Shown here: one piece after another, positions 1-64,000 of the stretch | How the letters are laid out: every line of letters starts with the position of its first letter | Position numbering within the stretch: position 1 is the first letter of the stretch | Assembly: GCF_001610835.1 (NCBI RefSeq) | Contig: NZ_CP011270.1 | Span: 3,180,001 to 3,244,000, forward strand | Direction: 5' to 3' | DNA from: Planctomyces sp. SH-PL14 | GTDB taxonomy: Bacteria; Planctomycetota; Planctomycetia; Planctomycetales; Planctomycetaceae | DNA length: 64,000 bases | The notes under the pieces: model-generated | Database searches by the model: none | What the model saw: only the letters and a program-made list of their open reading frames with translations | What the model was told of the DNA's origin: nothing | Position numbers and translations under genes: made by a program

Positions 1-156
1 GAGCCCGCCAGCGAAGGCGAGGATCACCGCGGTACGGATCAGCGTCGCGAGGTTGGAGCTGATCCCCGCGACGCCAACCTTGGCCAGGATCGCCGTCAGC
101 GCGGCGAAGAAGGCGGAGCCGAGCGCGAACCAGGGCCAGGCGAGTGTCGGGAACAT
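1..156 (-). CDS. EamA/DMT-family transporter, N-terminal part (cut by window edge)
   Basis: Only the first 52 codons are present; the gene runs off the left edge. The translation starts MFPTLAWPWFALGSAFFAAL and continues with a second hydrophobic stretch containing AILAKVGVAGISSN and then TLIRTAVILAF. A GSAFFAALTAILAK-type first helix followed by a conserved N-L-A-T-x-I-R-T stretch is typical of the short EamA (DMT superfamily) membrane proteins that export small metabolites. It lies 56 bases behind the DDAH-like gene on the same strand, so the two are probably co-transcribed. Substrate cannot be told; amino acid or metabolite export would suit the neighbour. Family call is fairly confident; function is inferred. 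Confidence 0.7.
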   Translation of the reverse strand, partial: MFPTLAWPWFALGSAFFAALTAILAKVGVAGISSNLATLIRTAVILAFAGGL

Positions 157-212
157 CAAAGCTCCGGTTGGACGGATCGGGGGAAAGTCGGCTTACTGAG
201 GCGTCCATTGTC

Positions 213-1043
213 TCAGTCGCCAGACCGTTGCCGCCACCCGGCGGCGTCCTCGCCGTCGAGGCGCAGCGTGAGACACTTGGCACTCCCGCCTGCTTTCAGG
301 AACTCGTCCAGCTCCGTCGCGACCGGCTCGAAGCCTTCCCGCTTCAGGGCCGCGTGCAGCATCGGACAGCCGGTGTTGGTCACGACCGTGGAGCCGATGA
401 CCACGGCGTTACAGGCGAAGCGGGCCGCTTCGGCGGCGTTGACCTCGATCAGGTTCGGGATCTGCGCCCGGAGCGCGCGGAGGGCGTAGTCGTCGAAGGC
501 GGCCGGATAGTAGATCGCGCTTCCCGGCCGGAGGGGACAGAAGCAGGTATCGAGGTGATAGAACTGCGGGTTGACGAGTTCGACCGGCAGGACCGGAATC
601 CCCAGGCGGCCGGCAATCCACTGGTGACCGCGGGCGTCGCTCCGGATCCGGTAGCCTGCCACGAGGGTCTCGCCGCAGAAGAGCGCGTCCCCGGCCCCTT
701 CGAAGGCGAACTCCTCCGGGACTTCCTCGAGGTGGAATCCATGGGCCGTGAGCCAGCGGGCGACGTGCGGCGTCTCGCCCCGCCGCTGCTCCGGGCGGAA
801 CCGGGCGAGAATGGCCCGGTTTCGATAGATGAGGGCCGCATTCGCCGTGAAGACGAGGTCCGGGAGTCCTTCGACCGGCGGAAGGAGCTCGATCGTCGCT
901 CCGGCCCCTTCCAGGGCTCCCCGCAGGTCCTCCCATTGCTGGACGGCGAGGGCCCGGTCGCTCTGGCGGGAGCGGCTCATCCAGGGATTGATTTCGTATT
1001 CAATCCCGTAGTAGTCCGGCGGACACATCAGGATGGTGGGCAT
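213..1043 (-). CDS. DDAH-like / arginine dihydrolase (ArgZ-type) amidino-hydrolase
   Basis: 276 residues of the amidinotransferase/dimethylarginine dimethylaminohydrolase fold. Visible signatures are PDLVFTANAAL (about 61-71), the acidic loop FEGAGDAL (114-121), the YHLDTCFCPL catalytic His-Asp segment (162-171), and a C-terminal GGSAKCLTL with the presumed nucleophile Cys257. These enzymes hydrolyse the guanidino group of arginine or methylarginines. The next gene upstream on the same strand encodes a TIGR00300 (LOR/SDH) protein. In cyanobacterial AgrE the two domains are fused and convert arginine through ornithine to proline, so an arginine-dihydrolase role is more likely than true DDAH activity, by inference. 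A family A repeat lies between the two genes. No good ribosome binding site precedes the chosen ATG. Confidence 0.85.
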   Translation of the reverse strand: MPTILMCPPDYYGIEYEINPWMSRSRQSDRALAVQQWEDLRGALEGAGATIELLPPVEGLPDLVFTANAALIYRNRAILARFRPEQRRGETPHVARWLTAHGFHLEEVPEEFAFEGAGDALFCGETLVAGYRIRSDARGHQWIAGRLGIPVLPVELVNPQFYHLDTCFCPLRPGSAIYYPAAFDDYALRALRAQIPNLIEVNAAEAARFACNAVVIGSTVVTNTGCPMLHAALKREGFEPVATELDEFLKAGGSAKCLTLRLDGEDAAGWRQRSGD

Positions 1044-1060
1044 GGGAACGTGGGGGGAGA

Positions 1061-1091
1061 AGTATCAGGTATCAGGTGCCAAGTATCAGGG
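1061..1091. repeat. short direct repeats of a TATCAGG motif
   Basis: Three tandem or near-tandem occurrences of an AGTATCAGG-like decamer lie just upstream of the DDAH-like gene and next to family A copy 1. Similar runs of CAGGT/CAGTT-type words recur in many bacterial intergenic regions; the function is unknown. Confidence 0.5.
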
Positions 1092-1106
1092 TGCATTCGC
1101 TGGAAT

Positions 1107-1421
1107 TGCGTTCTTGCCGGAACGACTCCCATAGCTCAAACCCAACGTGCGACGGCAGCCTGGGGTCAAGGGGGCCACGCCCCCTTGCCGCCGGAGGCAC
1201 TTCGATGAGGAACCGTGGGACACAACGGGCGCCCCTTTTGTGGAACCGGCGTTGAGGACTCACCGCTCGCTTTGCAGTTCCCGCGGGTTGGTGAGGGGCA
1301 TACGGTACGTGTCCGCGTTTGGACACGCTCTCCTTCAGCCATCTCTCGACGGCCAAGCCTCCGGCGGGCAAGGGGCATTCTGCCCCCTGCACCCCCTGAC
1401 CAGGGTGCCCCTGGACCCGGT
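1107..1421 (+). repeat. family A intergenic repeat, copy 1
   Basis: Full copy. It reads from TTCTTGCCGGAACGAC and CTCAAACCCAACGTGC through the GGGGGCCACGCCCCC palindrome to the CCAGGGTGCCCCTGG palindrome and GGACCCGG. It lies between the DDAH-like and TIGR00300 genes, with its right end 34 bases beyond the stop codon of the latter. The central palindrome here is GGGCGCCC where most copies have GGACGTCC. Confidence 0.9.
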
Positions 1422-1454
1422 ATCTGGCGACAGTCGTTGGACGGTTCGTTTCCT

Positions 1455-2738
1455 TTATCCACTCTCATGAGCGTAGTCCGCTTCCAGGGCATCCACTTCA
1501 CTCACCAGGACGCGGAGGAAAGGCTCGACATCCGTCACCAGACCCACCGTCTGGAACGAGCCCCGGTCGTTGAGCTTGATCACCGTCGACGGATTGATGT
1601 CGACACAGACCACCTTGACCCACGCCGGCAACAGATTGCCGACCGCGATCGAATGGAGCGTCGTGGCAATCATCAGGCAGAAATCGACTCCGCCCTGCCC
1701 GTTCCGGCCGCCGCGGATTTCATCCCGCATACGCTCCTGGGACGCGAGAGCGTCCGTGACGACATCCGGAAGCGGGCCATCGTCCCGAATGCTCCCGCAC
1801 AGCACGTAGCGGACGCCGTGCTGAACACACTCATACATGATCCCGGAGCGGATGATCCCCAGATCGACCGCGCGGGCGATGCTCCCGGCACGGCGGACCG
1901 TGTTGATCGCCCGCAGGTGATGCTCGTGCCCCGCCTCGACCGAAGTCCCCCGGCCGAGATGGACACCAAGGCTCGTCCCGTAGATCGACTGCTCGATGTC
2001 GTGCGTCGCAAGGGCATTCCCCGCGAACAGGACCTGGATGTAGCCGCGGCGGATCAGCTCGCACAGGTACGGACCGCTGCCGGTGTGGACGATCCCCGGT
2101 CCGCCGACGAGCAGGACCCGCCCCCCTTTGGCGCGGATCCGGTGCAGGTCGGCGGCGATCTGCCGGACCGTCACCCCCTTGGGCTTCTCGGTCGAGACCG
2201 CCGACGACATGAACCCGAACGATTCCCCTTCGCCCGGCCGGTCGATCGGAACGACTTTCACTCCGCGATGGCCGACGACGAACTTCTGTCCGATCCGGAC
2301 GTCGGACATCGCCACACAGCGGGCGGTCCCCCGCTCGGAATCGACGCAGATCCCGCAATCCATCTCCTGGTCGGCGACGGTGATCCAGTGCCCGCCCAGC
2401 CGGACCTGCGTGTGCTGGTTCGTCGAGCTGTAGAAGTTCTCCGGGAACGCACCGGCGATGTCCGCTTCCGCCAGCTCGCAGTCGCGGGCGTGGACCGGCA
2501 CCGCGCCGTGATCGGCAATCTGGGCCAGGATCTTCCCGAGCAGCTCCTCCGACGCCGCCTCGACGGCGATGACGACGGAACTGGGATCGCTCCGCGTCTG
2601 ACCGACGTGAATCTTGTCGATCCGGTACGACCCGCCGAACTCCGTAATCAAGTCCAGCACCTTCGGCAGCAGCAGGCTGTCGATAATGTGTCCCTTGAGC
2701 TCGACCGGCTCGACGAACGGATGCGCCTGTTTTGACAT
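1455..2738 (-). CDS. TIGR00300 family LOR/SDH-domain protein (ornithine cyclodeaminase-like, AgrE C-terminal type)
   Basis: 427 residues starting MSKQAHPFVEPVELKGHIID. This ATG has GGAGA about seven bases upstream, so it is preferred to an in-frame ATG eight codons earlier. The N-terminal part (about 10-105) matches the LOR/SDH bifunctional conserved region, and the rest matches the TIGR00300 domain with KGGRVLLVGGPGIVHTGSG, a nucleotide-binding-like glycine-rich segment, and FAGNALATHDIEQSIYGTSL. In AgrE-type enzymes this region carries NAD-dependent ornithine cyclodeaminase activity that makes proline and ammonia. With the DDAH-like gene downstream it would give an arginine-to-ornithine-to-proline route encoded by two separate genes. 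Family is confident; reaction is inferred. Confidence 0.85.
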   Translation of the reverse strand: MSKQAHPFVEPVELKGHIIDSLLLPKVLDLITEFGGSYRIDKIHVGQTRSDPSSVVIAVEAASEELLGKILAQIADHGAVPVHARDCELAEADIAGAFPENFYSSTNQHTQVRLGGHWITVADQEMDCGICVDSERGTARCVAMSDVRIGQKFVVGHRGVKVVPIDRPGEGESFGFMSSAVSTEKPKGVTVRQIAADLHRIRAKGGRVLLVGGPGIVHTGSGPYLCELIRRGYIQVLFAGNALATHDIEQSIYGTSLGVHLGRGTSVEAGHEHHLRAINTVRRAGSIARAVDLGIIRSGIMYECVQHGVRYVLCGSIRDDGPLPDVVTDALASQERMRDEIRGGRNGQGGVDFCLMIATTLHSIAVGNLLPAWVKVVCVDINPSTVIKLNDRGSFQTVGLVTDVEPFLRVLVSEVDALEADYAHESG

Positions 2739-2832
2739 GACACGGTCTCCGGCAAAAGACAACGCGTGACGCCCGAAGGAATTGTTCGCGGGAGACGGCG
2801 GCGAGGGAAGCCGGGGCGCGAGAGACGACCCG

Positions 2833-2985
2833 GGAGGGCGACGCTCCTGCGGAGCCGCGAACGTCAGACTGGCATTCCTGGGAAGGAGACAAACCGCCCA
2901 CGGCTCAGTCGTCCTCCGGCCGATTTGAGAAAGGACCGCTCGGCAACGCGCATGGCTCAGCAGGAGCTTCGCCCTCCCGAGAGCC
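2833..2985. repeat. family B palindromic repeat pair (REPIN-like)
   Basis: Two inverted copies of a roughly 28-base palindromic unit: GGGAGGGCGACGCTCCTGCG at the left, and its complement-type CAGGAGCTTCGCCCTCCCGA at the right, separated by roughly 85 bases. The arrangement is the same as at 29219-29386. The right unit overlaps the 3' end of ispE and contributes its last codons and stop. Confidence 0.75.
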
Positions 2986-3889
2986 CGCCTCCTTCCACGA
3001 CGGCCACCATTCCCGTTCCGCTCAGGCGCCCCGCGAGCGTCTCGGCTTCCTCACGACTTCCACAAACCGCAAAGCAACTGGTTCCACTGCCGGACATCAG
3101 CAGGCCCCCCGGGTGACAGGCGCGAAGTCGGTCGAGGGTCGCCTGGATCTCGGGGCTGAGTTGTCGGGCCGGGGCTTCGAGCGAGTTCCAGAGAACGCGC
3201 GGCAAGCCTGAGAAATCCGAGTCGTTGATGGCGTCGATCACCTGGTCGCAGTCCAGTGGACTCGTCGTCCCCGTGCGGGCCCACTCCTGGAAAACATCGC
3301 GGGTCGAAAGCCCCCCCGCCGGTTTGACGAGCACGAGCCACATCGGCTGAGTCAGCGGCCGGGGCTCGATCCGCTCGCCCCGTCCGCGGCAGATGGCGAG
3401 GTCCGGCGATTCGAGAAAGAAGTTGACGTCACTCCCGAGCCGCGCGGCGAGTTCGTGCAGCCGCTGCGTCGAAAGCCCGGCGTTCCACAACCGGTTCAGC
3501 GCGACGAGCGTAGCGGCAGCGTCGCTCGATCCTCCGCCGAGTCCCGCTTGCATCGGGATCCGCTTGAGGAGCCCGATCCTCGCCCCGGCTGACACGTTGG
3601 CTTCGGTCTGGATCAGCCGCGCCGCTTTCACGACGAGGTTGTCGTCGCCGCTCGACAGGACCGGCGCGTCCGTGGTCGGTGAGCCGCTGAGCGCCGACAG
3701 GTCGCAGCTGAGTTCAATGTCGCGCCGGTCGAGGATCTCGAAGGTGAGGGTGTCGAACAGACTGACCGCCAGCATCACGGTTTCGAGATCGTGATACCCA
3801 TCCGGACGCTTTCTGAGGACGTTGAGGAACAGGTTGACCTTGGCCGGCGTGTGGACGGTCAGGCCCGTTGGTGAAGATTCGATCAACAT
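2957..3889 (-). CDS. ispE: 4-diphosphocytidyl-2-C-methyl-D-erythritol kinase
   Basis: 310-residue GHMP kinase that phosphorylates CDP-methylerythritol in the non-mevalonate (MEP) isoprenoid pathway, in the cytoplasm. The N-terminal THTPAKVNL-type motif (Lys17) and [13 protein letters not shown] are diagnostic of IspE, as is the glycine-rich ATP loop [14 protein letters not shown] (112-125). The start chosen is [10 protein letters not shown]; longer reading upstream is out of family. Length is slightly above the usual 280-300. The last residues [10 protein letters not shown] and the stop are read from a family B palindromic repeat, so the natural C-terminus has apparently been replaced. It is divergent from the sialidase gene, with 106 bases between the starts. 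Confidence 0.95.
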
Positions 3890-3995
3890 CCGAGTCGGTC
3901 TCGCACATCCTGGAGGTGGTGCGCCGCGGGCAGGCGAGCTATCACTGCCCCCTGCTCCATCACCGACGCGCGCCAACGGTAGAGGATTTTCGACG

Positions 3996-6434
3996 ATGTT
4001 TTCCACTTTCGGTCCCGGGGCCCGACCTCTTCTTCGGGCAACACTCCTCATCCTCGCGTTGACCTCGACCCTGCGTGGACAGGCGGCCGAGCCAGAGTCT
4101 CCTCCGCTCCCTCCCGCATCGATCCTCGAGCTGTCGATGCAGCCGCCAACGCTCATCACCGCGCCGGGGCTCGAATACTCCGACGAACAGCGAGACTATG
4201 GGATGACGATCGGGATCGACCGGACGCCGAAGGGGCGGCTCTGGGCGGCGTGGGTCGCCGGCGGGGACAGCGACAAGGGGTACTTCGTCCTCGCGACGAG
4301 CGATGACGACGGCCGAACGTGGTCGAAGCCGCGGCTCGTGATCGATCCCCCTGAGGCGCCGACGGGACTGCGGCGGCGGATTCTGGTGGGGAACCTCTGG
4401 TGCGATCCGCTGGGGCGGATGTGGCTCTTCTTCGATCAGTCGATGGGCTACTACGACGGCCGCGCGGGAGACTGGGCGATCGTCTGCGAGAACCCCGATG
4501 CCGACCAGCCGACCTGGTCCGCCCCCCGCCGCCTGTGGCATGGGGCGACGCTCAACAAGCCGACGGTCCTCAAGTCGGGCGAGTGGATGCTGCCGATTTC
4601 GCTCTGGCAGCGGAACAAGATCGGCCCGAAGGAACTCCGGTCCGCGAATCCGGAGCTCGATGAGCTGCGGATGGCGAACGTCTTCGTCTCGGCCGACCAG
4701 GGGGCGACCTGGGCGCGGCGGGGCGGAGCCGTCTTTCCCGATCACGACTTCGACGAGCACATGGTCGTCGAACGCCGCGACGGCAGCCTGTGGATGCTGG
4801 CCCGGACAACGAAGGGGATGGCCGAGAGCGTCTCGACCGATCAGGGGAAGACCTGGAGCGAGCCGCGGATGGCGTACCCGCACATCAACGCGCGGTTCTT
4901 CATTCGCCGTCTCGCCTCCGGCAAGCTGGTGATGGTCCGCCACGGCGCGATGGACGAGCGGACCAAGTCGCGGTCGCATCTCACCGCCTTCCTCTCCGAT
5001 GATGACGGCAAGACGTGGCAGGGGGGCCTGGTTCTCGATGAGCGGAACGGCGTCTCGTATCCGGACGGCTTCCAGGCTCCGGATGGGCGGATCTACATCT
5101 CCTATGACCGTGAGCGGGCGAAAGAACGGGAGATCCTGCTGGCGGTCTTCACCGAGCAGGACATCCTGGAACGGAAGATTGTCGGGGCACAGTCGCGGCT
5201 GAAGGGACTCATCAGCAAGGCTCGCGGCAACCTGCCGGCTGCGGCCGCCACCGAACCTCCGGCGGCCCAGCCGATCCAGCTTCCGGCTCAGGCGGACACG
5301 ACCGGGAGCAGCGACCAGTGGGCGGCCCGGGCCGCGGCGGATGCGAAGGAAGACCGCACGATATCGGCCTATGACGGGTTCACGCCCAACAAGCTCGTCT
5401 GCGACACCACGCTGCGGCAGATTCCGGATGGGTCGTTCGCCCTGTTCATGCTGGCGGGAGATGACATCGAGCCATCGCCGAAGAACTACACCGGCGTGAC
5501 CCGCAGCACGGATGGCGGGCGGACGTGGTCGAAGCTGGAGCCGGTCGACATCGGCTTTCCGCGGGAGGGGAAGACAAGCGGCCAGGGACCGACCGAGCTG
5601 ATGATCCGCGGACAGCGGGCAACGCTCTTCTTCTCGACGCACTCCGAGACGTGGGGCCGCGACTGGCGCTCCTGGTTCATCCACAGCGACGACAACGGCC
5701 GGACCTGGACCCGCCCCGAACCGGTCCCCGGGCGGCTCGCGAACTTCACGTTCATCCGCAACCACATCGTGACGCGCGACGGCCGGATTCTGATTCCGTT
5801 TCAGCACTACGTGGGGCCCGGACCCGATGTCCCCCCTCCGCCGGCGGAAGAGCGGCCGTGGCACGGGGCGCTCCGGCACTACGTCAGCAACCCGCGAAAC
5901 GGTGTCCTCATCAGCAGCGATGGAGGCAAGACCTGGACGGAGCACGGCAACGTCCGCCTCACGACGGACGACCGCTATCACGGCTGGGCGGAGAACAACA
6001 TCGCCGAGTTGGCGGACGGCCGGATCGCGATGATCATCCGCGGCGACCGGCTGGGGGGAGTGCTGTACTACGCGGAATCGAAGGACGGGGGACTGACCTG
6101 GCCGGAGTTCGCGGAGAAGACCGACATCCCGAACCCGGGCTCGAAGGCGACGCTGTATCCACTGGGGGGCGATACGGTGGCGATGCTTCACAACCCGAAC
6201 CCGAAGCACCGCAGTCCGCTGGCGCTGTGGATCAGCTTCGATGGTCTCAAGACGTGGCCGTACCGGCGGGTCTTGGTTCCGGAGTCGAGCGATGGACCGA
6301 AGGGGCGGCTCAACTATCCGGATGGATTTGTCTCGGCGGACAAGCGGTGGCTGCACTTCGCGTATGACGACAACCGTCATCGGGCAGTGTACTACGGGGC
6401 GCGGTTGCCGGAGACGACCTCCAAAGACAAGTGA
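3996..6434 (+). CDS. secreted tandem sialidase / exo-alpha-sialidase-like protein (two BNR beta-propellers)
   Basis: 812 residues with an N-terminal signal peptide ([19 protein letters not shown]). Two six-bladed sialidase-type propellers appear to be fused: the first (about 45-400) has Asp boxes [24 protein letters not shown] and SDDDGKTW; an Ala/Pro-rich linker follows (about 405-450); the second (about 460-810) has [24 protein letters not shown] and SKDGGLTW. Family members release terminal sugars such as sialic acid, but planctomycete homologues often lack proof of substrate. AGAGGA precedes the ATG. The stop codon abuts a truncated family A repeat. Family is confident; substrate is unknown. 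Confidence 0.9.
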
Positions 6435-6724
6435 AGCCACAGCCTGGGTCAAGGGCGGAGTCCTTGCCGCCGGAGGCATTTTTGCCGCGGAACCGTGGGG
6501 CACAACGGACGTCCGCTTTGTAGAGTTGGCGTCGAGGCCCCCTTCAAAATACGCCGCTCGCTTTGCAATCCCCGCGGGTTGGTGAGGGGGCATCCGACAC
6601 GGTGTCCGCACTTGGACACGGCGCGCTTCAGACATCTCTCGACGGCGAGGCCTCCGGCGGGCAAGGGGGCCAAGAATACACACAGGCCCCCTTGCATCCC
6701 CCACCAGGGTGCCCCTGGACCCCG
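6435..6724 (+). repeat. family A intergenic repeat, copy 2 (left end truncated)
   Basis: It begins directly after the sialidase stop codon, at GCCACAGCCTGGGTCAAG, so the outer left segment (CTTGCCGGCACGAC...CTCAAACCC) is missing. The right arm carries the A-rich loop variant CCAAGAATACACACAGG. The remaining 236 bases to the next gene hold no recognisable feature except its ribosome binding site. Confidence 0.85.
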
Positions 6725-6960
6725 TTGAATGGCGCAGTGGCTGCTCCAACATCCGGCGGACGCGCCCTTGTCTCATCGACCTCGGTCACCGAGTCGCCGG
6801 CTCGGCCTCCGATGGGTACAATCGCCCTCAGTGCATTCGCACAATCTTTGCCGTTCTGCTGTGAAATGGTCCTACCGATTCACATCGTCGCGACGAGTTC
6901 CGGGTCGACCTCGCGAGTCCAGGCCGATTCCGTCTCTCTTCCGCTGCCGGGAGCCACATC

Positions 6961-7890
6961 ATGTTGAGGATGGGTCTGATCGCGGTCCTGTTGGGGGCCT
7001 TCTGGGGAAGCGGAGTCGCTTCCGTCCACGCACAGGCCGACGCGGCTGCAACCGCGGCCCAGGATGACGGCGTTTCCGCCGAGCTGCGTGCCGGAGCGGC
7101 CAAGCTCATCGAGGCGTTCAACGGCGGCAAGGCCAAGGAAACCTCCGCGTTCTTCCTCCCCAAAGGGGAGTGGATCGACGAGGAGGGGACCGTCTACCAG
7201 GGACAGGAACAGATCGAAGGGGTCCTGAAGGAATACTTCGAGAAGTTCCCGGAAGCCAAGATGGCCCTGGACGTCGAGTCGGTCCGGCTTGTCGGTCCGG
7301 TCGCCATCGAAGAAGGAACGCGGACGATGCATGGCGGCAAGACCGGCGGTGAGGCGGTGATCCGCTACATCGCGGTCTACGCAAAGACGGAGAACGGCTG
7401 GCGGATCGCCTCGGTCCGGGACTTTGCCGACGATCCAGCCCCGACGCCGCACGACTACCTTCAGCCGCTGAGCTGGCTGGTCGGCGACTGGGTCAACGAG
7501 GGCTCGGGCCTGGTGGTGAAGATCTCCTACAAGTGGTCCGAGGACACGAACTTCCTCCTCGGCGATTTCCACGTCACGTCCGGCGAGGAGGTGGTGATGA
7601 AGAGCACCCAGCGGATCGGCTGGGACCCGCTCGCCGGCAAGGTCAAGTCGTGGATGTTCGATGCCGACGGCGGATACGCGACGGCGGACTGGACGCAGCT
7701 GGACGAGGGGTGGGTCCTGAAGTCCTCGGCGGTGATACCGGACGGATCGACCGGCTCGGCCACGATCTCGATCACCGCGAGCGATCAGTCGCGGTTCACG
7801 ATGAAGGGGACGGAGCGGATCGTCGGCAACGTCCGCGACGATGACTTCGAAGTCACTGTCGTCCGGAAAGCCCCGACCGCCGGAAAGTGA
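6961..7890 (+). CDS. secreted SnoaL-like / SgcJ-EcaC family protein
   Basis: 309 residues with a signal peptide cleaved near VHAQA. Residues about 40-145 form an NTF2/SnoaL-like domain of the SgcJ/EcaC type (LRAGAAKLIEAFNGGKAKET, GWRIASVRDF). Residues about 155-300 form a second beta-rich domain beginning LSWLVGDWVNEG and containing RIGWDPLAGKVKSWMFD, which resembles the lipocalin-like C-terminal domain found with this family. GGGAG lies about ten bases before the ATG. The protein should be periplasmic or exported. The ligand or reaction is unknown. It is followed after 122 bases by another exported protein gene on the same strand. Confidence 0.8.
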   Translation: MLRMGLIAVLLGAFWGSGVASVHAQADAAATAAQDDGVSAELRAGAAKLIEAFNGGKAKETSAFFLPKGEWIDEEGTVYQGQEQIEGVLKEYFEKFPEAKMALDVESVRLVGPVAIEEGTRTMHGGKTGGEAVIRYIAVYAKTENGWRIASVRDFADDPAPTPHDYLQPLSWLVGDWVNEGSGLVVKISYKWSEDTNFLLGDFHVTSGEEVVMKSTQRIGWDPLAGKVKSWMFDADGGYATADWTQLDEGWVLKSSAVIPDGSTGSATISITASDQSRFTMKGTERIVGNVRDDDFEVTVVRKAPTAGK

Positions 7891-8012
7891 TTCGACCGTC
7901 AGAGGTCGCGCCGTCCGTCCCTCCCACCGGCCTGACCGTAAGAGGGAAAAGCTCGAAGGCGCATTGCGAGAAGCCCGTTTCCGTCGTCCGCCCCTCGCCA
8001 GGAAATCACATC

Positions 8013-10475
8013 ATGCGTTCACTTCTTTTCTATCGGCGCATCGCCTGGACGCTGACGGCGCTGGCCACGGCGGTCCTGACCTCTCCCGCGGCCTACGCCC
8101 GTCCCTCGCTCGGCCATGTCGGCGGCGGCGGTGGTGGGCGCCCTGCCGGAGGGGGGGCTCGGCCCGGCGGCGGAGGAGGCGGCGCACGGCCTTCATTCGG
8201 CGGCGGTGGCGGAGGAGGAGCGCGGCCCTCGTTTGGCGGTGGTGGCGGGGGACGACCTTCGTTTGGTGGGGGCGGAGGAGGAGGAGGACGACCTTCGTTC
8301 GGCGGAGGGGGCGGGGGACCTCGTCCCTCTCTGGGAGGCGGTGGGGCACGACCCTCATTGGGGGGAGGCGGTGCACGGCCCTCCATGCCCTCGCGACCGG
8401 GAGGCATCGGCGGCGGAGGAGGAGGAATGGGCCGGCCATCGCTCGGTGGAATCGGAGGGGCCGGTGGCGGAGGACGTCCCTCGCTCGGGGGGGGCGGCGC
8501 ACGGCCGTCATTCCCCGGCGCGGGAGGAGGCGCTGGGAACCGTCCGGGGTTCCCCGGTGGAAACACGCGCCCCTCGCTCGGTGGCGGAGGATCGCGTCCG
8601 AGTGTGTCGGTGCCGAGCGTTCCGCGCCCCACGCGGCCATCGCTTCCGTCCGGAGGGGGAGGACTGCGGCCGGGAGGCGGCGGAAACTCGGGCATCGTTG
8701 GCCCGACTCCAGGAGGCGGATTGCGGCCGGGTGCCGGCGGTGGCCTGCGTCCGGGCGGGGGCGGGGGATTTCCGCCCACCCCGGGTGGCGGGATTGGCGG
8801 CGGAGGGAATCGGCCGACGATCGGCGGGATCACGCGGCCGGGAGCGGGTGGCGGCGGGCGGCCTTCGACGCTGCCGAGTCTTCCCGGACGTCCCGGACAG
8901 GGGGGCGGAGGGATTGGTCCCGACCGGCCCGGCGGGCTTCCCGGAATTGGCACGCGTCCCGGATCCGACCGGCCGAGCCAAGGACCGATCCGGCCCGGCT
9001 TTGGCCCGGACCGGCCCAATCGTCCCGGCTTCCCGGACAACCGGCCGGGCTTCCCGGACAATCGCCCGGGATGGGCGGGCGACAATCGGCCTGGCTGGCC
9101 TGGTAACCGGCCCGGTGGAAATTGGGGCCGGCCGGGAATCGGCAACGGCAACACGATCATCGGTGGCGGCAACACCAACATCGTCAACAACATCAACAAC
9201 AACCGGAACAACTTCTGGAACGCGAACAACAACTATCGCTCCGGATGGAATCGGCCGGGTTGGGACCAGGGGGGCTGGAACAACCCCGGCTGGGGCTGGG
9301 GAGGCGGTGGGACATGGCACGACAACTGGCATAACCACTGCGTGAACAACCATTACGGCTGGTACAACGGCTGCTGGAGCGGGAACTACTGGGGAAGCAA
9401 CTGGTATTCACCGCTCGCATGGGGCGCGGCGGGCTGGGGGCTCGGAGCCTGGACGACCGGGTGGGGCTACGGCACCGGGTACTACAACCCGTACTACGCC
9501 GGGGTCACGACGCCGGTCTACAACTACTCGCAGCCGGTCGTGGTCTACAACTACGGGGCGACCGATGGGGGCGCGACGACGGCGATCGCTGGCGAGCCCC
9601 AGACGGCGGCGCTGCCGGAAGCTCCCGCGGCGGACTCGCCGGGTGTGACGGCCTTCGACGCCGGGCTGGCCCAGTTCAAGGCGGGGGACTATCGCGGCGC
9701 GCTGGCGCAGTTCGACCTGGCGCTCAAGTCGCTCCCCGGCGACGCCGTGATCCATGAAGTCCGGGCTCTCGCGCTCTTTGCCCTGGGGGATTACAACCAG
9801 GCGGCCGCCGCGCTGAATTCGCTCCTGTCCGCCGCCCCGGGGATGGACTGGACGACGATGAGCGGGCTTTACGGCAATCCCGACGACTACACAGCGCAGC
9901 TTCGTCAGGCGGAGGCGTATGCCAAGGCGCATCCGACGGACGCGGCTCCGTTCTTTGTCCTGGCCTATCACTACCTCGTCATCGGTTCGAAGGATGCAGC
10001 GATCGCGGCGCTGGAGGTGGTGGTTCAGAACCAGCCGAAGGACGTGACCGCAAAGCGGATGCTCGATGCGCTGAAGCCGCCGGCGACGGCGGCGGCCACC
10101 CCGGCCGCGACCGCGACCTCACCCGCGGCGGCTCCTCCGGCGCCGGAGGTCCCGCCCTCTTCGGCCGACGCAGCGGACGCGAAGCCGGCGACCGATCTGG
10201 TCGGCTCGTGGACGGCGAAGGCCGGGACGACGACGATCACGCTGCTGATCACCGAGGACTCCAAGTTCACCTGGGCCGCCAGCCAGTCGGGGCAGAAGCC
10301 GATCGAGCTGAAGGGGGAGATCGGCGGCGTGGGTCAGGAGCTGATTTTGGAGAGTGCGGAGCAGGGGGCGATGTCGGGCGAAGTGAAGTCGGAGGGGCCC
10401 GACACCTGGAAGTTCACGCTGACGGGTGCCCCTGCGGGCGACCCGGGGCTGACGTTCCAGCGCACGAAGGGATAG
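8013..10475 (+). CDS. exported glycine-rich TPR protein
   Basis: 820 residues. The start at MRSLLFYRRI is preceded by AGGA and gives a clear signal peptide ending SPAAYARP. Residues about 30-380 are almost wholly Gly-rich with repeated GGGARPSFGGGG units. A short Asn-rich stretch follows (NINNNRNNFWNANNNY), then a Trp/Gly/Tyr-rich segment (about 405-520). TPR units occupy about 545-690 (AQFKAGDYRGALAQFDLALK, ALFALGDYNQAAAALNSLL). After an Ala/Pro linker, the C-terminal 90 residues (LVGSWTAKAGTTTITLLITE) look lipocalin-like. The architecture is common in planctomycetes; the role is unknown, perhaps cell-envelope scaffolding. The low-complexity part makes long false open frames on other strands. 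Confidence 0.85.
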   Translation: MRSLLFYRRIAWTLTALATAVLTSPAAYARPSLGHVGGGGGGRPAGGGARPGGGGGGARPSFGGGGGGGARPSFGGGGGGRPSFGGGGGGGGRPSFGGGGGGPRPSLGGGGARPSLGGGGARPSMPSRPGGIGGGGGGMGRPSLGGIGGAGGGGRPSLGGGGARPSFPGAGGGAGNRPGFPGGNTRPSLGGGGSRPSVSVPSVPRPTRPSLPSGGGGLRPGGGGNSGIVGPTPGGGLRPGAGGGLRPGGGGGFPPTPGGGIGGGGNRPTIGGITRPGAGGGGRPSTLPSLPGRPGQGGGGIGPDRPGGLPGIGTRPGSDRPSQGPIRPGFGPDRPNRPGFPDNRPGFPDNRPGWAGDNRPGWPGNRPGGNWGRPGIGNGNTIIGGGNTNIVNNINNNRNNFWNANNNYRSGWNRPGWDQGGWNNPGWGWGGGGTWHDNWHNHCVNNHYGWYNGCWSGNYWGSNWYSPLAWGAAGWGLGAWTTGWGYGTGYYNPYYAGVTTPVYNYSQPVVVYNYGATDGGATTAIAGEPQTAALPEAPAADSPGVTAFDAGLAQFKAGDYRGALAQFDLALKSLPGDAVIHEVRALALFALGDYNQAAAALNSLLSAAPGMDWTTMSGLYGNPDDYTAQLRQAEAYAKAHPTDAAPFFVLAYHYLVIGSKDAAIAALEVVVQNQPKDVTAKRMLDALKPPATAAATPAATATSPAAAPPAPEVPPSSADAADAKPATDLVGSWTAKAGTTTITLLITEDSKFTWAASQSGQKPIELKGEIGGVGQELILESAEQGAMSGEVKSEGPDTWKFTLTGAPAGDPGLTFQRTKG

Positions 10476-10500
10476 GCGTTGGGAGGGCCAGCTGACTCGA

Positions 10501-10832
10501 ACCGCGTCCTTGCCGGCGCGGCTCCGATAGCTCAAACCCAACGTGCCACGGCAGCCTGGGGTCAAGGGGGCCACGCCCCCTTGCCGCCGGAGGCATTTTC
10601 GTTGAGGAACCGTGGGACACAACGGACGTCCCCTTTGGGCAAACGGCGTTGAGGACTCCCTCACATCACACCACTCGCTTTGCAATCCCCGCGGGTTGGT
10701 AAGGGGGCATACGGCACGGTGTCCGCGTTTGGAGACACTCTCCTTCAGACATCTCTCGACGAGAGGGCCTCCGGCGGGCAAAGGGGCGTTGCCCCCTTGC
10801 ATCCCCCACCAGGGGTTCCCCCTGGACCCCGG
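10501..10832 (+). repeat. family A intergenic repeat, copy 3
   Basis: Full copy filling the gap between two convergent genes. It starts 25 bases after the stop of the TPR protein and ends 17 bases before the stop of the DUF1501 gene. The right end is slightly divergent (AGGGGTTCCCCCTGGACCCC). Confidence 0.9.
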
Positions 10833-10849
10833 TTCTTCGGCCCGTGGCG

Positions 10850-12355
10850 TCAGGCCAGCAGCTCTGACCGGACGTGCCCTTCACCCGCGACGGGGAACGG
10901 ACGGCCCTGGCGATCGTACATGAGCGTCTGCGGATCGATCCCCAACAGATGATACGTCGTGGCGTGAATGTCCTTCGGAGAGATCGGCGTATCCGCCACG
11001 CTCCCCCCGATCCGGTCACTGCGCCCAACAACAGCCCCGCGCTTCACACCACCGCCGGCCATCGTCATCGAATACACCTGCGACCAGTGATGCCGCGCCG
11101 CCCCCTGCGGCTTGGAGTCGATCTGCGGCGTGCGGCCATGCTCGCTGAGACACAGCACCAGCGTCTCGTCTAGGAGGCCGCGCTGTTCCAGGTCGAGAAT
11201 CAGGCTCGCAAACGCGGCGTCGAAGCCCGGCAGGAGATACTCCTTGAGTCGCGGGTAATGGTTCTGGTGCGTGTCCCATCCGCCGCTGAAGTAGGTCCCG
11301 AACGAATCCCAGAAGACGGTGACGAAGCGGCTGCCCGCTTCCACCAGCCTCCGCGCCGCGAGGCACGACTGGCCGAAGAGCGTGTGTCCGTACCGCTCCC
11401 GCAGCGCGGCCGGTTCCCGCTCGACATCGAGGGCGTCCCGGACCTGCGGTGACGTCAGCAGCGACAGCGCGCGGGCCTGATGTCCGGTGTAGTTCCGCTC
11501 GGTCGCGGCGCGGTCGGCGGTCTGGCGGGCGGAGTCGATCTGTTCGAGGAGCTGTTGCCGGAGGTTGAAGCGGCTGAGGTTCACCTGTTCGGGGAGGCGG
11601 CTGGCGCCTTCGAGGACGAAGCGGCAGCGGGGGTCGATGGCGGCGTAGGGATCGGTGTATTCCTTGGCCTGTTCGTGGCGGGCCTTGGGGGCGATGCGCG
11701 TCGCCTGTCCTTCGAACTTGCCCCAGACGGGATCGTATTCCTGTCCCAGGAACGCGGCGTAGGGGCCGGCGAGGAGGCCGAGGTCGTCGACCTGGGAGTT
11801 GAAGACCCAGGGGAGGCCGATGTGGCGGGGGACGCCTTCGGGGCCGGCGGCGGCTGCCTGTCGTGACCAGCAGTAGTCGGCGACGGAGCCGACGTAGGGC
11901 CAGTGTTCCGGAGCGCGGGGTGCGGCCTCGAGGTTGGTGGTGTAGGCAGGCATCCCAGAGAGGGCGTAGGCGACGCAGTGGAGCGGGAAGGCGTGCGTCA
12001 TGGAGCGGATCGTCGTGAGGCGGTCGGCGATCGCGGCGGTGCGGGGGAGGCCTTCTCCGAAGGCGATGCCGGGGATCGAGGTGGCGATCTCCCGCAGTTC
12101 TCCCTGAATTTCGAGGGGGGCTTCGGGTTTGGGGTCGAAGGTTTCGTGTTGGGGGGCGGCGCCGAAGAGGAAGAGGAGGATGCAGGACTTGGCTTTGCCG
12201 AAGCCGGGGAGTCCGGAGTCGGATGTGGCGGCTTGTGCGATCTGCTGGGCTTGGGCGAGTGTGACGCCGTAGAGCCCGAGTCCGCCGATGTGGAGGAGGT
12301 CGCGGCGGGAGAGGCCGTCGCAGAGTTGTCGTCGCGATCCGAGCAGTCGCAGCAT
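10850..12355 (-). CDS. DUF1501 domain-containing protein
   Basis: 501 residues. The N-terminus has SRRDLLHIGGLGLYG, a twin-arginine-like signal typical of this family. DUF1501 landmarks include KSCILLFLFGAAPQHETFDP, SMTHAFPLHCVAYALSG, FVTVFWDSFGTYFSGGWDTH and the sulfatase-like C-terminus LVLCLSEHGRTPQ with LGIDPQTLMYDRQGRPFP. In planctomycetes such genes usually follow a DUF1549/DUF1553 cytochrome-type gene in a pair; no such partner is present here. The fold resembles alkaline phosphatase/sulfatase enzymes, but the reaction is not known. Family A repeats lie on both sides. Confidence 0.9.
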   Translation of the reverse strand: MLRLLGSRRQLCDGLSRRDLLHIGGLGLYGVTLAQAQQIAQAATSDSGLPGFGKAKSCILLFLFGAAPQHETFDPKPEAPLEIQGELREIATSIPGIAFGEGLPRTAAIADRLTTIRSMTHAFPLHCVAYALSGMPAYTTNLEAAPRAPEHWPYVGSVADYCWSRQAAAAGPEGVPRHIGLPWVFNSQVDDLGLLAGPYAAFLGQEYDPVWGKFEGQATRIAPKARHEQAKEYTDPYAAIDPRCRFVLEGASRLPEQVNLSRFNLRQQLLEQIDSARQTADRAATERNYTGHQARALSLLTSPQVRDALDVEREPAALRERYGHTLFGQSCLAARRLVEAGSRFVTVFWDSFGTYFSGGWDTHQNHYPRLKEYLLPGFDAAFASLILDLEQRGLLDETLVLCLSEHGRTPQIDSKPQGAARHHWSQVYSMTMAGGGVKRGAVVGRSDRIGGSVADTPISPKDIHATTYHLLGIDPQTLMYDRQGRPFPVAGEGHVRSELLA

Positions 12356-12440
12356 TGGCAGTCGCTCAACGTCCCAAGGAACCCATCAACGGGCACCATT
12401 GTGTCAACGGCGACATCGCGAGACCAGTGTTCCTCCTCTA

Positions 12441-12760
12441 ACCGGGTCCAGGGTCCCCCTGGTGGGGAGTGCAGAGGGGCAACGCCCCTTTGCCCGCCGG
12501 AGGCCCATCTCGACTCGATCTCACTGAAAGAGCGAGGGTCCAAGCGCGGACAACGTGCCGTATACCCCCTCACCAAACCGCAGAGATCCCAGGGCGAGCG
12601 GTGAGTCCTCAACGCCGCTTCCACCAAGCGGTCGTCCGTTGCCTACCACGGTTCCTCATGGAAGCGCCTCCGGCGGCAAGGGGGCGAGGCCCCCTTGACC
12701 CCAGTGGCCGTGGCACGTTGGGTTTGAGCTATGGGAGCCGCACCGGCGAGGACGGTGTTC
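12441..12760 (-). repeat. family A intergenic repeat, copy 4
   Basis: Full copy in minus orientation between the aldo/keto reductase (stop 3 bases away) and the DUF1501 start (85 bases away). Its right-hand palindrome is altered to CCAGGGTCCCCCTGG-like sequence. Confidence 0.9.
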
Positions 12761-12763
12761 GAG

Positions 12764-13711
12764 CTACTGACTGGCCGCGTTCAGCTGCGACACCGCGTCG
12801 CCATCCAACTTCAGCCGCGTCGAATCCAGGACTTCATCCAACTGCTTCAGACTCGTCGCACTGACAATCGGAGCCGTGATCGACGGACGCGCCAACAGCC
12901 ACGCCAGAGCCACCTTCGCGGGAACCGTGTGATACCGCGCCGCAACCTCATCCAGCGCCGCCAGAATCCGCTCCCCCCGCTCATTGAGGTACTTCTCGAC
13001 CGTCTTTCCTCGTGCCTTGTCGGTCAAGTCGTCCCCCGAACGGTACTTCCCCGTCAGGAACCCCGCCGCCAGCGAGTAGTAAGGAATGACCGCCAGCCCG
13101 TTCTTCTCACAGACCGGCTCCAGATCCAGCTCATACCCCGAACGGTCCGCCAGGTTGTACAGCGGCTGAAGCGACACATACCCCGGAAAGCCATGACGGC
13201 GGCTGACGTCGAGCGCCTCCTGCAGACGTCGCCCCGAGTAATTCGAAGCCCCGATCGCCCGGACCTTCCCCTGCTCGATCAACTTGCCGAACGCCTCCAG
13301 CGTCTCATCGAGCGGCGTCTGATCGTCATCCGTGTGCGCCTGATAGAGGTCGATCCGCTCCACCTGCAGCCGCTTCAGCGACCGCTCGGCCGCCTTCACG
13401 ATGTACTGCCGCGACAGCCCCTTCTCACTCGGCCCCATCTCCAGCCCGCACTTCGTCGCAATCACCACCTGATCGCGGCGACCTCCCTGGCTGAGCCACT
13501 TGCCGAGGATCGTCTCCGACTCGCCCCCCTGGTTCCCCGGCACCCATCGCGAATAGACGTCGGCCGTATCGATGAAGTTGAACCCGCTCTCCGTGAACCG
13601 GTCGAGCAGCTTGAAGGAGGTCGCCTCGTCCGCCGTCCACCCGAAGACGTTCCCGCCGAAGCAGAGAGGACTGACTTCGATTCCCGAGGTGCCAAGCGAG
13701 CGTTTCTGCAT
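12764..13711 (-). CDS. aldo/keto reductase
   Basis: 315-residue NADPH-dependent oxidoreductase with a TIM-barrel fold. The N-terminus MQKRSLGTSGIEVSPLCFGG is the standard family opening. The catalytic tetrad can be placed as Asp48 and Tyr53 (FIDTADVYSRW), Lys87 (VVIATKCG) and His126 (LYQAHTDDD). The C-terminal cofactor region ITAPIVSATSLKQLDEVL is present. It is closest in look to the YghZ/Tas-like AKR group that acts on small aldehydes; the exact substrate cannot be told. It is a single gene with family A elements on both sides. Confidence 0.95.
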   Translation of the reverse strand: MQKRSLGTSGIEVSPLCFGGNVFGWTADEATSFKLLDRFTESGFNFIDTADVYSRWVPGNQGGESETILGKWLSQGGRRDQVVIATKCGLEMGPSEKGLSRQYIVKAAERSLKRLQVERIDLYQAHTDDDQTPLDETLEAFGKLIEQGKVRAIGASNYSGRRLQEALDVSRRHGFPGYVSLQPLYNLADRSGYELDLEPVCEKNGLAVIPYYSLAAGFLTGKYRSGDDLTDKARGKTVEKYLNERGERILAALDEVAARYHTVPAKVALAWLLARPSITAPIVSATSLKQLDEVLDSTRLKLDGDAVSQLNAASQ

Positions 13712-13819
13712 GACTTCGATTCTCCGGCAGGCGTGTCGAATGTCGGGGGCCGGGAATCCTACGCGCGCTTACCGTCGCGGGCTACCCGTTGTTCGTTCCG
13801 GGTCGTGTTCCGGTGCCTT

Positions 13820-14009
13820 CGTTTTGTGCAACCGGCGTTGAGGACTCACCGCTGGCCCTGGGATCCCAGCGGGTTGGTGACGGGGCATACGACACGGTGT
13901 CCGCGCTTGGACACGCGCTCCTTCAGACATCTCTCGACGAGCCAAGCCTCCGGCGGGCAAAGGGGCGTTGCCCCTCTGCACTCCCCACCAGGGTGCCCCT
14001 GGACCCGGC
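13820..14009 (+). repeat. family A intergenic repeat, copy 5 (left half missing)
   Basis: It starts inside the central palindrome at GTTTTGTGCAACCGGCG and continues to GGACCCGG. The left arm with CTCAAACCC and the first GC palindrome is absent. It lies upstream of the aldo/keto reductase and 35 bases past the stop of the MMPL gene. Confidence 0.85.
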
Positions 14010-14044
14010 TGGATGGTGCGACGCCGGACCATCATCCAGCGAGA

Positions 14045-16642
14045 TCAGGCGGGTGACGGCGAAAGCGGATCACCACCGTCCGCATCCCGGTCCCCAGCCA
14101 GCATCTTCGGCGGACGCCCACCCAGGAAGTTCGTCAGCGGACCAAAAAACCCCTTGTAAAGAAGGATCAGATAGCTCGGCACGAGAACGGGCCGGATCAT
14201 GAACGTGTCGAGCAACACCCCGACCGTCAGCGCAAAGCCCATCTGGATCATCCCCTCCAGACTGCCGGTCATGAGCGAGACGAACGTCCCCGCCATGATC
14301 ACCCCGCAGCTGGAGATGATCCCGCCAGTCTTCTGCATGGCGATCAGCACCCCCTGGATCGGACCGTGCTTCTGCTGCTCCTCCACGACGCGGGCCATCA
14401 GGAGAATGTTGTAGTCCCCCCCCAGGGCCAGCAGCAGCGTGAAGAGGAAGATCGGGATCTTCCAGTCGATCCCCGGGAAGCCCTCCCCGTGGAGGACCGA
14501 GAACAGGATGTACGTCGCGCCGAGCGCAACCGCGTAGCTGAAGATGACGCTGATGATCAGGAACGCACAGATCGCCGGCTGCCGGAGCAGGATCACGATC
14601 AGGATGTAACAGACAAGCGTCACCAGCGTGTAGATGCGGATCTGGTCGCGGTCGGTCACAATCTTCACGTCCCGCATGCTCGATGTCGCGCCGAGCGTGT
14701 AGACCTCCGCCTTCGAGAGATCCCGCGGGGTCGGACCCTCCTCCTCTTCGCTCTCCGTCTCCACCTTGGGATAGTCCCGCAGCGCGGTGCGGATGGCGTC
14801 CTCCGTCCGGGTCAGCAGATCGAAGCTCTCCCGCGAGAACGGATCCTGCTCGTAGACAATGTCCATGCGGAGCACCTTCCCGGCCTCGGGGCCGTTCAGG
14901 CTCGCATAGTTGCGGTAGGACTGAAGCTGCGCGGTCCGGCCCGCTGGCCCCGGAGCCCGCAGGGTCTTCGAGTTCTCGACCCCCAGCGGGCTGAACTGCG
15001 ACCGCACATCCGCGATCGACAGCGCCTCCTTGTGACTGATCAGGTAGTCCTCCAGATACCGGGAGATCTCCCGCCCGGCCCGCATCCCCGCCGCATCGAG
15101 TCCCGAGTCCTTGGTCTTGAGCCCCAGATTGTCGTCGCGGATCAGGACTGTGGTCGTCCCCGCCATCCCGGCGGGGAAGTGGAGCTGAATCGCCCGGGCT
15201 CCCTCGACGCTGGCATACGTCTGAGGCAGGTCGGTCAGCAGCCCGTAGCTGAGATGCCGCTGCTTGGCGATCCCGACGATCGCGAAGGGAAGCATCACCA
15301 GGATCGACCCCAGGAAGATCTTGCCGGGATGCCGGTCGAGCGAATCGGAAACGCGCCGCCACATCCGGTCGAGCCACTGCTTCTCCTGGACGAACCGGCC
15401 GACGGACGACTCCGCGACCCAGCTCCCCTCGGCGGTGATCCGCTCCTTGCGGACATCCGGCCAGAAGGTCCACCGGCCGAAGATCCGCAGCATGGCGGGC
15501 GAGAGCGTCAGACAGCTGCACAGGGCGATGAGGAGCCCGAACGAGATCGCGAAGCCCGCTTCCCGGAACTTGCCGAACTCCGCGAACATCATCATCCCGA
15601 TGCCGAAGATGCTCGTCGCGGCGCTCGTGGCGAGCGCGGCGCCGACCTTCTCCACCGCAATCGAGATCGCCTCCGAGAAGGAATGCCCGTTGTCGAGCTC
15701 TTCCCGATAACGGGCGATCAGGAACAGGCAGTAGTCGATCCCCGCGCCGTACACGACCACGACGATGTAGGTCTCGAGCCCCGTGAACATCCCGGCGAGG
15801 TTGTACTTCGCCATGATGAGCAGCAGATGCACTGCCAGCGGGACCGTGATCCCGACGGTCAGCAGCGGGATGAAGGCCAGGATCGGAGCGCGGTAGATCA
15901 CCAGCAGCAGGGCGATGCACAGGAACTTCGTGATGAAGTCCGTCTTCTTCGCGCTGTCCGCCTCCGCCATAATCATGTCGCGGCCGACCGAGGCCGAACC
16001 GCTCGTGGCGATTTCGAGCTGCAGCGGGACGACCTTGGACTCGTACAGCTTGTCGATCGCCTCCCGCACCCGATGGATCAGGAGGATGTTGGTCCGGTCG
16101 AGGAACTCCGTCTTGAGGTCGATCACGACCAGCGTCGACTTCTTGTCGGGGCTGTCGAGCAGCAGGCCGATCTTGGGATCGTCGAACGTCGTGATGCTGC
16201 GGACGATCTGTTCTTCGGGTGGCGTCTTCCGCAGCTTGGGGAGCGGCTGGCTCAGGCGGAAGATGATCGCCGGAGTGTTCTCCTTGACATCCTCCATCGC
16301 CGGGACGAGGTGCTTGCGGATGAACTCGCGGTCCGCTTCGGTGAGACCTTCTTTCTGCTCGCGGCGGAGGACCAGGACCACGCTGCTGCCGAGCGGGTTC
16401 TGCTGAACCGTCACTCCCTCTTCGCTCAGTTCCGCCTTCTCCGGCCCGCCGGGAAAGGCTTCACGGAACAGCCGTTCCGCGCGGGGGCTCTGTTCATTGG
16501 GAGGGAGGAACGCAAACTCGCCCGTCTTGGTGACGGCCTCGAACGGAGGTGCGATCCAGATCGCCAGGGCGAGAAAAGCGAACCAGGCGAGGGCCACGGG
16601 CCAGTACCATCGACTGACGAACTGGCCGAGGAGGCGGTACAT
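14045..16642 (-). CDS. MMPL/RND-family membrane transporter
   Basis: 865 residues with start chosen at MYRLLGQFVSRWYW, directly before the first membrane helix; a longer frame adds 31 residues of unlikely sequence. The layout is the double RND plan: helix 1, a large periplasmic loop (about 40-205), helices 2-6, a second loop (about 430-660) and helices 8-12. Each half carries the MMPL motif with Asp in helix 4: GAGIDYCLFLIARYREE and LGGDYNILLMARVVEEQ. MMPL proteins export lipids, hopanoids or hydrophobic compounds using the proton gradient. It is divergent from serS; no fusion-protein or outer-membrane partner is adjacent. Confidence 0.9.
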   Translation of the reverse strand: MYRLLGQFVSRWYWPVALAWFAFLALAIWIAPPFEAVTKTGEFAFLPPNEQSPRAERLFREAFPGGPEKAELSEEGVTVQQNPLGSSVVLVLRREQKEGLTEADREFIRKHLVPAMEDVKENTPAIIFRLSQPLPKLRKTPPEEQIVRSITTFDDPKIGLLLDSPDKKSTLVVIDLKTEFLDRTNILLIHRVREAIDKLYESKVVPLQLEIATSGSASVGRDMIMAEADSAKKTDFITKFLCIALLLVIYRAPILAFIPLLTVGITVPLAVHLLLIMAKYNLAGMFTGLETYIVVVVYGAGIDYCLFLIARYREELDNGHSFSEAISIAVEKVGAALATSAATSIFGIGMMMFAEFGKFREAGFAISFGLLIALCSCLTLSPAMLRIFGRWTFWPDVRKERITAEGSWVAESSVGRFVQEKQWLDRMWRRVSDSLDRHPGKIFLGSILVMLPFAIVGIAKQRHLSYGLLTDLPQTYASVEGARAIQLHFPAGMAGTTTVLIRDDNLGLKTKDSGLDAAGMRAGREISRYLEDYLISHKEALSIADVRSQFSPLGVENSKTLRAPGPAGRTAQLQSYRNYASLNGPEAGKVLRMDIVYEQDPFSRESFDLLTRTEDAIRTALRDYPKVETESEEEEGPTPRDLSKAEVYTLGATSSMRDVKIVTDRDQIRIYTLVTLVCYILIVILLRQPAICAFLIISVIFSYAVALGATYILFSVLHGEGFPGIDWKIPIFLFTLLLALGGDYNILLMARVVEEQQKHGPIQGVLIAMQKTGGIISSCGVIMAGTFVSLMTGSLEGMIQMGFALTVGVLLDTFMIRPVLVPSYLILLYKGFFGPLTNFLGGRPPKMLAGDRDADGGDPLSPSPA

Positions 16643-16959
16643 CTCGGGGCGGGTCTCGTGAGGAATCTGGGTCGCGAGGGCTCTCGCGGGAAAAACCGAA
16701 TCGAAAATCGTAGTTGGACAGCCTGAGGGCAGCAATCAACGCGCCAGCGTCCCGCTGGATCGGGAGCCCTTGGAACGATGGGATTGAGCGGATGGAAGCC
16801 GTGTCGGCGGGGACGTCGTTCGAACCCGAGCCTCCAGCAGATTGCCTGCCCTGATGACAGGCTGGAGTGGGGGAAGTACAGTGTCGCCGCCGTAAACTCC
16901 GGTTGTTTCAACCCTCGCGGCGAACAGCCTCTCCGCGTTTCGATGGACGTTTTCCGACC
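16643..16959. other. divergent intergenic region, no gene seen
   Basis: This 317-base space separates the starts of the MMPL transporter and serS and must hold both promoters. No repeat, hairpin of note, T-box-like element or small reading frame could be supported. Confidence 0.5.
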
Positions 16960-18240
16960 ATGCTGGACCTGCAATTTCTGTGTGACAACCGGGCTCTCGT
17001 CGAGGAGAACTGCCGGAACCGCGGAGTGCCGATGGACTTGGGCCGGCTGGTCGACCTGGCGGGCGAGCGCCGCAAGTTGATTTCAAAGGGGGACGAGCTG
17101 CGGCGCGAGCAGAAAGAGGTCTCCGGACAGATCCCCAAGGCCCCCGCCGACCAGAAGGCCACGCTCGTCGCCCGCGGCAAAGAGCTGCGGGAGCTGGTGC
17201 AGCAGACCGAGAAGGAAGTCGCCGAGGTTGAAACGCAGCTCCGCGACGAGCAGATGCGCGTCCCGAACATGACGCATCCGGATGCGCCGATCGGGAAGGA
17301 CGACACCGAGAGCAAGACGGTCTGCGAGTGGGGAGAGAAGCGAGCGTTTTCGTTCGCACCCAAGGACCATGTCGACCTGATGCAGGGGCTGGACCTCGTC
17401 GACCTGGAGGCGGGAGCCAAGGTCGCCGGGCACGGGTTCTACTTCCTGAAGAACGAAGGGGCCCTGCTGGAGCTGGCGCTGGTCAACTACGCGGTGCAGA
17501 CCCTTCGGAAGGAAGGGTTTACGATCTTCAGCACGCCGGACCTCGCCCGCGACGAGGTGCTCATGGGGACCGGCTACATGCCCCGCGGTCCCGAGACCCA
17601 GATCTACTCGATCCACGGCACCGACCTGTCGCTCGTGGCGACGGCCGAGATCACGCTCGGCGGGATGCTGAAGGATCAGATCCTCGACTTCGAAAAGCTT
17701 CCGCTGAAGATGGCCGGGATCTCCCACTGCTTCCGAACGGAGGCGGGGGGACACGGCAAGCAGAGCCGGGGCATCTACCGCGTGCACCAGTTCACGAAGA
17801 TCGAGATGTTCGGCTTCACGGCGCCGTCGCTCGACGCGTCGAACGCCTTCCACCAGATGGTGCTCGGGATCGAGGAGAAGCTGTTCCAGGGGCTGCAGGT
17901 TCCCTACCGGGTGATCGACACGTGCACCGGCGACCTCGGCGGACCGGCGTATCGCAAGTTCGACCTCGAGGCCTGGATGCCCGGGCGGAACGAGTACGGC
18001 GAGATCACCTCCGCCTCGAACTGCACAGATTTCCAGTCCCGCCGGCTGGGAATCCGCTGCCGCGTCCCGGAGAAGAAGGGGACGGAGTTCGTCCACACGC
18101 TCAACGGGACCGCCATTGCCTGCACGCGGGCGATGATCGCGATTCTGGAGAACAATCAGCAGGAGGACGGGAGCGTCGTCGTCCCGGAAGTCTTGCGGCC
18201 GTGGGTCGGAACAGATGTCATCCGTTCGCGCAAGTCCTAA
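16960..18240 (+). CDS. serS: serine--tRNA ligase
   Basis: 426-residue class II aminoacyl-tRNA synthetase that charges tRNA-Ser in the cytoplasm. The N-terminal coiled-coil arm (about 25-105, rich in Lys/Glu/Gln: RREQKEVSGQIPKAPADQK) binds the tRNA long arm. Catalytic motifs follow: motif 2 HCFRTEAGGHGKQSRGIYRV and motif 3 GEITSASNCTDFQSRRLGIR. The C-terminus HTLNGTAIACTRAMIAILEN is standard. The start MLDLQFLCDNRALVEENC matches the family; a longer frame upstream is ignored. Length is normal. It is followed 141 bases later by a small conserved gene. Confidence 0.98.
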   Translation: MLDLQFLCDNRALVEENCRNRGVPMDLGRLVDLAGERRKLISKGDELRREQKEVSGQIPKAPADQKATLVARGKELRELVQQTEKEVAEVETQLRDEQMRVPNMTHPDAPIGKDDTESKTVCEWGEKRAFSFAPKDHVDLMQGLDLVDLEAGAKVAGHGFYFLKNEGALLELALVNYAVQTLRKEGFTIFSTPDLARDEVLMGTGYMPRGPETQIYSIHGTDLSLVATAEITLGGMLKDQILDFEKLPLKMAGISHCFRTEAGGHGKQSRGIYRVHQFTKIEMFGFTAPSLDASNAFHQMVLGIEEKLFQGLQVPYRVIDTCTGDLGGPAYRKFDLEAWMPGRNEYGEITSASNCTDFQSRRLGIRCRVPEKKGTEFVHTLNGTAIACTRAMIAILENNQQEDGSVVVPEVLRPWVGTDVIRSRKS

Positions 18241-18380
18241 GGCAGCCAGCAGTAAGAGGCGATCCCTCCCGAACGGCCGCGGGCTACCCAGGAGCCGGCG
18301 GCAATCCGGGGTGCGCGGCTTGGCGTTTCCGGTCCGTGCTGCTAGACTGCCGGGCTTCCCGAACGACCGAAGGCTTTGTC

Positions 18381-18557
18381 ATGTCCGAACTGCAGAACAA
18401 GATCGACGTCAAGCTGTTCCTGGCCGAGAAGTATGCTCGCCTGGCCCGTGTTGCCGGCAGCGATCCGAAGCAGCGGCAGTACCACTACAAGTCGACCCGC
18501 TACCGCCGTCAGGCGGAGAGCATGCAGCACGCCCTCAAGGCTGGCGCCACGAAGTAA
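18381..18557 (+). CDS. small conserved hypothetical protein (58 aa)
   Basis: MSELQNKIDVKLFLAEKYAR begins a 58-residue, basic, mostly helical protein ending LKAGATK. It has no signal peptide, membrane helix or cysteine. Codon use is like the neighbours (strong C/G at third positions) and a clear rho-independent terminator follows 35 bases after the stop, which supports a real gene. The sequence LARVAGSDPKQRQYHYKSTR and YRRQAE has an RNA-binding flavour, but no family is recognised with confidence. Function unknown. Confidence 0.75.
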   Translation: MSELQNKIDVKLFLAEKYARLARVAGSDPKQRQYHYKSTRYRRQAESMQHALKAGATK

Positions 18558-18592
18558 CACTGCCCGCCGGGTGGTGACGAGACGGTTTTGCA

Positions 18593-18632
18593 AACGACGC
18601 CCCCTTTTCGATGGGCGTCGTTTCTGTTTTTG
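18593..18632 (+). terminator. rho-independent terminator
   Basis: Stem AACGACGCCC / GGGCGTCGTT with an 11-base loop, followed by TCTGTTTTT. It ends the unit with serS and the small 58-residue gene. Confidence 0.85.
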
Positions 18633-18636
18633 CGCT

Positions 18637-19641
18637 CTAGGAATCTTCCAGCAACCGGGCCAGGGCGAAGGCACACGCCGCCTGCGAGTGTTGGGGGCCA
18701 AGCATCTGGTTGAGCGACAGGATCGTCTTTCCTGTTTCCCCGATTTGCTCCACGAGCGGGGCGAGACTCGCTTCTCCTTCGCCGCTCGTGATGACGGTCT
18801 GCCACGGTGCAAACCGCGCGGCAACTATCCGCTCCGCCGCAAACCACGCTTCGAGCTGGCGGTCCCTCAGGAACCCTGCGATCTGCCGGGCCTCGTCGAG
18901 TGAGCACTCGTCGGTGTCGCAGCAGATTTGATGCGCGAGCCGGTTCCAGGCGGCTTCGACGGTCGCGGGACGTCCGTCGGCGGTGTTGAGGTCGTGCGGG
19001 TCGGGAGCGACGGAGCCGGTCAGCAGCGCCACGTCCAGGGCCGTGGCGAAGAGCTCGGCCGCCACCGGACAGAGGCGGCCTTGAAACGGGACCGCCGGGG
19101 CGAGGGCACAGACGGGGGTGCGTTTCAGTCCGGTGTAGACGAGTTCACCGTGTTGGAGGCGTTCGACGTCGGTCAGGCCGAGCGTGGACGGGAGGCCGTC
19201 CTGCAAGGGGATGAAGTCGGTTGTTGTCGAGCCGCAGTCGATGAGCAGGGCCGATCCTTCGGGGCAGGAGCGGCCGACCCACGTGGCGAGCGCGTGCCAG
19301 TTGGCCGCTGCGACGAGGCGCGGGAATTCGGTTGCCAGGTCGGCTGAGACGAACTCGCCGGCGGTCTGCCAGACGAGAACGACTCGCTCGCCCGCAACGG
19401 CGAGGACGGAGTCGAGGATTCTCCGGACCCCTTCGGCCTTGGTGGCGAAGCAGTCGGCGAGTTCCGCGGTCATCGTGACGGCGAGGTGATCGACTTCGGG
19501 GAAGTCGGCCAGGAGTGACGCCAGTTCTTCGGGGAGTCGCTCGGGGGCTTTCCAGATAGCGAAGGGGCGGGAGACGGAGCGGGACTGTCCGTCCGAGGCC
19601 TTGATGTTGGCGCCGCCGATGTCGAGTCCGAGGGTGGGCAA
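18637..19641 (-). CDS. hydantoinase/oxoprolinase-family protein of the H4MPT-linked C1 pathway (MfnF-like)
   Basis: 334 residues. No ATG fits; a TTG at 19641 is chosen because GGAG lies nine bases upstream and the protein then opens LPTLGLDIGGANIKASDGQ, the phosphate-binding start of this ASKHA-fold family. Other marks are LAVTMTAELADCF, LIDCGSTTTDFIPLQDG and VITSGEGEASLAPLVEQIG. The family (TIGR03123) is found in organisms with tetrahydromethanopterin-linked one-carbon transfer, including many planctomycetes. The archaeal member MfnF joins the furan and tyramine-glutamate parts of methanofuran. A role in making a methanofuran-like cofactor is inferred. No other C1 genes are in this window. 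Confidence 0.8.
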   Translation of the reverse strand: MPTLGLDIGGANIKASDGQSRSVSRPFAIWKAPERLPEELASLLADFPEVDHLAVTMTAELADCFATKAEGVRRILDSVLAVAGERVVLVWQTAGEFVSADLATEFPRLVAAANWHALATWVGRSCPEGSALLIDCGSTTTDFIPLQDGLPSTLGLTDVERLQHGELVYTGLKRTPVCALAPAVPFQGRLCPVAAELFATALDVALLTGSVAPDPHDLNTADGRPATVEAAWNRLAHQICCDTDECSLDEARQIAGFLRDRQLEAWFAAERIVAARFAPWQTVITSGEGEASLAPLVEQIGETGKTILSLNQMLGPQHSQAACAFALARLLEDS

Positions 19642-19716
19642 AAGGGGTTGCTCCGGGGAAACGTGGTCCTGGTGCCGGCACGCTATCAACGGGCATGGGC
19701 CGAGCCAACTCTGAGA

Positions 19717-20035
19717 GTTCTTGCCGGCACGACCATGCCACCTCAAACCCAACGTGCCACGGCAGCCGGGGTCAAGGGGGCAACCCCTTGCCGCCGGAGG
19801 CACTCCCGTGAGGAACCGTGGGACACAACGGATGCCCGCTTTGTGGAACCGGCGTTGAGGACTCCCTCACATCACACGCTGGCTTTGCAATCCCCGCGGG
19901 TTGGTGAGGGGGCATACGGCACGGTGTCCGCGATTGGGCACTCACCCCTTCAGACATCTCTCGACGAGAGGGCCTCCGGCGGGCAAAGGGGCGTTGCCCC
20001 TCTGCACTCCCCACCAGGGTGCCCCTGGACCCGGT
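19717..20035 (+). repeat. family A intergenic repeat, copy 6
   Basis: Full copy between two divergent genes, 75 bases upstream of the MfnF-like start and 186 bases upstream of the Trm112-like start. The left palindrome is shortened to CAAGGGGGCAACCCCTTG. Confidence 0.9.
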
Positions 20036-20221
20036 GAAATGACACGCGGTTTTGCGCGATCTGGCCCGCTTTTCTTCTTGCACGATTTCCCGCTTCGGCT
20101 GTCGAGTCTCCGCCGACCAAGAGTTAGAATGCACTCATCGACCGTCGCCGGTCCCTGTCCGGTCAGCACCTCCCCCTGCCACCGCACGACGCCTGGATTC
20201 GCGGCGACACCGGAGGTCCCT

Positions 20222-20449
20222 ATGTCGAGTCTCGAACGAACACTCCCCCTGCTCCGCTGCCCACAAACACACGCCCCCCTCGTCTTCGAAGGGGACGCCC
20301 TGGTCAGCACCGATCCGGCCACCCGCCTCAAGTACATGATCAAGGATGACATCCCGATCATGATCATCGACGAAGCCCTCACCCTCTCCGAAGAGGAGTG
20401 GCACACCGTGATGAAGAAGCACGGACAGACCACCGAAGGATCGGTCTGA
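20222..20449 (+). CDS. Trm112-like small protein
   Basis: 75 residues beginning MSSLERTLPLLRCPQTHAPL, with a strong GGAGGT ribosome binding site directly upstream. The layout (leading LLRCP, then LVSTDPATRLKYMIKDDIPIM) is that of the Trm112/YcaR family: small zinc-binding proteins that in eukaryotes and archaea activate methyltransferases. Only one cysteine is left here (RCPQTH), so a complete zinc site is not expected. It precedes the Maf-type gene by 102 bases on the same strand and may be co-transcribed with it. The partner is unknown. Confidence 0.8.
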   Translation: MSSLERTLPLLRCPQTHAPLVFEGDALVSTDPATRLKYMIKDDIPIMIIDEALTLSEEEWHTVMKKHGQTTEGSV

Positions 20450-20551
20450 CGACTCGGGCCTCCGCCACGAGGCCCCGCGGCGCTCCTGATAGTGACTCCG
20501 GGCCCGGCGCCCTCTCTGCGAACCGACCGCTCCGACATCTCCCTCCGGATC

Positions 20552-21214
20552 ATGGTTGCACCCCAATTGAGCGCCCTGACCCGTTCTCCCATCGTGCTCG
20601 GCTCCCGCTCACCGCGGCGGCGCGATCTGCTTGCACAGCTCGTCCCCCAGGAGCGGATCGTCGTTCGCCCCCCAAGCAGCTCGGACGAAGCGGGCTTCAA
20701 CGGACTGGCGAGCTGGGCCGAGATCGAAACCCGCCTCTTCGAAATCGTGCGGGTCAAGAACGAGGACGTCCGGGCTCACTCCGACCCGGCAGCCGCCGTT
20801 CTGAGCGCCGACACCGTCATCGTGGGAGAAGCGGAAGGAGAGCTGGCAGTCCTGGGGCAGCCCCCCGAAGACGAGTCTTGGCGAGAGGTGGTCCGCGGCT
20901 GGTTTCACCGCTATCTGCTGGGGCGTCCACACTTCGCCGTGACCGGCGCCTGCCTGTCACTCGGGGAGCGGAACTGGGAGTGCGTCGTCCGCACGAAGGT
21001 CGTCTTCACGCTGGCCGAACCGGCGATGGTCGACTGGTACCTCGACACGGGGGAGCCGGTCGGTAAGGCGGGAGGCTACGGGCTGCAGGGGGCGGGCAGC
21101 GTGTTTGTCGAGATGATCGACGGTAGCCCTTCGAATGTGATCGGGCTTCCGTTGCGGGAGACGCGGAACATGCTGATCGATGCCGGTCTGCTGGACGGCC
21201 CGACGATGGCGTGA
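20552..21214 (+). CDS. Maf family nucleotide pyrophosphatase
   Basis: 220 residues. The opening SPIVLGSRSPRRRDLLAQL is the Maf signature (SxSPRRxxLL), and SADTVIVGEAEGE holds the conserved Asp used in catalysis. AGGYGLQGAGSVFVEMIDGS and SNVIGLPLRE complete the family pattern. Maf proteins hydrolyse non-canonical or canonical nucleoside triphosphates (dTTP/UTP or m7GTP) to monophosphates and are linked to cell-division control. An insertion around QPPEDESWREVVRGWFHRYL replaces the usual short metal-binding loop. The start ATG was chosen at MVAPQLSALTR, near the family start. Confidence 0.9.
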   Translation: MVAPQLSALTRSPIVLGSRSPRRRDLLAQLVPQERIVVRPPSSSDEAGFNGLASWAEIETRLFEIVRVKNEDVRAHSDPAAAVLSADTVIVGEAEGELAVLGQPPEDESWREVVRGWFHRYLLGRPHFAVTGACLSLGERNWECVVRTKVVFTLAEPAMVDWYLDTGEPVGKAGGYGLQGAGSVFVEMIDGSPSNVIGLPLRETRNMLIDAGLLDGPTMA

Positions 21215-21245
21215 GGCCGCGCGGATGATTCATCGCGCGAGTAAA

Positions 21246-21562
21246 CCGGGGTCCAGGGGGTACCCCTGGTGGGGAGTGCAGAGGGGCAACGCCCCTTTGC
21301 CCGCCGGAGGCCTGGCCGTCGAGAGATATCTGAAGGAGCACGTGTCCAAGCGCGGACACGGTGCCGTATGCCCCCTCACCAACCCGCGGGGATTCCAAAA
21401 CGAGCAGTGAGTTCTCAACGCCGCTTCTACAAAGCGGTCGCCCGTTGCTTACCACCGTTCCTCATGGAAGCGCCTCCGGCGGCAAGGGGGCGAGGCCCCC
21501 TTGACCCCGGCTGCCGTGGCACGTTGGGTTTGACGTAGCAGCGCTGTACCGGCAAGGACGAG
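21246..21562 (-). repeat. family A intergenic repeat, copy 7
   Basis: Full copy in minus orientation between the convergent Maf and DUF1015 genes, 32 and 60 bases from their stops. The hairpin GTGTCCAAGCGCGGACAC is intact. Confidence 0.9.
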
Positions 21563-21621
21563 ATTGAGACACCGGGATCGGACTCACTCGGCGAACGTAC
21601 CCACCCCAGGGAAGGCACCGG

Positions 21622-22866
21622 TCAGTCCAACAGTGCCATCACAAGACCGCTGCGGATCTTCGGGTCGAACCAGGTCGACTTCGGCGGCATGAACTTGTTC
21701 TGCTCGCACACCGCGACGAACTGGTCCATCGTCACCGGCGCGACCGAGAGGGCAAACTTGTACTCGCCGGCATCGACCCGCTGCTTGAGGTAGACCGAGT
21801 CCTTGTTGCCGCCGACATAATTCAGCCGCTTGTCCCGGCCATCCTGGATCCCCAGGACGTCATCGATGATCAGCCGCTGGATCATGTCGGAGTCGATCGT
21901 CTGGACGGCGTCCTTCGGATCGAACACGCCCGCCTTCGGCTCCAGACGGTACCACTCGCCGTCGACATAGAGGCCGACAACGTTGACCTTGTCCGGCCGG
22001 TAGGACGGCAGCGGGCCGAGCTTGGCAACGGTGAAGCTCTTTTCCAGCTTCTTGAGGAGGTCTGCGGTCGAGAGCCCGCAACCCGGCAGGAGACGGTTGT
22101 ACGGCTCGAGGCCGAGACGGCCCGTCGGGAAGAAGACGGTCAGGAAGTTTTCGTAGCCAAGCGAGGCGGCGGCGGCGCTGCGGTGGTTGCCGTCGGCGAC
22201 GTAGGCCGCCGGCTCCTTCGCCAACAGGTCAGTGAAGGTCTGGATCTCGTCGCTCTTCGTGACGAGCCAGACACGATGGATGTTGCCCGCCTCGTCGGTC
22301 GCCTCGTAGTCGCACGGTCGGGCGGCGGCGTAGCCCTCGAGGGACTTCAGCAGGTCGCCCGACTTGTCCTGGACAGCCAGGTTGACGGTCCCGATGTAGC
22401 TCTTGATTGTCCGGATCAGCTTGGCCCGGCCTTCCGCCTTCTCCTGGCGGATCCCTTCGTTCCGGATCACGACGCCGTTGGGGGTCTTGTCGGTCCGGAT
22501 CTCGGCCGTCTTGCCGTAGCCGCCAAGGCCCATCTGCGGGACGTGCGGGCGCTTGGGGGAGACGATCTGGTAAACCCAGAGGAGGTTCGGGATCTCCCGG
22601 ACGAGTCCGCTCGCTTCGCGGAGCCACTTCCACTGTTCGGCGGCGTGCGGCATCGCGCGGGCGTCGTCTTCGGCGTAAATCTCTTCTGCCTTGGCGACAT
22701 GGCAGTGCGGCATCTTGACCCGCAGGATGTTCTCCGGCCGCTGCTGGAGGAGGTCCCAGATCTCCTTGTCCGACTGGAACTCGTCGTAGTTGGGAGCGGA
22801 GACCCGCTGGGCGGCGTCGCTGCTGACGGGAACGAGAGCGCGGGTGACGGGGCGAATCGAGACCAT
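21622..22866 (-). CDS. DUF1015 family protein
   Basis: 414 residues starting MVSIRPVTRALVPVSSDAAQ. DUF1015 marks are the N-terminal RVSAPNYDEFQSD, the VADGNHRSAAAASLGYENFL motif (a conserved D-G-N/H-H-R-x-x-A segment), LEPYNRLLPGCGL and the C-terminal FALSVAPVTMDQFVAVCEQN. The family includes SbnI-like proteins; free-serine kinase activity has been reported for a staphylococcal relative, but the general role is not settled. It is a cytoplasmic protein of typical length. It lies 139 bases downstream of the acyl carrier protein gene on the same strand. Confidence 0.9.
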   Translation of the reverse strand: MVSIRPVTRALVPVSSDAAQRVSAPNYDEFQSDKEIWDLLQQRPENILRVKMPHCHVAKAEEIYAEDDARAMPHAAEQWKWLREASGLVREIPNLLWVYQIVSPKRPHVPQMGLGGYGKTAEIRTDKTPNGVVIRNEGIRQEKAEGRAKLIRTIKSYIGTVNLAVQDKSGDLLKSLEGYAAARPCDYEATDEAGNIHRVWLVTKSDEIQTFTDLLAKEPAAYVADGNHRSAAAASLGYENFLTVFFPTGRLGLEPYNRLLPGCGLSTADLLKKLEKSFTVAKLGPLPSYRPDKVNVVGLYVDGEWYRLEPKAGVFDPKDAVQTIDSDMIQRLIIDDVLGIQDGRDKRLNYVGGNKDSVYLKQRVDAGEYKFALSVAPVTMDQFVAVCEQNKFMPPKSTWFDPKIRSGLVMALLD

Positions 22867-23005
22867 GGCAGGGACCTGGGGTCGCGCCCGCGATCGCAGG
22901 GATCTCGGGCTATCTATGGAAACGCCGACGGAGAGCCGGAAACCGGCTCTCCGCTCTGGGCGATCGCTGCGTGACAAACACAAACCGAGAACGAACCGGG
23001 CCGGA

Positions 23006-23266
23006 CTACGGCGCGGGAGCGTCCTTCAGCAGCGGGGTCAGGTAGGTGACCGTGCTGTCCATCGTGCCGAGCTGCGGGTAGTCCGCCTCGGGGATCTGGA
23101 TGCGGTACATCTTCCGCAGCTCCATGACGATGTCGAGAAAGTCCATGCTGTCCAGTTCCATCTGCTCGCGGAACGGAACGTTGTCTTTCAGGCCGGACAG
23201 GTCTTCGTCCGGAGCGATCCGCTCCAGAATGCCGAGAATGACCCGACGAATGTCGGCGGGGGCCAT
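23006..23266 (-). CDS. acyl carrier protein (stand-alone)
   Basis: 86 residues. LDSMDFLDIVMELRKMY contains the D-S-M motif whose serine takes the 4'-phosphopantetheine arm. The helix before it (FREQMELDSMDF) and the IQIPEADYPQLGTMDSTVTYL region match small ACPs of the non-fatty-acid kind that carry acyl or amino-acyl groups. GGAG lies about eight bases before the ATG. No ligase or synthase is next to it, so its acyl group and pathway are unknown; it is not the housekeeping acpP neighbourhood (no fab genes). Confidence 0.9.
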   Translation of the reverse strand: MAPADIRRVILGILERIAPDEDLSGLKDNVPFREQMELDSMDFLDIVMELRKMYRIQIPEADYPQLGTMDSTVTYLTPLLKDAPAP

Positions 23267-23517
23267 GCGTTTCTCCGTAACAAAAACGACTGATTCGACT
23301 TACTGCACTGATTCGACTGACCGCAAAGGGCCCAGTCCCAAAACCGACTGCGGTCTTTCCCGGCAGAGCGTCGCAGTCTAACACCCCCCTCCGCTTCAAC
23401 AAGGCAGGGGAACGGCGCGGCGGACCGATCCCGTCCCATGGAATCCGTTGGCGAGGATCCCCGCGAGAACGGGCTTTCCGTCGATCGGCCTCCATGCGGG
23501 ACGGTCGGACGGCGATG

Positions 23518-24123
23518 TCAGTTTGAGGAAGCCGATTTGCGGCGGGCGGAACGGCCGGCAGTGACCGGACCGGGGCCGACGGCGGCCAGGAAGGCATCCG
23601 ACAGGGCCGGATCGTCGACGGCCCGGGCGAGAACGACGGCGCCGACGAGTTCTGCCATGCGGGCGAGGGCCGCCCGACGGTCGGAGTCGGGGTGGCCGGT
23701 GTTCGCGTAGCGTTCCAGGATCGCCAGGAGCGGACGGAGCCCCTCCGTCAGGGCTTGTCGCGCTGCATCACCGTGCCGGGCCACATCCGACGCGAGCGCC
23801 GCCAGAAGACAGCCTTCGCCCGCCTGGTCCCGATGCGAGGGAGAAAGGTAGTGGGCCGCGATCGCCGCGGTCGGTTCGGCCGGGGCTTCGGCACACCGCT
23901 GTTCCCATCGCTCGGCGGAGCGGGCCAGCGAATGGGCACAGACGGCGGCCACGAGGGCGTCCTTCGATTCGAACTGGCCATAGAGGCAGCCGTGGGTCAG
24001 TCCGGCCTCCCTGGCCACCTCCGCGACACCCACGCCGTCGACTCCGCGCTCGCGAAACAGCTTCGAAGCGGTCTCGAGGATCGCCTCTCGATTCTTCGCT
24101 GCCTGCGCCTTCGTGACTCGCAT
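23518..24123 (-). CDS. TetR family transcriptional regulator
   Basis: 201 residues. The N-terminal helix-turn-helix (about 12-58) reads NREAILETASKLFRERGVDG, then VAEVAREAGLTHGCLYGQFE, a typical TetR DNA-binding domain. The C-terminal domain (TetR_C like the one in AcrR/LmrA-type proteins) has GEGCLLAALASDVARHGDAA. It is divergent from the MFS gene, with 150 bases between the starts, and two matching inverted repeats lie in that gap. It most likely represses itself and the transporter until an unknown ligand binds. Confidence 0.95.
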   Translation of the reverse strand: MRVTKAQAAKNREAILETASKLFRERGVDGVGVAEVAREAGLTHGCLYGQFESKDALVAAVCAHSLARSAERWEQRCAEAPAEPTAAIAAHYLSPSHRDQAGEGCLLAALASDVARHGDAARQALTEGLRPLLAILERYANTGHPDSDRRAALARMAELVGAVVLARAVDDPALSDAFLAAVGPGPVTAGRSARRKSASSN

Positions 24124-24157
24124 TCCGCCCGCTCCCGTCTCCCCTTGTCAATTTTGG

Positions 24158-24196
24158 ATTGCGATCACAATATATCTCTTTAATTGCGAACGCAAT
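24158..24196. promoter_or_regulatory. double palindromic operator for the TetR regulator
   Basis: Two near-palindromes, ATTGCGATCACAAT (24158-24171) and ATTGCGAACGCAAT (24183-24196), have centres 25 bases apart in the TetR/MFS divergent gap. They share ATTGCGA..., lie in the only A/T-rich part of the gap and have the half-site form expected of TetR operators. Confidence 0.75.
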
Positions 24197-24273
24197 GAAT
24201 CGGCGGCGGTCCTGGGAGACGGACGACATCAGCGTCCCTCGCCCGGTCCCTCCGCCCCGTTGAGATTGACCTC

Positions 24274-25590
24274 ATGGAAGCCCCCCGACGGCTGCACTAC
24301 GCCTGGATCGTGGCCGGTGTGACGTTCCTGATTCTCCTGGCGAGCGCCGGGGTCCGGGCGACTCCCGGAGTCCTGATCGTCCCACTCGAACGGGAGTTCG
24401 GCTGGAGTCGGGCAACGATCTCCGCGGCCGTCTCGCTGAACCTGTTTCTGTATGGCCTGATGGGCCCCTTCGCCGCCGCCCTGATGGGGCGGCTGGGCGT
24501 ACGGCGGACGGTGCTCATCTCGTTCACGATCGTCGGAACCGGCGTCGCCCTGACAACGCTGATGTCGGCGCCGTGGCAGCTCATCGTCTTGTGGGGGGCG
24601 GTTGTCGGCGGTGGGACCGGGATGACCGCCCTCGTCCTGGCAGCGACCGTCGTCAACCGCTGGTTTTCGACGCAGCGCGGCCTCGTCCTCGGCGTCCTGA
24701 CCGCCAGCACCGCAACCGGCCAGCTCGTGTTCCTCCCGGTCCTGGCCTGGGTTGTCCAGGAGCTTGGCTGGCGTCAGGCCGCGTTTGTCGTCGCCGGGGC
24801 CCTGGTGCTCGTCATGCCGCTCGTCGCCTTCCTCCTCCGGGATCGTCCCGCCGATCTCGGGCTTCGTCCATATGGCGCCCCCGAGGACGCAGTCGACTTT
24901 CCTCCGACTCTCACCGCCAATCCTCTGGCCGAAGCGCTGAACGCGCTCCGCGAGGGATTCCGCTCGCGCGACTTCTGGCTGCTGTCCGCCAGCTTCTATG
25001 TCTGCGGCGCGAGCACGAACGGCCTCGTCGGGACGCACCTGATTCCCGCCTGTGTCGATCAGGGAATTCCGGAAGTCCGCGCTGCCGCGCTCCTGGCCCT
25101 GATGGGACTGTTCGACCTGGCCGGCACGACGGCGTCGGGATGGCTGTCGGACCGTTATGACAACCGGGTGCTGCTGAGCTGGTACTACGGCATGCGGGGG
25201 GCGTCGCTCGTTTACCTGCCGTTCGGCCTGGCCGACACCTCGTGGGGACTGACGATCTTTGCGGTCTTCTACGGCCTCGACTGGATCGCAACCGTCCCGC
25301 CGACCGTGCGACTCACCGCCGACATTTTCGGCCGCAACCGCGCTCCGATCTTCTTCGGCTGGATCGTGGCGGCGCACCAGATCGGCGCGGCGACCGCTGC
25401 CTATGGGGCGGGCGCAATCCGGTCGTGGACGGGGGATTACCAGCGGGCGTTCCTCACCTCCGGGGCCCTCTGTCTGGCGACCGCCGCGATGGTGCTCCAG
25501 ATCCGCGGCGCGGCGTCGCGTGATGCCGAAACGGACCGCGATGCGGATCCCGCTCCGGAGCCGCAACCCGCGCTGCAGGTCGAGGCATGA
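24274..25590 (+). CDS. MFS transporter (monocarboxylate/oxalate-formate antiporter-like)
   Basis: 438 residues with 12 predicted membrane helices. The start HYAWIVAGVTFLILLASAGV and the GLMGPFAAALMGRLGVRRTV loop (motif A, helices 2-3) match the OFA/monocarboxylate subgroup. FLLRDRPADLGLRPYG at the central loop and TSWGLTIFAVFYGLDWIATV are also typical. It exchanges or exports small organic anions or drugs; the substrate is not clear. TetR control suggests an efflux or stress role. Its stop overlaps the start of the next gene by four bases (ATGA), so the two are translationally coupled. Confidence 0.9.
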   Translation: MEAPRRLHYAWIVAGVTFLILLASAGVRATPGVLIVPLEREFGWSRATISAAVSLNLFLYGLMGPFAAALMGRLGVRRTVLISFTIVGTGVALTTLMSAPWQLIVLWGAVVGGGTGMTALVLAATVVNRWFSTQRGLVLGVLTASTATGQLVFLPVLAWVVQELGWRQAAFVVAGALVLVMPLVAFLLRDRPADLGLRPYGAPEDAVDFPPTLTANPLAEALNALREGFRSRDFWLLSASFYVCGASTNGLVGTHLIPACVDQGIPEVRAAALLALMGLFDLAGTTASGWLSDRYDNRVLLSWYYGMRGASLVYLPFGLADTSWGLTIFAVFYGLDWIATVPPTVRLTADIFGRNRAPIFFGWIVAAHQIGAATAAYGAGAIRSWTGDYQRAFLTSGALCLATAAMVLQIRGAASRDAETDRDADPAPEPQPALQVEA

Positions 25591-26159
25591 GGCGCCGCAT
25601 CGTTCAAATCGCGTTGCTGATCGCCGCGACCGCCGCGGCGCTGGCGGCCGTATTCGTTCCTCCGCGCGTCGGGCATCCGGTGACGCAGTGGATGGCCGAT
25701 GCCGCCGACGCGGCGGCGGGACGTTCGGTTCCTCCGCTGCCGGGGCCCGCGCTGCCGACCGTTGTGGTCTTCATCCTGCCGGGGTGTCCCTGCAGCGAGG
25801 AGTACGAGCCGCTGACGCAGAGGCTGGCGGCGTATCTCGGCTCGCGGGCGCAGGTCGTCGGGATCGTTCGCGGCAGCGCGGACGAGACGGCCGAGTGGGG
25901 ACGCCGGTTCCGGACGCCGTTCCGGCTCGTCGCCGATCCCGACGGGGCGCTGGCCCGGCAGTACGGGGCGGAGCGGTCCGCCTACACGGCGCTCGTTCTG
26001 GAGGGGGGGACGATCCATCGGCTGTGGCCCGGCTTTTCCGCCGGGATGCTGCGGGAGATCACCGATCGGCTGGCCGGCGCAAACGTCGAGTCCGCGGGCG
26101 GTTTCGACGCCGCCGGGGCACCGGAGCGGCTGACGTCGGGCTGCCCGCTCGATCCGTGA
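25587..26159 (+). CDS. membrane-anchored thioredoxin-like protein
   Basis: 190 residues. An N-terminal hydrophobic helix (IVQIALLIAATAAALAAVFV) anchors or exports it. The rest has a redoxin-like pattern: PTVVVFILPGCPCSEEYEPL with a CxC rather than CxxC pair, then FRLVADPDGALARQYGAER and YTALVLEGGTIHRLWPG. This resembles peroxiredoxin/AhpC-like proteins that act in the periplasm. It overlaps the MFS gene by ATGA and so shares its regulation. Role unclear; redox sensing or cofactor-linked transport are possible. Confidence 0.75.
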   Translation: MRRRIVQIALLIAATAAALAAVFVPPRVGHPVTQWMADAADAAAGRSVPPLPGPALPTVVVFILPGCPCSEEYEPLTQRLAAYLGSRAQVVGIVRGSADETAEWGRRFRTPFRLVADPDGALARQYGAERSAYTALVLEGGTIHRLWPGFSAGMLREITDRLAGANVESAGGFDAAGAPERLTSGCPLDP

Positions 26160-26255
26160 GCCCCGGGCGTTTCGCGCCGGCCGCGAGAACTGCTCTAATT
26201 TCTCCCCGCGCATTGGAGCGCACACTCTCTCCCCTTGTGATCCCGGATCGCGTTC

Positions 26256-27161
26256 ATGCCCAATGTGCCGCTGATTGAAGAGCTTCGCTGGAAGAAGTTC
26301 CCCGTCCTGGATGACGGGTTCGTCTGTCTCGTCGACTGCATGGGGGATGACTCGGCGATCGTGCAGGCGGCCCGCGTCAGCTACGGGGCGGGGACGAAGC
26401 AGGTTTCCGACGACCGGACGCTGATCCGGTATCTGATGCGGCACCGGCACTCGACTCCGTTCGAGATGGCGGAGATCAAGTTCCTGGTCCGGGTTCCGAT
26501 GGACTGCTGGCGGCAGTGGATCCGGCACCGGACCGCGAACGTCAATGAGTACAGCACGCGGTACTCGGTGGCGATCGATTCGGCGCAGACGACCGATCCG
26601 GACGAGTGGCGGATGCAGTCCGAGGTGAACCGGCAGGGAAGCGGTGCGCATCTGCCGCACGAAACCGGCGTGCGGTTGACCGAGACGGAGAAGGAGTTCC
26701 AGCGGGCGGCGCAGCGGCTTTACAACGAGCGGCTGGAAGCGGGGGTGGCTCGCGAGCAGGCCCGGAAGGACCTGCCGCTGTGCACCTATACCGAGGCTTA
26801 CTGGAAGGTGGACCTGCACAACCTGCTTCACTTCCTGGCGCTGCGGATGGACAGCCATGCCCAGTGGGAGATCCGGCAGTTTGCGACGACGATGGGGGAG
26901 AAGATTCTGGCGCCGCTGTTCCCCGTGGTGTGGGAGGCGTTTGTCGATTACCGGCGGGATGCGAGTCACCTGTCGCGGCTGGAGATGGGTGTGATTCAGC
27001 GGTTGACGGCGGATGCGGCGGGCAAGGGCGCGGCTCCGCCGTATAGCCAGGAGATGTTCCTGGCCGCGCAGGATGTGAGCTGGAAGGAGCTGACCCGGTC
27101 GCGGGAGCGGGATGAGTGTCGGTCGAAGCTGATCCGCATGGGCCTGGTCCAGGAGCCGTAA
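26256..27161 (+). CDS. thyX: flavin-dependent thymidylate synthase
   Basis: 301 residues. The diagnostic ThyX motif RHRX7S is present as RHRTANVNEYS (90-100), followed by TRYS. HSTPFEMAEIKFLVRVPMDC before it and NLLHFLALRMDSHAQWEIRQ after it are family-conserved. ThyX makes dTMP from dUMP using FAD, NADPH and methylenetetrahydrofolate. The length is above the 220-250 of classic ThyX because of an insert (about 108-145) and a longer C-terminus, as in other planctomycetes. It is a single gene; family A copy 8 follows. Confidence 0.97.
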   Translation: MPNVPLIEELRWKKFPVLDDGFVCLVDCMGDDSAIVQAARVSYGAGTKQVSDDRTLIRYLMRHRHSTPFEMAEIKFLVRVPMDCWRQWIRHRTANVNEYSTRYSVAIDSAQTTDPDEWRMQSEVNRQGSGAHLPHETGVRLTETEKEFQRAAQRLYNERLEAGVAREQARKDLPLCTYTEAYWKVDLHNLLHFLALRMDSHAQWEIRQFATTMGEKILAPLFPVVWEAFVDYRRDASHLSRLEMGVIQRLTADAAGKGAAPPYSQEMFLAAQDVSWKELTRSRERDECRSKLIRMGLVQEP

Positions 27162-27175
27162 GCGACGGCGCAAAT

Positions 27176-27492
27176 CGCGCTGGCCGGCACGACTCTGCTC
27201 GCTCAAACCCAACGTGCCATGGCAGCCTGGGGTCAAGGGGGCCACGCCCCCTTGCCGCCGGAGGCAGTTTCATGAGGAACCGTGGTAAGTAACGGACGTC
27301 CGCTTTGTGGTTCCAGCGTTGAGGACTTCACCACTCGCTCTGCAATCCCCGCGGGTTGGTGAGGGGGGACATACGGCACGTTGTCCGTGCTTGGACACTC
27401 ACTCCTTCAGACATCTCTCGACGGCCAGGCCTCCGGCGGGCAAAGGGGCGTTGCCCCTCTGCACTCCCCACCAGGGTGCCCCTGGACCCGGT
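27176..27492 (+). repeat. family A intergenic repeat, copy 8
   Basis: Full copy starting 14 bases past the thyX stop and ending 111 bases before the next start. It carries the variant CCGTGGTAAGTAACGG in place of CCGTGGGACACAACGG. Confidence 0.9.
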
Positions 27493-27603
27493 GAGTGGGC
27501 GGCGTTGGGTTCCGCTATGGACACCCATCGCGGAGGCGGGAACCGAGGCAACCGAGTACCATGGCAGCCTCCTGTTTCCTCGCCCCCAGCGAAACTTCTT
27601 CCC

Positions 27604-28365
27604 ATGCGCATCGCCTGGATCGTCGCAGCCCTCCTGGGATGGAACACCATCTCCCTCATGGCCGATGAGCCCCAAGACCGCCAGAAGGGGGCCAAGCTCG
27701 ACGTCCAGATCCGGGTCACGGCCGACTACCTCCTCTACCTGCCCAAAGACTACGACCAGCAGGAGAAGTGGCCCCTCGTCCTCTTCCTCCACGGCCGCGG
27801 CGAGAGCGGGAACGACCTCGATCTCGTCAAAACGCACGGCCTCCCCAAGCTGATCGCCGCCGGGAAAGACTTCCCCTTCATCGTCGTCTCCCCCCAGTGT
27901 CCGAAGGACTCCTGGTGGAACTCGGACGTCCTCCTGGCCCTGCTGGATGACGTCGAACGCCACTACAAGGTCGACAAGGAACGGGTCTACGTCACCGGCC
28001 TCAGCATGGGTGGCTTCGGAACCTGGAACCTCACCTTCCGCGCACCGCACCGCTTCGCCGCCATCGCGCCGGTCTGCGGCGGAGGGGAAGCCTACTGGGC
28101 CCAGAAGATCGCCCACGTTCCGGCGTGGGTCTTTCACGGAGCCAAGGACCCGGTCGTCCCCCTCTCCCGCTCGGAGATCATGGTCGAGAACATGAAGAAG
28201 AAGGGGGGCGATCCAAAGCTCACCGTCTACCCCGAAGCAGCCCACGACTCCTGGACCGAAACTTACGACAACCCCGAGCTCTACACTTGGCTTCTCAGCC
28301 ACACCCTCCAGCCCCCCAAGCCGGAACCCGAGAAGCCCGCCGCCGCTCCCGAAAAGAAGCCGTAA
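27604..28365 (+). CDS. secreted alpha/beta-hydrolase esterase (LpqC/PHB-depolymerase-like)
   Basis: 253 residues with signal peptide MRIAWIVAALLGWNTISLMA. The oxyanion-hole HGRGESGNDL, nucleophile motif GLSMGG (Ser in VYVTGLSMGGFG), acid GAKDPVVPLSRSE and catalytic His in YPEAAHDSWTETY can all be seen. The family (COG4099) includes feruloyl/acetyl-xylan esterase-like secreted enzymes. The C-terminus is a short Pro/Glu/Lys/Ala tail. It lies 65 bases ahead of the ABC ATPase gene on the same strand. The substrate is probably a polysaccharide ester, but this is inferred. Confidence 0.85.
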   Translation: MRIAWIVAALLGWNTISLMADEPQDRQKGAKLDVQIRVTADYLLYLPKDYDQQEKWPLVLFLHGRGESGNDLDLVKTHGLPKLIAAGKDFPFIVVSPQCPKDSWWNSDVLLALLDDVERHYKVDKERVYVTGLSMGGFGTWNLTFRAPHRFAAIAPVCGGGEAYWAQKIAHVPAWVFHGAKDPVVPLSRSEIMVENMKKKGGDPKLTVYPEAAHDSWTETYDNPELYTWLLSHTLQPPKPEPEKPAAAPEKKP

Positions 28366-28430
28366 CCCGCGCGCTGCCGTCCTCCCTCCGGCCCCGGTCT
28401 CTTGTCCCAAGACCCTCGTCCTCCCTTCCC

Positions 28431-29114
28431 ATGATTCAGGTCGAAAACCTCGTCAAGACGCACCACCGCGGGGACGTCGAGATCCCGGTTCTGCGGGGAG
28501 TGACCTGCTCCATTCCGCGGGGCAAGTTCACGTTCATCGTCGGTCCCTCGGGGAGCGGCAAGAGCACGCTCCTCTACCTGCTCGGCGCGCTCGACGAGCC
28601 GACCTCCGGGCGGATCGAAGTCGACGGACGGGACATCGCCGCGATGACGGACGGCGAGCGGGACCTGTTCCGCCGGCAGGAAGTCGGGTTCATCTTTCAG
28701 AGCTTCAACCTCATCTCGAACCTGGATGCCATCGACAACGTCCTGGTCCCCTACATCCCGCTCGGGACTTCAGGAGAGCGGCGCGAGTCAGCGGAGACGC
28801 TGCTCAGGCAGGTCGGCCTGGGCCACCGGCTCGACCATCGCCCGGCCCACCTCTCGGGAGGAGAGCAGCAGCGGGTGGCGATTGCCCGGGCACTCCTCAA
28901 ACGGCCGTCGCTGATCCTGGCCGATGAGCCGACCGGGGAACTCGACAGCAAGACCGGCGCGGAGATCTTCGGATACCTCCGGCAGCTCCAGGCGGACAAC
29001 GGCGCGACCGTGGTGACGGTCACCCACGACCATCGCTACATCCGACCGGACGATCACGTGCTGGAGATCGGCGACGGCGTCATCGTCCGCTCGTCCGTCC
29101 ACGCCGCTTCGTGA
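28431..29114 (+). CDS. ABC transporter ATP-binding protein (MacB/LolD type)
   Basis: 227 residues with Walker A GPSGSGKST (38-46), Q-loop Gln90, signature LSGGEQQR (141-148) and Walker B LILADE (161-166). The LLGALDEPTSGRIEVDGRDI stretch and FIFQSFNLISNLDAIDNVLV place it in the LolD/MacB/FtsE group, whose ATPases work with FtsX-like permeases on lipoproteins, peptides or macrolides. No permease is next to it: the esterase precedes and a family B repeat pair follows. The partner must be encoded elsewhere or this is an orphan. Confidence 0.9.
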   Translation: MIQVENLVKTHHRGDVEIPVLRGVTCSIPRGKFTFIVGPSGSGKSTLLYLLGALDEPTSGRIEVDGRDIAAMTDGERDLFRRQEVGFIFQSFNLISNLDAIDNVLVPYIPLGTSGERRESAETLLRQVGLGHRLDHRPAHLSGGEQQRVAIARALLKRPSLILADEPTGELDSKTGAEIFGYLRQLQADNGATVVTVTHDHRYIRPDDHVLEIGDGVIVRSSVHAAS

Positions 29115-29218
29115 GCAGCGGCCAATGGTCGACACGCGGAGACCACGCGGCGCCGACACCTGCCGTTGGTGCGGGTGCGTGGAGAGCCTGTCGAGCCTCG
29201 CGGCCGGATCGCGAGAAT

Positions 29219-29386
29219 TGGGAGGGCGAAGCTCCTGCTGAGCCGCGAAGGTTCGCAACCGCGATCCCTCTACCGCCTCGACCTCCCAACGCCACCACCA
29301 CTGCTTATTTCGGACTGGCGCCGAGGAGCGATTGGGAACGTTCTCCACCGCCGCGGCTCGGCTGGAGCCTCGCCCTCCCGATGATT
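29219..29386. repeat. family B palindromic repeat pair (REPIN-like)
   Basis: Left unit GGGAGGGCGAAGCTCCTGCT and inverted right unit GCTGGAGCCTCGCCCTCCCG enclose about 110 bases. Each unit contains the near-palindrome GGCTC...GAGCC. It fills most of the 342-base gap between the ABC ATPase and the HNH gene. Confidence 0.8.
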
Positions 29387-29456
29387 GCGAGTCGAACGAG
29401 GCGGTCCCTCTAGATCCTCCGCGTCAGAGTTTTTCACCGACAAGCGAAACATGCAC

Positions 29457-29804
29457 CTACTTCTGCTTGGCGGCCCAGGCGACATGCCGGGCGATCCCCT
29501 CGTGAGCGAGCAGGAGCTCGCGGGTGTTGTAGGACTCGGCCAGCGTCTTCTCATCCGGGATCAGATTGTGGATTCCGTTGTGGCAGAGTGAGCAGAGAAA
29601 GAGCCCTCGCGTCTGCATCTCCTGCTTGCCGTGCCGCCGAACGAACCGCGAACGACGATGGACGCGACAGGGGATCAGGTGATGGAAGGTCAGCTTCACC
29701 CGCCGCCCGCAGAGTTCGCAGGCCCCGGCCCGTCGCTCCCGCCGCGTCGACGAGGCCGAAGTCGGCTCAGTCGACGCGTCGTCGTCCGGGGTCGGGTGGT
29801 CCAT
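29457..29804 (-). CDS. HNH-type endonuclease-like protein
   Basis: 115 residues. CELCGRRVKLTFHHLIPCRV and FLCSLCHNGIHNL supply two CxxC zinc knuckles and the His-His of an HNH/ColE-like nuclease fold. HNH proteins cut DNA or RNA, or serve as small zinc-binding domains. There is no toxin, restriction or phage partner, so the role is unknown. An acidic N-terminal tail (MDHPTPDDDASTEPT) precedes the core. It lies 66 bases downstream of the MBL-fold gene on the same strand. Confidence 0.75.
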   Translation of the reverse strand: MDHPTPDDDASTEPTSASSTRRERRAGACELCGRRVKLTFHHLIPCRVHRRSRFVRRHGKQEMQTRGLFLCSLCHNGIHNLIPDEKTLAESYNTRELLLAHEGIARHVAWAAKQK

Positions 29805-29870
29805 GATGGCGGGGTGGGAATCGTCCTTCGGGAAGGTACGGGACAGCCGAGGCCGGGCGTGGTTCCGTCT

Positions 29871-30623
29871 CTACAAGGACCGTTCGCCCAGGTCATGATA
29901 TCCGAACATCGTGACTTCGGTCGGGTGTTCCCGGTCGATCCGGCGGAGGTGTTCGAGGTTCGCCCGGCGGGCCGCGTCGTCGTCAGCCCGGATCGCGGCC
30001 AGTTGCGCGACCGGATGGTCGTCGGTCTCCAGCTCGACCCGGAGGTAGTAGGCATCGCCGACGTGCAGGAGCCAGCGGTCACCCTGACGGACCGCGACGC
30101 CGCAGTGTCCCAGGGTGTGGCCGTGAAGCTGGACGAGGAGCACCGGCGCGTCGAAGGCGAGCGGGAGCGGGGCGGCGGGAACTCCGTACCAGCGGTCCGG
30201 AAAAGACGTGACCACGTACCAGCGGGGGCCGTGCGCGAACTGGACCGGCAGGTAGCGCGGTCCCCTCTCCTCGATCGCCACACGCTCCCGGTCGCAGACG
30301 TGAACCCGCGCCGCGGGAAAGTCGGACAGTCCGCCGGCGTGGTCGGGATCGCCGTGGGTGAGGACGATGTCGGTGACCCGCGCCGGATCGAGCCCGAACG
30401 CCTCGATCTGCCGGACCGCCGTGTCTTCTTCGCGGAACTGGAAACCGGCGAGGTCGATCAGCGTCTGGCCGAACCGTTCGACGGGTGCGCGGACGTCGTC
30501 GAGCCCCATTCCGGTATCGATCAGGGCCAGGCGGTTCCCCTCTTGGAGAAGCAGGCAGTGACAGCCGACTTTCGGGTTCGGGGGAGCGTGGAGGTAGCCG
30601 CAGTTCAGGTGGTGGACCAGCAT
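29871..30623 (-). CDS. MBL-fold metallo-hydrolase
   Basis: 250 residues of the metallo-beta-lactamase fold. LIDTGMGLDD opens the fold, the metal motif is IVLTHGDPDHAGGL (His90, Asp92, Asp94, His95), and later histidines are in LVQLHGHTLGHCGVAV and MFGYHDLGE. The usual HxHxDH has its second His replaced by Asp, which occurs in some lactonase-like members. It may hydrolyse a lactone or other ester; no direct clue to the substrate. It is a cytoplasmic enzyme of usual length. Family A copy 9 lies upstream. Confidence 0.88.
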   Translation of the reverse strand: MLVHHLNCGYLHAPPNPKVGCHCLLLQEGNRLALIDTGMGLDDVRAPVERFGQTLIDLAGFQFREEDTAVRQIEAFGLDPARVTDIVLTHGDPDHAGGLSDFPAARVHVCDRERVAIEERGPRYLPVQFAHGPRWYVVTSFPDRWYGVPAAPLPLAFDAPVLLVQLHGHTLGHCGVAVRQGDRWLLHVGDAYYLRVELETDDHPVAQLAAIRADDDAARRANLEHLRRIDREHPTEVTMFGYHDLGERSL

Positions 30624-30704
30624 CGCGAGGCTTTACGTGGAACGCGGATGGGAGTCTTCGGTTTAGCTCCCGCGGCGCGATTGAACAACCCGCTGGTTTG
30701 AATC

Positions 30705-31016
30705 ACGTCCTCGCCGGCGCAGCGATGCTACGTCAGACCCAATGTGCGACGGCAGCCGGGGTCAAGGGGGGCCCCCTTGACCCCGGAGGCATTTTCGTTG
30801 AGGAACCGTGGGACACAACGGACGTCCCCTTTGGGCAAACGGCGTTGAGGACTCATCGCTCGCTCCGCAGTCCCTGCGGGTTGGTGAGGGGGCATACGAC
30901 ACGGTGTCCGCGCTTGGACACGTGCTCCTTCAGACGTCTCTCGACGGTCAGGCCTCCGGCGGGCAAGGGGCATTCTGCCCCCTGCACCCCCTGACCAGGG
31001 TGCCCCTGGACCCGGT
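30705..31016 (+). repeat. family A intergenic repeat, copy 9
   Basis: Full copy between two divergent starts, 81 bases from the MBL gene and 71 bases from the hydrolase. The left palindrome is reduced to TCAAGGGGGGCCCCCTTGA, and its central region is almost identical to copy 3 (CCCCTTTGGGCAAACGGCG). Confidence 0.9.
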
Positions 31017-31087
31017 GGGATGTGGCATTCGTGAGCCCGGCGCGCCATGATCCATGCGTTCGTCTCGATCCTCCTGCGAGGTCCCGC

Positions 31088-32137
31088 ATGCGTCGCACAG
31101 TCGTCTCTTCACTGGCCAGCCTGTTGACCGTCGCGGTGATCTCCGGCGCGGCCGGTCTGTCGTCCGCTCAGGAACCGGCGGCTCCCAAAACCCCGCCGAA
31201 GGAAGCCCCCAAACCGGCCGCCGCCCCCCGGAAGGCGCCCGCAACTGGTCCGGAAGCGACGGGCCCCGCACCGACGATGGCCGACGTCGCCTACGGAACA
31301 CACCCCAAACAGGTGCTCCACTTCTGGAAGGCGGACACCAAAGAACCAGCGCCGCTCCTGTTCTACATCCACGGCGGCGGCTGGCAGGGGGGCGATCGGC
31401 TCCGCGGCTTCGGACCATCGGTCCCGAACTACCTGAAAGAGGGGATCTCGGTCGTCTCGGTCGAGTACCGGTTCATTCGCGAGGCGATGGCCGACAACGT
31501 CGTCCCGCCGGTCAAGGGGCCGCTGCACGACGCCGCCCGGGCCCTGCAGTTCGTCCGCAGCAAGGCGAAGGAATGGAACATTGACAAGACCCGCGTCGCC
31601 GCTTCGGGCGGAAGCGCCGGCGCCTGCACGAGCCTCTGGCTCGCCTTCCATGACGATCTGGCGGATCCGAAGAGCGACGACCCGATCGCCCGCGAGTCTA
31701 CGCGGCTCCTGTGCGCCGCGGTCAACGGTGCCCAGACCACGCTCGACCCGCAGCAGATGAAGGAGTGGACCCCCAACAGCAAGTACGGCAGCCACGCCTT
31801 CGGGATCTTCAAAGAGGTCAACGGCAAGCCGGTGACGGACTTTGCGATGTTCCTCTCGGAGCGGGAACGGATTCTTCCGTGGATCCAGGAGTACTCCCCC
31901 TACGCCCTCGTCACTTCAGACGATCCCCCGATCTACATGTCCTACGGAGCTCCGCCGGCACTCGGCAAAGACGAAAAGGACCCGACCCACACCGCCAACT
32001 TCGGCGTGAAGCTCCAGGAGAAGCTGAAGGAGGCGGGAGTTCCCTGCGAACTCGTCTATCCCGGGGCGGCGGATGTGAAGCACAAGCGGACGGTGGATTA
32101 CGTCATCGACAGTCTGACGGCGAAGCCCGCGAAGTAA
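31088..32137 (+). CDS. secreted alpha/beta hydrolase (HSL/carboxylesterase-like)
   Basis: 349 residues. Signal peptide MRRTVVSSLASLLTVAVISG, then a Pro/Ala-rich segment (about 30-60). The hydrolase core has oxyanion motif FYIHGGGWQGGDR, nucleophile AASGGSAGACTSLWLAF, and a C-terminal acid-His region EKLKEAGVPCELVYPGAADV with KHKRTVDYV. The family (BD-FAE/hormone-sensitive-lipase-like) hydrolyses short acyl esters on sugars or lipids. The start is chosen at MRRTVV; a frame 22 codons longer would run into family A copy 9. It is 171 bases before the DUF1559 gene, probably a separate unit. Confidence 0.85.
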   Translation: MRRTVVSSLASLLTVAVISGAAGLSSAQEPAAPKTPPKEAPKPAAAPRKAPATGPEATGPAPTMADVAYGTHPKQVLHFWKADTKEPAPLLFYIHGGGWQGGDRLRGFGPSVPNYLKEGISVVSVEYRFIREAMADNVVPPVKGPLHDAARALQFVRSKAKEWNIDKTRVAASGGSAGACTSLWLAFHDDLADPKSDDPIARESTRLLCAAVNGAQTTLDPQQMKEWTPNSKYGSHAFGIFKEVNGKPVTDFAMFLSERERILPWIQEYSPYALVTSDDPPIYMSYGAPPALGKDEKDPTHTANFGVKLQEKLKEAGVPCELVYPGAADVKHKRTVDYVIDSLTAKPAK

Positions 32138-32308
32138 GCCCGCCGCGTCACGCCGCAATCGACCGCGAGACGAAGCAGCAGCAAAAAAGCGGGCGCGGCG
32201 CGGAATTGGCGAATTGCCTTTCTGCGGGTAGAGGCTTACTCTGGTTGGTCCCTTCCCGTTTGAAGTTCGCGAACGTTCTGTTCGATCCCGTCGCCAGTGG
32301 AGTTCTCC

Positions 32309-33265
32309 ATGTCCGCCCCCTTAAGCCGGCAGCGCGGCTTTACGCTGATTGAGCTGCTTGTCGTCATCGCCATCATCGCCGTTCTGGTGGCCATTCTGCT
32401 CCCCGCCATTCAACAGGCTCGGGAAGCCGCCCGCGCGTCGCAGTGCCGCAACAATCTCAAGCAGATTGGGATTGCGATGCACAGCTACCACGAAACACAC
32501 GGGACGTTCCCGCCGGGGATTATCGATCCGACTGCGCCGACGACATCGCCGCCGAAGTGCGTGCCAGTCAACGCAACGCGTTTCTGGGGCGGCCACGTCT
32601 TCATCTTCCCCTACATGGACCAGGGGGCGATCTACAACAGGGTGACACCGGGAGACGGTCCCTGCGGCCTGCCGCTCGAGTCGTTCACGTGGGACGGCAA
32701 GGAACTGCTGAAGACTCCGTTTCCGTCCTACATGTGTCCGTCGGACACGGGACCGGATGTGAATCCGTTCTACCGCGGCTACTCGAAGAGCAACTACCCG
32801 GTCAGTGAGATCATCTCGAACGTCAACACACGGACCCGGATCCGCGACATTCTCGACGGAACGAGCAACGTCCTGATGCACGCCGAACGGTCGCTCAAGC
32901 AGAACCCGGCGGGGGCCCGACAGACCGCGGCGATCGTCTGGGGACGGAACGACATCAGCGACGCCGGCTGGAAGTTCCGGGTCAACTTCCCGATCAATAC
33001 GCCGAATCCCACGACGTCGACTGCCAACGGCATCGGCGCAGACAACGGCTGCGTCCGGCACGGAATCGCGAGCAATCACGTGGGCGGGGCGAATGTGCTG
33101 CTCTGCGACGGAGCCGTGCGATTCGTCGGCGAAAACATTGCCATCAATCCGGCCACGGCCGACACGACGACTTGCATCGGCATGAATACCAACCAGGCGG
33201 GGCCGGGGTTCATCCTCAACAACCTGCTGTTCATGGACGACGGGCGAACTGTGGGCGACTTCTAA
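32309..33265 (+). CDS. DUF1559 type-IV-pilin-like protein (H-X9-DG type)
   Basis: 318 residues. The N-terminus has the prepilin motif GFTLIELLVVIAIIAVLVAI, cleaved after Gly and N-methylated, then QQAREAARASQCRNNLKQIG, the DUF1559 opening. HVGGANVLLCDG near the C-terminus is the H-X9-DG motif that defines the family. These proteins occur in tens to hundreds of copies in planctomycetes and are probably secreted by a type II/IV-pilus-like machine; the role is unknown. GGAG precedes the ATG. The following lipoprotein gene forms the same pair as the second DUF1559 unit in this window. Confidence 0.93.
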   Translation: MSAPLSRQRGFTLIELLVVIAIIAVLVAILLPAIQQAREAARASQCRNNLKQIGIAMHSYHETHGTFPPGIIDPTAPTTSPPKCVPVNATRFWGGHVFIFPYMDQGAIYNRVTPGDGPCGLPLESFTWDGKELLKTPFPSYMCPSDTGPDVNPFYRGYSKSNYPVSEIISNVNTRTRIRDILDGTSNVLMHAERSLKQNPAGARQTAAIVWGRNDISDAGWKFRVNFPINTPNPTTSTANGIGADNGCVRHGIASNHVGGANVLLCDGAVRFVGENIAINPATADTTTCIGMNTNQAGPGFILNNLLFMDDGRTVGDF

Positions 33266-33291
33266 GGTCATCCATCTCTGCGGATCCGATC

Positions 33292-33325
33292 GACGGCCCG
33301 AAGAGTTCGGGCCGTCGTTTCTTGT
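33292..33325 (+). terminator. rho-independent terminator between DUF1559 and lipoprotein genes
   Basis: Stem GACGGCCCGAA / TTCGGGCCGTC, loop GAG, then GTTTCTT. It lies inside the DUF1559-lipoprotein pair, so it may only reduce the transcription of the second gene, as in operon attenuation. Confidence 0.8.
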
Positions 33326-33363
33326 AATGATTCACCTTTGAGCGTGTGAGGAGTGACGAGATC

Positions 33364-33804
33364 ATGGGGACGTTCAGGCTGCCGGCCGTTTGCGTGATCG
33401 GGATGTCTTTGCTGGCCATCGGCTGCGGCGGCGGCGGCCCGGCGGATTCCGGACCGACGCGGTACGCCCTGACCGGCAAGGTCACGCTGGATGGAATGCC
33501 GCTCGATGGGGGGACGATCTCGTTCCTTCCTCCGGGCGAGACGGACGCTCTCCGCGTTTCCGGCGGTCCGATCACCAACGGCACCTTCTCGATTCCCAAG
33601 GAGAAGGGAGCCAACGAGGGGACGTACCGCGTGGAGATCCGGTCCAGGAAGCCGAGCGGAAAGAAGGTTCCGGATCCCGACATGGGAGGGATGATCGACG
33701 TCATGGTCGAGGCCGTTCCGCCGCGGTTCAACGACAAGTCGGAACTGAAGGAGCAGGTCGGGCCCGGCAAGACGGAGTTCGAGTTCACCCTGATTTCGAA
33801 GTGA
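33364..33804 (+). CDS. small lipoprotein, transthyretin/carboxypeptidase-regulatory-like
   Basis: 146 residues. Signal peptide with lipobox LLAIGC (Cys near 22) followed by Gly-rich GGGGPADSG. The core [20 protein letters not shown] and [20 protein letters not shown] is the small beta-sandwich found after DUF1559 genes in planctomycetes (carboxypeptidase-regulatory-like/transthyretin type). It should be tethered to a membrane. The role is unknown, but the constant pairing suggests work with the pilin-like protein. Its 3' end overlaps the convergent DCC gene by 20 bases. Confidence 0.85.
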
Positions 33805-34252
33805 GACTGTTCGACGCAACGCCGTCGCGGGGTGGCGAAGCGGGGGGCAGGGGACAGCTTTCAATGGTACAGCTTCCCGTCGGGCAGCGGCCGGTCAGCT
33901 TGAGGCGGTTGCGGGCGAACCGGCGGTAGCCCCAGTCGAGGGCGTGCGAGGCGACCGGAAGCCGCGTGAGCAGGACCAGCGGGCCCAGGCCGACGGCGGC
34001 GTAGAGTCGCCGGAAGACTTCGACTCCTTTGATCAACGTGCCGTCGGGCAGGCGGCCGTGGATCTCGGCCATCAGGGCTTCCTGGGTCTGGCCGAGCGGT
34101 GTCGGGTCGAAGTCGGGTGTGGCGATGTCGGTGAAGCGGATGACGCCGCGGCGGTCCCAGCGGCGGAGCATGGCGATTTCCCGGCGGCAGAGCGGGCAGG
34201 CGCCGTCGAAGAAGACTTCGACTTCCCAGGGACGGTAGGCCGGTGCGGGCAT
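33785..34252 (-). CDS. DCC-family thiol-disulfide oxidoreductase (DUF393)
   Basis: 155 residues. The DCC motif is [20 protein letters not shown], where DxxCPxC gives the family its name (Asp-Cys-Cys). [12 protein letters not shown] and [20 protein letters not shown] are conserved downstream. The fold is thioredoxin-like and the proteins are thought to handle thiol-disulfide exchange. The C-terminal tail (about 130-155) is unusual, with three further Cys ([12 protein letters not shown]). It is convergent with the lipoprotein gene and overlaps it. Confidence 0.88.
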
Positions 34253-34366
34253 GGTGGCGGCGTTCTGACGGATTGTGGGCGTGGACGGGGCTCGTCCATG
34301 TTAGGCAGGGAACCGCGATCGGCCGGCCGGAATTAACCAGGAAGCCCAATTGGGGCGTTCGTCAAG

Positions 34367-34714
34367 CCGGGGTCCAGGGGCCCGGCCCCTGATGGGGGTT
34401 GCAAGGGGGCCTGTGTTGTTTTCTTGGCCCCTTTGCCCGCCGGAGGCCGTCTCGTCGGACACCGTCGGAAGGAGTGCGTGTCCAAGCGCGGACACGTTGT
34501 CGTATGCCCCCTCACCAACCCGCTTCGATTGCAAAGCCTGCGGTGTGATGTGAGGGAGTTCTCAACGCCGGCTCCACAAAACGGACATCCGTTGTGTCCC
34601 ACGGTTCCTCACAGGAGTGCCTCCGGCGGCAAGGGGGCGTGGCCCCCTTGACCCCAGCGGCCGTCGCACATTGGGTTTGAGCGAACACAGCCGTGCCGGC
34701 AAGGACGGGGTTCG
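34367..34714 (-). repeat. family A intergenic repeat, copy 10
   Basis: Full copy in minus orientation between divergent DCC and ggt starts. It holds the long A/T-rich loop TGTGTTGTTTTCTTGGCCCC in the outer arm and a perfect GTGTCCAAGCGCGGACAC hairpin. At 348 bases it is the longest copy. Confidence 0.9.
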
Positions 34715-34798
34715 ATGTCACGGCGGACGGGACGCCGTGCGCGGGATAGACTCTCAAGATCGTTCGCGGCAGCTCGGCCGCAGACCGGGAGATACCCC

Positions 34799-36505
34799 AT
34801 GCGGCTTCGCGTTTCCCTCGGCGTGTTGATGCTTCTGTGGACGACTCGCGTCGCGCAAGCGGAGCCCGTCTCGCCCGGCGCCCGGTTCGAACGGGGAGTC
34901 GTCGCCGCGGACCATCCGGCGGCCAGCGAGGCCGGGGCCGAAATGCTCCGCCGCGGCGGAAACGTAGTCGATGCCGCAGTGGCGACTTCGTTCGCCCTCT
35001 CAGTCGTCCGGCCGGCGAGCTCCGGGATCGGCGGCGGCGGGTTCATGGTGATCTGGAACGCCCGCACCCAGAAGGCGGTTGCCCTCGACTACCGCGAACG
35101 GGCCCCCAAACAGGCGACGGCCGACATGTTCGTCGGCAAGCCGGGAGCGAGCGAGCACGGCGGGCTGGCGGTCGCCGTTCCCGGGACCGTCGCTGGACTG
35201 TGTCACGCCCTTCGGGAGTACGGCACCCTCGATCTGCCGACGGTCCTGGCCCCGGCGATCCGGCTCTCCCGCGAAGGAGTCCCGGTCGACGAGCACGACA
35301 CCGATACGGCAAAGGAGATGGAGCGGCGATTCGCACAGCAGCCGGAATGGAAAGACCGGTTTGCGAACCTGTGGGCCGGCTACATCGAGCCGATCCGCAA
35401 ACCAGGTGGGCGGTTTCATTCCCCGCAGCTGCGGACGCTCGAGCGGATCGCCGCCGAGGGGCGGGACGGGTTCTATCGAGGGGCCGTGGCCGAGGCGATC
35501 GTGGCCGAAGTCCGGCGGACGGGGGGGATCCTGTCACTCGACGACCTGGCGGCGATGCAGCCGGTGACCCGCGAACCGATCCGCGCCGCGTTCGGCCAGT
35601 GGAACATCCTGACCATGCCGCCGCCGTCGAGCGGGGGGATCGCGATTGCCGAGACCCTCGGAATCCTTTCCGCGTACGAGCGGCAGCATCCGGAGTGGTC
35701 GCTCGTCGGGGCGGGGCACAATTCCCCGGAGACGATCCACGTCGTGACCGAGGCCCTGAAGCACGCCTTCGCCGACCGGGCGGAGTTTCTGGGGGATGCC
35801 GACTTCGTGGAGGTGCCGGTGAACCGGCTGCTGGAGCCCGCCCGGCTCGAGCGGCTCGCCGGCCGCATCGATCCGGCCGGCACGAAGCCGCCGGGGACGT
35901 ACGGACGGTTCGAGCCGCCGCGCGACGGGGGGACAAGCCACTTCTCGGTCATGGACCGGGAGGGAAACGCGGTGGCGTGCACGGAGACGATCAATCTGAC
36001 TTACGGCAGCTTTGTCGTGGTTCCCGAGTACGGGGTGGTGCTCAACAACGAGATGGACGACTTCACGGCGGTCCCGGGGAAGCCGAACGCCTTCGGTTTG
36101 ATCCAGTCGGCCGGGAATGCGGTGGCGCCGGGAAAGAAGCCTCTGTCGAGCATGTCCCCCACGCTCGTGTTCCGGAAGGAGGAGCCGAACCCGGTCGCGG
36201 CGCTGGGGGCGTCCGGGGGGCCGCGGATCATCACGACGACGCTTCAGGTCCTTCTCAACGTGACGGCGTTCGAGCTCTCGCCGACGGAAGCGGTCGTCGC
36301 GCCGCGGTTCCACCATCAATGGATGCCGGACGAGCTGCTGCTCGAGCCGGGGCTCTTTGAGGGTAGTGCGGGGGCGCTCGAAGGCCTCCGTCACAAGGCG
36401 ATCCGCCGGGGACGTCTGGCGGTCGGGCAGCTGGTAGTGCGGGGAAAAGAGGGCCTATGGGGGGTGAGCGATCCGCGGAAACACGGCGCTCCGGCCGGGT
36501 GGTAA
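34799..36505 (+). CDS. ggt: gamma-glutamyltransferase
   Basis: 568 residues with signal peptide (RLRVSLGVLMLLWTTRVAQA). The enzyme moves the gamma-glutamyl group of glutathione to water or amino acids in the periplasm. It is made as one chain that cuts itself before Thr379 in DGGTSHFSVMDREGNAV. Substrate-binding patterns include RRGGNVVDAAVATSFALSVV, SSGIGGGGFMVI and LNNEMDDFTAVPG plus SSMSPTLVFRKE. ASGGPRIITTTLQVLLN near the C-terminus completes the small subunit. Length is normal. It may scavenge glutathione or peptides. Confidence 0.95.
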   Translation: MRLRVSLGVLMLLWTTRVAQAEPVSPGARFERGVVAADHPAASEAGAEMLRRGGNVVDAAVATSFALSVVRPASSGIGGGGFMVIWNARTQKAVALDYRERAPKQATADMFVGKPGASEHGGLAVAVPGTVAGLCHALREYGTLDLPTVLAPAIRLSREGVPVDEHDTDTAKEMERRFAQQPEWKDRFANLWAGYIEPIRKPGGRFHSPQLRTLERIAAEGRDGFYRGAVAEAIVAEVRRTGGILSLDDLAAMQPVTREPIRAAFGQWNILTMPPPSSGGIAIAETLGILSAYERQHPEWSLVGAGHNSPETIHVVTEALKHAFADRAEFLGDADFVEVPVNRLLEPARLERLAGRIDPAGTKPPGTYGRFEPPRDGGTSHFSVMDREGNAVACTETINLTYGSFVVVPEYGVVLNNEMDDFTAVPGKPNAFGLIQSAGNAVAPGKKPLSSMSPTLVFRKEEPNPVAALGASGGPRIITTTLQVLLNVTAFELSPTEAVVAPRFHHQWMPDELLLEPGLFEGSAGALEGLRHKAIRRGRLAVGQLVVRGKEGLWGVSDPRKHGAPAGW

Positions 36506-36630
36506 GCGGGTGGAGGCGGAAGGCACCGCGTCTGGCGGACGGGTGTCCTTAGCGCACCCGATGTTGTTTGCCCAACAGGTCCACTGCGGATGCCCTGGCG
36601 GGGGGCGGGGACCTCTCGTGTGATTGATGA

Positions 36631-36697
36631 GCCCCTTGCCCGCCGGACGCCTGGCCGTCGAGAGCCGTGGGAATCATCGGGTGTCCAAACGCGGCCC
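36631..36697 (-). repeat. family A repeat fragment (remnant)
   Basis: About 67 bases match the family A arm: GCCCCTTGCCCGCCGGACGC, CTGGCCGTCGAGAG and a degraded GTGTCCAAACGCGG. The rest of the copy is gone. It lies in the convergent gap after ggt, and the other bases of that gap hold only the terminator at 36814. Confidence 0.75.
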
Positions 36698-36813
36698 GGC
36701 GTCGGGTTTCTCCCCTCAGGCCTGCCCGCTTCCCGCCCCCGCAACGCCCTGGTGCAGAGCCTCCTCGGCCTCCCGGGGCCCTGCATCGCCGACGGCCCGG
36801 AACGGTGTACCAA

Positions 36814-36848
36814 TAAAAAAAGCACGCTTCGAAACTTCGAAGCGTGCT
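36814..36848 (-). terminator. rho-independent terminator of the inverse autotransporter gene
   Basis: Perfect 12-base stem GCACGCTTCGAA / TTCGAAGCGTGC with a two-base loop. On the minus strand it ends in a run of seven or more T, 24 bases past the stop. Confidence 0.9.
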
Positions 36849-36871
36849 CGGAAACCTTGCGATCGTCTTGC

Positions 36872-39800
36872 TTACGGGAGGGTCGACCAGCCGTAAGGCA
36901 TGAAGTCGACTCCCAGCGGCCCGCCGCCACCGTTGAGGACACCGGCGGCGTCCGTGAACGGGTTGGTGTACGGGTCCGTGTCCAGGAAGAACGGGGTCGT
37001 GACAGTCCCGAAGGCGTTGCCGGCCGCACTGATCCGGAAGGTGCTTTCGCCCATGCCGGAGAAGAGGAACTGGCTCCCCGCGGCAATGGTCGGCGGCAAC
37101 GGACCGCGGAACGCGAGACGCTGGGCGTTTCGCTGACGAGTTCCCGAACCGAACGGACCGTCGTCGTCCGGCGTACCGGGGAACGGACCGTTGGGATCGT
37201 TGCCGTCCTGGGCCCGGGTCCGCGATTTGAACACCGATTCGTCGTTGTTGTAGAACGCCCCGGGATTCGACGCGTCCAGTTCTTCGCCCACGTTGTTGTT
37301 GAACGTCAGGTCGAGCCGAGCGAGCGGATCCGACTGATACGTGTTCGTGATGGTGAACGTGTTGTTGCCGTCGTTCCGCGGGTTTTCGTTACCGTCGGTC
37401 CAGGTCCCCGCGGTCGTGGTCGGGTTGACCGTCGACGTGAACGACTCGAAGTAGACGTCCGAACCGGCGTTGCCGCCCAAGCTGTTACCAATGACGGAGG
37501 CGGTCACACCCCCGCGGGTGTTGGCGAATCCGCCCGGATCGGTGATGCTCTGGCTCGCATCGCTCGTGCCGACGCGGATGACGAGGCCGGTTCCCGTGAA
37601 CCCGCTGAGGACGCCGTTGTCACGCACGTTGTTCCCGCTCATGTTGAAGATGAGGCGGGGATCCGCGAACACGCTGCCGGTGGCGTCCATGACGACCGTG
37701 CTGGCCGCGTCCGTGCTCTGGGTCGTGGAGGAGGTGTTGACCACGTACACCCCTTCCTCCTGGTTCCGCTGAATAGTGTTGTTGTTGAGGTTCACCGTCA
37801 GCCGCGTCGTGAAGTCTGCACCGTTGCCGCGGTTGAAGATCGCGACGCCGCGTCCGATGTTGTCCTGGATGATGTTGCCGGTATCGATCGTGACCGTATT
37901 GTTGGCCACGGTCTGTGAGACGATCTCGATACCGTCCTGGCCGTTGGCTTCAATGAGGTTTCCGGCGACCGCGACGTTCATCTGAGTGGTCAGAAGTCCG
38001 AGCGACGACAGCTCGATACCGTCCGCGGCGTTGGCTCGAATCACGTTGTTCGTGACGGTCAAGCTGTTCACGCCCGCATTCAGATCGATACCGGCTTCGC
38101 CACCGTTGCCCTCGATCAGGTTGTTCGCGATGACCGCGGTACCGGACTGGTTGATCTCGATCCCGTCACCCGAATTGCCGCGGATCGTGTTGTCCGGGAA
38201 CGGATTGCCGACCGAACCGATCGTGACGCCGGTGAAGTGAGCCGCGGAGATCTCGATCCCCTGGCCGCGGTCCGCGACGCCGTTCTGGCCGTTCGACTCG
38301 ATCAGGTTGTCGAAGACCTGAAGGCTCACGTTGAGCGAGTCGCCCGAACTGTTGCGGCGTTCGGTCGTCTGGATCCCTTCGTTGCCGTTGTTCGAGATCG
38401 TGTTGCCCTGGATCAGGGCGGTGATGTCCGCGTCGAACTCGGCCCGCAGGGCGATACCGCGGAAATCCTGATTGGTGATCGTGTTGTTCGTGATCGTGTA
38501 TTCGTCGGTCAGGTCCCCGTTGCGGGCCGTCGCGAGGATACCGTTGGCATTCTGCGTGAAGCGGCTGTCCGTGATGACCACGTTGTTCACGATGCCGTTG
38601 CCCTGGCGGATCAGCCGGAAGCCGGCGTCCCCCTCGACCGGGATTCCGCCGTTGACGGCGTTCCCTTCCACCGTTCCGTTGTTCGTGAACGTCACGTTCT
38701 GAACGAGCGGGTTGTTGATGGCGGCATCGCCATCGGTGAACAGGGCGAGCCCCGAGCCGGCATTGTTCAGGAACAGCGTGTTCGCGGTCAGCGGGTCGCC
38801 GAACGTCGCGTTCGGGAGGGTCGCGGTGTCGACCAGGCGGACATGGAAGCCGTCGCCGTTGAATGTCGTGTCGGCCGCCGTGTTCCGCGTGTTGCTGAAC
38901 GTGCTGTTCGTGACGTCGATGTTCGCCGTCGCGCTGTTGATCAGCGAAATTCCGACGCCGGCGTCCGCGTTGTTGTCGAACAGGTTCTGACCGTTCGTCG
39001 CGGCGGACGCTCCCATGGTCAGGTTGAACGTCGAGGTGCCGGATCCGTTGACCCGCATCCCGAAGGCGGTGTTGCCGCTGACCGTGGTGCCGGAAATGTC
39101 GGCGAAGGTGACCGTCGAGCCTCCCGAGAGATTGACGTCGATCCCGTCGTTGCCGTTGTTGGCGATCGTGGTGTTCGTCAGCGAGTCGATGTTCACCGTG
39201 CCGGTCAGCGTGCTGACCACGCTCATCCCGTCGCCGACGTTGCCGACGAAGTTGTTGTTGGCCGCCGCCGTCCCGTCGATGAAGGCATTGGTCGTCCCGC
39301 CCGACGAGGCCAGGCGGACGCCGGCCAGCCCGTTGGCGGTCGAGGTCACGTTCTGGATGGCGACGTTCATCGTGCCGCCCAGGGCGGACTCGAAGTTGAC
39401 ACCGTTCAGCGTGTTGCCGTTGATCAGGCTCGTGGTGCCGGCGAGGTTGCTTCCCACCTGCACGTTGACCGTGCCGTTGGTGGTGGCCAGGCCGTTGATC
39501 CCGTTCTCCGTGTTGCCGCTGATCGTGTTGCCGACGAACGGCCCCATCGTCACGGTGCCGGAGTTGGAAGCCTGGAGGTTGACGCCGTTTCCGCCGTTGT
39601 TCGTGAACGTGTTCCCGATGACCGTGCTGTTCATGAAGACGTTCGAGCCGGCACCGTCGGCGGAGAACAGGGCTCCGTCGTCCGCGTTGCCGGAGAACGT
39701 GTTCTGGAAGAACGCCGACTGTCCGGCGACGATCGGGCTGAACGTCATGATGCCGGCACTCTCGGCCACGAACGCCGCGCCGCGGCCTCCCGCTCCACCG

Positions 39801-41920
39801 GCGTTCGTCACGACGTTGTCGCTGACGACGTTGAAGTTCATCTGCGAGCCCGCCTGGGCCAGGAAGCCCATTCCGGCTCCGAGCTCCGGATTCAGCGGAT
39901 CGACGATATTGGTGCTGTTGGTGATCTGGTTCCCCTGGACCGACAGGTTGAACACCGTGCCGATCCCGGTCGACGTCGCCAGGATTCCCTGGCCCGTCGA
40001 GTCGATGATGTTGCTCTGCAGGCCGAACGCCGGGTCGTTGCCGTCGAGCGTGCCGCCGAGGGCGCTGACGTTGATCCCGATGTTCGTGACGCCGTTGATC
40101 GTGTTCTGGCCGATCAGGAGGTTCAGGTCCTCCGCTCCGGTCCCGGCGATGTGGTCGATCACGATGCCGTTCGTCACCGGAAGTGCACCGGTGCCGTTGA
40201 TCGTGTTGCTCGTCACGATGCCGAAGTTCTCGCCGCCGAACCGCGACGGCGGAAGGGTCGTATCGAAGCCCAGGACCGCACTGGTGTTGCTCGTGATGTC
40301 GACGGCGTCGATCGCGTTCTGGAACGTGTTGTTCGTGATGACGAAGCCGTCGACCGCCGTGGCAAACGGAGTCGAGATGCCGTCCGCGGTGCCGCTGGCG
40401 TCGATGGTGAAGCCGCTGACTTCCGTGATGTTGCCGTTGATCGAGACGACCGGCGTGCCGACCGGGGCGGCACTGTTCGTCAGGAACGGATTGGGACCGG
40501 TCGACTGGGCCGTGCCGTTGGCAAACCCGGGCAGGTCGAGCGTGGTCACGCCGTCGCCGCGGTCGATGAAGTGGAACTCATGCACCGAGCCGTCGGCCAG
40601 GGCTCCCGTGCCGAGCAGCCGTTGTCCGGTCAGCAGCTCGATGCCCGTGTTGAGGTCGGTGTCGTCCGTCGCCAGCGCGTTCCGTCCGACGAAGATGATG
40701 TCGAAGTCGGCGCGGTTCGGATCCGCCATGTAGTCGGCGACGCTGCCGAACGGATTCGTGACCGAGCCGGAGGCCGCACCGTTGGCGGCCGTCGGGTCGA
40801 TGTGGGCCACGACGATCGGGTTGCCGTCCCGCTGATCGAGGAAGAACTGCGTTTCCTGCAGGCTGACCGTGTTGGTCGAGACGCGGTAGGGACGCTTGAC
40901 CGAGGCCAGGAGCTTGTCCTGGACCTTCTTGGGCCGCAGCCAGCGGGTCTGGACGCCGCTGGGGATGGTGAGTTCGAAGTTGATGCTGGTGTTGGTGCCG
41001 AAGATCCGGTCGTGCGAGACGATCGTATTGATCCAGAAGTCTTCGGAGACCTGGAACTCGAACCGGCCGGCGATACCGAGCGCGTCCTTGGAGGCGTTGT
41101 CCCCGCCGACGAGGCCGTAGGCGCTCAGGGCCCATTCGCCGCCGTACCGGCCGAGGAACGGGATCGGGGCAGCCGCTTCCAGCTGGTACTGCTGGTAGGT
41201 GATTTCCCGCAGGAAGTTGAACAGGTAGGCAATGTTGTTCCCCTGGAAGAAGGGGGTGCCGAACGAGTTCGCGGTGGTGTACTGGTTCGAGTCCTCGAAC
41301 GGGACGTTGGCGTTGAACCGCGTGCTGAAATAGCGGCCGATGTTTTCGAGGCTCAGGCCCGCCTGGCTGTATTCGCCGCGGTGGCCGGGGTCGTAGTCGT
41401 ACCAGCCCGAGATCCCGAAGATCCGGTCCATCGAGGGGCTGTAGCGGCGGTAGCCGAGGCCGAGGCTGGCGGCCCCCTCGCCGAAGTCGGTGATGTTGAG
41501 CCGCGGGTCGAAGAACCACATGTTCATGCCATCGGTGGCGATCGGAATGAACGCGTTCAACGTGGTGTAGCCGCCCTGGAAGCCGTACTGGTCATTGTTG
41601 ACCCGGCCGACGCGGTACTGGACGTCCGCGAAGCTGGTCGCCGAGGCGAAGCCGACGGAGTCATCCTGCGGCGGGGGAGCGCCCTGGTAGGCCCGGGGGG
41701 CTTCCTGCCAGATGGCGTCCGCGTCCACCGGCTGGTAGCCGGGATACTGGGCGGGAGTGGCCACCGCGCTTCCGCTTTCGGTCCCCATGCGGATGGAGCC
41801 TTCGCCGTCGAAGCCGAAGTCAGGTCCGGCGGCCGGATACTGCGGGGCCTGGGCCATGACCGAGCCGCCGAGCATCGCGGCTGCGACTGTTCCGAGCCAG
41901 CACTTCCAGTTCTTTTTCAT
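36872..41920 (-). CDS. inverse autotransporter with right-handed beta-helix passenger
   Basis: 1682 residues. Signal peptide MKKNWKCWLGTVAAAMLGGS ending VMAQA. Residues about 80-340 look like the inverse autotransporter beta-barrel of the intimin/invasin type: YRVGRVNNDQYGFQGGYTTL, GEGAASLGLGYRRYSP, IFGISGWYDYDPGHRGEYSQ and AGLSLENIGRYFS. After a linker (about 345-400) the passenger (about 400-1640) is built of short repeats with N-G-x-G and NNTFxNN patterns (NTFTNNGGNGVNLQASNSGT, GNTISGNTENGINGL), typical of a right-handed parallel beta-helix. Barrel at the N-terminus and passenger at the C-terminus is the type Ve order. It would display a helix on the cell surface, perhaps for adhesion or polysaccharide binding. 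It has its own terminator. Confidence 0.88.
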   Translation of the reverse strand: MKKNWKCWLGTVAAAMLGGSVMAQAPQYPAAGPDFGFDGEGSIRMGTESGSAVATPAQYPGYQPVDADAIWQEAPRAYQGAPPPQDDSVGFASATSFADVQYRVGRVNNDQYGFQGGYTTLNAFIPIATDGMNMWFFDPRLNITDFGEGAASLGLGYRRYSPSMDRIFGISGWYDYDPGHRGEYSQAGLSLENIGRYFSTRFNANVPFEDSNQYTTANSFGTPFFQGNNIAYLFNFLREITYQQYQLEAAAPIPFLGRYGGEWALSAYGLVGGDNASKDALGIAGRFEFQVSEDFWINTIVSHDRIFGTNTSINFELTIPSGVQTRWLRPKKVQDKLLASVKRPYRVSTNTVSLQETQFFLDQRDGNPIVVAHIDPTAANGAASGSVTNPFGSVADYMADPNRADFDIIFVGRNALATDDTDLNTGIELLTGQRLLGTGALADGSVHEFHFIDRGDGVTTLDLPGFANGTAQSTGPNPFLTNSAAPVGTPVVSINGNITEVSGFTIDASGTADGISTPFATAVDGFVITNNTFQNAIDAVDITSNTSAVLGFDTTLPPSRFGGENFGIVTSNTINGTGALPVTNGIVIDHIAGTGAEDLNLLIGQNTINGVTNIGINVSALGGTLDGNDPAFGLQSNIIDSTGQGILATSTGIGTVFNLSVQGNQITNSTNIVDPLNPELGAGMGFLAQAGSQMNFNVVSDNVVTNAGGAGGRGAAFVAESAGIMTFSPIVAGQSAFFQNTFSGNADDGALFSADGAGSNVFMNSTVIGNTFTNNGGNGVNLQASNSGTVTMGPFVGNTISGNTENGINGLATTNGTVNVQVGSNLAGTTSLINGNTLNGVNFESALGGTMNVAIQNVTSTANGLAGVRLASSGGTTNAFIDGTAAANNNFVGNVGDGMSVVSTLTGTVNIDSLTNTTIANNGNDGIDVNLSGGSTVTFADISGTTVSGNTAFGMRVNGSGTSTFNLTMGASAATNGQNLFDNNADAGVGISLINSATANIDVTNSTFSNTRNTAADTTFNGDGFHVRLVDTATLPNATFGDPLTANTLFLNNAGSGLALFTDGDAAINNPLVQNVTFTNNGTVEGNAVNGGIPVEGDAGFRLIRQGNGIVNNVVITDSRFTQNANGILATARNGDLTDEYTITNNTITNQDFRGIALRAEFDADITALIQGNTISNNGNEGIQTTERRNSSGDSLNVSLQVFDNLIESNGQNGVADRGQGIEISAAHFTGVTIGSVGNPFPDNTIRGNSGDGIEINQSGTAVIANNLIEGNGGEAGIDLNAGVNSLTVTNNVIRANAADGIELSSLGLLTTQMNVAVAGNLIEANGQDGIEIVSQTVANNTVTIDTGNIIQDNIGRGVAIFNRGNGADFTTRLTVNLNNNTIQRNQEEGVYVVNTSSTTQSTDAASTVVMDATGSVFADPRLIFNMSGNNVRDNGVLSGFTGTGLVIRVGTSDASQSITDPGGFANTRGGVTASVIGNSLGGNAGSDVYFESFTSTVNPTTTAGTWTDGNENPRNDGNNTFTITNTYQSDPLARLDLTFNNNVGEELDASNPGAFYNNDESVFKSRTRAQDGNDPNGPFPGTPDDDGPFGSGTRQRNAQRLAFRGPLPPTIAAGSQFLFSGMGESTFRISAAGNAFGTVTTPFFLDTDPYTNPFTDAAGVLNGGGGPLGVDFMPYGWSTLP

Positions 41921-42472
41921 CGATGGCTCCAGCGTCCCTGCTGAATTTCGCTGAGTGGGTCCGCGTCCGCGGAGTGACTTGTGCCGGTCCTGCAAGATGG
42001 GCGGGGTGCGCCGACCGTTCGCAGAATGGCGGTTATTTCGATTTTTCGGCCATCAGGGCCGGTGGAGTTCAGTCGAAACGTCAAAACAGGGGGACTTTGC
42101 GGATCGTTCCGGATGTTCCGCGTGTAGCGATTCTGCGGGCCTCGACCGTCCGGCCGTTGACCCGCAGGCGGCGGATGCCTTCGGCCCGGCAGAGATCGCC
42201 GATGTCCCTTCCCGTCGAGAGGACGGGGACGGGCCCTCATGCTCCTCGGAACTTCCCACGTCCATAAAGCTCGATTGGGGAATGTGTTACGGTTGTAGGA
42301 TTTGGCCGAGCTGGTGGCGGACGGGCTGCGGTTCGCCGAAGCATTCAGCTAACGATTTCTTGAAATCCGTCGTCGGTTCGGGAATAAACGTGCACTTCTG
42401 TGTGTCAGTCAGACAGGTGCGCGGCGCGAGTCGGCCTGCGACGACAATCGATTTTCCTCTGAGGTGTTTGAG
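41921..42472. other. intergenic region, no gene seen
   Basis: 552 bases between the divergent inverse-autotransporter and small-lipoprotein starts. No family A or B repeat, hairpin or believable reading frame was found; the part near 42280-42470 is less GC-rich and probably holds the lipoprotein promoter. Confidence 0.5.
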
Positions 42473-42742
42473 ATGAAGCGAGTTCTGACGTTTGCCTTCG
42501 CCTGCGGCCTGATGGTTGGTTGCGAACCCGCCCCGGCTCCCGCTCCGCCGGCGACTCCCCCGGCCGCCACCGCTCCGGCCGCCAAGAACGACAGCACGCC
42601 CAGCGCGGAAGCTCCGAAGGTCGACACGCCTCCGGCTGCCCCGGCGACCCCGCCGGCCACCGACAAGCCTGCTGAACCGGCTGCCCCGGCCGCTGACAAG
42701 CCGGCCGAACCGGCCGCTCCGGCTGCCGAAAAGAAGGAATAG
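42473..42742 (+). CDS. Pro/Ala-rich small lipoprotein
   Basis: 89 residues: MKRVLTFAFACGLMVGCEPA with lipobox LMVGC, then a low-complexity tail of Ala, Pro, Glu and Lys (repeat unit DKPAEPAAPAA). GAGG lies about ten bases before the ATG and a strong terminator follows. The tail is likely extended and could span the cell-wall space or act as a charged linker. No domain is present and no function can be named. Confidence 0.8.
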   Translation: MKRVLTFAFACGLMVGCEPAPAPAPPATPPAATAPAAKNDSTPSAEAPKVDTPPAAPATPPATDKPAEPAAPAADKPAEPAAPAAEKKE

Positions 42743-42782
42743 TCCTTCTGCCGCGCGATGTCGCGGTGGCCTCAAGCCAAGC

Positions 42783-42815
42783 AAAACGCCCCTCGGGTTC
42801 CGAGGGGCGTTTTCG
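42783..42815 (+). terminator. rho-independent terminator
   Basis: Stem AAACGCCCCTCGG / CCGAGGGGCGTTT with a three-base loop, then TTTTCG. It ends the small lipoprotein gene. Confidence 0.9.
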
Positions 42816-42887
42816 TTGGAAGAACCGGGAACGACAGCGGCCGCTACGACGGCGAGTCGGGCGATAAGGTCATGCTCTGGAATCGTT

Positions 42888-42921
42888 TGCGGCTCGGCAG
42901 GAGCCTCGCCCTCCCGGGCTG
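42888..42921. repeat. family B palindromic repeat, single unit
   Basis: GGCTCGGCAGGAGCCTCGCC followed by CTCCC, 28 bases past the leuB stop. No inverted partner was found nearby, so this is a singlet. Confidence 0.75.
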
Positions 42922-42948
42922 GCTTCGCTCCTCCCTCGGCCCTCCACC

Positions 42949-44025
42949 CTACGCCTTGAGCCGTTCCAGGACGAGTTTTCCCATCTCCTTGGTCCCGATC
43001 GACTTTTCGCCGGCGGCGGCGATGTCCTTTGTCCGGTGGCCGGCCTTCAGGACCGCTTCGACGGCGTCTTCGATCGCCGCGGCGGGCTTCTCCAGGTTCA
43101 GCGAGTGCCGCAGCAGCATCGCGGCGGCCAGGATCGTCGCCAGCGGGTTGGCGACTCCCTTGCCGGCGATGTCAGGAGCGGAGCCGTGGATCGGCTCGTA
43201 GAGGCCGGGGCCCGGTTCGCCGAGCGACGCCGAGGGGAGGAGGCCGAGCGAGCCCGGCAGCATCGAGCCTTCGTCGGTGAGGATGTCGCCGAACATGTTT
43301 TCGGTGACGACGACGTCGAAGGCGGCGGGCTTGGAGATCAGGTGCATCGCCATCGCGTCGACGAGGACAACGTCGTACTGGATCTCGGGGAATTCCGTCT
43401 TCACGATCCGCTCCGCGACCCGCCGCCAGAGGCGGGAGGCTTCGAGGACGTTGGCCTTGTCGACGGAGGTGACTTTTTTCCGCCGCTTCATCGCGGCCTG
43501 GCACGCCATGCGGACGATCCGCTCGACCTCGTGCGTGCTGTAAATCATCGTGTTGAAAGCGGTTTCGCCGGTTTCGGTCTTCTCGAGGCCGGACTTGCCG
43601 AAGTAGAGGCCGCCGGTCAGCTCGCGGAAGAAGAGGATGTCGGTCCCCTCGATGATGTGCCGCTTGAGGGGGGAGGAGTCGATCAGCGACGGGGAGGGCT
43701 TGATCGGCCTGAGGTTGGCGTAGAGGCCGAGTTCCTTGCGGATCTTGAGGAGGCCGACTTCCGGGCGGGTTTTGGCGGTCGGGTCATCCCACTTGGGGCC
43801 GCCGACGGCTCCGAGGAGGATGGCGTCCGCTTTGCGGCAGACTTCGAGGGTTTCGGCGGGGAGGGGGTCGCCGTGGGCGTCGATGGCGCAGCCGCCGATG
43901 AGGTGGCTGGTGAATTCGAAGGTCTGGCCGAAGAGTTGTCCGACGGTTTCCAGTACGGCGCGGGCTTCGGCGACGACTTCGGGCCCGATTCCGTCTCCCG
44001 GCAACAATGCGATCTTGGCGCTCAC
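42949..44025 (-). CDS. leuB: 3-isopropylmalate dehydrogenase
   Basis: 358 residues; GTG start (GTGAGCGCC) with GGAGAG eight bases upstream. The enzyme oxidises and decarboxylates 3-isopropylmalate in leucine synthesis with NAD. Signatures: [15 protein letters not shown] at the N-terminus, [62 protein letters not shown] and [19 protein letters not shown]. Its length is usual. leuA, leuC and leuD are not in the window, and ilvN/ilvC lie 11 kb away, so the branched-chain genes are spread. Confidence 0.97.
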
Positions 44026-44088
44026 GGCGAATCTCTCCTCGGTTTTTGGAAGGGAGGGATGATAGAGGCTGCGGGCGGTGGGGTCACT

Positions 44089-44433
44089 CGAATGCCGCCC
44101 TTGCCGGCACGGCTGTGTTCGATCAAACCCAATGTGCGACGGCCGCTGGGGTCAAGGGGGCCACGCCCCCTTGCCGCCGGAGGCACTCATGTGAGGAACC
44201 GTGGGACACAACGGACGTCCGTTTTGTGGTACCCGCGTTGAGAACTCCCTCACATCACACCGCAGGCTTTGCAATCGAAGCGGGTTGGTGAGGGGGCATA
44301 CGACACCGTGTCCGCGCTTGGACACGCACTCCTTCCGACGGTGTCCGACGAGACGGCCTCCGGCGGGCAAAGGGGCCAAGAAAACAACACAGGCCCCCTT
44401 GCATCCCCCACCAGGGGTACCCCTTGACCCGGT
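44089..44433 (+). repeat. family A intergenic repeat, copy 12
   Basis: Full copy between two divergent starts (leuB 63 bases, IMPase 114 bases). It shares the 20-base A-rich loop CCAAGAAAACAACACAGGCC with copies 10 and 13 and carries a perfect CACAACGGACGTCCGTTTTGTG-type palindrome. Confidence 0.9.
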
Positions 44434-44547
44434 TCTTTAGCCGCGTGACGTTTCCGTGACCCGCGAGAAGGTCGGGGTTCTCGCCCCCGAGCGGATTGAC
44501 TAGCCTCTTTTTTTCCCGCCCCAGCCCACTTTCCCCAGCCGCCCGCC

Positions 44548-45327
44548 GTGTTCCCCGAACTCGTCTCCCTCTGTGAAGAATCCGCCCGGCTCGGCGGCCG
44601 CATCCTCCAACAGTGGCGGTCCCGCTTCACCGCCCGCGAAAAAAGCCCCGCCAACCTCGTCACCGAAGCCGACCTCGCCTCCCAGCAGGCCATCTTCGAA
44701 CTGATCGAACGCCGTATCCCCGGCTGCCGCTTCCTCGGCGAAGAAGGGCTCTTCATCAACGACCGCCCCTCCTCCATCCGCTGGGTCATCGACCCCCTCG
44801 ACGGCACCTCCAACTACGTCCACGGATTCCCCTACTACGCCGTCTCCATCGGCGTGGAAAAAGAGGGAAAGCTGGTCGCCGGGGCGATCTACGACCCGAC
44901 CCGCGACGAGATGTTCACTGCCCACCGCGGCTCCGGCGCGCTGCTCAACGGCAAGCGGATCCGGGTCTCGCCGACGACCGAAGTCTCGCAGGCCATGTGC
45001 ATGGCGAGCCTCCCCGTCAAAGCCGACCGGTACGACGAAGCGGTCGAACGTTTCCTCCGAGCCCTCGACGTCGCCCAATCCGTCCAGCGGACCGGCTCGG
45101 CCGCACTGAACCTCTGCTGCGTCGCCTCCGGCCGCGTCGAAGCCTTCTGGTCGACCAGCCTCAAGCCTTGGGACATGGCCGCCGGCGTCCTCCTCGTCGA
45201 AGAGGCGGGGGGAAAAGTGACCTGCGTCGACGACAGCCCGTTCGTGCTCGACGAGCCCGACATCCTGGCGACGAACGGCACCGCGCTGCACGCGCAAACG
45301 GTCGAGATGCTCAAAAGAAAAAGCTGA
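44548..45327 (+). CDS. inositol monophosphatase family protein
   Basis: 259 residues with a GTG start. The two metal motifs are FLGEEGLFI (Glu pair) and WVIDPLDGTSNYVH (the D-P-L-D-G-T signature); the C-terminal motif is KPWDMAAGVLLVEEAGG. Members remove phosphate from inositol-1-phosphate, fructose-1,6-bisphosphate, histidinol phosphate or PAP. Nothing in the sequence decides which; the ITDPVDG-like form with EEG is common in SuhB-type enzymes. The stop codon is part of the stem of a terminator-like hairpin. Confidence 0.93.
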   Translation: MFPELVSLCEESARLGGRILQQWRSRFTAREKSPANLVTEADLASQQAIFELIERRIPGCRFLGEEGLFINDRPSSIRWVIDPLDGTSNYVHGFPYYAVSIGVEKEGKLVAGAIYDPTRDEMFTAHRGSGALLNGKRIRVSPTTEVSQAMCMASLPVKADRYDEAVERFLRALDVAQSVQRTGSAALNLCCVASGRVEAFWSTSLKPWDMAAGVLLVEEAGGKVTCVDDSPFVLDEPDILATNGTALHAQTVEMLKRKS

Positions 45328-45350
45328 AGGAGTTTCCTCCTTCAGCTTTG
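45321..45350. terminator. bidirectional terminator-like hairpin
   Basis: Stem AAGCTGAAGGAG / CTCCTTCAGCTT, loop TTTC, with A-rich and TTTG edges. It includes the IMPase stop codon and separates it from the convergent ATPase gene. Confidence 0.75.
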
Positions 45351-45368
45351 AGTGGTTCGCTACCCGGC

Positions 45369-46874
45369 TCAGCCAGTCCCGAGCTTTCGGTCGTATGCGT
45401 CGAGGTCGCGCATGAAGAGCGACAGCGATGAGTGCAGCGTCTCCGGCTTGATCTTCCAGACCGGCTGGTCTTCCGTGTACTTGCCGCAGTGATCGACCAG
45501 CAGGCGGTACAGGAACTTGAACTGGTGCCGCGGGGCGCGGAGGCGTTCGAAGATTCCGATCAGCTCGCCATCGCTGATCGCCGGGTCGAACAGGTCGCGG
45601 ATCCCCGCCTTGGTCCCCTGGCCGGTCTTGGAGCAGGCCTTGATCCGGTCGTTGGCGATGTCATAGAGCGCCTGGCCCGACCAGTTCAGCGAGGGGATGA
45701 GGTTCTGCTTGTCTAGCCGGGACCGCTCGTAAAACTCCCGCTCCTGGCGGTTGAGGAACGTGCTGACCGCTGCCGGCAGGAGGAGCTTGAAAGCGAAGCC
45801 GGGGTGTTTGAGGAACTTGTTGTCGAACAGCGGCCAGATGAGGTCCCGCATCCGCTCCGGAGCGCCGTTGATCAGGTGCGGTTCGTCAACCCGGTCGACG
45901 ATGACGCTGATGCTGGAGAAGCCGAGCGACTGGAGGACATTCTGCAGCTTGAGGATCAGCTCGTAGCGGTCGTCGCTGCGGGCCTTGCTGGGCATCGGCT
46001 GGCCCAGGTACTCCGAGAGGTTGAACGTCGCCAGGAGCTTGCGGAGGGTTCCGACGGAGTGTTCGACGATCCGGACCTGGCGGCTGATCCGCCATGCCTG
46101 CCAGAAGAGCCGGAGCTGGTGCCAGACGAACGGGAACCACGCGGCGACGGCGATGAGCCACAGCCACTTGTAGGCCGACATCCCGGTCCAGCCCCCACCC
46201 ATCTTGTAGGTCACGAAGAAGATGCCGGCGGTCACGGCGACTCCCATGAGCATGGAGAGGTAGCGGCCGTAGCTGGCGTAGCGGAGCTTGGAGCGGAGCT
46301 GGTCGAAGCGGACCTTGGCCGCCAGGTCGCGGTCGTTGTCGTAGACCGCGGCCAGGAGGAGGATGTCCCGCTTCTGCGTCCGGGAGAGACCCTGGAGCGC
46401 CTCCATCGAGATCGAGTGGGAGTCGTCCTTGAGGTCCTTGCCGTTGTTCCGGATGGCGGTCGAGAGCCGGGTCACGATCAGCGACAGGATGGCGTCCATG
46501 TGGTCCCACAGGCGCCAGTTCTGGAGGGCCTTCTCGGGCTTCTTCTGCCAGCTGCTGAGCTTCTCCCGGAACATGTCCAGGAACGGGTTGAAGTCGTCGT
46601 ACTCGACGATGAAGACGCGGGACTTGGGGGTGGCCTTGTTGTGTTCGCGGATCTCGTTGACGAGCTGGATCCGCATGGCGGTCTTGCCGCTCCCCTGCTC
46701 ACCGAAGACGACGGCGGTCGAGGGGGTGGCCGGGCTGCCGAGGACCTTGTCCCATGCGGCGTGGCGGGTGTTCTTGAGGAGGTATTCCTGGAAGATGCGG
46801 TCGGACTGGGCGTCTTCCTGGGAGAACGGGTTCTCGTTGATTCCGTAGTGGTCGAGAAACTGGTTGACCTTCAT
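45369..46874 (-). CDS. KAP-like membrane P-loop ATPase
   Basis: 501 residues. Walker A is VVFGEQGSGKTAM (58-65 core) and Walker B is SISVIVDRVDE (about 321-331). Two membrane helices (about 205-223, LSMLMGVAVTAGIFFVTYKM, and about 235-257, WLWLIAVAAWFPFVWHQ) lie between them, the layout of KAP NTPases. N-terminal FLDHYGINENPFSQEDAQSD resembles ORC/ExeA-type ATPase openings. AGGAA precedes the ATG. KAP proteins are linked to membrane complexes and sometimes defence; no partner is adjacent here. The KAP assignment is an inference from layout and needs a profile search. Confidence 0.7.
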   Translation of the reverse strand: MKVNQFLDHYGINENPFSQEDAQSDRIFQEYLLKNTRHAAWDKVLGSPATPSTAVVFGEQGSGKTAMRIQLVNEIREHNKATPKSRVFIVEYDDFNPFLDMFREKLSSWQKKPEKALQNWRLWDHMDAILSLIVTRLSTAIRNNGKDLKDDSHSISMEALQGLSRTQKRDILLLAAVYDNDRDLAAKVRFDQLRSKLRYASYGRYLSMLMGVAVTAGIFFVTYKMGGGWTGMSAYKWLWLIAVAAWFPFVWHQLRLFWQAWRISRQVRIVEHSVGTLRKLLATFNLSEYLGQPMPSKARSDDRYELILKLQNVLQSLGFSSISVIVDRVDEPHLINGAPERMRDLIWPLFDNKFLKHPGFAFKLLLPAAVSTFLNRQEREFYERSRLDKQNLIPSLNWSGQALYDIANDRIKACSKTGQGTKAGIRDLFDPAISDGELIGIFERLRAPRHQFKFLYRLLVDHCGKYTEDQPVWKIKPETLHSSLSLFMRDLDAYDRKLGTG

Positions 46875-47227
46875 CGTGGTTCCTGGAGCGGAATGGAGCC
46901 GGCAGGGGCTCCGCCTCATGAGTCGTTCGCCGGCAGGCGACGGGCAGGGGTGGCGGGCGGGCGGCGGCCGCGTTCGCGGAATTCCTCAAGTTCCCCAGTT
47001 TATAGGGGCCGGCGGGTGGCTGCCGCCACTACGTCCCTGCGTTACACAATCTTTTCATCTTCGATCCGGTCAGGAAACGGCCCTGGAGAAGCGAGGTCGG
47101 AACGCAACTCCTGGTGGTGTAGCGAGCTGCATCGGCGGCCGGCGGCGGACGACGGGCCTCGACGGAAGTTGTCTCCTCGCTGGGAGGTGCGTTCGTCGGA
47201 TGGTCGTCCGGCATGGTGCGTCCTTAG
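46875..47227. other. intergenic region before family A copy 13
   Basis: 353 bases upstream of the ATPase gene. It probably holds the ATPase promoter. Only one weak reading frame (see 47029-47214) was found. Confidence 0.4.
47029..47214 (-). CDS. possible small protein (61 aa), weak
   Basis: A 61-codon frame starting MPDDHPTNAPPSEETT with AAGGA eight bases before the ATG. The first half is acidic and Pro-rich, the second half basic (SKMKRLCNAGT). Third-position GC is high only in the first half. No domain is recognised. It may be chance. Confidence 0.25.
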   Translation of the reverse strand: MPDDHPTNAPPSEETTSVEARRPPPAADAARYTTRSCVPTSLLQGRFLTGSKMKRLCNAGT

Positions 47228-47570
47228 CCGGGTCCAGGGGCACCCTGGTGGGGGATGCAAGGGGGCCTGTGTTGTTTTCTTGGCCCCTTTGCCCGCCGGA
47301 GGCCGTCTCGTCGGACACCATCGGAAGGAGTATGCGTCCAAGCGCGGACAACGTGTCGTATGCCCCCTCACCTAAGACGCGGGGAGTGCAAAGCGAGCGG
47401 TGTGGTTTGAGGGAGTCCTCAACGCCGGTACCACAAAGGGGACATTCGTTGTGTCCCACGGTTCCTCATCGAAGCGCCTCCGGCGGCAAGGGGTTGCCCC
47501 CTTGACCCCGGCTGCCGTCGCACCTTGGGTTTGAGCTATGCGAGTCGTGCCGGCGAGGAAACGGTTCGAG
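47228..47570 (-). repeat. family A intergenic repeat, copy 13
   Basis: Full copy in minus orientation. It has the GGCCTGTGTTGTTTTCTTGG loop variant. Its inner end lies 79 bases past the stop of the 47650-48378 gene. Confidence 0.9.
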
Positions 47571-47649
47571 CCAGCGGGCAAGACGCCCCGCATCCTTCAA
47601 CGACCATCACTCGGCACATGCACCCCCGATCGGGCCGGGATCACGCACT

Positions 47650-48378
47650 TCACGCCGTCTGGACGAACTGCCGCCCCGCGATCAGCACTCCCTGCCCCGA
47701 AAGTCCGAGAGAACACTCCTGCCGCCCCGATTGCGCTCCGTCGAGTCGGAGAATGGCCGCCCCTTCGGATTCCACGATGTCCCAGCGGCCCGCTTCCCGA
47801 TCGTCGCGGACGCTGCCGAGCGTGAGTCCCCCGCTGCTGATCGAAGTGTGGCCTGAAATCCGGCGCTGGAAGGTGCCGTCGGTCGCGAACGTCAGATCCT
47901 CCTGGATCGACGAGCCGTCGCCGGAGCCGAGTTGCCGGTGGTAGGTGTCTGCCGCGGTGAACCGCCGGCCCCGCAGGCGGGTCTCCCACTGGGTCATCGC
48001 CGGGCTGATGAACGCGATGCAGCAAACGAGCTTGCCGATCTCCTTCCGCAGCTCGGTCTCGGAGAGCTTGGCGTTGTTGAACGGCACCAGCAGGTAGAGC
48101 TTCTGCGTATGCGGGTTGCGGATCGCTCCCAGGAAGGGCATCGCCGGATCACGGCGGTTGAGGAACGTGGCCCCCTTGTCCCCGACCGGTCCGAACGCCG
48201 CCATAAGGGCGTACTGGTCCTCAAGGTCGCCGTTCGGGTCGTCCCCTTTCTGCGGCGGAGTGATCCCGACGCCGAATCGGCCGTGGAGCGGCCCGTAGAG
48301 CCGCAGGCCGGCGTGCGACGCGAGGCCGCAGTCGTCCGGGCAATCGATCAGCATCCCGAAGTCGCGTAGATACAGCAC
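47650..48378 (-). CDS. hypothetical protein (242 aa)
   Basis: Start chosen at a GTG with GGGAGGA six bases upstream (VLYLRDFGMLIDCPDDCGLA); frames with earlier starts run through a hairpin repeat. The N-terminal half has DFGMLIDCPDDCGLASHAGL and LVPFNNAKLSETELRKEIGK. The C-terminal half (about 140-240) is beta-rich with DGTFQRRISGHTSISSGGLT and RWDIVESEGAAILRLDG, reminiscent of lipocalin-like or META domains. No signal peptide or membrane helix is present. No family is recognised. It lies behind parB on the same strand, separated by two hairpins. Confidence 0.65.
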   Translation of the reverse strand: MLYLRDFGMLIDCPDDCGLASHAGLRLYGPLHGRFGVGITPPQKGDDPNGDLEDQYALMAAFGPVGDKGATFLNRRDPAMPFLGAIRNPHTQKLYLLVPFNNAKLSETELRKEIGKLVCCIAFISPAMTQWETRLRGRRFTAADTYHRQLGSGDGSSIQEDLTFATDGTFQRRISGHTSISSGGLTLGSVRDDREAGRWDIVESEGAAILRLDGAQSGRQECSLGLSGQGVLIAGRQFVQTA

Positions 48379-48433
48379 GGCGATCCTCCCGTTCGATCGC
48401 CAGCATACCGCCGGGAGCCGGTCCCGTCTTTCA

Positions 48434-48557
48434 CAAACCGCCGGGAGCGGTTTGAGGTCAGCAAACGAAACCAGCCCGAGGCACAAGCGAGAGAGGAGTG
48501 ACAGCATCTCTCGCCGGCGCGTCGGGCTGGTGTGGGACGTGCCCGGTGACGGGCACG
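48434..48557 (-). terminator. hairpin cluster downstream of parB (probable terminator)
   Basis: Three stems in 124 bases: CGTGCCCG/CGGGCACG (48538-48557); a large hairpin (48470-48531) with outer stem ACCAGCCCGA/TCGGGCTGGT and inner stem GCGAGAGA/TCTCTCGC; and CAAACCG/CGGTTTG (48434-48454). On the minus strand the large hairpin is followed by TTTCGTTTG. The ACCAGCCCGA...TCGGGCTGGT type is seen again and again in planctomycete genomes, from memory. Confidence 0.65.
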
Positions 48558-48571
48558 CGGTTCGGATTCGC

Positions 48572-49663
48572 TCAGGCCGCGTTGCGGCGGACGGTCCGCA
48601 GGACGCGTTCAAAGTCGTCGTTCGATTCGAACGGAATGACGATCGTTCCCGACGTCGCCGACTTGAGCTTGATCTGGACCTTCACGCCGAGCATTTCGCA
48701 TAGCTGCGTTTCGACGGAGTCGATGTGCGGCGTGCGGTGCGTTTCCTGGTGTTCCGCCATCGAGATCGTGGCGGGCTGGGCCGGCGCGGCGGCTTCTTCG
48801 TGCGTGTCGTGAACCTGCGGAGCAGCTTCCGGCGCGGCGGCGACCGGAGCCGGTGCAGAGTGCTCGGTGGCGGCAGCGGTCGGCTCGGAGGCCGGCTGCT
48901 CGGCAACGGGCGCGGCGGCGGCGGCGGCCACCGGGGCCGGCGCGGGTTGCTCGACCGGTTGCGGCTTGGTGATCGCCCGGGCGGCGGCTTCCGCGTTGCG
49001 GACGCTCATGCTCTCCGCCTGGATCCGGCCGCACAGGGCGAGCTGATCGGCAGTCTCGAGCGAGAGCAGGGCGCGGGCGTGGCCGGCGGTGATTTTGCCG
49101 GTCCGCAGGGCGAGCTTGCAGGGCTCTTCGAGGTCGAGGAGGCGGAGCATGTTGCTCACGGCCGAGCGGCTCATGCTGAGCTGCTTGGCGAGTTCCTCGA
49201 CGGTGCATTCGAAGTGGGCGATGTACTGGCGGAAGGCTTCCGCCTTTTCGAGGTCGTGCAGGTCGCGGCGCTTGAGGTTTTCTTCGAGGGCGAACTCGAA
49301 GGCGGTCTTGTCGATGACGTCAACGACGCGGCACGGGATGTTGGTCAGGCCGGCCTTCTGGGCGGCGAGCCAGCGGCGTTCGCCGGCGATGAGTTGAAAG
49401 CCGCCGTCGACGGAGCGGACGAGGATCGGCTGCAGGATGCCGTGTTCCTTGACGCTCGCGGCGAGTTCCTGGAGGGCTTCGGCGTCGAAGTCCTTGCGAG
49501 GCTGAAATGGATTACGGCCGATGTGAGCGACCGGCACATTCCGCAGTTCGGAGTCGTCCTGGACGGTCGTCTCGGAATGAGCGGGGGCGCCTCCCCCCAG
49601 GAGAGCGGACAGACCGCGTCCCAGGCGCCGCCGTGGATTTTCAAGAGTCTCGTGATCTGCCAT
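48572..49663 (-). CDS. parB: ParB/RepB/Spo0J-type chromosome partition protein
   Basis: 363 residues. The start motif RRRLGRGLSALLGG (12-25) is typical of ParB N-termini and binds ParA. The CTPase/box region has PRKDFDAEALQELAASVKEH and LIAGERRWLAAQKAG (GERR 94-97), and the helix-turn-helix is ECTVEELAKQLSMSRSAVSN (152-171). A long Ala/Pro/Glu-rich linker (about 220-315) precedes the C-terminal dimer domain VKVQIKLKSATSGTIVIPFE. ParB binds parS and spreads to load SMC. parA is not adjacent, and no parS (TGTTTCACGTGAAACA) was seen in the window. Confidence 0.95.
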   Translation of the reverse strand: MADHETLENPRRRLGRGLSALLGGGAPAHSETTVQDDSELRNVPVAHIGRNPFQPRKDFDAEALQELAASVKEHGILQPILVRSVDGGFQLIAGERRWLAAQKAGLTNIPCRVVDVIDKTAFEFALEENLKRRDLHDLEKAEAFRQYIAHFECTVEELAKQLSMSRSAVSNMLRLLDLEEPCKLALRTGKITAGHARALLSLETADQLALCGRIQAESMSVRNAEAAARAITKPQPVEQPAPAPVAAAAAAPVAEQPASEPTAAATEHSAPAPVAAAPEAAPQVHDTHEEAAAPAQPATISMAEHQETHRTPHIDSVETQLCEMLGVKVQIKLKSATSGTIVIPFESNDDFERVLRTVRRNAA

Positions 49664-49913
49664 GTCCCATCCCCCTGCGTAGCCACTCGTGTGGCAGACT
49701 CTTCCGGACCGGTTGAACCGCGGGGCCCGTTTGGCGTCCTCCCGTGTGGTGCGGGGTGGGGACGGGGCGGCGGTTCCGGTTGTACCGAATTCTCTCCTCT
49801 TTTCTCGGCTAACGGGCGTAGGGACATGAGTGGAGATGCGGAAGGTTTTGGTGGTGCGGGTCGGGCGAGAGGGTGAAGTTGGGCGCCCCGCGCAAAGTTG
49901 ACGGGCCCCAGAA

Positions 49914-50242
49914 CCGGGGTCCAGGGGCCCGGCCCCTGGTGGGGAGTGCAGAGGGGCAACGCCCCTTTGCCCGCCGGAGGCCTGGCCGTCGAGAGACGTC
50001 TGAAGGAGGGCGTGTCCAGACGCAGACAACGTGCCGGATGCCCCTCACCTAAGCCCCGGGGAGTGCAAAGCGAGCGGTGTAGGTTGGGGGAGTCCTCAAC
50101 GCTGGGACCACAAAACGGACGTCCGTTGTGTCCCACGGTTCCTCATAGAAGTGCCTCCGGCGGCAAGGGGGTGAGACCCCCTTGACCCCAGGCTGCCGTC
50201 GCACGTTGGGTTTGAGCGAGCAACGCTGTGCCGGCCAAGACC
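49914..50242 (-). repeat. family A intergenic repeat, copy 14
   Basis: Full copy in minus orientation. Its inner end touches the stop of the 50244 gene (1-base gap). The central palindrome is the perfect form CACAACGGACGTCCGTTTTGTG; the second hairpin is damaged (GTGTCCAGACGCAGACAAC). Confidence 0.9.
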
Positions 50243-50243
50243 T

Positions 50244-50906
50244 CTACAGGCCGGCCGCCGTTGGGATCGACGACAGAATCCACCGCCCGATCTCCGCCGC
50301 CAGCTCCGCCTTCGACACCGGAGTCACATGCTGGACCGACATCCCCAGCCGCTCCAGATGAGCCAGCCACGCAGGGTCCTCAGACGAGATGCTCGCATGG
50401 AACGCCGGCTTCCCCGGCAAAGCCCGCCAGTCCGTCAACGACTGGTCCGCCCAGGGACCGGCCGGATCAATCGCCAGGATCCCCGCAAACTGATGCGGGT
50501 GAATACAGACCAGATCCGCCGCCATCGCCGCCCCGTCCTCCCGCCCCGCCAGGAAGATCCGCTCGGGATGAATCGAAAGGATGTCCTGGACCTCGGCGAG
50601 CGACTTCTCGACGTAGTCCATCGCCTCCCAGACATTGTCGGGACGCGTCCGCCAGGTCCCCAGCGGCTGGTCCTCCGACTCCCCTACCAGCGGAGGCTGC
50701 AGGGAAATCACGACGACATTGCGGTCGGAAACCCGCGGAAACCAGTCCCGAGCCTCCTGCCCGTCCCCGCTCGAACTCTCCAGCCACACGACGACCGGAT
50801 AGGAATACGACGGCGTATAGCTCGACGGGACGAACACAGAGGTTCCGATCCCCTCGATCCAGGCGGCCGAACGGTCTTCCGGATTGGATTGGCGCATAGT
50901 GGGCAT
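50244..50906 (-). CDS. degenerate alpha/beta hydrolase-like protein
   Basis: 220 residues of the esterase/phospholipase type: VFVPSSYTPSYSYPVVVWLE at the opening, NVWEAMDYVEKSLAEVQDIL, RIFLAGREDGAAMAADLVCI and FAGILAIDPAGPWADQSL. Where family members have the GxSxG nucleophile elbow this protein has GREDG (121-125), so the serine is replaced by Glu. The usual acid and His positions are also unclear. It is probably a non-catalytic relative, perhaps a binding protein or a regulator, or an enzyme that has changed chemistry. No signal peptide. Confidence 0.75.
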   Translation of the reverse strand: MPTMRQSNPEDRSAAWIEGIGTSVFVPSSYTPSYSYPVVVWLESSSGDGQEARDWFPRVSDRNVVVISLQPPLVGESEDQPLGTWRTRPDNVWEAMDYVEKSLAEVQDILSIHPERIFLAGREDGAAMAADLVCIHPHQFAGILAIDPAGPWADQSLTDWRALPGKPAFHASISSEDPAWLAHLERLGMSVQHVTPVSKAELAAEIGRWILSSIPTAAGL

Positions 50907-51456
50907 TGCCGATTCGCCTCACAGTTCAGGACTCTCCTGACCTGCCCGCGGACCATCTCAGACCGCGCTCCACAGCGCGTTGAGGCCCCTCCTGGAAGCG
51001 AATCGCGACAACCGGCATATTGTCGCCTAAACGCAAGCAAATTCGAGTCTTGCAAATGGATTCCGTTCAGTCGGCGTCAGATCGCATTGAATCCAAGCCA
51101 TCTGCATCAGGTGCGCCGAACAGCTTAAATTCGCCGTCACTTCCGATTGTGACGATCCCACTGATTACGCGGCTCACCCAATCCTCAAAGTCGATTCATC
51201 CGGAATAATCGGCAACAAACCAATCGTTCTCCGGCCCCCACAATTTGACTTCCGATCAACCGCCCTGCCGGACGGCGGTCCGAGACGCGCGGCGGGTCGT
51301 CGCTCGACACTCTCCCGCCCCCGGATCAGAATGCCCGTTCTGACATTCGCCGGAGTCGGACCCGCGGCGCCCCGGTTTGTTCCAAGCCGCCCGCCCCGCC
51401 CCCCGCTCTCCCGGCGTCCCCAGCTCCCTACCTCCCGCCCAACGAGACCGACTTCC
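50907..51456. other. intergenic region, no gene seen
   Basis: 550 bases between divergent starts. The part 51000-51250 is clearly less GC-rich than its surroundings. A 62-codon frame in it has no ribosome binding site and ordinary composition, so it is not called. Confidence 0.45.
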
Positions 51457-52677
51457 ATGGCGAATGTGCGTTCACTCGCTTCGAATGCCCTGACCGACGG
51501 CGACGGCATCCTCCGTCTCTCCCCGACCTGGGTCCCCCGCTCGTTCCTCCAGCCCGGCCGCCGCCTCAAGCTCCATCCGAACGACTACTACGCTCTCGGA
51601 ACCCACCGCGGCGGCATCGACGAGCGGTGGTTCGCCTCGACGACTGAAGCGGCCAACGACAACCGCAACCACGACGAAGGTCTCAGCTACGTCGTCGCCG
51701 GCGGCGAAAAGTTCCTCCTCCGCGACGCGGTCAGCGAGCTCGGCGCCGAACTCGTCGGCGACCATATCTGGAACACCTATAAGAAGTGGCCGGTCTACTC
51801 GAAGTTCTTCGACAACATGGGGCCGATCCCCCATCACATGCACCAGAACGAGGAGCAGGCCAAGCTCGTCGGGCAGGAAGGGAAGCCGGAGTCGTACTAC
51901 TTCCCGCCGCAGCTCAACAACGTCGGCAACAATTTCCCCTACACGTTCATGGGCCTGGAACCCGGCACGACGAAGGAAGACGTCGTCCGCTGCCTCGACC
52001 GCTGGAACGAAGGGGACAACGGGATCCTCGACCTCTCGAAGGCGTACCGCCTGAAGGTCGGGACTGGCTGGCTCATCCCGCCGTGCGTGCTCCACGCCCC
52101 CGGCTCGCTCCTGACGTACGAGCCGCAGTGGGGCTCGGACGTGTTCGGGATGTACCAGAGCCTCGTCGAAGGCCGCGCGGTTCCGCGGGCCCTGCTGACG
52201 AAGGACTTCCCGACGGAGAAGCACAACGACAACCGCTACCTCGTCGACGCTCTCGACTGGGAGAAGAACGTCGATCCGAACTTCATGGAGAACAACTACC
52301 TGGAGCCGATCGTCTCCGAAGAGGGGGACGGCTGGGCCGACCGCTGGATCGTCTACGGCAAGGTGGACGGCAAGCAGCTCTTCACCTCCAAGGAGCTGAC
52401 CCTCCAGCCCGGAGCGAAGTGCACGATCAAGGACGGCGGCGCTTACGGCTGGATCACGGTCCAGGGGAGCGGCAAGGTCGGGAAGCTGGTCCTCCAGACC
52501 CCGGCGATGATCCGCTTCGGCGAGATGACGATGGACGAAGTCTTCGTCACGGCCAAGGCGGCCGCGGCGGGTGTGACGTTCGAGAACACCGGGACCGAGC
52601 CGCTCGTCGGCCTGCGGTACTTCGGGCCGAATGCGCAGCCCAAGGCTCCGGAAGTCGGCGCTCACCGGAAGAAGTGA
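51457..52677 (+). CDS. cupin, mannose-6-phosphate isomerase-like
   Basis: 406 residues starting MANVRSLASNALTDGDGI. The cupin metal motif is HHMHQNEEQAKLVGQEGKPE (about 126-145), where the His-x-His and Glu take the zinc. GTGWLIPPCVLHAPGSLLTY holds the second conserved His. This is the pattern of the class I phosphomannose isomerase-like cupins seen in planctomycetes. It may interconvert mannose- and fructose-6-phosphate or another sugar phosphate; the usual ManA substrate residues cannot all be matched. It is cytoplasmic, and a terminator follows directly. Confidence 0.75.
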   Translation: MANVRSLASNALTDGDGILRLSPTWVPRSFLQPGRRLKLHPNDYYALGTHRGGIDERWFASTTEAANDNRNHDEGLSYVVAGGEKFLLRDAVSELGAELVGDHIWNTYKKWPVYSKFFDNMGPIPHHMHQNEEQAKLVGQEGKPESYYFPPQLNNVGNNFPYTFMGLEPGTTKEDVVRCLDRWNEGDNGILDLSKAYRLKVGTGWLIPPCVLHAPGSLLTYEPQWGSDVFGMYQSLVEGRAVPRALLTKDFPTEKHNDNRYLVDALDWEKNVDPNFMENNYLEPIVSEEGDGWADRWIVYGKVDGKQLFTSKELTLQPGAKCTIKDGGAYGWITVQGSGKVGKLVLQTPAMIRFGEMTMDEVFVTAKAAAAGVTFENTGTEPLVGLRYFGPNAQPKAPEVGAHRKK

Positions 52678-52702
52678 GCCCGGCGGCAATGTGATGAACC
52701 TC

Positions 52703-52742
52703 GACCGCTCGTCCGTGTCTACGGGCGAGCGGTTTTCTTTTT
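52703..52742 (+). terminator. rho-independent terminator
   Basis: Stem ACCGCTCG / CGAGCGGT with an inner CCG/CGG, followed by TTTTCTTTTT, 26 bases past the cupin stop. Confidence 0.9.
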
Positions 52743-52820
52743 GATTCAGCACGGGTGAGAGGTAGAAGCTCCGGGTTTTGGAACACAGAGGGCACGGAGA
52801 AGAAAGAGTTGGAGGCCGAT

Positions 52821-53153
52821 GTGACACAGCTCACTCCTCAGGAGAAGAAGCGGCTCAGCTACGCCCGGGAGCGACGGAATTCCTATGGTGAGAATTCCAA
52901 GTCGTCGCGGAAGGCGATCCCGCTGCGCAAGCGGATCGTCAATCGTCTGAACCGTCGCGCTGTGGCGATTCCGCTCCGTCAGCCCGCCGAAACCGTGGAG
53001 CAGCTTGAAGTGGTCGACAACGAGGCCAAGGCGAGGCGACGGCACCGCTGGCAGAAGTCGCCTGACATTCCGCTCAGCGAGCACCTGCGGCGTCAGGCCG
53101 CGCGGCAACAGATTCGCAGGCATCGAAAGGCTGGCCGTCGAGCCGTGGATTGA
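52821..53153 (+). CDS. small basic hypothetical protein (110 aa)
   Basis: GTG start with GGAGG five bases upstream; the protein opens VTQLTPQEKKRLSYARERRN. It is very rich in Arg, Lys, Gln and Glu with many RR pairs (KARRRHRWQK, EHLRRQAARQQIRRHRKAGR). It has no cysteine, signal peptide or membrane helix. Such composition suggests nucleic-acid binding. No family is recognised. It lies between the cupin terminator and family A copy 15. Confidence 0.6.
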   Translation: MTQLTPQEKKRLSYARERRNSYGENSKSSRKAIPLRKRIVNRLNRRAVAIPLRQPAETVEQLEVVDNEAKARRRHRWQKSPDIPLSEHLRRQAARQQIRRHRKAGRRAVD

Positions 53154-53255
53154 GTGGTCTGCTCTGCCTCAGACATTGAGCGGAAGATTGAGCCTTGAGC
53201 GATCGTCAGGGAGACCACCGGAGCGGTGACACTGCGCTCCCAGTATGCCTTGTCA

Positions 53256-53585
53256 CCGGGTCCAGGGGTCACCCTGGTGGGGGATGCAAGGGGGCAACGC
53301 CCCTTTGCCCGCCGGAGGCCTGGCCGTCGAGAGATGTCTGAAGGAGCGCGTGTCCAAGCGCGGACGACGTGCCGTATGTCCCCTCACCATTCCCCGGGGA
53401 TTGCAAAGCCAGCGGTGTGATGTGAGGGAGTTCTCAACGCTGGCACCACAAAGGGGATATCCGTCGCTTACCACGGTTCCTCACAGGAGTGCCTCCGGCG
53501 GCAAGGGGTGACCCCCTTGACCCCGGCTGCCGTCGCACGTTGGGTTTGAGCAATGGATGCCGTGCCGGCACGGGCGCGGTTCGAG
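53256..53585 (-). repeat. family A intergenic repeat, copy 15
   Basis: Full copy in minus orientation, 12 bases before the rnhA stop. The central palindrome is GGATATCC, a paired change from GGACGTCC. Confidence 0.9.
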
Positions 53586-53596
53586 CCAATCTGGCC

Positions 53597-54094
53597 CTAC
53601 GCCCGCCCCTCGCGGATCTTCTGGGCCTCGGCCACCGCGAGCTCGTCGCAGCGCTCGTTCTCCGGATGCCCGGCGTGGCCACGGACGACCGTAAAGCTCA
53701 CGTCATGTCGGGGGAGCAGTTCATCAAGCTTCTGCCAGAACTCGACGTTCTTCACCGGCTTCCAGCCCCCGCTCTCCTTGCGCCGCCAGCCGTTCTTCTT
53801 CCAGCCGGGGAGCCACTCCTGGCACCCCTTCGCCACATACTGGCTGTCGGTCACAACCTCGACCTTGGAGCGGGACTTGAGGGCCTGCAGCCCTTCAATC
53901 AGCGCCTGCAGCTCCATCTGGTTGTTCGTCGTGTCCGGCATCCCTCCGGCGACTTCCCGCTCGGTCCCGCTGGCCGGGTGCCGGAGGATGTAGGCCCAGC
54001 CTCCGGGGCCGGGATTGCCGCTGCAGGCTCCGTCCGTAAACAGCTGGACGAACGGCAGCGCCTTGCGGGGGGGCGGGGACGACGATTCAGACAT
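53597..54094 (-). CDS. rnhA: ribonuclease HI
   Basis: 165 residues. The enzyme cuts the RNA strand of RNA-DNA hybrids. The catalytic carboxylates can be placed as Asp21 (LFTDGACSGNPG), Glu61 (NNQMELQAL), Asp83 (VVTDSQYV) and Asp150 (NERCDELA); the basic handle is present (GWKKNGWRRKESGGWKPVKN). Start at MSESSSPPPRK with AGGTG upstream; an in-frame GTG three codons earlier is less likely. The family length is normal. infA lies 133 bases upstream on the same strand. Confidence 0.97.
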   Translation of the reverse strand: MSESSSPPPRKALPFVQLFTDGACSGNPGPGGWAYILRHPASGTEREVAGGMPDTTNNQMELQALIEGLQALKSRSKVEVVTDSQYVAKGCQEWLPGWKKNGWRRKESGGWKPVKNVEFWQKLDELLPRHDVSFTVVRGHAGHPENERCDELAVAEAQKIREGRA

Positions 54095-54227
54095 TCCTGT
54101 CACCTGGCGGCTCTCCTGCGCTCACGCCGCATCGTAGACAGTCGCCAGCAACACGGCAGGGCGGTCGTCTCGCAGAGCGGCGGCTCCGGTCTGGCCCGAC
54201 GGAGCGGAAAACCCGCCGGAGAACCGA

Positions 54228-54452
54228 TTACCGTTCGCGGAAGATGATCCGGCCGCGGGTCAGATCGTACGGCGAGATCTCGACCTTCACGCGGTCGCCG
54301 GGAACGATGCGGATGAAATTCTTGCGCATCCGGCCCGACACGTGCGCGAGCACGATGTGTCCGTTCTCAAGCTTGACGCGGAACTGCGTGTTGGCGAGCG
54401 CCTCCACGACGTTCCCCTCCATCTCAATGCCGCCCTCTTTCTCTTTCGCCAT
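54228..54452 (-). CDS. infA: translation initiation factor IF-1
   Basis: 74 residues with the OB fold: [20 protein letters not shown], then [40 protein letters not shown] and [11 protein letters not shown] at the end. It binds the A site of the 30S subunit during initiation. GGGAG lies six bases before the ATG. The gene stands outside a ribosomal protein operon, as is often the case in planctomycetes. Confidence 0.98.
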
Positions 54453-54990
54453 GCAGTACTCCCACTCCCGGACCCACCGGGAGTCCTCCACGAAACCGAC
54501 CCCGACCGACGAACCGCACCGTCGTTACCTCTTCCCAAGAGTGTCTGACCTGGGGAAATGACGGAACGACCCGAAATGCGGAACGCGAGACTATATCCAC
54601 GATTCCGGCAAACGGCAAACGGCCGGAGAGAACCGCGTCCTCCAGCAACCGAAGGGCCGGGACTACCGGTTTGCTCCCCAGAACACAAAGGGCGGGGCCG
54701 GCTTCCGCGACGTCTTCCTGGGGAATTCACGATCACGTTGTCCCGGCCCGGCGCGGACAGTCGCGGATCCCGGGGGAAATCCGGTCGCCCTTCGGCAGCG
54801 AATCGCGGCCGGAGGGCCGAACCTGTGCCGGTTCTGCGGGTCAAGGGGGCGCCGGAGCGGCCGGCTCCCCGGACGAAGGCAATCCCGCGACGCCGTCCGG
54901 TTGTGATCGCTCTCCGGCACGGATAGACTCCCCGATTCTCCCCGCCGGACCCTTGACAGTGGGATCCGCGGGACTTTCCAGGACCGTTCG
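54453..54990. other. divergent intergenic region, no gene seen
   Basis: 538 bases between the infA and ilvN starts. Frames on both strands have poor composition. No repeat of family A or B and no clear leader peptide rich in Leu, Ile or Val was found ahead of ilvN. Confidence 0.5.
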
Positions 54991-55521
54991 ATGCGACATC
55001 TCCTTTCCGCGCTGGTCACCAACCAGCCGGGCGTGCTGGCCCATATCTCCGGCATGCTCGCCTCCCGCGCGTTCAACATTCACAGCCTCGCCGTCGGCGA
55101 GACCGAGAACAAAGAGTTCTCCCGGATGACCTTCGTGGTCAACGGGAACGACCGCGACGTCGACCAGGTGCGGAAGCAGCTCTCCAAGATCGTGACCGTC
55201 GTGAAGGTCATCGACTACTCCGACGAGGACTTCGTCGAGCGGGACCTGATGCTCATCAAGGTCAAGGCGGAGAAGGGGCACCGCAGCGAGGTCAAGGAGC
55301 TCGTCGACATCTTCCGGGCCAAGATCGTCGACGTCTCGGCCGAGCACGTCATGATCGAGATCGCCGGCCAGGAGAAGAAGATCGAGGCGTTCATCGACGC
55401 CGTTCGCCCCTTCGGCATCCTGGAGCTCGTCCGCAGTGGACGCATCGCTCTCCTCCGGGGCAAGACCGCCTCGGAAATCCCGAACGAAGACGCGGTTGAG
55501 CCGGACACGGTTCACGCGTAG
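54991..55521 (+). CDS. ilvN: acetolactate synthase small (regulatory) subunit
   Basis: 176 residues. The N-terminal ACT domain reads MRHLLSALVTNQPGVLAHIS, GMLASRAFNIHSLAVGETEN and SRMTFVVNGNDRDVDQVRKQ, which binds valine for feedback control. The C-terminal domain has AEHVMIEIAGQEKKIEAFID, which joins the catalytic subunit. It regulates the first common step in valine, leucine and isoleucine synthesis. The catalytic subunit ilvB is not present. ilvC follows 176 bases downstream. Confidence 0.96.
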   Translation: MRHLLSALVTNQPGVLAHISGMLASRAFNIHSLAVGETENKEFSRMTFVVNGNDRDVDQVRKQLSKIVTVVKVIDYSDEDFVERDLMLIKVKAEKGHRSEVKELVDIFRAKIVDVSAEHVMIEIAGQEKKIEAFIDAVRPFGILELVRSGRIALLRGKTASEIPNEDAVEPDTVHA

Positions 55522-55524
55522 GAA

Positions 55525-55560
55525 GTGGTCAGTCTCTAGTTTTCAGTTGTCAGTCGGAAT
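55525..55560. repeat. short direct repeats of a CAGT-type word
   Basis: GGTCAGTCTCTAGTTTTCAG followed by TTGTCAGTCGG, a run of AGT/CAG repeats just after ilvN. This resembles the CAGTT-type intergenic runs seen in other bacteria. Function unknown. Confidence 0.4.
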
Positions 55561-55697
55561 GCGCGGCCCCGCGCACAGGTCTTGAACTCCTGCCGATGGG
55601 GACGTTGTTTCGATGAGTCGCCCCGGTTCGCCGGGTGATCCGCACCGTAAAAACGTCCTTCCTCCTCATCCTCGACCCCCAGCCCTCGACTCCGCTC

Positions 55698-56702
55698 ATG
55701 GCCATCAAGGTTTACTACGACAACGACGCCGATCTCTCGCTCCTCAAGGGGAAGACGATCGCCATCCTCGGTTACGGCAGCCAGGGACACGCCCAGGCTC
55801 AGAACCTGCGGGACAGCGGTTGCAACGTAGTCATCGGCCAGCGGCCCGGCAGCCCGAACTACGACCTCGCCGTGGAACACGGCTTCAAGCCGGTCTCCGC
55901 TGAAGAAGCGACGAAGCAGGCCGACCTCGTCAACATGCTCCTGCCGGACGAAGTGCAGGGAGACGTCTACAAGAGCTCGGTGCTCCCGAACCTCAAGAAG
56001 GGAGCGCTCCTGATGTGCTCCCACGGCTTCAACATCCACTTCGGCCAGGTCGTTCCGCCGGCCGGCGTCGACACCGCCCTCGTGGCTCCCAAGGGCCCCG
56101 GCCACCTCGTCCGCAGCGAATACGTTGCCGGCGGCGGCGTGCCGACCCTGATCGCCATGGGCCCGGGCTCGTCGGACGCGTCCCGCGCTCTCGCCCTCGC
56201 CTATGCGAAGGGGATCGGCGGTACCCGCGGCGGCGTCATCGAGACGACCTTTGCCGAAGAGACCGAAACCGACCTCTTCGGTGAGCAGGTCGTCCTGTGC
56301 GGGGGCGTGAGCGCCCTCGTCAAGGCGGGCTTCGAGACCCTGGTCGAAGCCGGTTACCAGCCGGAGATGGCCTACTTCGAGTGTATGCACGAGCTGAAGC
56401 TGATCGTCGACCTGTTCTACCAGGGCGGCCTCAACTACATGCGGTACAGCGTCTCCAATACGGCTGAATACGGCGACTACACCCGCGGCCCGCGGATCGT
56501 CACCGAAGAGACCAAGAAGGAGATGAAGAAGATCCTCTCCGAAATCCAGTCGGGCCAGTTCGCCCGCGAGTGGATCCTCGAGAACAAGGCCAACCAGGCC
56601 GGGTTCAAGTCGACCCGCCGCCGCGAGCGGGAACACCTCATCGAGAAGGTGGGCCGCCAGCTCCGCAAGATGATGACCTGGATCAAGTCGAAGGAAGTCT
56701 GA
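55698..56702 (+). CDS. ilvC: ketol-acid reductoisomerase
   Basis: 334 residues, class I length. The enzyme isomerises and reduces acetolactate to dihydroxyvalerate. The Rossmann loop is [20 protein letters not shown] (residues about 23-42), and the specificity loop that follows reads [13 protein letters not shown]. The knotted C-terminal domain carries [38 protein letters not shown] and [13 protein letters not shown] with the Mg-binding acids. Start at [10 protein letters not shown]; a longer frame upstream is discounted. It forms a likely operon with ilvN. Confidence 0.98.
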
Positions 56703-56733
56703 ACGACTCCCTTGCGATCCGTTGTGAGTCACG

Positions 56734-56767
56734 ACGCCCTGCCGAGAGATCGGCGGGGCGTTTTGCT
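56734..56767 (+). terminator. rho-independent terminator of ilvC
   Basis: Stem ACGCCCTGCCGA / TCGGCGGGGCGT (one mismatch), loop GAGA, then TTTTGCTTTG. Confidence 0.88.
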
Positions 56768-56791
56768 TTGATGGGCCAACGTCCCGGAGAG

Positions 56792-56998
56792 CTATGGTTC
56801 CGTCTGGGTGACGACGATGGTTCCGGACGCCCAGGCCTGCCACTCGGTCAGCCAGCAGGATTTGAAGCGGAAGCCGACGACCTCGGAGTCTTCGTAGAAG
56901 ACTGTGTCGTTCGCGACCCGCAGGACGACGCGTCGATCGCCGTTCCTGTCGAGCACGTCGCCGGCGCTCGGGGAGACGCGAGGGTCGCGGGACGTCAT
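56792..56998 (-). CDS. small hypothetical protein (68 aa) coupled to ABC permease
   Basis: MTSRDPRVSPSAGDVLDRNG begins a 68-residue protein ending TIVVTQTEP. It reads like a small beta-barrel domain (DRRVVLRVANDTVFYEDSEV, VGFRFKSCWLTEW) and has no signal peptide or membrane helix. Its ATG lies two bases after the stop of the permease (TAG CC ATG), which strongly suggests shared translation. No named family recognised. Confidence 0.65.
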   Translation of the reverse strand: MTSRDPRVSPSAGDVLDRNGDRRVVLRVANDTVFYEDSEVVGFRFKSCWLTEWQAWASGTIVVTQTEP

Positions 56999-57000
56999 GG

Positions 57001-57852
57001 CTACGCCTGTGCGCGGCGGGTCATCCATGTCGCGAGGGCGAGGCAGATCGCGCCGAAGGCGACTGTCACGACGATGCTGGTCCCCATGGACGGGAGGGCG
57101 GACCAGTCGGCGCCGGGCGAGAGGATCCGTCGGATCCCCGCAAGGCCGTAGGTCAGCGGGTTGGCGAGGATCAGGTATCGCAGCCAGCCGCCGCTGGGGG
57201 CGGGGAAGAAGGCGCCCGAGACGAGCCACATCGGCATGAGCAGGACGCTCATGATCGCGTGGAAGCCCTGGATCGAGTCGAGCTTCCAGGCGAAGAGGAA
57301 GCCGAAGCCGGTGAGGCCGAAGGCGGTCAGGGCCAGGAAGAGCGTGGTGCCGAGGATCTGGAAGGCGGAGAGCGACCAGTTCATTTGGGGCGCGAGGCCG
57401 ATGAACTGGAGGAGGGGGGCGAGGAGCAGGAAGAGCATGGCCTGGAGGACGGCCAGGGCAGTTCCGCCGAGGAGCTTGCCGAGGACGAAGGAGGATCGCG
57501 GGATGGGGCTGACGAGGACTCCCTGGAGGAAGCCTTCGTTGCGGTCCTGAATGACGGTGATGGTGGAGAAGATGGAGGCGAAGAGGACGATCATCATGGC
57601 GGCCCCCGGGAGGAAGTATTCCTGGAAGCTCATGGCGGCGTCGCCGCTGCCGGACATGCGGAAGGAGCCTTGGAAGCCTGCGCCGAAGAGGAGCCAGAAG
57701 ACGAGTGGTTGTCCGAGTGCGCCGATCAGTCGGGAGCGCTGGCGGAAGAAGCGTTGGAGCTCTCGCTGAGCGAGGGTGAGGACGGGGATGAAGGAGTATC
57801 CCGGTGTGGGGGTGGCGGGTGGGAGGGCGGTGGGGATCGCGGTCGTGGACAT
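57001..57852 (-). CDS. ABC-2 type transporter permease
   Basis: 283 residues with six membrane helices after a Pro/Thr-rich cytoplasmic start. FIPVLTLAQRELQRFFRQRS and GQPLVFWLLFGAGFQGSF open the domain; TITVIQDRNEGFLQGVLVSP and GKLLGGTALAVLQAMLFLLL are typical of the DrrB/NodJ type, and GAFFPAPSGGWLRYLILANP LTYG is the conserved end loop. ABC-2 permeases export drugs or polysaccharides with a separate ATPase. None is next to it: family A copies 16a and 16 lie upstream. The ATPase may be elsewhere, or may have been separated by insertion. Confidence 0.88.
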   Translation of the reverse strand: MSTTAIPTALPPATPTPGYSFIPVLTLAQRELQRFFRQRSRLIGALGQPLVFWLLFGAGFQGSFRMSGSGDAAMSFQEYFLPGAAMMIVLFASIFSTITVIQDRNEGFLQGVLVSPIPRSSFVLGKLLGGTALAVLQAMLFLLLAPLLQFIGLAPQMNWSLSAFQILGTTLFLALTAFGLTGFGFLFAWKLDSIQGFHAIMSVLLMPMWLVSGAFFPAPSGGWLRYLILANPLTYGLAGIRRILSPGADWSALPSMGTSIVVTVAFGAICLALATWMTRRAQA

Positions 57853-57903
57853 GTCTCAAGCGTATCCGCTGCAAGACAGCTCGAACACCATTCCCCCATA
57901 CCA

Positions 57904-57940
57904 CCGGGTCCAGGGGCACCCTGGTGGGGAGTGCAGAGGG
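57904..57940 (-). repeat. family A repeat end fragment (copy 16a)
   Basis: About 37 bases, GGGTCCAGGGGCACCCTGGT plus GGGGAGTGCAGAGG, match the outer arm only. It is followed after 71 unrelated bases by the complete copy 16 in the same orientation. Confidence 0.8.
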
Positions 57941-58011
57941 GGGGAGGTGGAAGGGGTTCAGGCTGAAGGCGGAAGGGAGAGCGGCGCAACTCAGGATCAT
58001 GTCGCCCTGAT

Positions 58012-58330
58012 CGGGTCCAGGGGAACCCTGGTCAGGGGATGCAAGGGGGAGAATCCCCCTTGCCCGCCGGAGGCCTGTCTCGTCGGATATCGTCTGAAGG
58101 AGAGTGTATCCAAAAGCGGACAACGTGCCGTATGCACCCTCACCAACCCGCGGGGATTGCAAAGCGAGCGGTGAGCGCCAAACGCCGGTTCCACAAAGGG
58201 GATGTCCGTTGTATCCCACGGTTCCTCACGGAAGCGCCTCCGGCGGCAAGGGGGCGAGGCCCCCTTGACCCCAGGACCGTGGCACGTTGGGTTTGACGTA
58301 GCAACGTCGTGCCGGCCAGAACGCCGTTCG
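58012..58330 (-). repeat. family A intergenic repeat, copy 16
   Basis: Full copy in minus orientation with a one-base gap to the stop of the small lipoprotein gene. The outer arm uses CTGGTCAGGGGATGCAAGGG and GGAGAATCCCCC, a palindrome shared with copy 17. Confidence 0.9.
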
Positions 58331-58331
58331 G

Positions 58332-58730
58332 CTACTTCTTCTTCGAGTTCAGCTTGAAGTCAATCTTGTTCTCGCCCGCCTGAACCGTCGCCGTCAGGTC
58401 CGACTTGTCATTCGCATGCGACGGCATCACCTCCGGCCCCGCATCCCCATCCCGCTTCGAAATCCGGACCGTATGCTCACCCACCGGTGCCCCGGAAATA
58501 TCCGGGCGATACATCAGAGAATAGACACCCGCCGCGTCCGTTCCGCCGGACGAGAGCGCACCGCTCCCCTTCGGCTCGAACATCACGATCGCCCCCGCCA
58601 CCGGCTTGCCATCCAGCTCGATGACACCGGTCACGTTCCCCAGTTCGGGAAGGTTCTTCGGCTTTCCCCCGCCGCAGCCGACAAGGCAGGCTGACATGGT
58701 GACCGAGACAAACATGGACCAGCGCAACAT
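58332..58730 (-). CDS. small lipoprotein, carboxypeptidase-regulatory-like (partner of DUF1559)
   Basis: 132 residues. MLRWSMFVSVTMSACLVGCG supplies a signal peptide with lipobox CLVGC, then GGGKPKNLPELG. The domain VTGVIELDGKPVAGAIVMFE and GAPVGEHTVRISKRDGDA is the same small beta sandwich as in the 33364-33804 protein. The start is uncertain: no good ribosome binding site precedes the ATG, and another ATG lies five codons later. It lies 190 bases downstream of the DUF1559 gene, the same order as in the first pair. Confidence 0.82.
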   Translation of the reverse strand: MLRWSMFVSVTMSACLVGCGGGKPKNLPELGNVTGVIELDGKPVAGAIVMFEPKGSGALSSGGTDAAGVYSLMYRPDISGAPVGEHTVRISKRDGDAGPEVMPSHANDKSDLTATVQAGENKIDFKLNSKKK

Positions 58731-58920
58731 GAGGAGTCCGTTTAGCAAAAGCCCGAGCCATCGCCGGTGAAGATCCACAGGCCGGCGACGTATCGGGAAG
58801 TTCGAGCGGCTTTCAAAAACACGGACGCCTTCCAGGCGCCGCCATCGGCGGCAAGCCCACGCGCTGACGAGATCCCGCTCGCGCGCTCGGCCACCACCAT
58901 TCAACATTTCCCTGCGGAGT

Positions 58921-59865
58921 TCAGAACTCCCCGACCCGCTCCTGTCCGGCCATCGTCGAGATCGCGGTCAAGGTCGCCTGGTTCATGTTCTCGTTCAGGA
59001 ACCGGACCGAGCCGTCCGCCAGGACCGTCTGAGCTCCCCCCTCATGCGTGCTCCCCGCCCGCCAGGCATATACCCGCCGTTCGCCAACGGGGTTGTTGTA
59101 CGGCTGGTTCAGGCCGAGGGCCGGGATGATCCAGAACGTGTGGGCGTACTGATTCCAGAACGGCCCGTAGCTGGGGGAGGTCTTCTCCATCGGCGACTCG
59201 AGGAGCAGGATCGTGTTCGACGAGCCGTCCTTGATGTGCTCCAGCTTCGCCGCTCCGTTGTAGCCCCACGGCGTGCGGCCGGTCGACTGGTCAGTCGAGT
59301 AGTTGAACGGCAGGCGGGTCGTCGCTTCACCGTATTCGTCGCGCCAGTGCGTGAGGCCGTAGCTCGTCCGGTGACCGTAGCTGTAGGCGTACGTCGCGTT
59401 CGTCGGCTGGTGCAGGTACTCGTTGAACCCGTCGGAAGGACAGAGGAAGACCGGGACCTTCTTGTCGATCGCCGTCTGGGCGGTGAAGCTCGTCGGCGCG
59501 GAGCAGCTGAAGTACGCCCCGCCGGAAGGGCGGTTGAAGTCGATCTGGTTGTAGAGCGCGCCCAGCTCGACATACGGAAGGATCAGCTCGTAGGCGGTGT
59601 GGTTGAGGATCTGGCCGGCGGGGAACAGGTCTCCGCAGCTCGACTTGCCGGGATTGATCGTGGCCGCGGGGAGCGTGCCGTGCGTCTCATGATAGCTGTG
59701 GATCGCGATCCCGATCTGCTTGAGGTTGTTGGCGCACTGCGACATCCGCGCCGCTTCCCGCGCCTGCTGGACTGCCGGAAGGAGGATCGCCACGAGAACC
59801 GCGATGATGGCAATGACAACGAGCAGTTCAATGAGCGTAAAGCCCCGGCGCACACGACTGGTCAT
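58921..59865 (-). CDS. DUF1559 type-IV-pilin-like protein (H-X9-DG type), second copy
   Basis: 314 residues from ATG 59865 (an in-frame TTG three codons earlier is possible). The prepilin motif is RRGFTLIELLVVIAIIAVLV, then QQAREAARMSQCANNLKQIG. The end motif is HEGGAQTVLADGSVRFLNEN. Similarity to the 32309 gene is high in the first 60 residues and low in the middle (HRTSYGLTHWRDEYGEA), as usual for this variable family. The putative cleavage is between Gly and Phe. It is probably exported by a pilus-like system. Confidence 0.92.
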   Translation of the reverse strand: MTSRVRRGFTLIELLVVIAIIAVLVAILLPAVQQAREAARMSQCANNLKQIGIAIHSYHETHGTLPAATINPGKSSCGDLFPAGQILNHTAYELILPYVELGALYNQIDFNRPSGGAYFSCSAPTSFTAQTAIDKKVPVFLCPSDGFNEYLHQPTNATYAYSYGHRTSYGLTHWRDEYGEATTRLPFNYSTDQSTGRTPWGYNGAAKLEHIKDGSSNTILLLESPMEKTSPSYGPFWNQYAHTFWIIPALGLNQPYNNPVGERRVYAWRAGSTHEGGAQTVLADGSVRFLNENMNQATLTAISTMAGQERVGEF

Positions 59866-60170
59866 CAGCAGCAACGACTTTCCGTGAAGTGGATGCGCGC
59901 GGTCGAGGAACCGGCGCGACGAGCCCGCACGAGAACCAGGCGAAGGCCGGTTCAGCCAACAGCGAGACGTGCTGAACGGTCAAGCAAACAACGCGCCTTG
60001 CCGATGCCCAAATGGACGAGTCGGCGCATGCCGTGACGGTACGAACGATTAGGACACGCACATTCCGACAGGATCGTCAGGAACGCGCGCGGCCTGCCCG
60101 CCCGCGCCACACGGCTGCAACCGAATGGGGCATCACGCCGGAACCCTGTCCCGCGCGTTTCCGCGGCACT
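59866..60170. other. intergenic region, no gene seen
   Basis: 305 bases upstream of the DUF1559 gene and downstream of the 60171 gene, all on the minus strand. No repeats or terminator of good quality were found. Confidence 0.4.
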
Positions 60171-60701
60171 TCACTCGCCGGTCTTGTCAGCCACCTGGAT
60201 CTGGTTCTGGAGCAGCGCGTCGCCGATCCGGTCCGCGGCCGCTTCCATCAGCGAGTTGGAGAGCGTGATCTCCTCGGAGCTTCCGTTCTTCTTCTGGAAG
60301 ACCATGTAGTAGTTCGTCCGTCGGCGACGTCCCGAGGTCCGCCGCTTCGTCAGGTCGACGCTCTTGATGTCGGCAAAAGCGATCTGGTGGACCGTCGGAT
60401 AGGCCCAGAATCCCCATCGCGTTTCCAGCGTCTTGGCGTCGACCGTTACGTGATCGAACCAGCTGATCGGAGCGAAGCCGACCGTGAAGGCGGCGATGGC
60501 GACCGCTCCCAGCCAGCCGCGCCAGTCTTCCTTTCCGGCCAGGAGACAGACTCCGGTGCCGATCGTCCCTCCGACGAGGATCGCGATGGAGACCCACCAC
60601 TCATACATATAAACGGCGCGGTCCCCTTCGACCGACTCCTTGGTGCATCCGCACAGAGTCAGGAGTCCACACAGCACGAGCGCGCGCATTGCCGTCATCA
60701 T
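60171..60701 (-). CDS. hypothetical membrane lipoprotein (176 aa)
   Basis: 176 residues. MMTAMRALVLCGLLTLCGCT ends in a lipobox (LCGC). Two membrane helices follow: WWVSIAILVGGTIGTGVCLL and WLGAVAIAAFTVGFAPIS. The rest is a beta-rich domain with TLETRWGFWAYPTVHQIAFA and IKSVDLTKRRTSGRRRRTNY, which looks like a bacterial PH-like domain of the kind in small membrane proteins. No enzyme motif. Role unknown. Confidence 0.65.
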   Translation of the reverse strand: MMTAMRALVLCGLLTLCGCTKESVEGDRAVYMYEWWVSIAILVGGTIGTGVCLLAGKEDWRGWLGAVAIAAFTVGFAPISWFDHVTVDAKTLETRWGFWAYPTVHQIAFADIKSVDLTKRRTSGRRRRTNYYMVFQKKNGSSEEITLSNSLMEAAADRIGDALLQNQIQVADKTGE

Positions 60702-60852
60702 GAGCCCCTAGAAACGACCGGTTCGTAACAAGAAACCCCGCACGGCGAATGAGGGGTCACACCGGCACTGTACCGCGCGGCCGACCGTCTGCAATTCAGG
60801 TGGTCTTCAGGGACTGAATGCTAGGGGGGGCGAAGTGTCTTGGCCCGATGGC

Positions 60853-61184
60853 TCGGACGATGTCCTTGCCGGCACGACGATGATTGCTCAAACCCAACGT
60901 GCGACGGCCGCTGGGGTCAAGGGGCCAAAAAAACAAAGGCCCCCTTGCCGCCGGAGGCACTTCCATGAGGAACCGTGGTAAGCAACGGACGGCCGCTTTG
61001 TGGAACCGGCGTCGAGAACTCCCCGCTCGCTTTGCACACCCCGCGGGTTGGTGAAGGGGCATACGGCACGTCGTCCGCGTCTGGATACTCACTCCTTCAG
61101 ACATCGTTCGACGGCCAGGCCTCCGGCGGGCAAGGGGGATTCTCCCCCTTGCATCCCCTGACCAGGGTGCCCCTGGACCCGGTT
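60853..61184 (+). repeat. family A intergenic repeat, copy 17
   Basis: Full copy. Its right end overlaps the TAA stop of the 61183 gene by two bases (GGTTA). The left palindrome holds the A-rich loop GGGGCCAAAAAAACAAAGGC, otherwise found in the right arm of copies 2, 10, 12 and 13. Confidence 0.9.
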
Positions 61185-62403
61185 ATTCGCCTCCTCGACT
61201 GGCGACGGCCTCCGATGGCTGAGTCGCGGCACTCGGATCATCCACAGGCTCGGCAGCCGACTTCCCGCGACTTTCGGACTCACACGATGGCAGATCAATA
61301 GTTTCCCCGTCGTTCCTCGCCACGAGCTTGATCAGCACGTCGCGCTGGATGTTGTGCGAGATAAAGCGGGCCGCCCCATCCCCAAAGACCGCGACGATCC
61401 CTCCCTCGTGAAAACCGAACAGCTCATCGTTCGGACCACAATCCGGCGTCGTCCACGGGCATTCCGCGGGCCCTCCGACCGGCTTGGCGTGGTTCTGAAT
61501 CAACCGGACTCCTTCCACCGGCGACCCCGAAACGCCAAGCGCATTGTCCGGATCAGCCCAGCGGTTCGGACAGCGGAACCCGCTGGACTCCGATCCGACC
61601 GCCCCGCCGCACGTGTCCCGCGTCCCATCCGGCGCCCGCGCGACACTCCGAACCCCTCCCAGATTCCACAGCAACTGCCGTCCCGCGCATTCGGCAACAG
61701 CCATCGTGTTGCTCGTGCCGTCCGTGATCCACCCCATCGGAGTCGGCGGCAGCGACAGCATTCCGTCGAATCGCGCACCGCGGTCGGCCGGCGTGGCGGG
61801 GTCGCGCTTGCCAATCGGCACCCGGCGCAGCGGATTCTCCACGATGACGACATCGGTGAAGACGGTCGGGGCATAGTCGGTCTGCCCATACCCCGCCGGA
61901 TCCTCGATCGAAACCGGATTGCCGGGACAAAGAAGGTCCGCCATCCGGGTCCGGGCGATCTCCCGGTTCATCCGACTGGCGGGAGAGTCATCGGCGGCGT
62001 TGTACTGCCGATCCAGCGCCACCGCCGAGTCGCGAGGAGCGTTCGCCAGGTGCGGCAGCAGCAGCGTAAACGTGCTCTGCGGGTGAAACACCGTTCCGTT
62101 CGGCTCGATCGATGGATTGACCGTGACATCGATCTCAAGAGGCGGAACATCGGGCGACCTGGGCTTCCAGGCGGTCCCCTTTCCGCCGGAGGGGAAGCGG
62201 CGATGAACCTGCTCATAGCCATGCAGGGCCAGGCCGATCGCCCTCAGGTTGTTGCGGCACGTCTCCCGCCGGGCGGCTTCTCTTACGGACTGGACCCACG
62301 GCAGCGCCACCGCGGTCCCGACCAACAGCACCGCCCCGGCGATCGCCACTTCGACCGCGGAAATCCCCGACCGCCGCGCGCAAGTTCCCCTGCTGTTCCT
62401 CAT
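61183..62403 (-). CDS. divergent DUF1559-type pseudopilin-like protein
   Basis: 406 residues. The start GISAVEVAIAGAVLLVGTAV keeps the helix and Glu5-like residue of a pseudopilin, but the classic GFTLIE has become SGISAVEVAI. The DUF1559 opening VQSVREAARRETCRNNLRAI and GLALHGYEQVHRRFP remain, and FHEGGIVAVFGDGAARFISH gives the H-X9-DG motif. A longer C-terminal tail rich in Ser, Glu and Ala follows. It may no longer be processed by the standard prepilin peptidase. No lipoprotein gene follows it; family A copy 17 abuts its stop. Confidence 0.85.
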   Translation of the reverse strand: MRNSRGTCARRSGISAVEVAIAGAVLLVGTAVALPWVQSVREAARRETCRNNLRAIGLALHGYEQVHRRFPSGGKGTAWKPRSPDVPPLEIDVTVNPSIEPNGTVFHPQSTFTLLLPHLANAPRDSAVALDRQYNAADDSPASRMNREIARTRMADLLCPGNPVSIEDPAGYGQTDYAPTVFTDVVIVENPLRRVPIGKRDPATPADRGARFDGMLSLPPTPMGWITDGTSNTMAVAECAGRQLLWNLGGVRSVARAPDGTRDTCGGAVGSESSGFRCPNRWADPDNALGVSGSPVEGVRLIQNHAKPVGGPAECPWTTPDCGPNDELFGFHEGGIVAVFGDGAARFISHNIQRDVLIKLVARNDGETIDLPSCESESRGKSAAEPVDDPSAATQPSEAVASRGGE

Positions 62404-62691
62404 GATCGGCCTCGTCCAAGCTTCGGATCAGAACCGCCCTGATCTACGGCGGTCCCCGGCCGGAGCGACAACCGAATCCCGGGAATTCTTTCCCGGCGAC
62501 CGGGGCCGACGCGGGGCGAGGAAAGCAGGGCGAAGCGATCCCGATCCCTTCGCATCGGCACTGGCCGCGATACGCGGCCGTGTTGTTGCGGGTGCGGTTC
62601 CGCCGTCTTATCCTGCTGCGTTCCTTGTGACGTGGATGATGGTTCGTGATCGCGGCCGGACGGTGTCCGCCGCCTCCCCTGAGACGGTCCT

Positions 62692-63801
62692 ATGAAGCTG
62701 CAGTGCTCCCGTTCGCTCCTCGCCAACGCCATCGGCACGGTGGCGGTGGTCGTCCCCTCGCGGACCCCCAAGGAGATCCTGCGGAACATCAAGCTGATCG
62801 TCGCCGACGGGACCGCCACGCTCATCGGCACCGACCAGGAAGTCGGGATCCGCCACGTCATCCCCGAAATCTCGACCACGTCGACCGGCGAAGTTCTGCT
62901 CCCGACCGCCCGGATCAGCGCGATCCTGCGGGAAGTCCAGGACGACACCGTCTCGCTCGAAGTGACCGAAGACGCCCTGTGGGTCCGGACCGCGCACAGC
63001 GAATTCCGCCTCTCGATCGAGAATCCGGCGGAGTTCCCAGACGTCGCCGCGTTCAACGAAGAGAACTACCACGTCGTCCCCGGCAAGACCCTCAAGCAGG
63101 GGATCCAGCGGACGCTGTTCGCCGCCGACGTCGAGAGCACGCGGTACGCCCTCGGCGGCGTCCTGATGGAGCTCCGGCCGCAGCAGATGACCCTCGCCGC
63201 CACCGACAGCCGCCGCCTGGCGGTCTACCGCGCCCCGTGCTCCGCCCAGGGGAGCGTCTCCGAGGAAGTCGGGACGCCGGTCATTCCGTCGAAGGCGATG
63301 CAGCTCATCGAGAAGAGCATTCAGGACCTGGAGAAGGACGTCCACATCGCGATCCACCACAACGACGTCCTCGTCCGCTCCGGGAACTCGACGATTTACG
63401 CCCGGCTCGTGGAAGGCCGCTTCCCGCGGTACCAGGACGTCATCCCGCAGAGCTATGAAGTCGAGATCCCGCTCGTGACCGGTCCGATGCTCTCCGCCGT
63501 CCGGCAGGCCATGATCGTCCAGAGCGAAGAGAGCAAGGGTGTCGACTTCGTCTTCGACAACGGAACGCTGACGCTCAAGAGCTCGGCCAACGACATCGGG
63601 ACCTCCCGCGTCGAGCTGCCGATCAGTTTCGACGGCAAGAAGATCGACATCACCTTCGACCCGAAGTTCGTCGCCGACTTCCTGAAGGTCCTCGACCCGA
63701 CGAGCCAGATCTCGCTGAACCTGATCGACGAGAACAGCGCGGCGGTCTTCAAGTCGGACGACACCTACACCTACGTTGTGATGCCGCTCGCCAAGGACTG
63801 A
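62692..63801 (+). CDS. dnaN: DNA polymerase III beta subunit (sliding clamp)
   Basis: 369 residues. MKLQCSRSLLANAIGTVAVV opens the first of three clamp domains; LPTARISAILREVQDD, LAATDSRRLAVYRA and EGRFPRYQDVIPQSYEVEIP follow, and the chain ends YTYVVMPLAKD, where the terminal hydrophobic VVMPL is the partner-binding cleft segment. The clamp holds the replicative polymerase on DNA. dnaA and recF are not next to it: the gene upstream is a DUF1559 protein and the one downstream a DUF2330 protein. No cluster of DnaA boxes was seen. Confidence 0.98.
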   Translation: MKLQCSRSLLANAIGTVAVVVPSRTPKEILRNIKLIVADGTATLIGTDQEVGIRHVIPEISTTSTGEVLLPTARISAILREVQDDTVSLEVTEDALWVRTAHSEFRLSIENPAEFPDVAAFNEENYHVVPGKTLKQGIQRTLFAADVESTRYALGGVLMELRPQQMTLAATDSRRLAVYRAPCSAQGSVSEEVGTPVIPSKAMQLIEKSIQDLEKDVHIAIHHNDVLVRSGNSTIYARLVEGRFPRYQDVIPQSYEVEIPLVTGPMLSAVRQAMIVQSEESKGVDFVFDNGTLTLKSSANDIGTSRVELPISFDGKKIDITFDPKFVADFLKVLDPTSQISLNLIDENSAAVFKSDDTYTYVVMPLAKD

Positions 63802-63816
63802 CTCCTGAGGCCGCCG

Positions 63817-64000
63817 ATGAGCTGGAGCCGGAGGATTCGTGCGGGAGTCGTCGGCCTGCTGGCCGTCGCCAGTCTCGCTCCCGCGGAAGCGTGCTGCCCC
63901 GCACCGCCGGCCGGGCGGCCGGTGCTGAACTCCGACCAGACGGTCATCCTGATCTGGGACAAAGCCAGCCGCACGCAGCACTTCATCCGGAAAGCCTCCT
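63817..64000 (+). CDS. DUF2330-type exported protein, N-terminal part (cut by window edge)
   Basis: 61 codons before the window ends. MSWSRRIRAGVVGLLAVASL is a signal peptide, then APAEACCPAPPAGRPVLNSD and QTVILIWDKASRTQHFIRKA. The Cys-Cys start followed by N-x-D-Q-T/V-x-I-x-W-D is the typical opening of DUF2330 proteins. GAGG precedes the ATG, 15 bases past the dnaN stop, so it is likely in the dnaN operon. Function unknown; it may be a large secreted protein. Confidence 0.75.
   Translation, partial: MSWSRRIRAGVVGLLAVASLAPAEACCPAPPAGRPVLNSDQTVILIWDKASRTQHFIRKAS

Follow-up and report, generated by a model that had tools for sequence, protein, structure and literature searches.

Membrane helices inserted between the Walker A and Walker B motifs are a feature of the KAP NTPases, in which Walker B itself is of the type hhhhDDxDR (DD-x-DR). 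In the accessible part of PMC9599734, KAP proteins are placed together with AAA+ and STAND proteins among the ASCE ATPases. DS-41 is named as a validated anti-phage system in PMC13092281, as far as the available portion of that text goes, and we infer from the name that the NCBIfam family DS41_1 (NF053860) corresponds to it. This was the only paper found, in partial text, by a literature search combining DS-41 with anti-phage; a search combining planctomycetes with KAP NTPases gave, in the excerpts returned, unrelated mentions only, and literature searches found no paper on Sll1717 or on the family described below. The protein analysed here, encoded within a stretch of 64,000 nucleotides from Planctomyces sp. 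SH-PL14 (the window), is laid out like a KAP NTPase and is homologous to DS41_1 and to the Sll1717 P-loop ATPases.

The gene occupies positions 45369–46874 of the minus strand, where a complete open reading frame (45372–46874, with the stop codon extending to 45369) specifies a product of 501 amino acids (MKVNQFLD...). Alignment of relatives placed its start at a conserved ATG at 46874; the codon at the aligned position was ATG at 41 of 44 loci (a number that includes a few genes fetched twice), TTG at two and GTG at one. The frame is not a chance one, since full-length relatives with open frames share 42–64% identity with the window protein. Its GC content (0.637) is unremarkable against that of the window, where the mean is 0.657 and the SD 0.018. 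One ortholog, at G763:C100:24654-26192, is reported with a single in-frame TGA.

Walker A (GEQGSGKT, residues 58–65; 46680–46703, minus strand) and the Walker B region (residues 321–331; 45882–45914, minus strand) were both found where the first-pass annotation had placed them. The family alignment has 84 rows representing 83 genes, the window gene being counted twice, and G58, G61, G63 and K64 of Walker A are present in all 84, as are D327, R328, D330 and E331 of Walker B, which ends ...SVIVDRVDE at residue 331 (hhhDRxDE, then P332). Beyond these motifs, K363, W398 and R410 are invariant in the 84 rows, together with R386, D388 and K389 of an R386-L-D-K389 motif (45708–45719, minus strand) and with the pair P448-R449 (45528–45533, minus strand). 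From its place after the strand 360–367 in the predicted model, R386 is a candidate arginine finger, and the order of residues in the same model makes R449 a candidate sensor-2 arginine of the lid; these would be the arginines that an AAA+ oligomer uses. A P-R pair is likewise invariant in the C-terminal part of eight aligned Sll1717-type relatives, at a similar distance after a conserved W that is also common to both groups. The invariant set as a whole, including the acidic residues of Walker B, fits the AAA+ class.

An AlphaFold2 model built from a 27-row alignment (mean pLDDT 87.9, pTM 0.85) was consistent with this class. With Foldseek, no match in the PDB reached E 0.001; RdrA, from the RADAR defence system, came second (E 0.016, probability 0.99), and a viral fold library gave nothing at that level. 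In a second look with VIA, the top match was an archaeal Orc protein (Z 13.0, 260 residues, rmsd 5.7); other Orc1/Cdc6 proteins came after it, and RdrA (Z 11.8, 279 residues, 4.6) and TnsC (Z 11.6, 280 residues, 6.6) were also returned. Because in helical proteins a Z below about 13 may reflect a common arrangement, only the fold class was taken from these matches. On the predicted model, then, the protein has an AAA+ core with a helical lid, of the type found in Orc1/Cdc6, RdrA and TnsC (Z 11.6–13.0 over 260–280 residues), although identity to these proteins is only 12–15% and they differ from the window protein in that the latter has a membrane hairpin inserted.

Profile searches placed the family more narrowly. 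No Pfam family matched the window protein above its cut-off, the nearest being NACHT, AAA_22 and ATPase_2 around Walker A, and when 27 members were searched at E up to 1 the families recovered included AAA_22 (27 members), ATPase_2 (25), AAA_16 (21) and NACHT (20). Sequence searches of the PDB found nothing credible, and the best PHROGs match (E 0.0018) lay around Walker A. The best-scoring named family was DS41_1 (E 8.2e-31; 107.5 bits, where the cut-off is 370), followed by the Sll1717 P-loop ATPase family (NF047389; E 2.3e-16; 60 bits, where the cut-off is 75), and both were significant in all 27 aligned members. Homology to DS41_1 extends over the whole protein, with profile positions 1–78 (the Walker A part) and 192–376 (the C-terminal part) aligning, but the stretch that separates these parts is longer by about 85 residues in the window protein than in the profile. 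Among 294 genomes of the phylum, no protein exceeded the DS41_1 cut-off, and 13 genomes had members over the Sll1717 cut-off, including G216, where the member is the membrane form itself; as this relative reaches 78.7 bits, the family borders the Sll1717 subfamily. When the 27-row alignment was compared with a profile of the eight aligned Sll1717-type relatives, which come from Planctomycetota and are a subset of eleven that were read (nine of the eleven exceed the Sll1717 cut-off; L146 lies below it), residues of about 320–435 matched with E 1.8e-7 and probability 93.8. Two genomes, G250 and G272 (L137 and L140), have the membrane form plus a separate Sll1717-family ATPase over the cut-off.

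Comparison with the Sll1717 profile also located the additional residues. The match of the window protein covers profile positions 1–134 and ends at residue 154. In relatives it runs from about position 136–163 to 345–352, resuming at residue 272 (position 136) in G272, residue 277 (139) in G004, residue 288 (153) in G250 and residues 287–297 (152–163) in seven more members. As the match breaks at position 134 and resumes from 136, about 115 residues (about 155–271 of the window protein; 46062–46412, minus strand) have apparently been inserted at one point, and a pair of helices lies inside them. In the AlphaFold model these comprise residues 203–225 (46200–46268, minus strand) and 236–266 (46077–46169, minus strand), the second, a probable membrane helix, being Trp-rich and less hydrophobic. 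The first-pass annotation had proposed two hydrophobic helices between the Walker motifs, and this was borne out fully for the first and less firmly for the second: the Kyte-Doolittle hydropathy over 19 residues was 1.69 for segment 1 of the window protein (205–223) and reached 1.31 at best for segment 2 (232–250), and a score of 1.4 over 17 residues was attained by segment 1 in all 84 aligned rows and by segment 2 in 52. Hydropathy alone is no proof of segment 2, since another stretch elsewhere in the protein also reaches 1.4 over 17 residues in 57 of the 84 rows.

When segments were counted by a rule that asks for a score of at least 1.4 over 19 residues within the interval from Walker A to Walker B, two or more were found in 42 of the 84 rows, one in 40 and none in 2, the window protein itself having one only. 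Among the eleven Sll1717-type relatives read, eight were without such a segment anywhere and three had at least one; none of the eleven had two hydrophobic segments between its Walker motifs, Walker B having been located in seven. The predicted helices and the hydropathy thus support a membrane hairpin within the P-loop ATPase, and it is likely that the hairpin is inserted in the membrane.

This layout had led the first-pass annotation to call the protein a KAP-like ATPase and the arrangement specific to KAP NTPases. Helices between the two Walker motifs are indeed present, the second weaker, and the likeness to KAP proteins in this respect remains; it may reflect convergence. The assignment itself did not survive the profile search that had been suggested for it. 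The KAP model (PF07693) gave no match to the window protein even at E values as high as 10, and it was absent from the 25 families displayed of the 30 that the 27-row alignment matched with E values up to 1, the other five ranking below single-member matches at E 0.15. In a scan of the genome with the same model, the gene was ninth of 16 sub-threshold matches (E 0.69; 11.4 bits, where the cut-off is 20), and its aligned part was confined to the Walker A stretch. In addition, Walker B is not of the DD-x-DR type. We therefore rejected a KAP assignment on the grounds that PF07693 falls below its cut-off and touches Walker A only, whereas homology to DS41_1 and Sll1717 is strong. A true KAP NTPase lying beyond the reach of the Pfam model would account for the helices and would sit comfortably with the grouping of AAA+, STAND and KAP in PMC9599734 (in the part available), but given the same profile results, the strong alternative homology in 27 of 27 members and the hhhDRxDE signature, we regard it as extremely improbable. 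No KAP structure was named among the VIA matches listed, which excludes nothing. A best match to a non-KAP family with soluble topology had been named as the outcome that would overturn the KAP call; the best match does fall outside KAP, but a soluble topology is not what was found. It follows that the layout is not specific to KAP NTPases; a hairpin in this position is apparently shared by a second lineage of ATPases.

The Walker B signature has another possible parallel, as the NACHT Walker B resembles hhhDxxDE. NACHT (PF05729) is also the best Pfam match of the window protein, at a sub-threshold E of 4.2e-4, and, as noted above, is recovered in 20 of the 27 members. These points would suit a signalling switch of the STAND/NACHT type. 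The score is 20.6 bits, however, against a cut-off of 26.7, and the best stretch covers residues 53–119 only; AAA_22 matches all 27 members, and the Pfam, NCBIfam and PADLOC scans recognised no sensor repeats or effector domain. Such a switch is, in our judgement, very unlikely.

The gene was present in 24 of 40 relatives and absent from all seven genomes seen of two families (f3 and f4). In its own family it was found in 94 of 134 genomes (93 of the 130 good ones, leaving 37 without it), in a sample of the class in 207 of 288 good genomes, and in a sample of one distant family of the phylum in 94 of 100. An even sample of 392 genomes of the phylum included 217 good ones, of which 69 carry the gene and 148 do not. 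With so many lineages lacking it, the gene is not essential everywhere. Most genomes gave a single match; two or three matches were gene pieces or contig breaks wherever coordinates were viewed, a check that covered the multi-match genomes other than G704, G715, G720 and G780 of the class sample. Absences tend to span whole genera (five genomes listed of g299, three of g4), but genus-wide absence is not constant, as seen for G480 of g311.

A quick gene tree of the 49 members with a taxonomic family given required 12 label changes for 13 families, which is the minimum, whereas shuffled labels required 30.5 on average; 12 of its 46 inner branches were poorly supported, and one family (f70) did not form a single clade, with a row of f21 inside it. 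No relatives were detected in plasmid, phage or viral-contig collections, the 27 stretches of the viral scan that fitted a pattern not including any relative, and a mobile gene was rejected on these grounds. A scan of contigs with patterns from the window protein gave 20 confirmed loci, which we take to be planctomycetes from their genus placement. The distribution, the tree, the lack of mobile relatives and the ordinary composition together indicate vertical inheritance with loss in some lineages rather than a mobile defence gene. This is thus a chromosomal, mostly single-copy and vertically inherited gene of Planctomycetota.

The first-pass annotation had remarked that some KAP NTPases belong to defence or membrane-complex systems. 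The main rival to the explanation that we favour is constitutive anti-phage immunity, for which DS-41, validated according to the portion of PMC13092281 available, is the precedent: the protein would be a membrane-tethered switch resembling DS-41, forming oligomers upon infection and either damaging the membrane or bringing in an effector. The significant match of all 27 members to DS41_1, an anti-phage family and the best-scoring named one, speaks for this explanation, and the best fold matches include RdrA of the RADAR defence system. Against it, the DS41_1 match reaches 107.5 of the 370 bits needed, with none of the 294 genomes of the phylum over the cut-off; the gene is near-universal in one distant family (94 of 100) and its tree resembles the taxonomy; and the plasmid, phage and viral collections hold no relative. 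PADLOC gave only E values of 0.0056 and 0.057 for the protein itself and detected no credible defence gene among seven neighbours in the window (an MTase_II match on one of them was rejected because Pfam shows ParB). The link to defence stands only through the distant DS41_1 relationship, and the distribution, which is vertical and lineage-bound, is that of a lineage gene. We think a role in immunity rather unlikely.

The explanation that we favour, with moderate confidence, is that the protein is an AAA+ ATPase pinned to the membrane, has a core role in Planctomycetota and is of common ancestry with Sll1717 and DS41_1. The hairpin, carried by the roughly 115 residues inserted between the Walker motifs, would most likely hold the ATPase at the cytoplasmic membrane, on its inner face. 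There it would probably form a ring or partial ring through an arginine acting in trans, for which R386 is the candidate, with R449 as the candidate lid arginine, and the binding and hydrolysis of ATP would drive the movement or remodelling of some target at the membrane. The protein may well act alone, as the product of a chromosomal lineage gene and not of a mobile defence cassette. Against this explanation stand the many lineages without the gene, the anti-phage nature of DS41_1 as the best-scoring named family, the lack of a Foldseek match in the PDB at the level given above together with the caution attached to the Z values, and the weak hydropathy of helix 2; neither a partner nor a substrate came to light.

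Planctomycetota have an unusual, FtsZ-less mode of division. A more specific version of the favoured explanation, which we hold to be distinctly unlikely, is that a planctomycete-specific membrane AAA+ machine was domesticated from the defence-associated superfamily of DS41_1 and Sll1717 for a housekeeping task at the membrane; FtsZ-less division or envelope remodelling may, speculatively, be given as examples. The superfamily is a known one, and the new part is the unfamiliar membrane insertion together with the lineage-wide inheritance. In this case, relatives of an anti-phage family have settled as a gene that is stably and vertically inherited through much of a phylum whose cell biology is unusual.

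The first-pass annotation had also remarked that no partner gene is adjacent, and the surroundings of the gene agreed with this. Downstream in the window lies a convergent inositol monophosphatase gene, followed by a gene of the isopropylmalate/isocitrate dehydrogenase family, and upstream are an open reading frame without assignment and ParB; on the strand of the ATPase, the next gene-like frame in the upstream direction begins at a distance of about 0.8 kb, past repeat-bearing DNA. The survey of planctomycete neighbourhoods that had been proposed gave the same picture over 33 neighbourhoods and 20 distant loci, in which frames were called mechanically and clusters of antisense frames of the ATPase were removed. 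A conserved operon partner was rejected, as none was common to all. In the 33 neighbourhoods, a sugar-phosphate-isomerase-like gene (named by eye) lay 18–127 bases downstream on the same strand in nine (L059, L060, L061, L064, L066, L067, L074, L039 and L044), and adjacent same-strand genes, again named by eye, were J-domain-like upstream in four and ABC-ATPase-like downstream in two. Other genes recur in three to five of the 20 distant loci each and vary by lineage. In four of these loci (L164, L167, L170 and L172) a gene that by eye is phosphomannomutase-like lies 17–43 bases upstream on the same strand.

The surrounding DNA has two further features. A long interspersed repeat occurs in both orientations, mostly between genes, at 44087–44437, 47229–47579, 49919–50240, 53255–53585, 57903–58330 and 60843–61187, and Rfam gave no match above its gathering score over 44000–50500. 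For a 237-base piece of this repeat (49934–50170), a first look gave 1137 candidates in the genome, and of the 40 that were scored all 40, one being the piece itself, were at least 87% identical over the whole length. On the minus strand at 36872–41995, an open reading frame of 1707 residues is rich in N/G repeats and has, by eye, the look of a large surface beta-helix protein.
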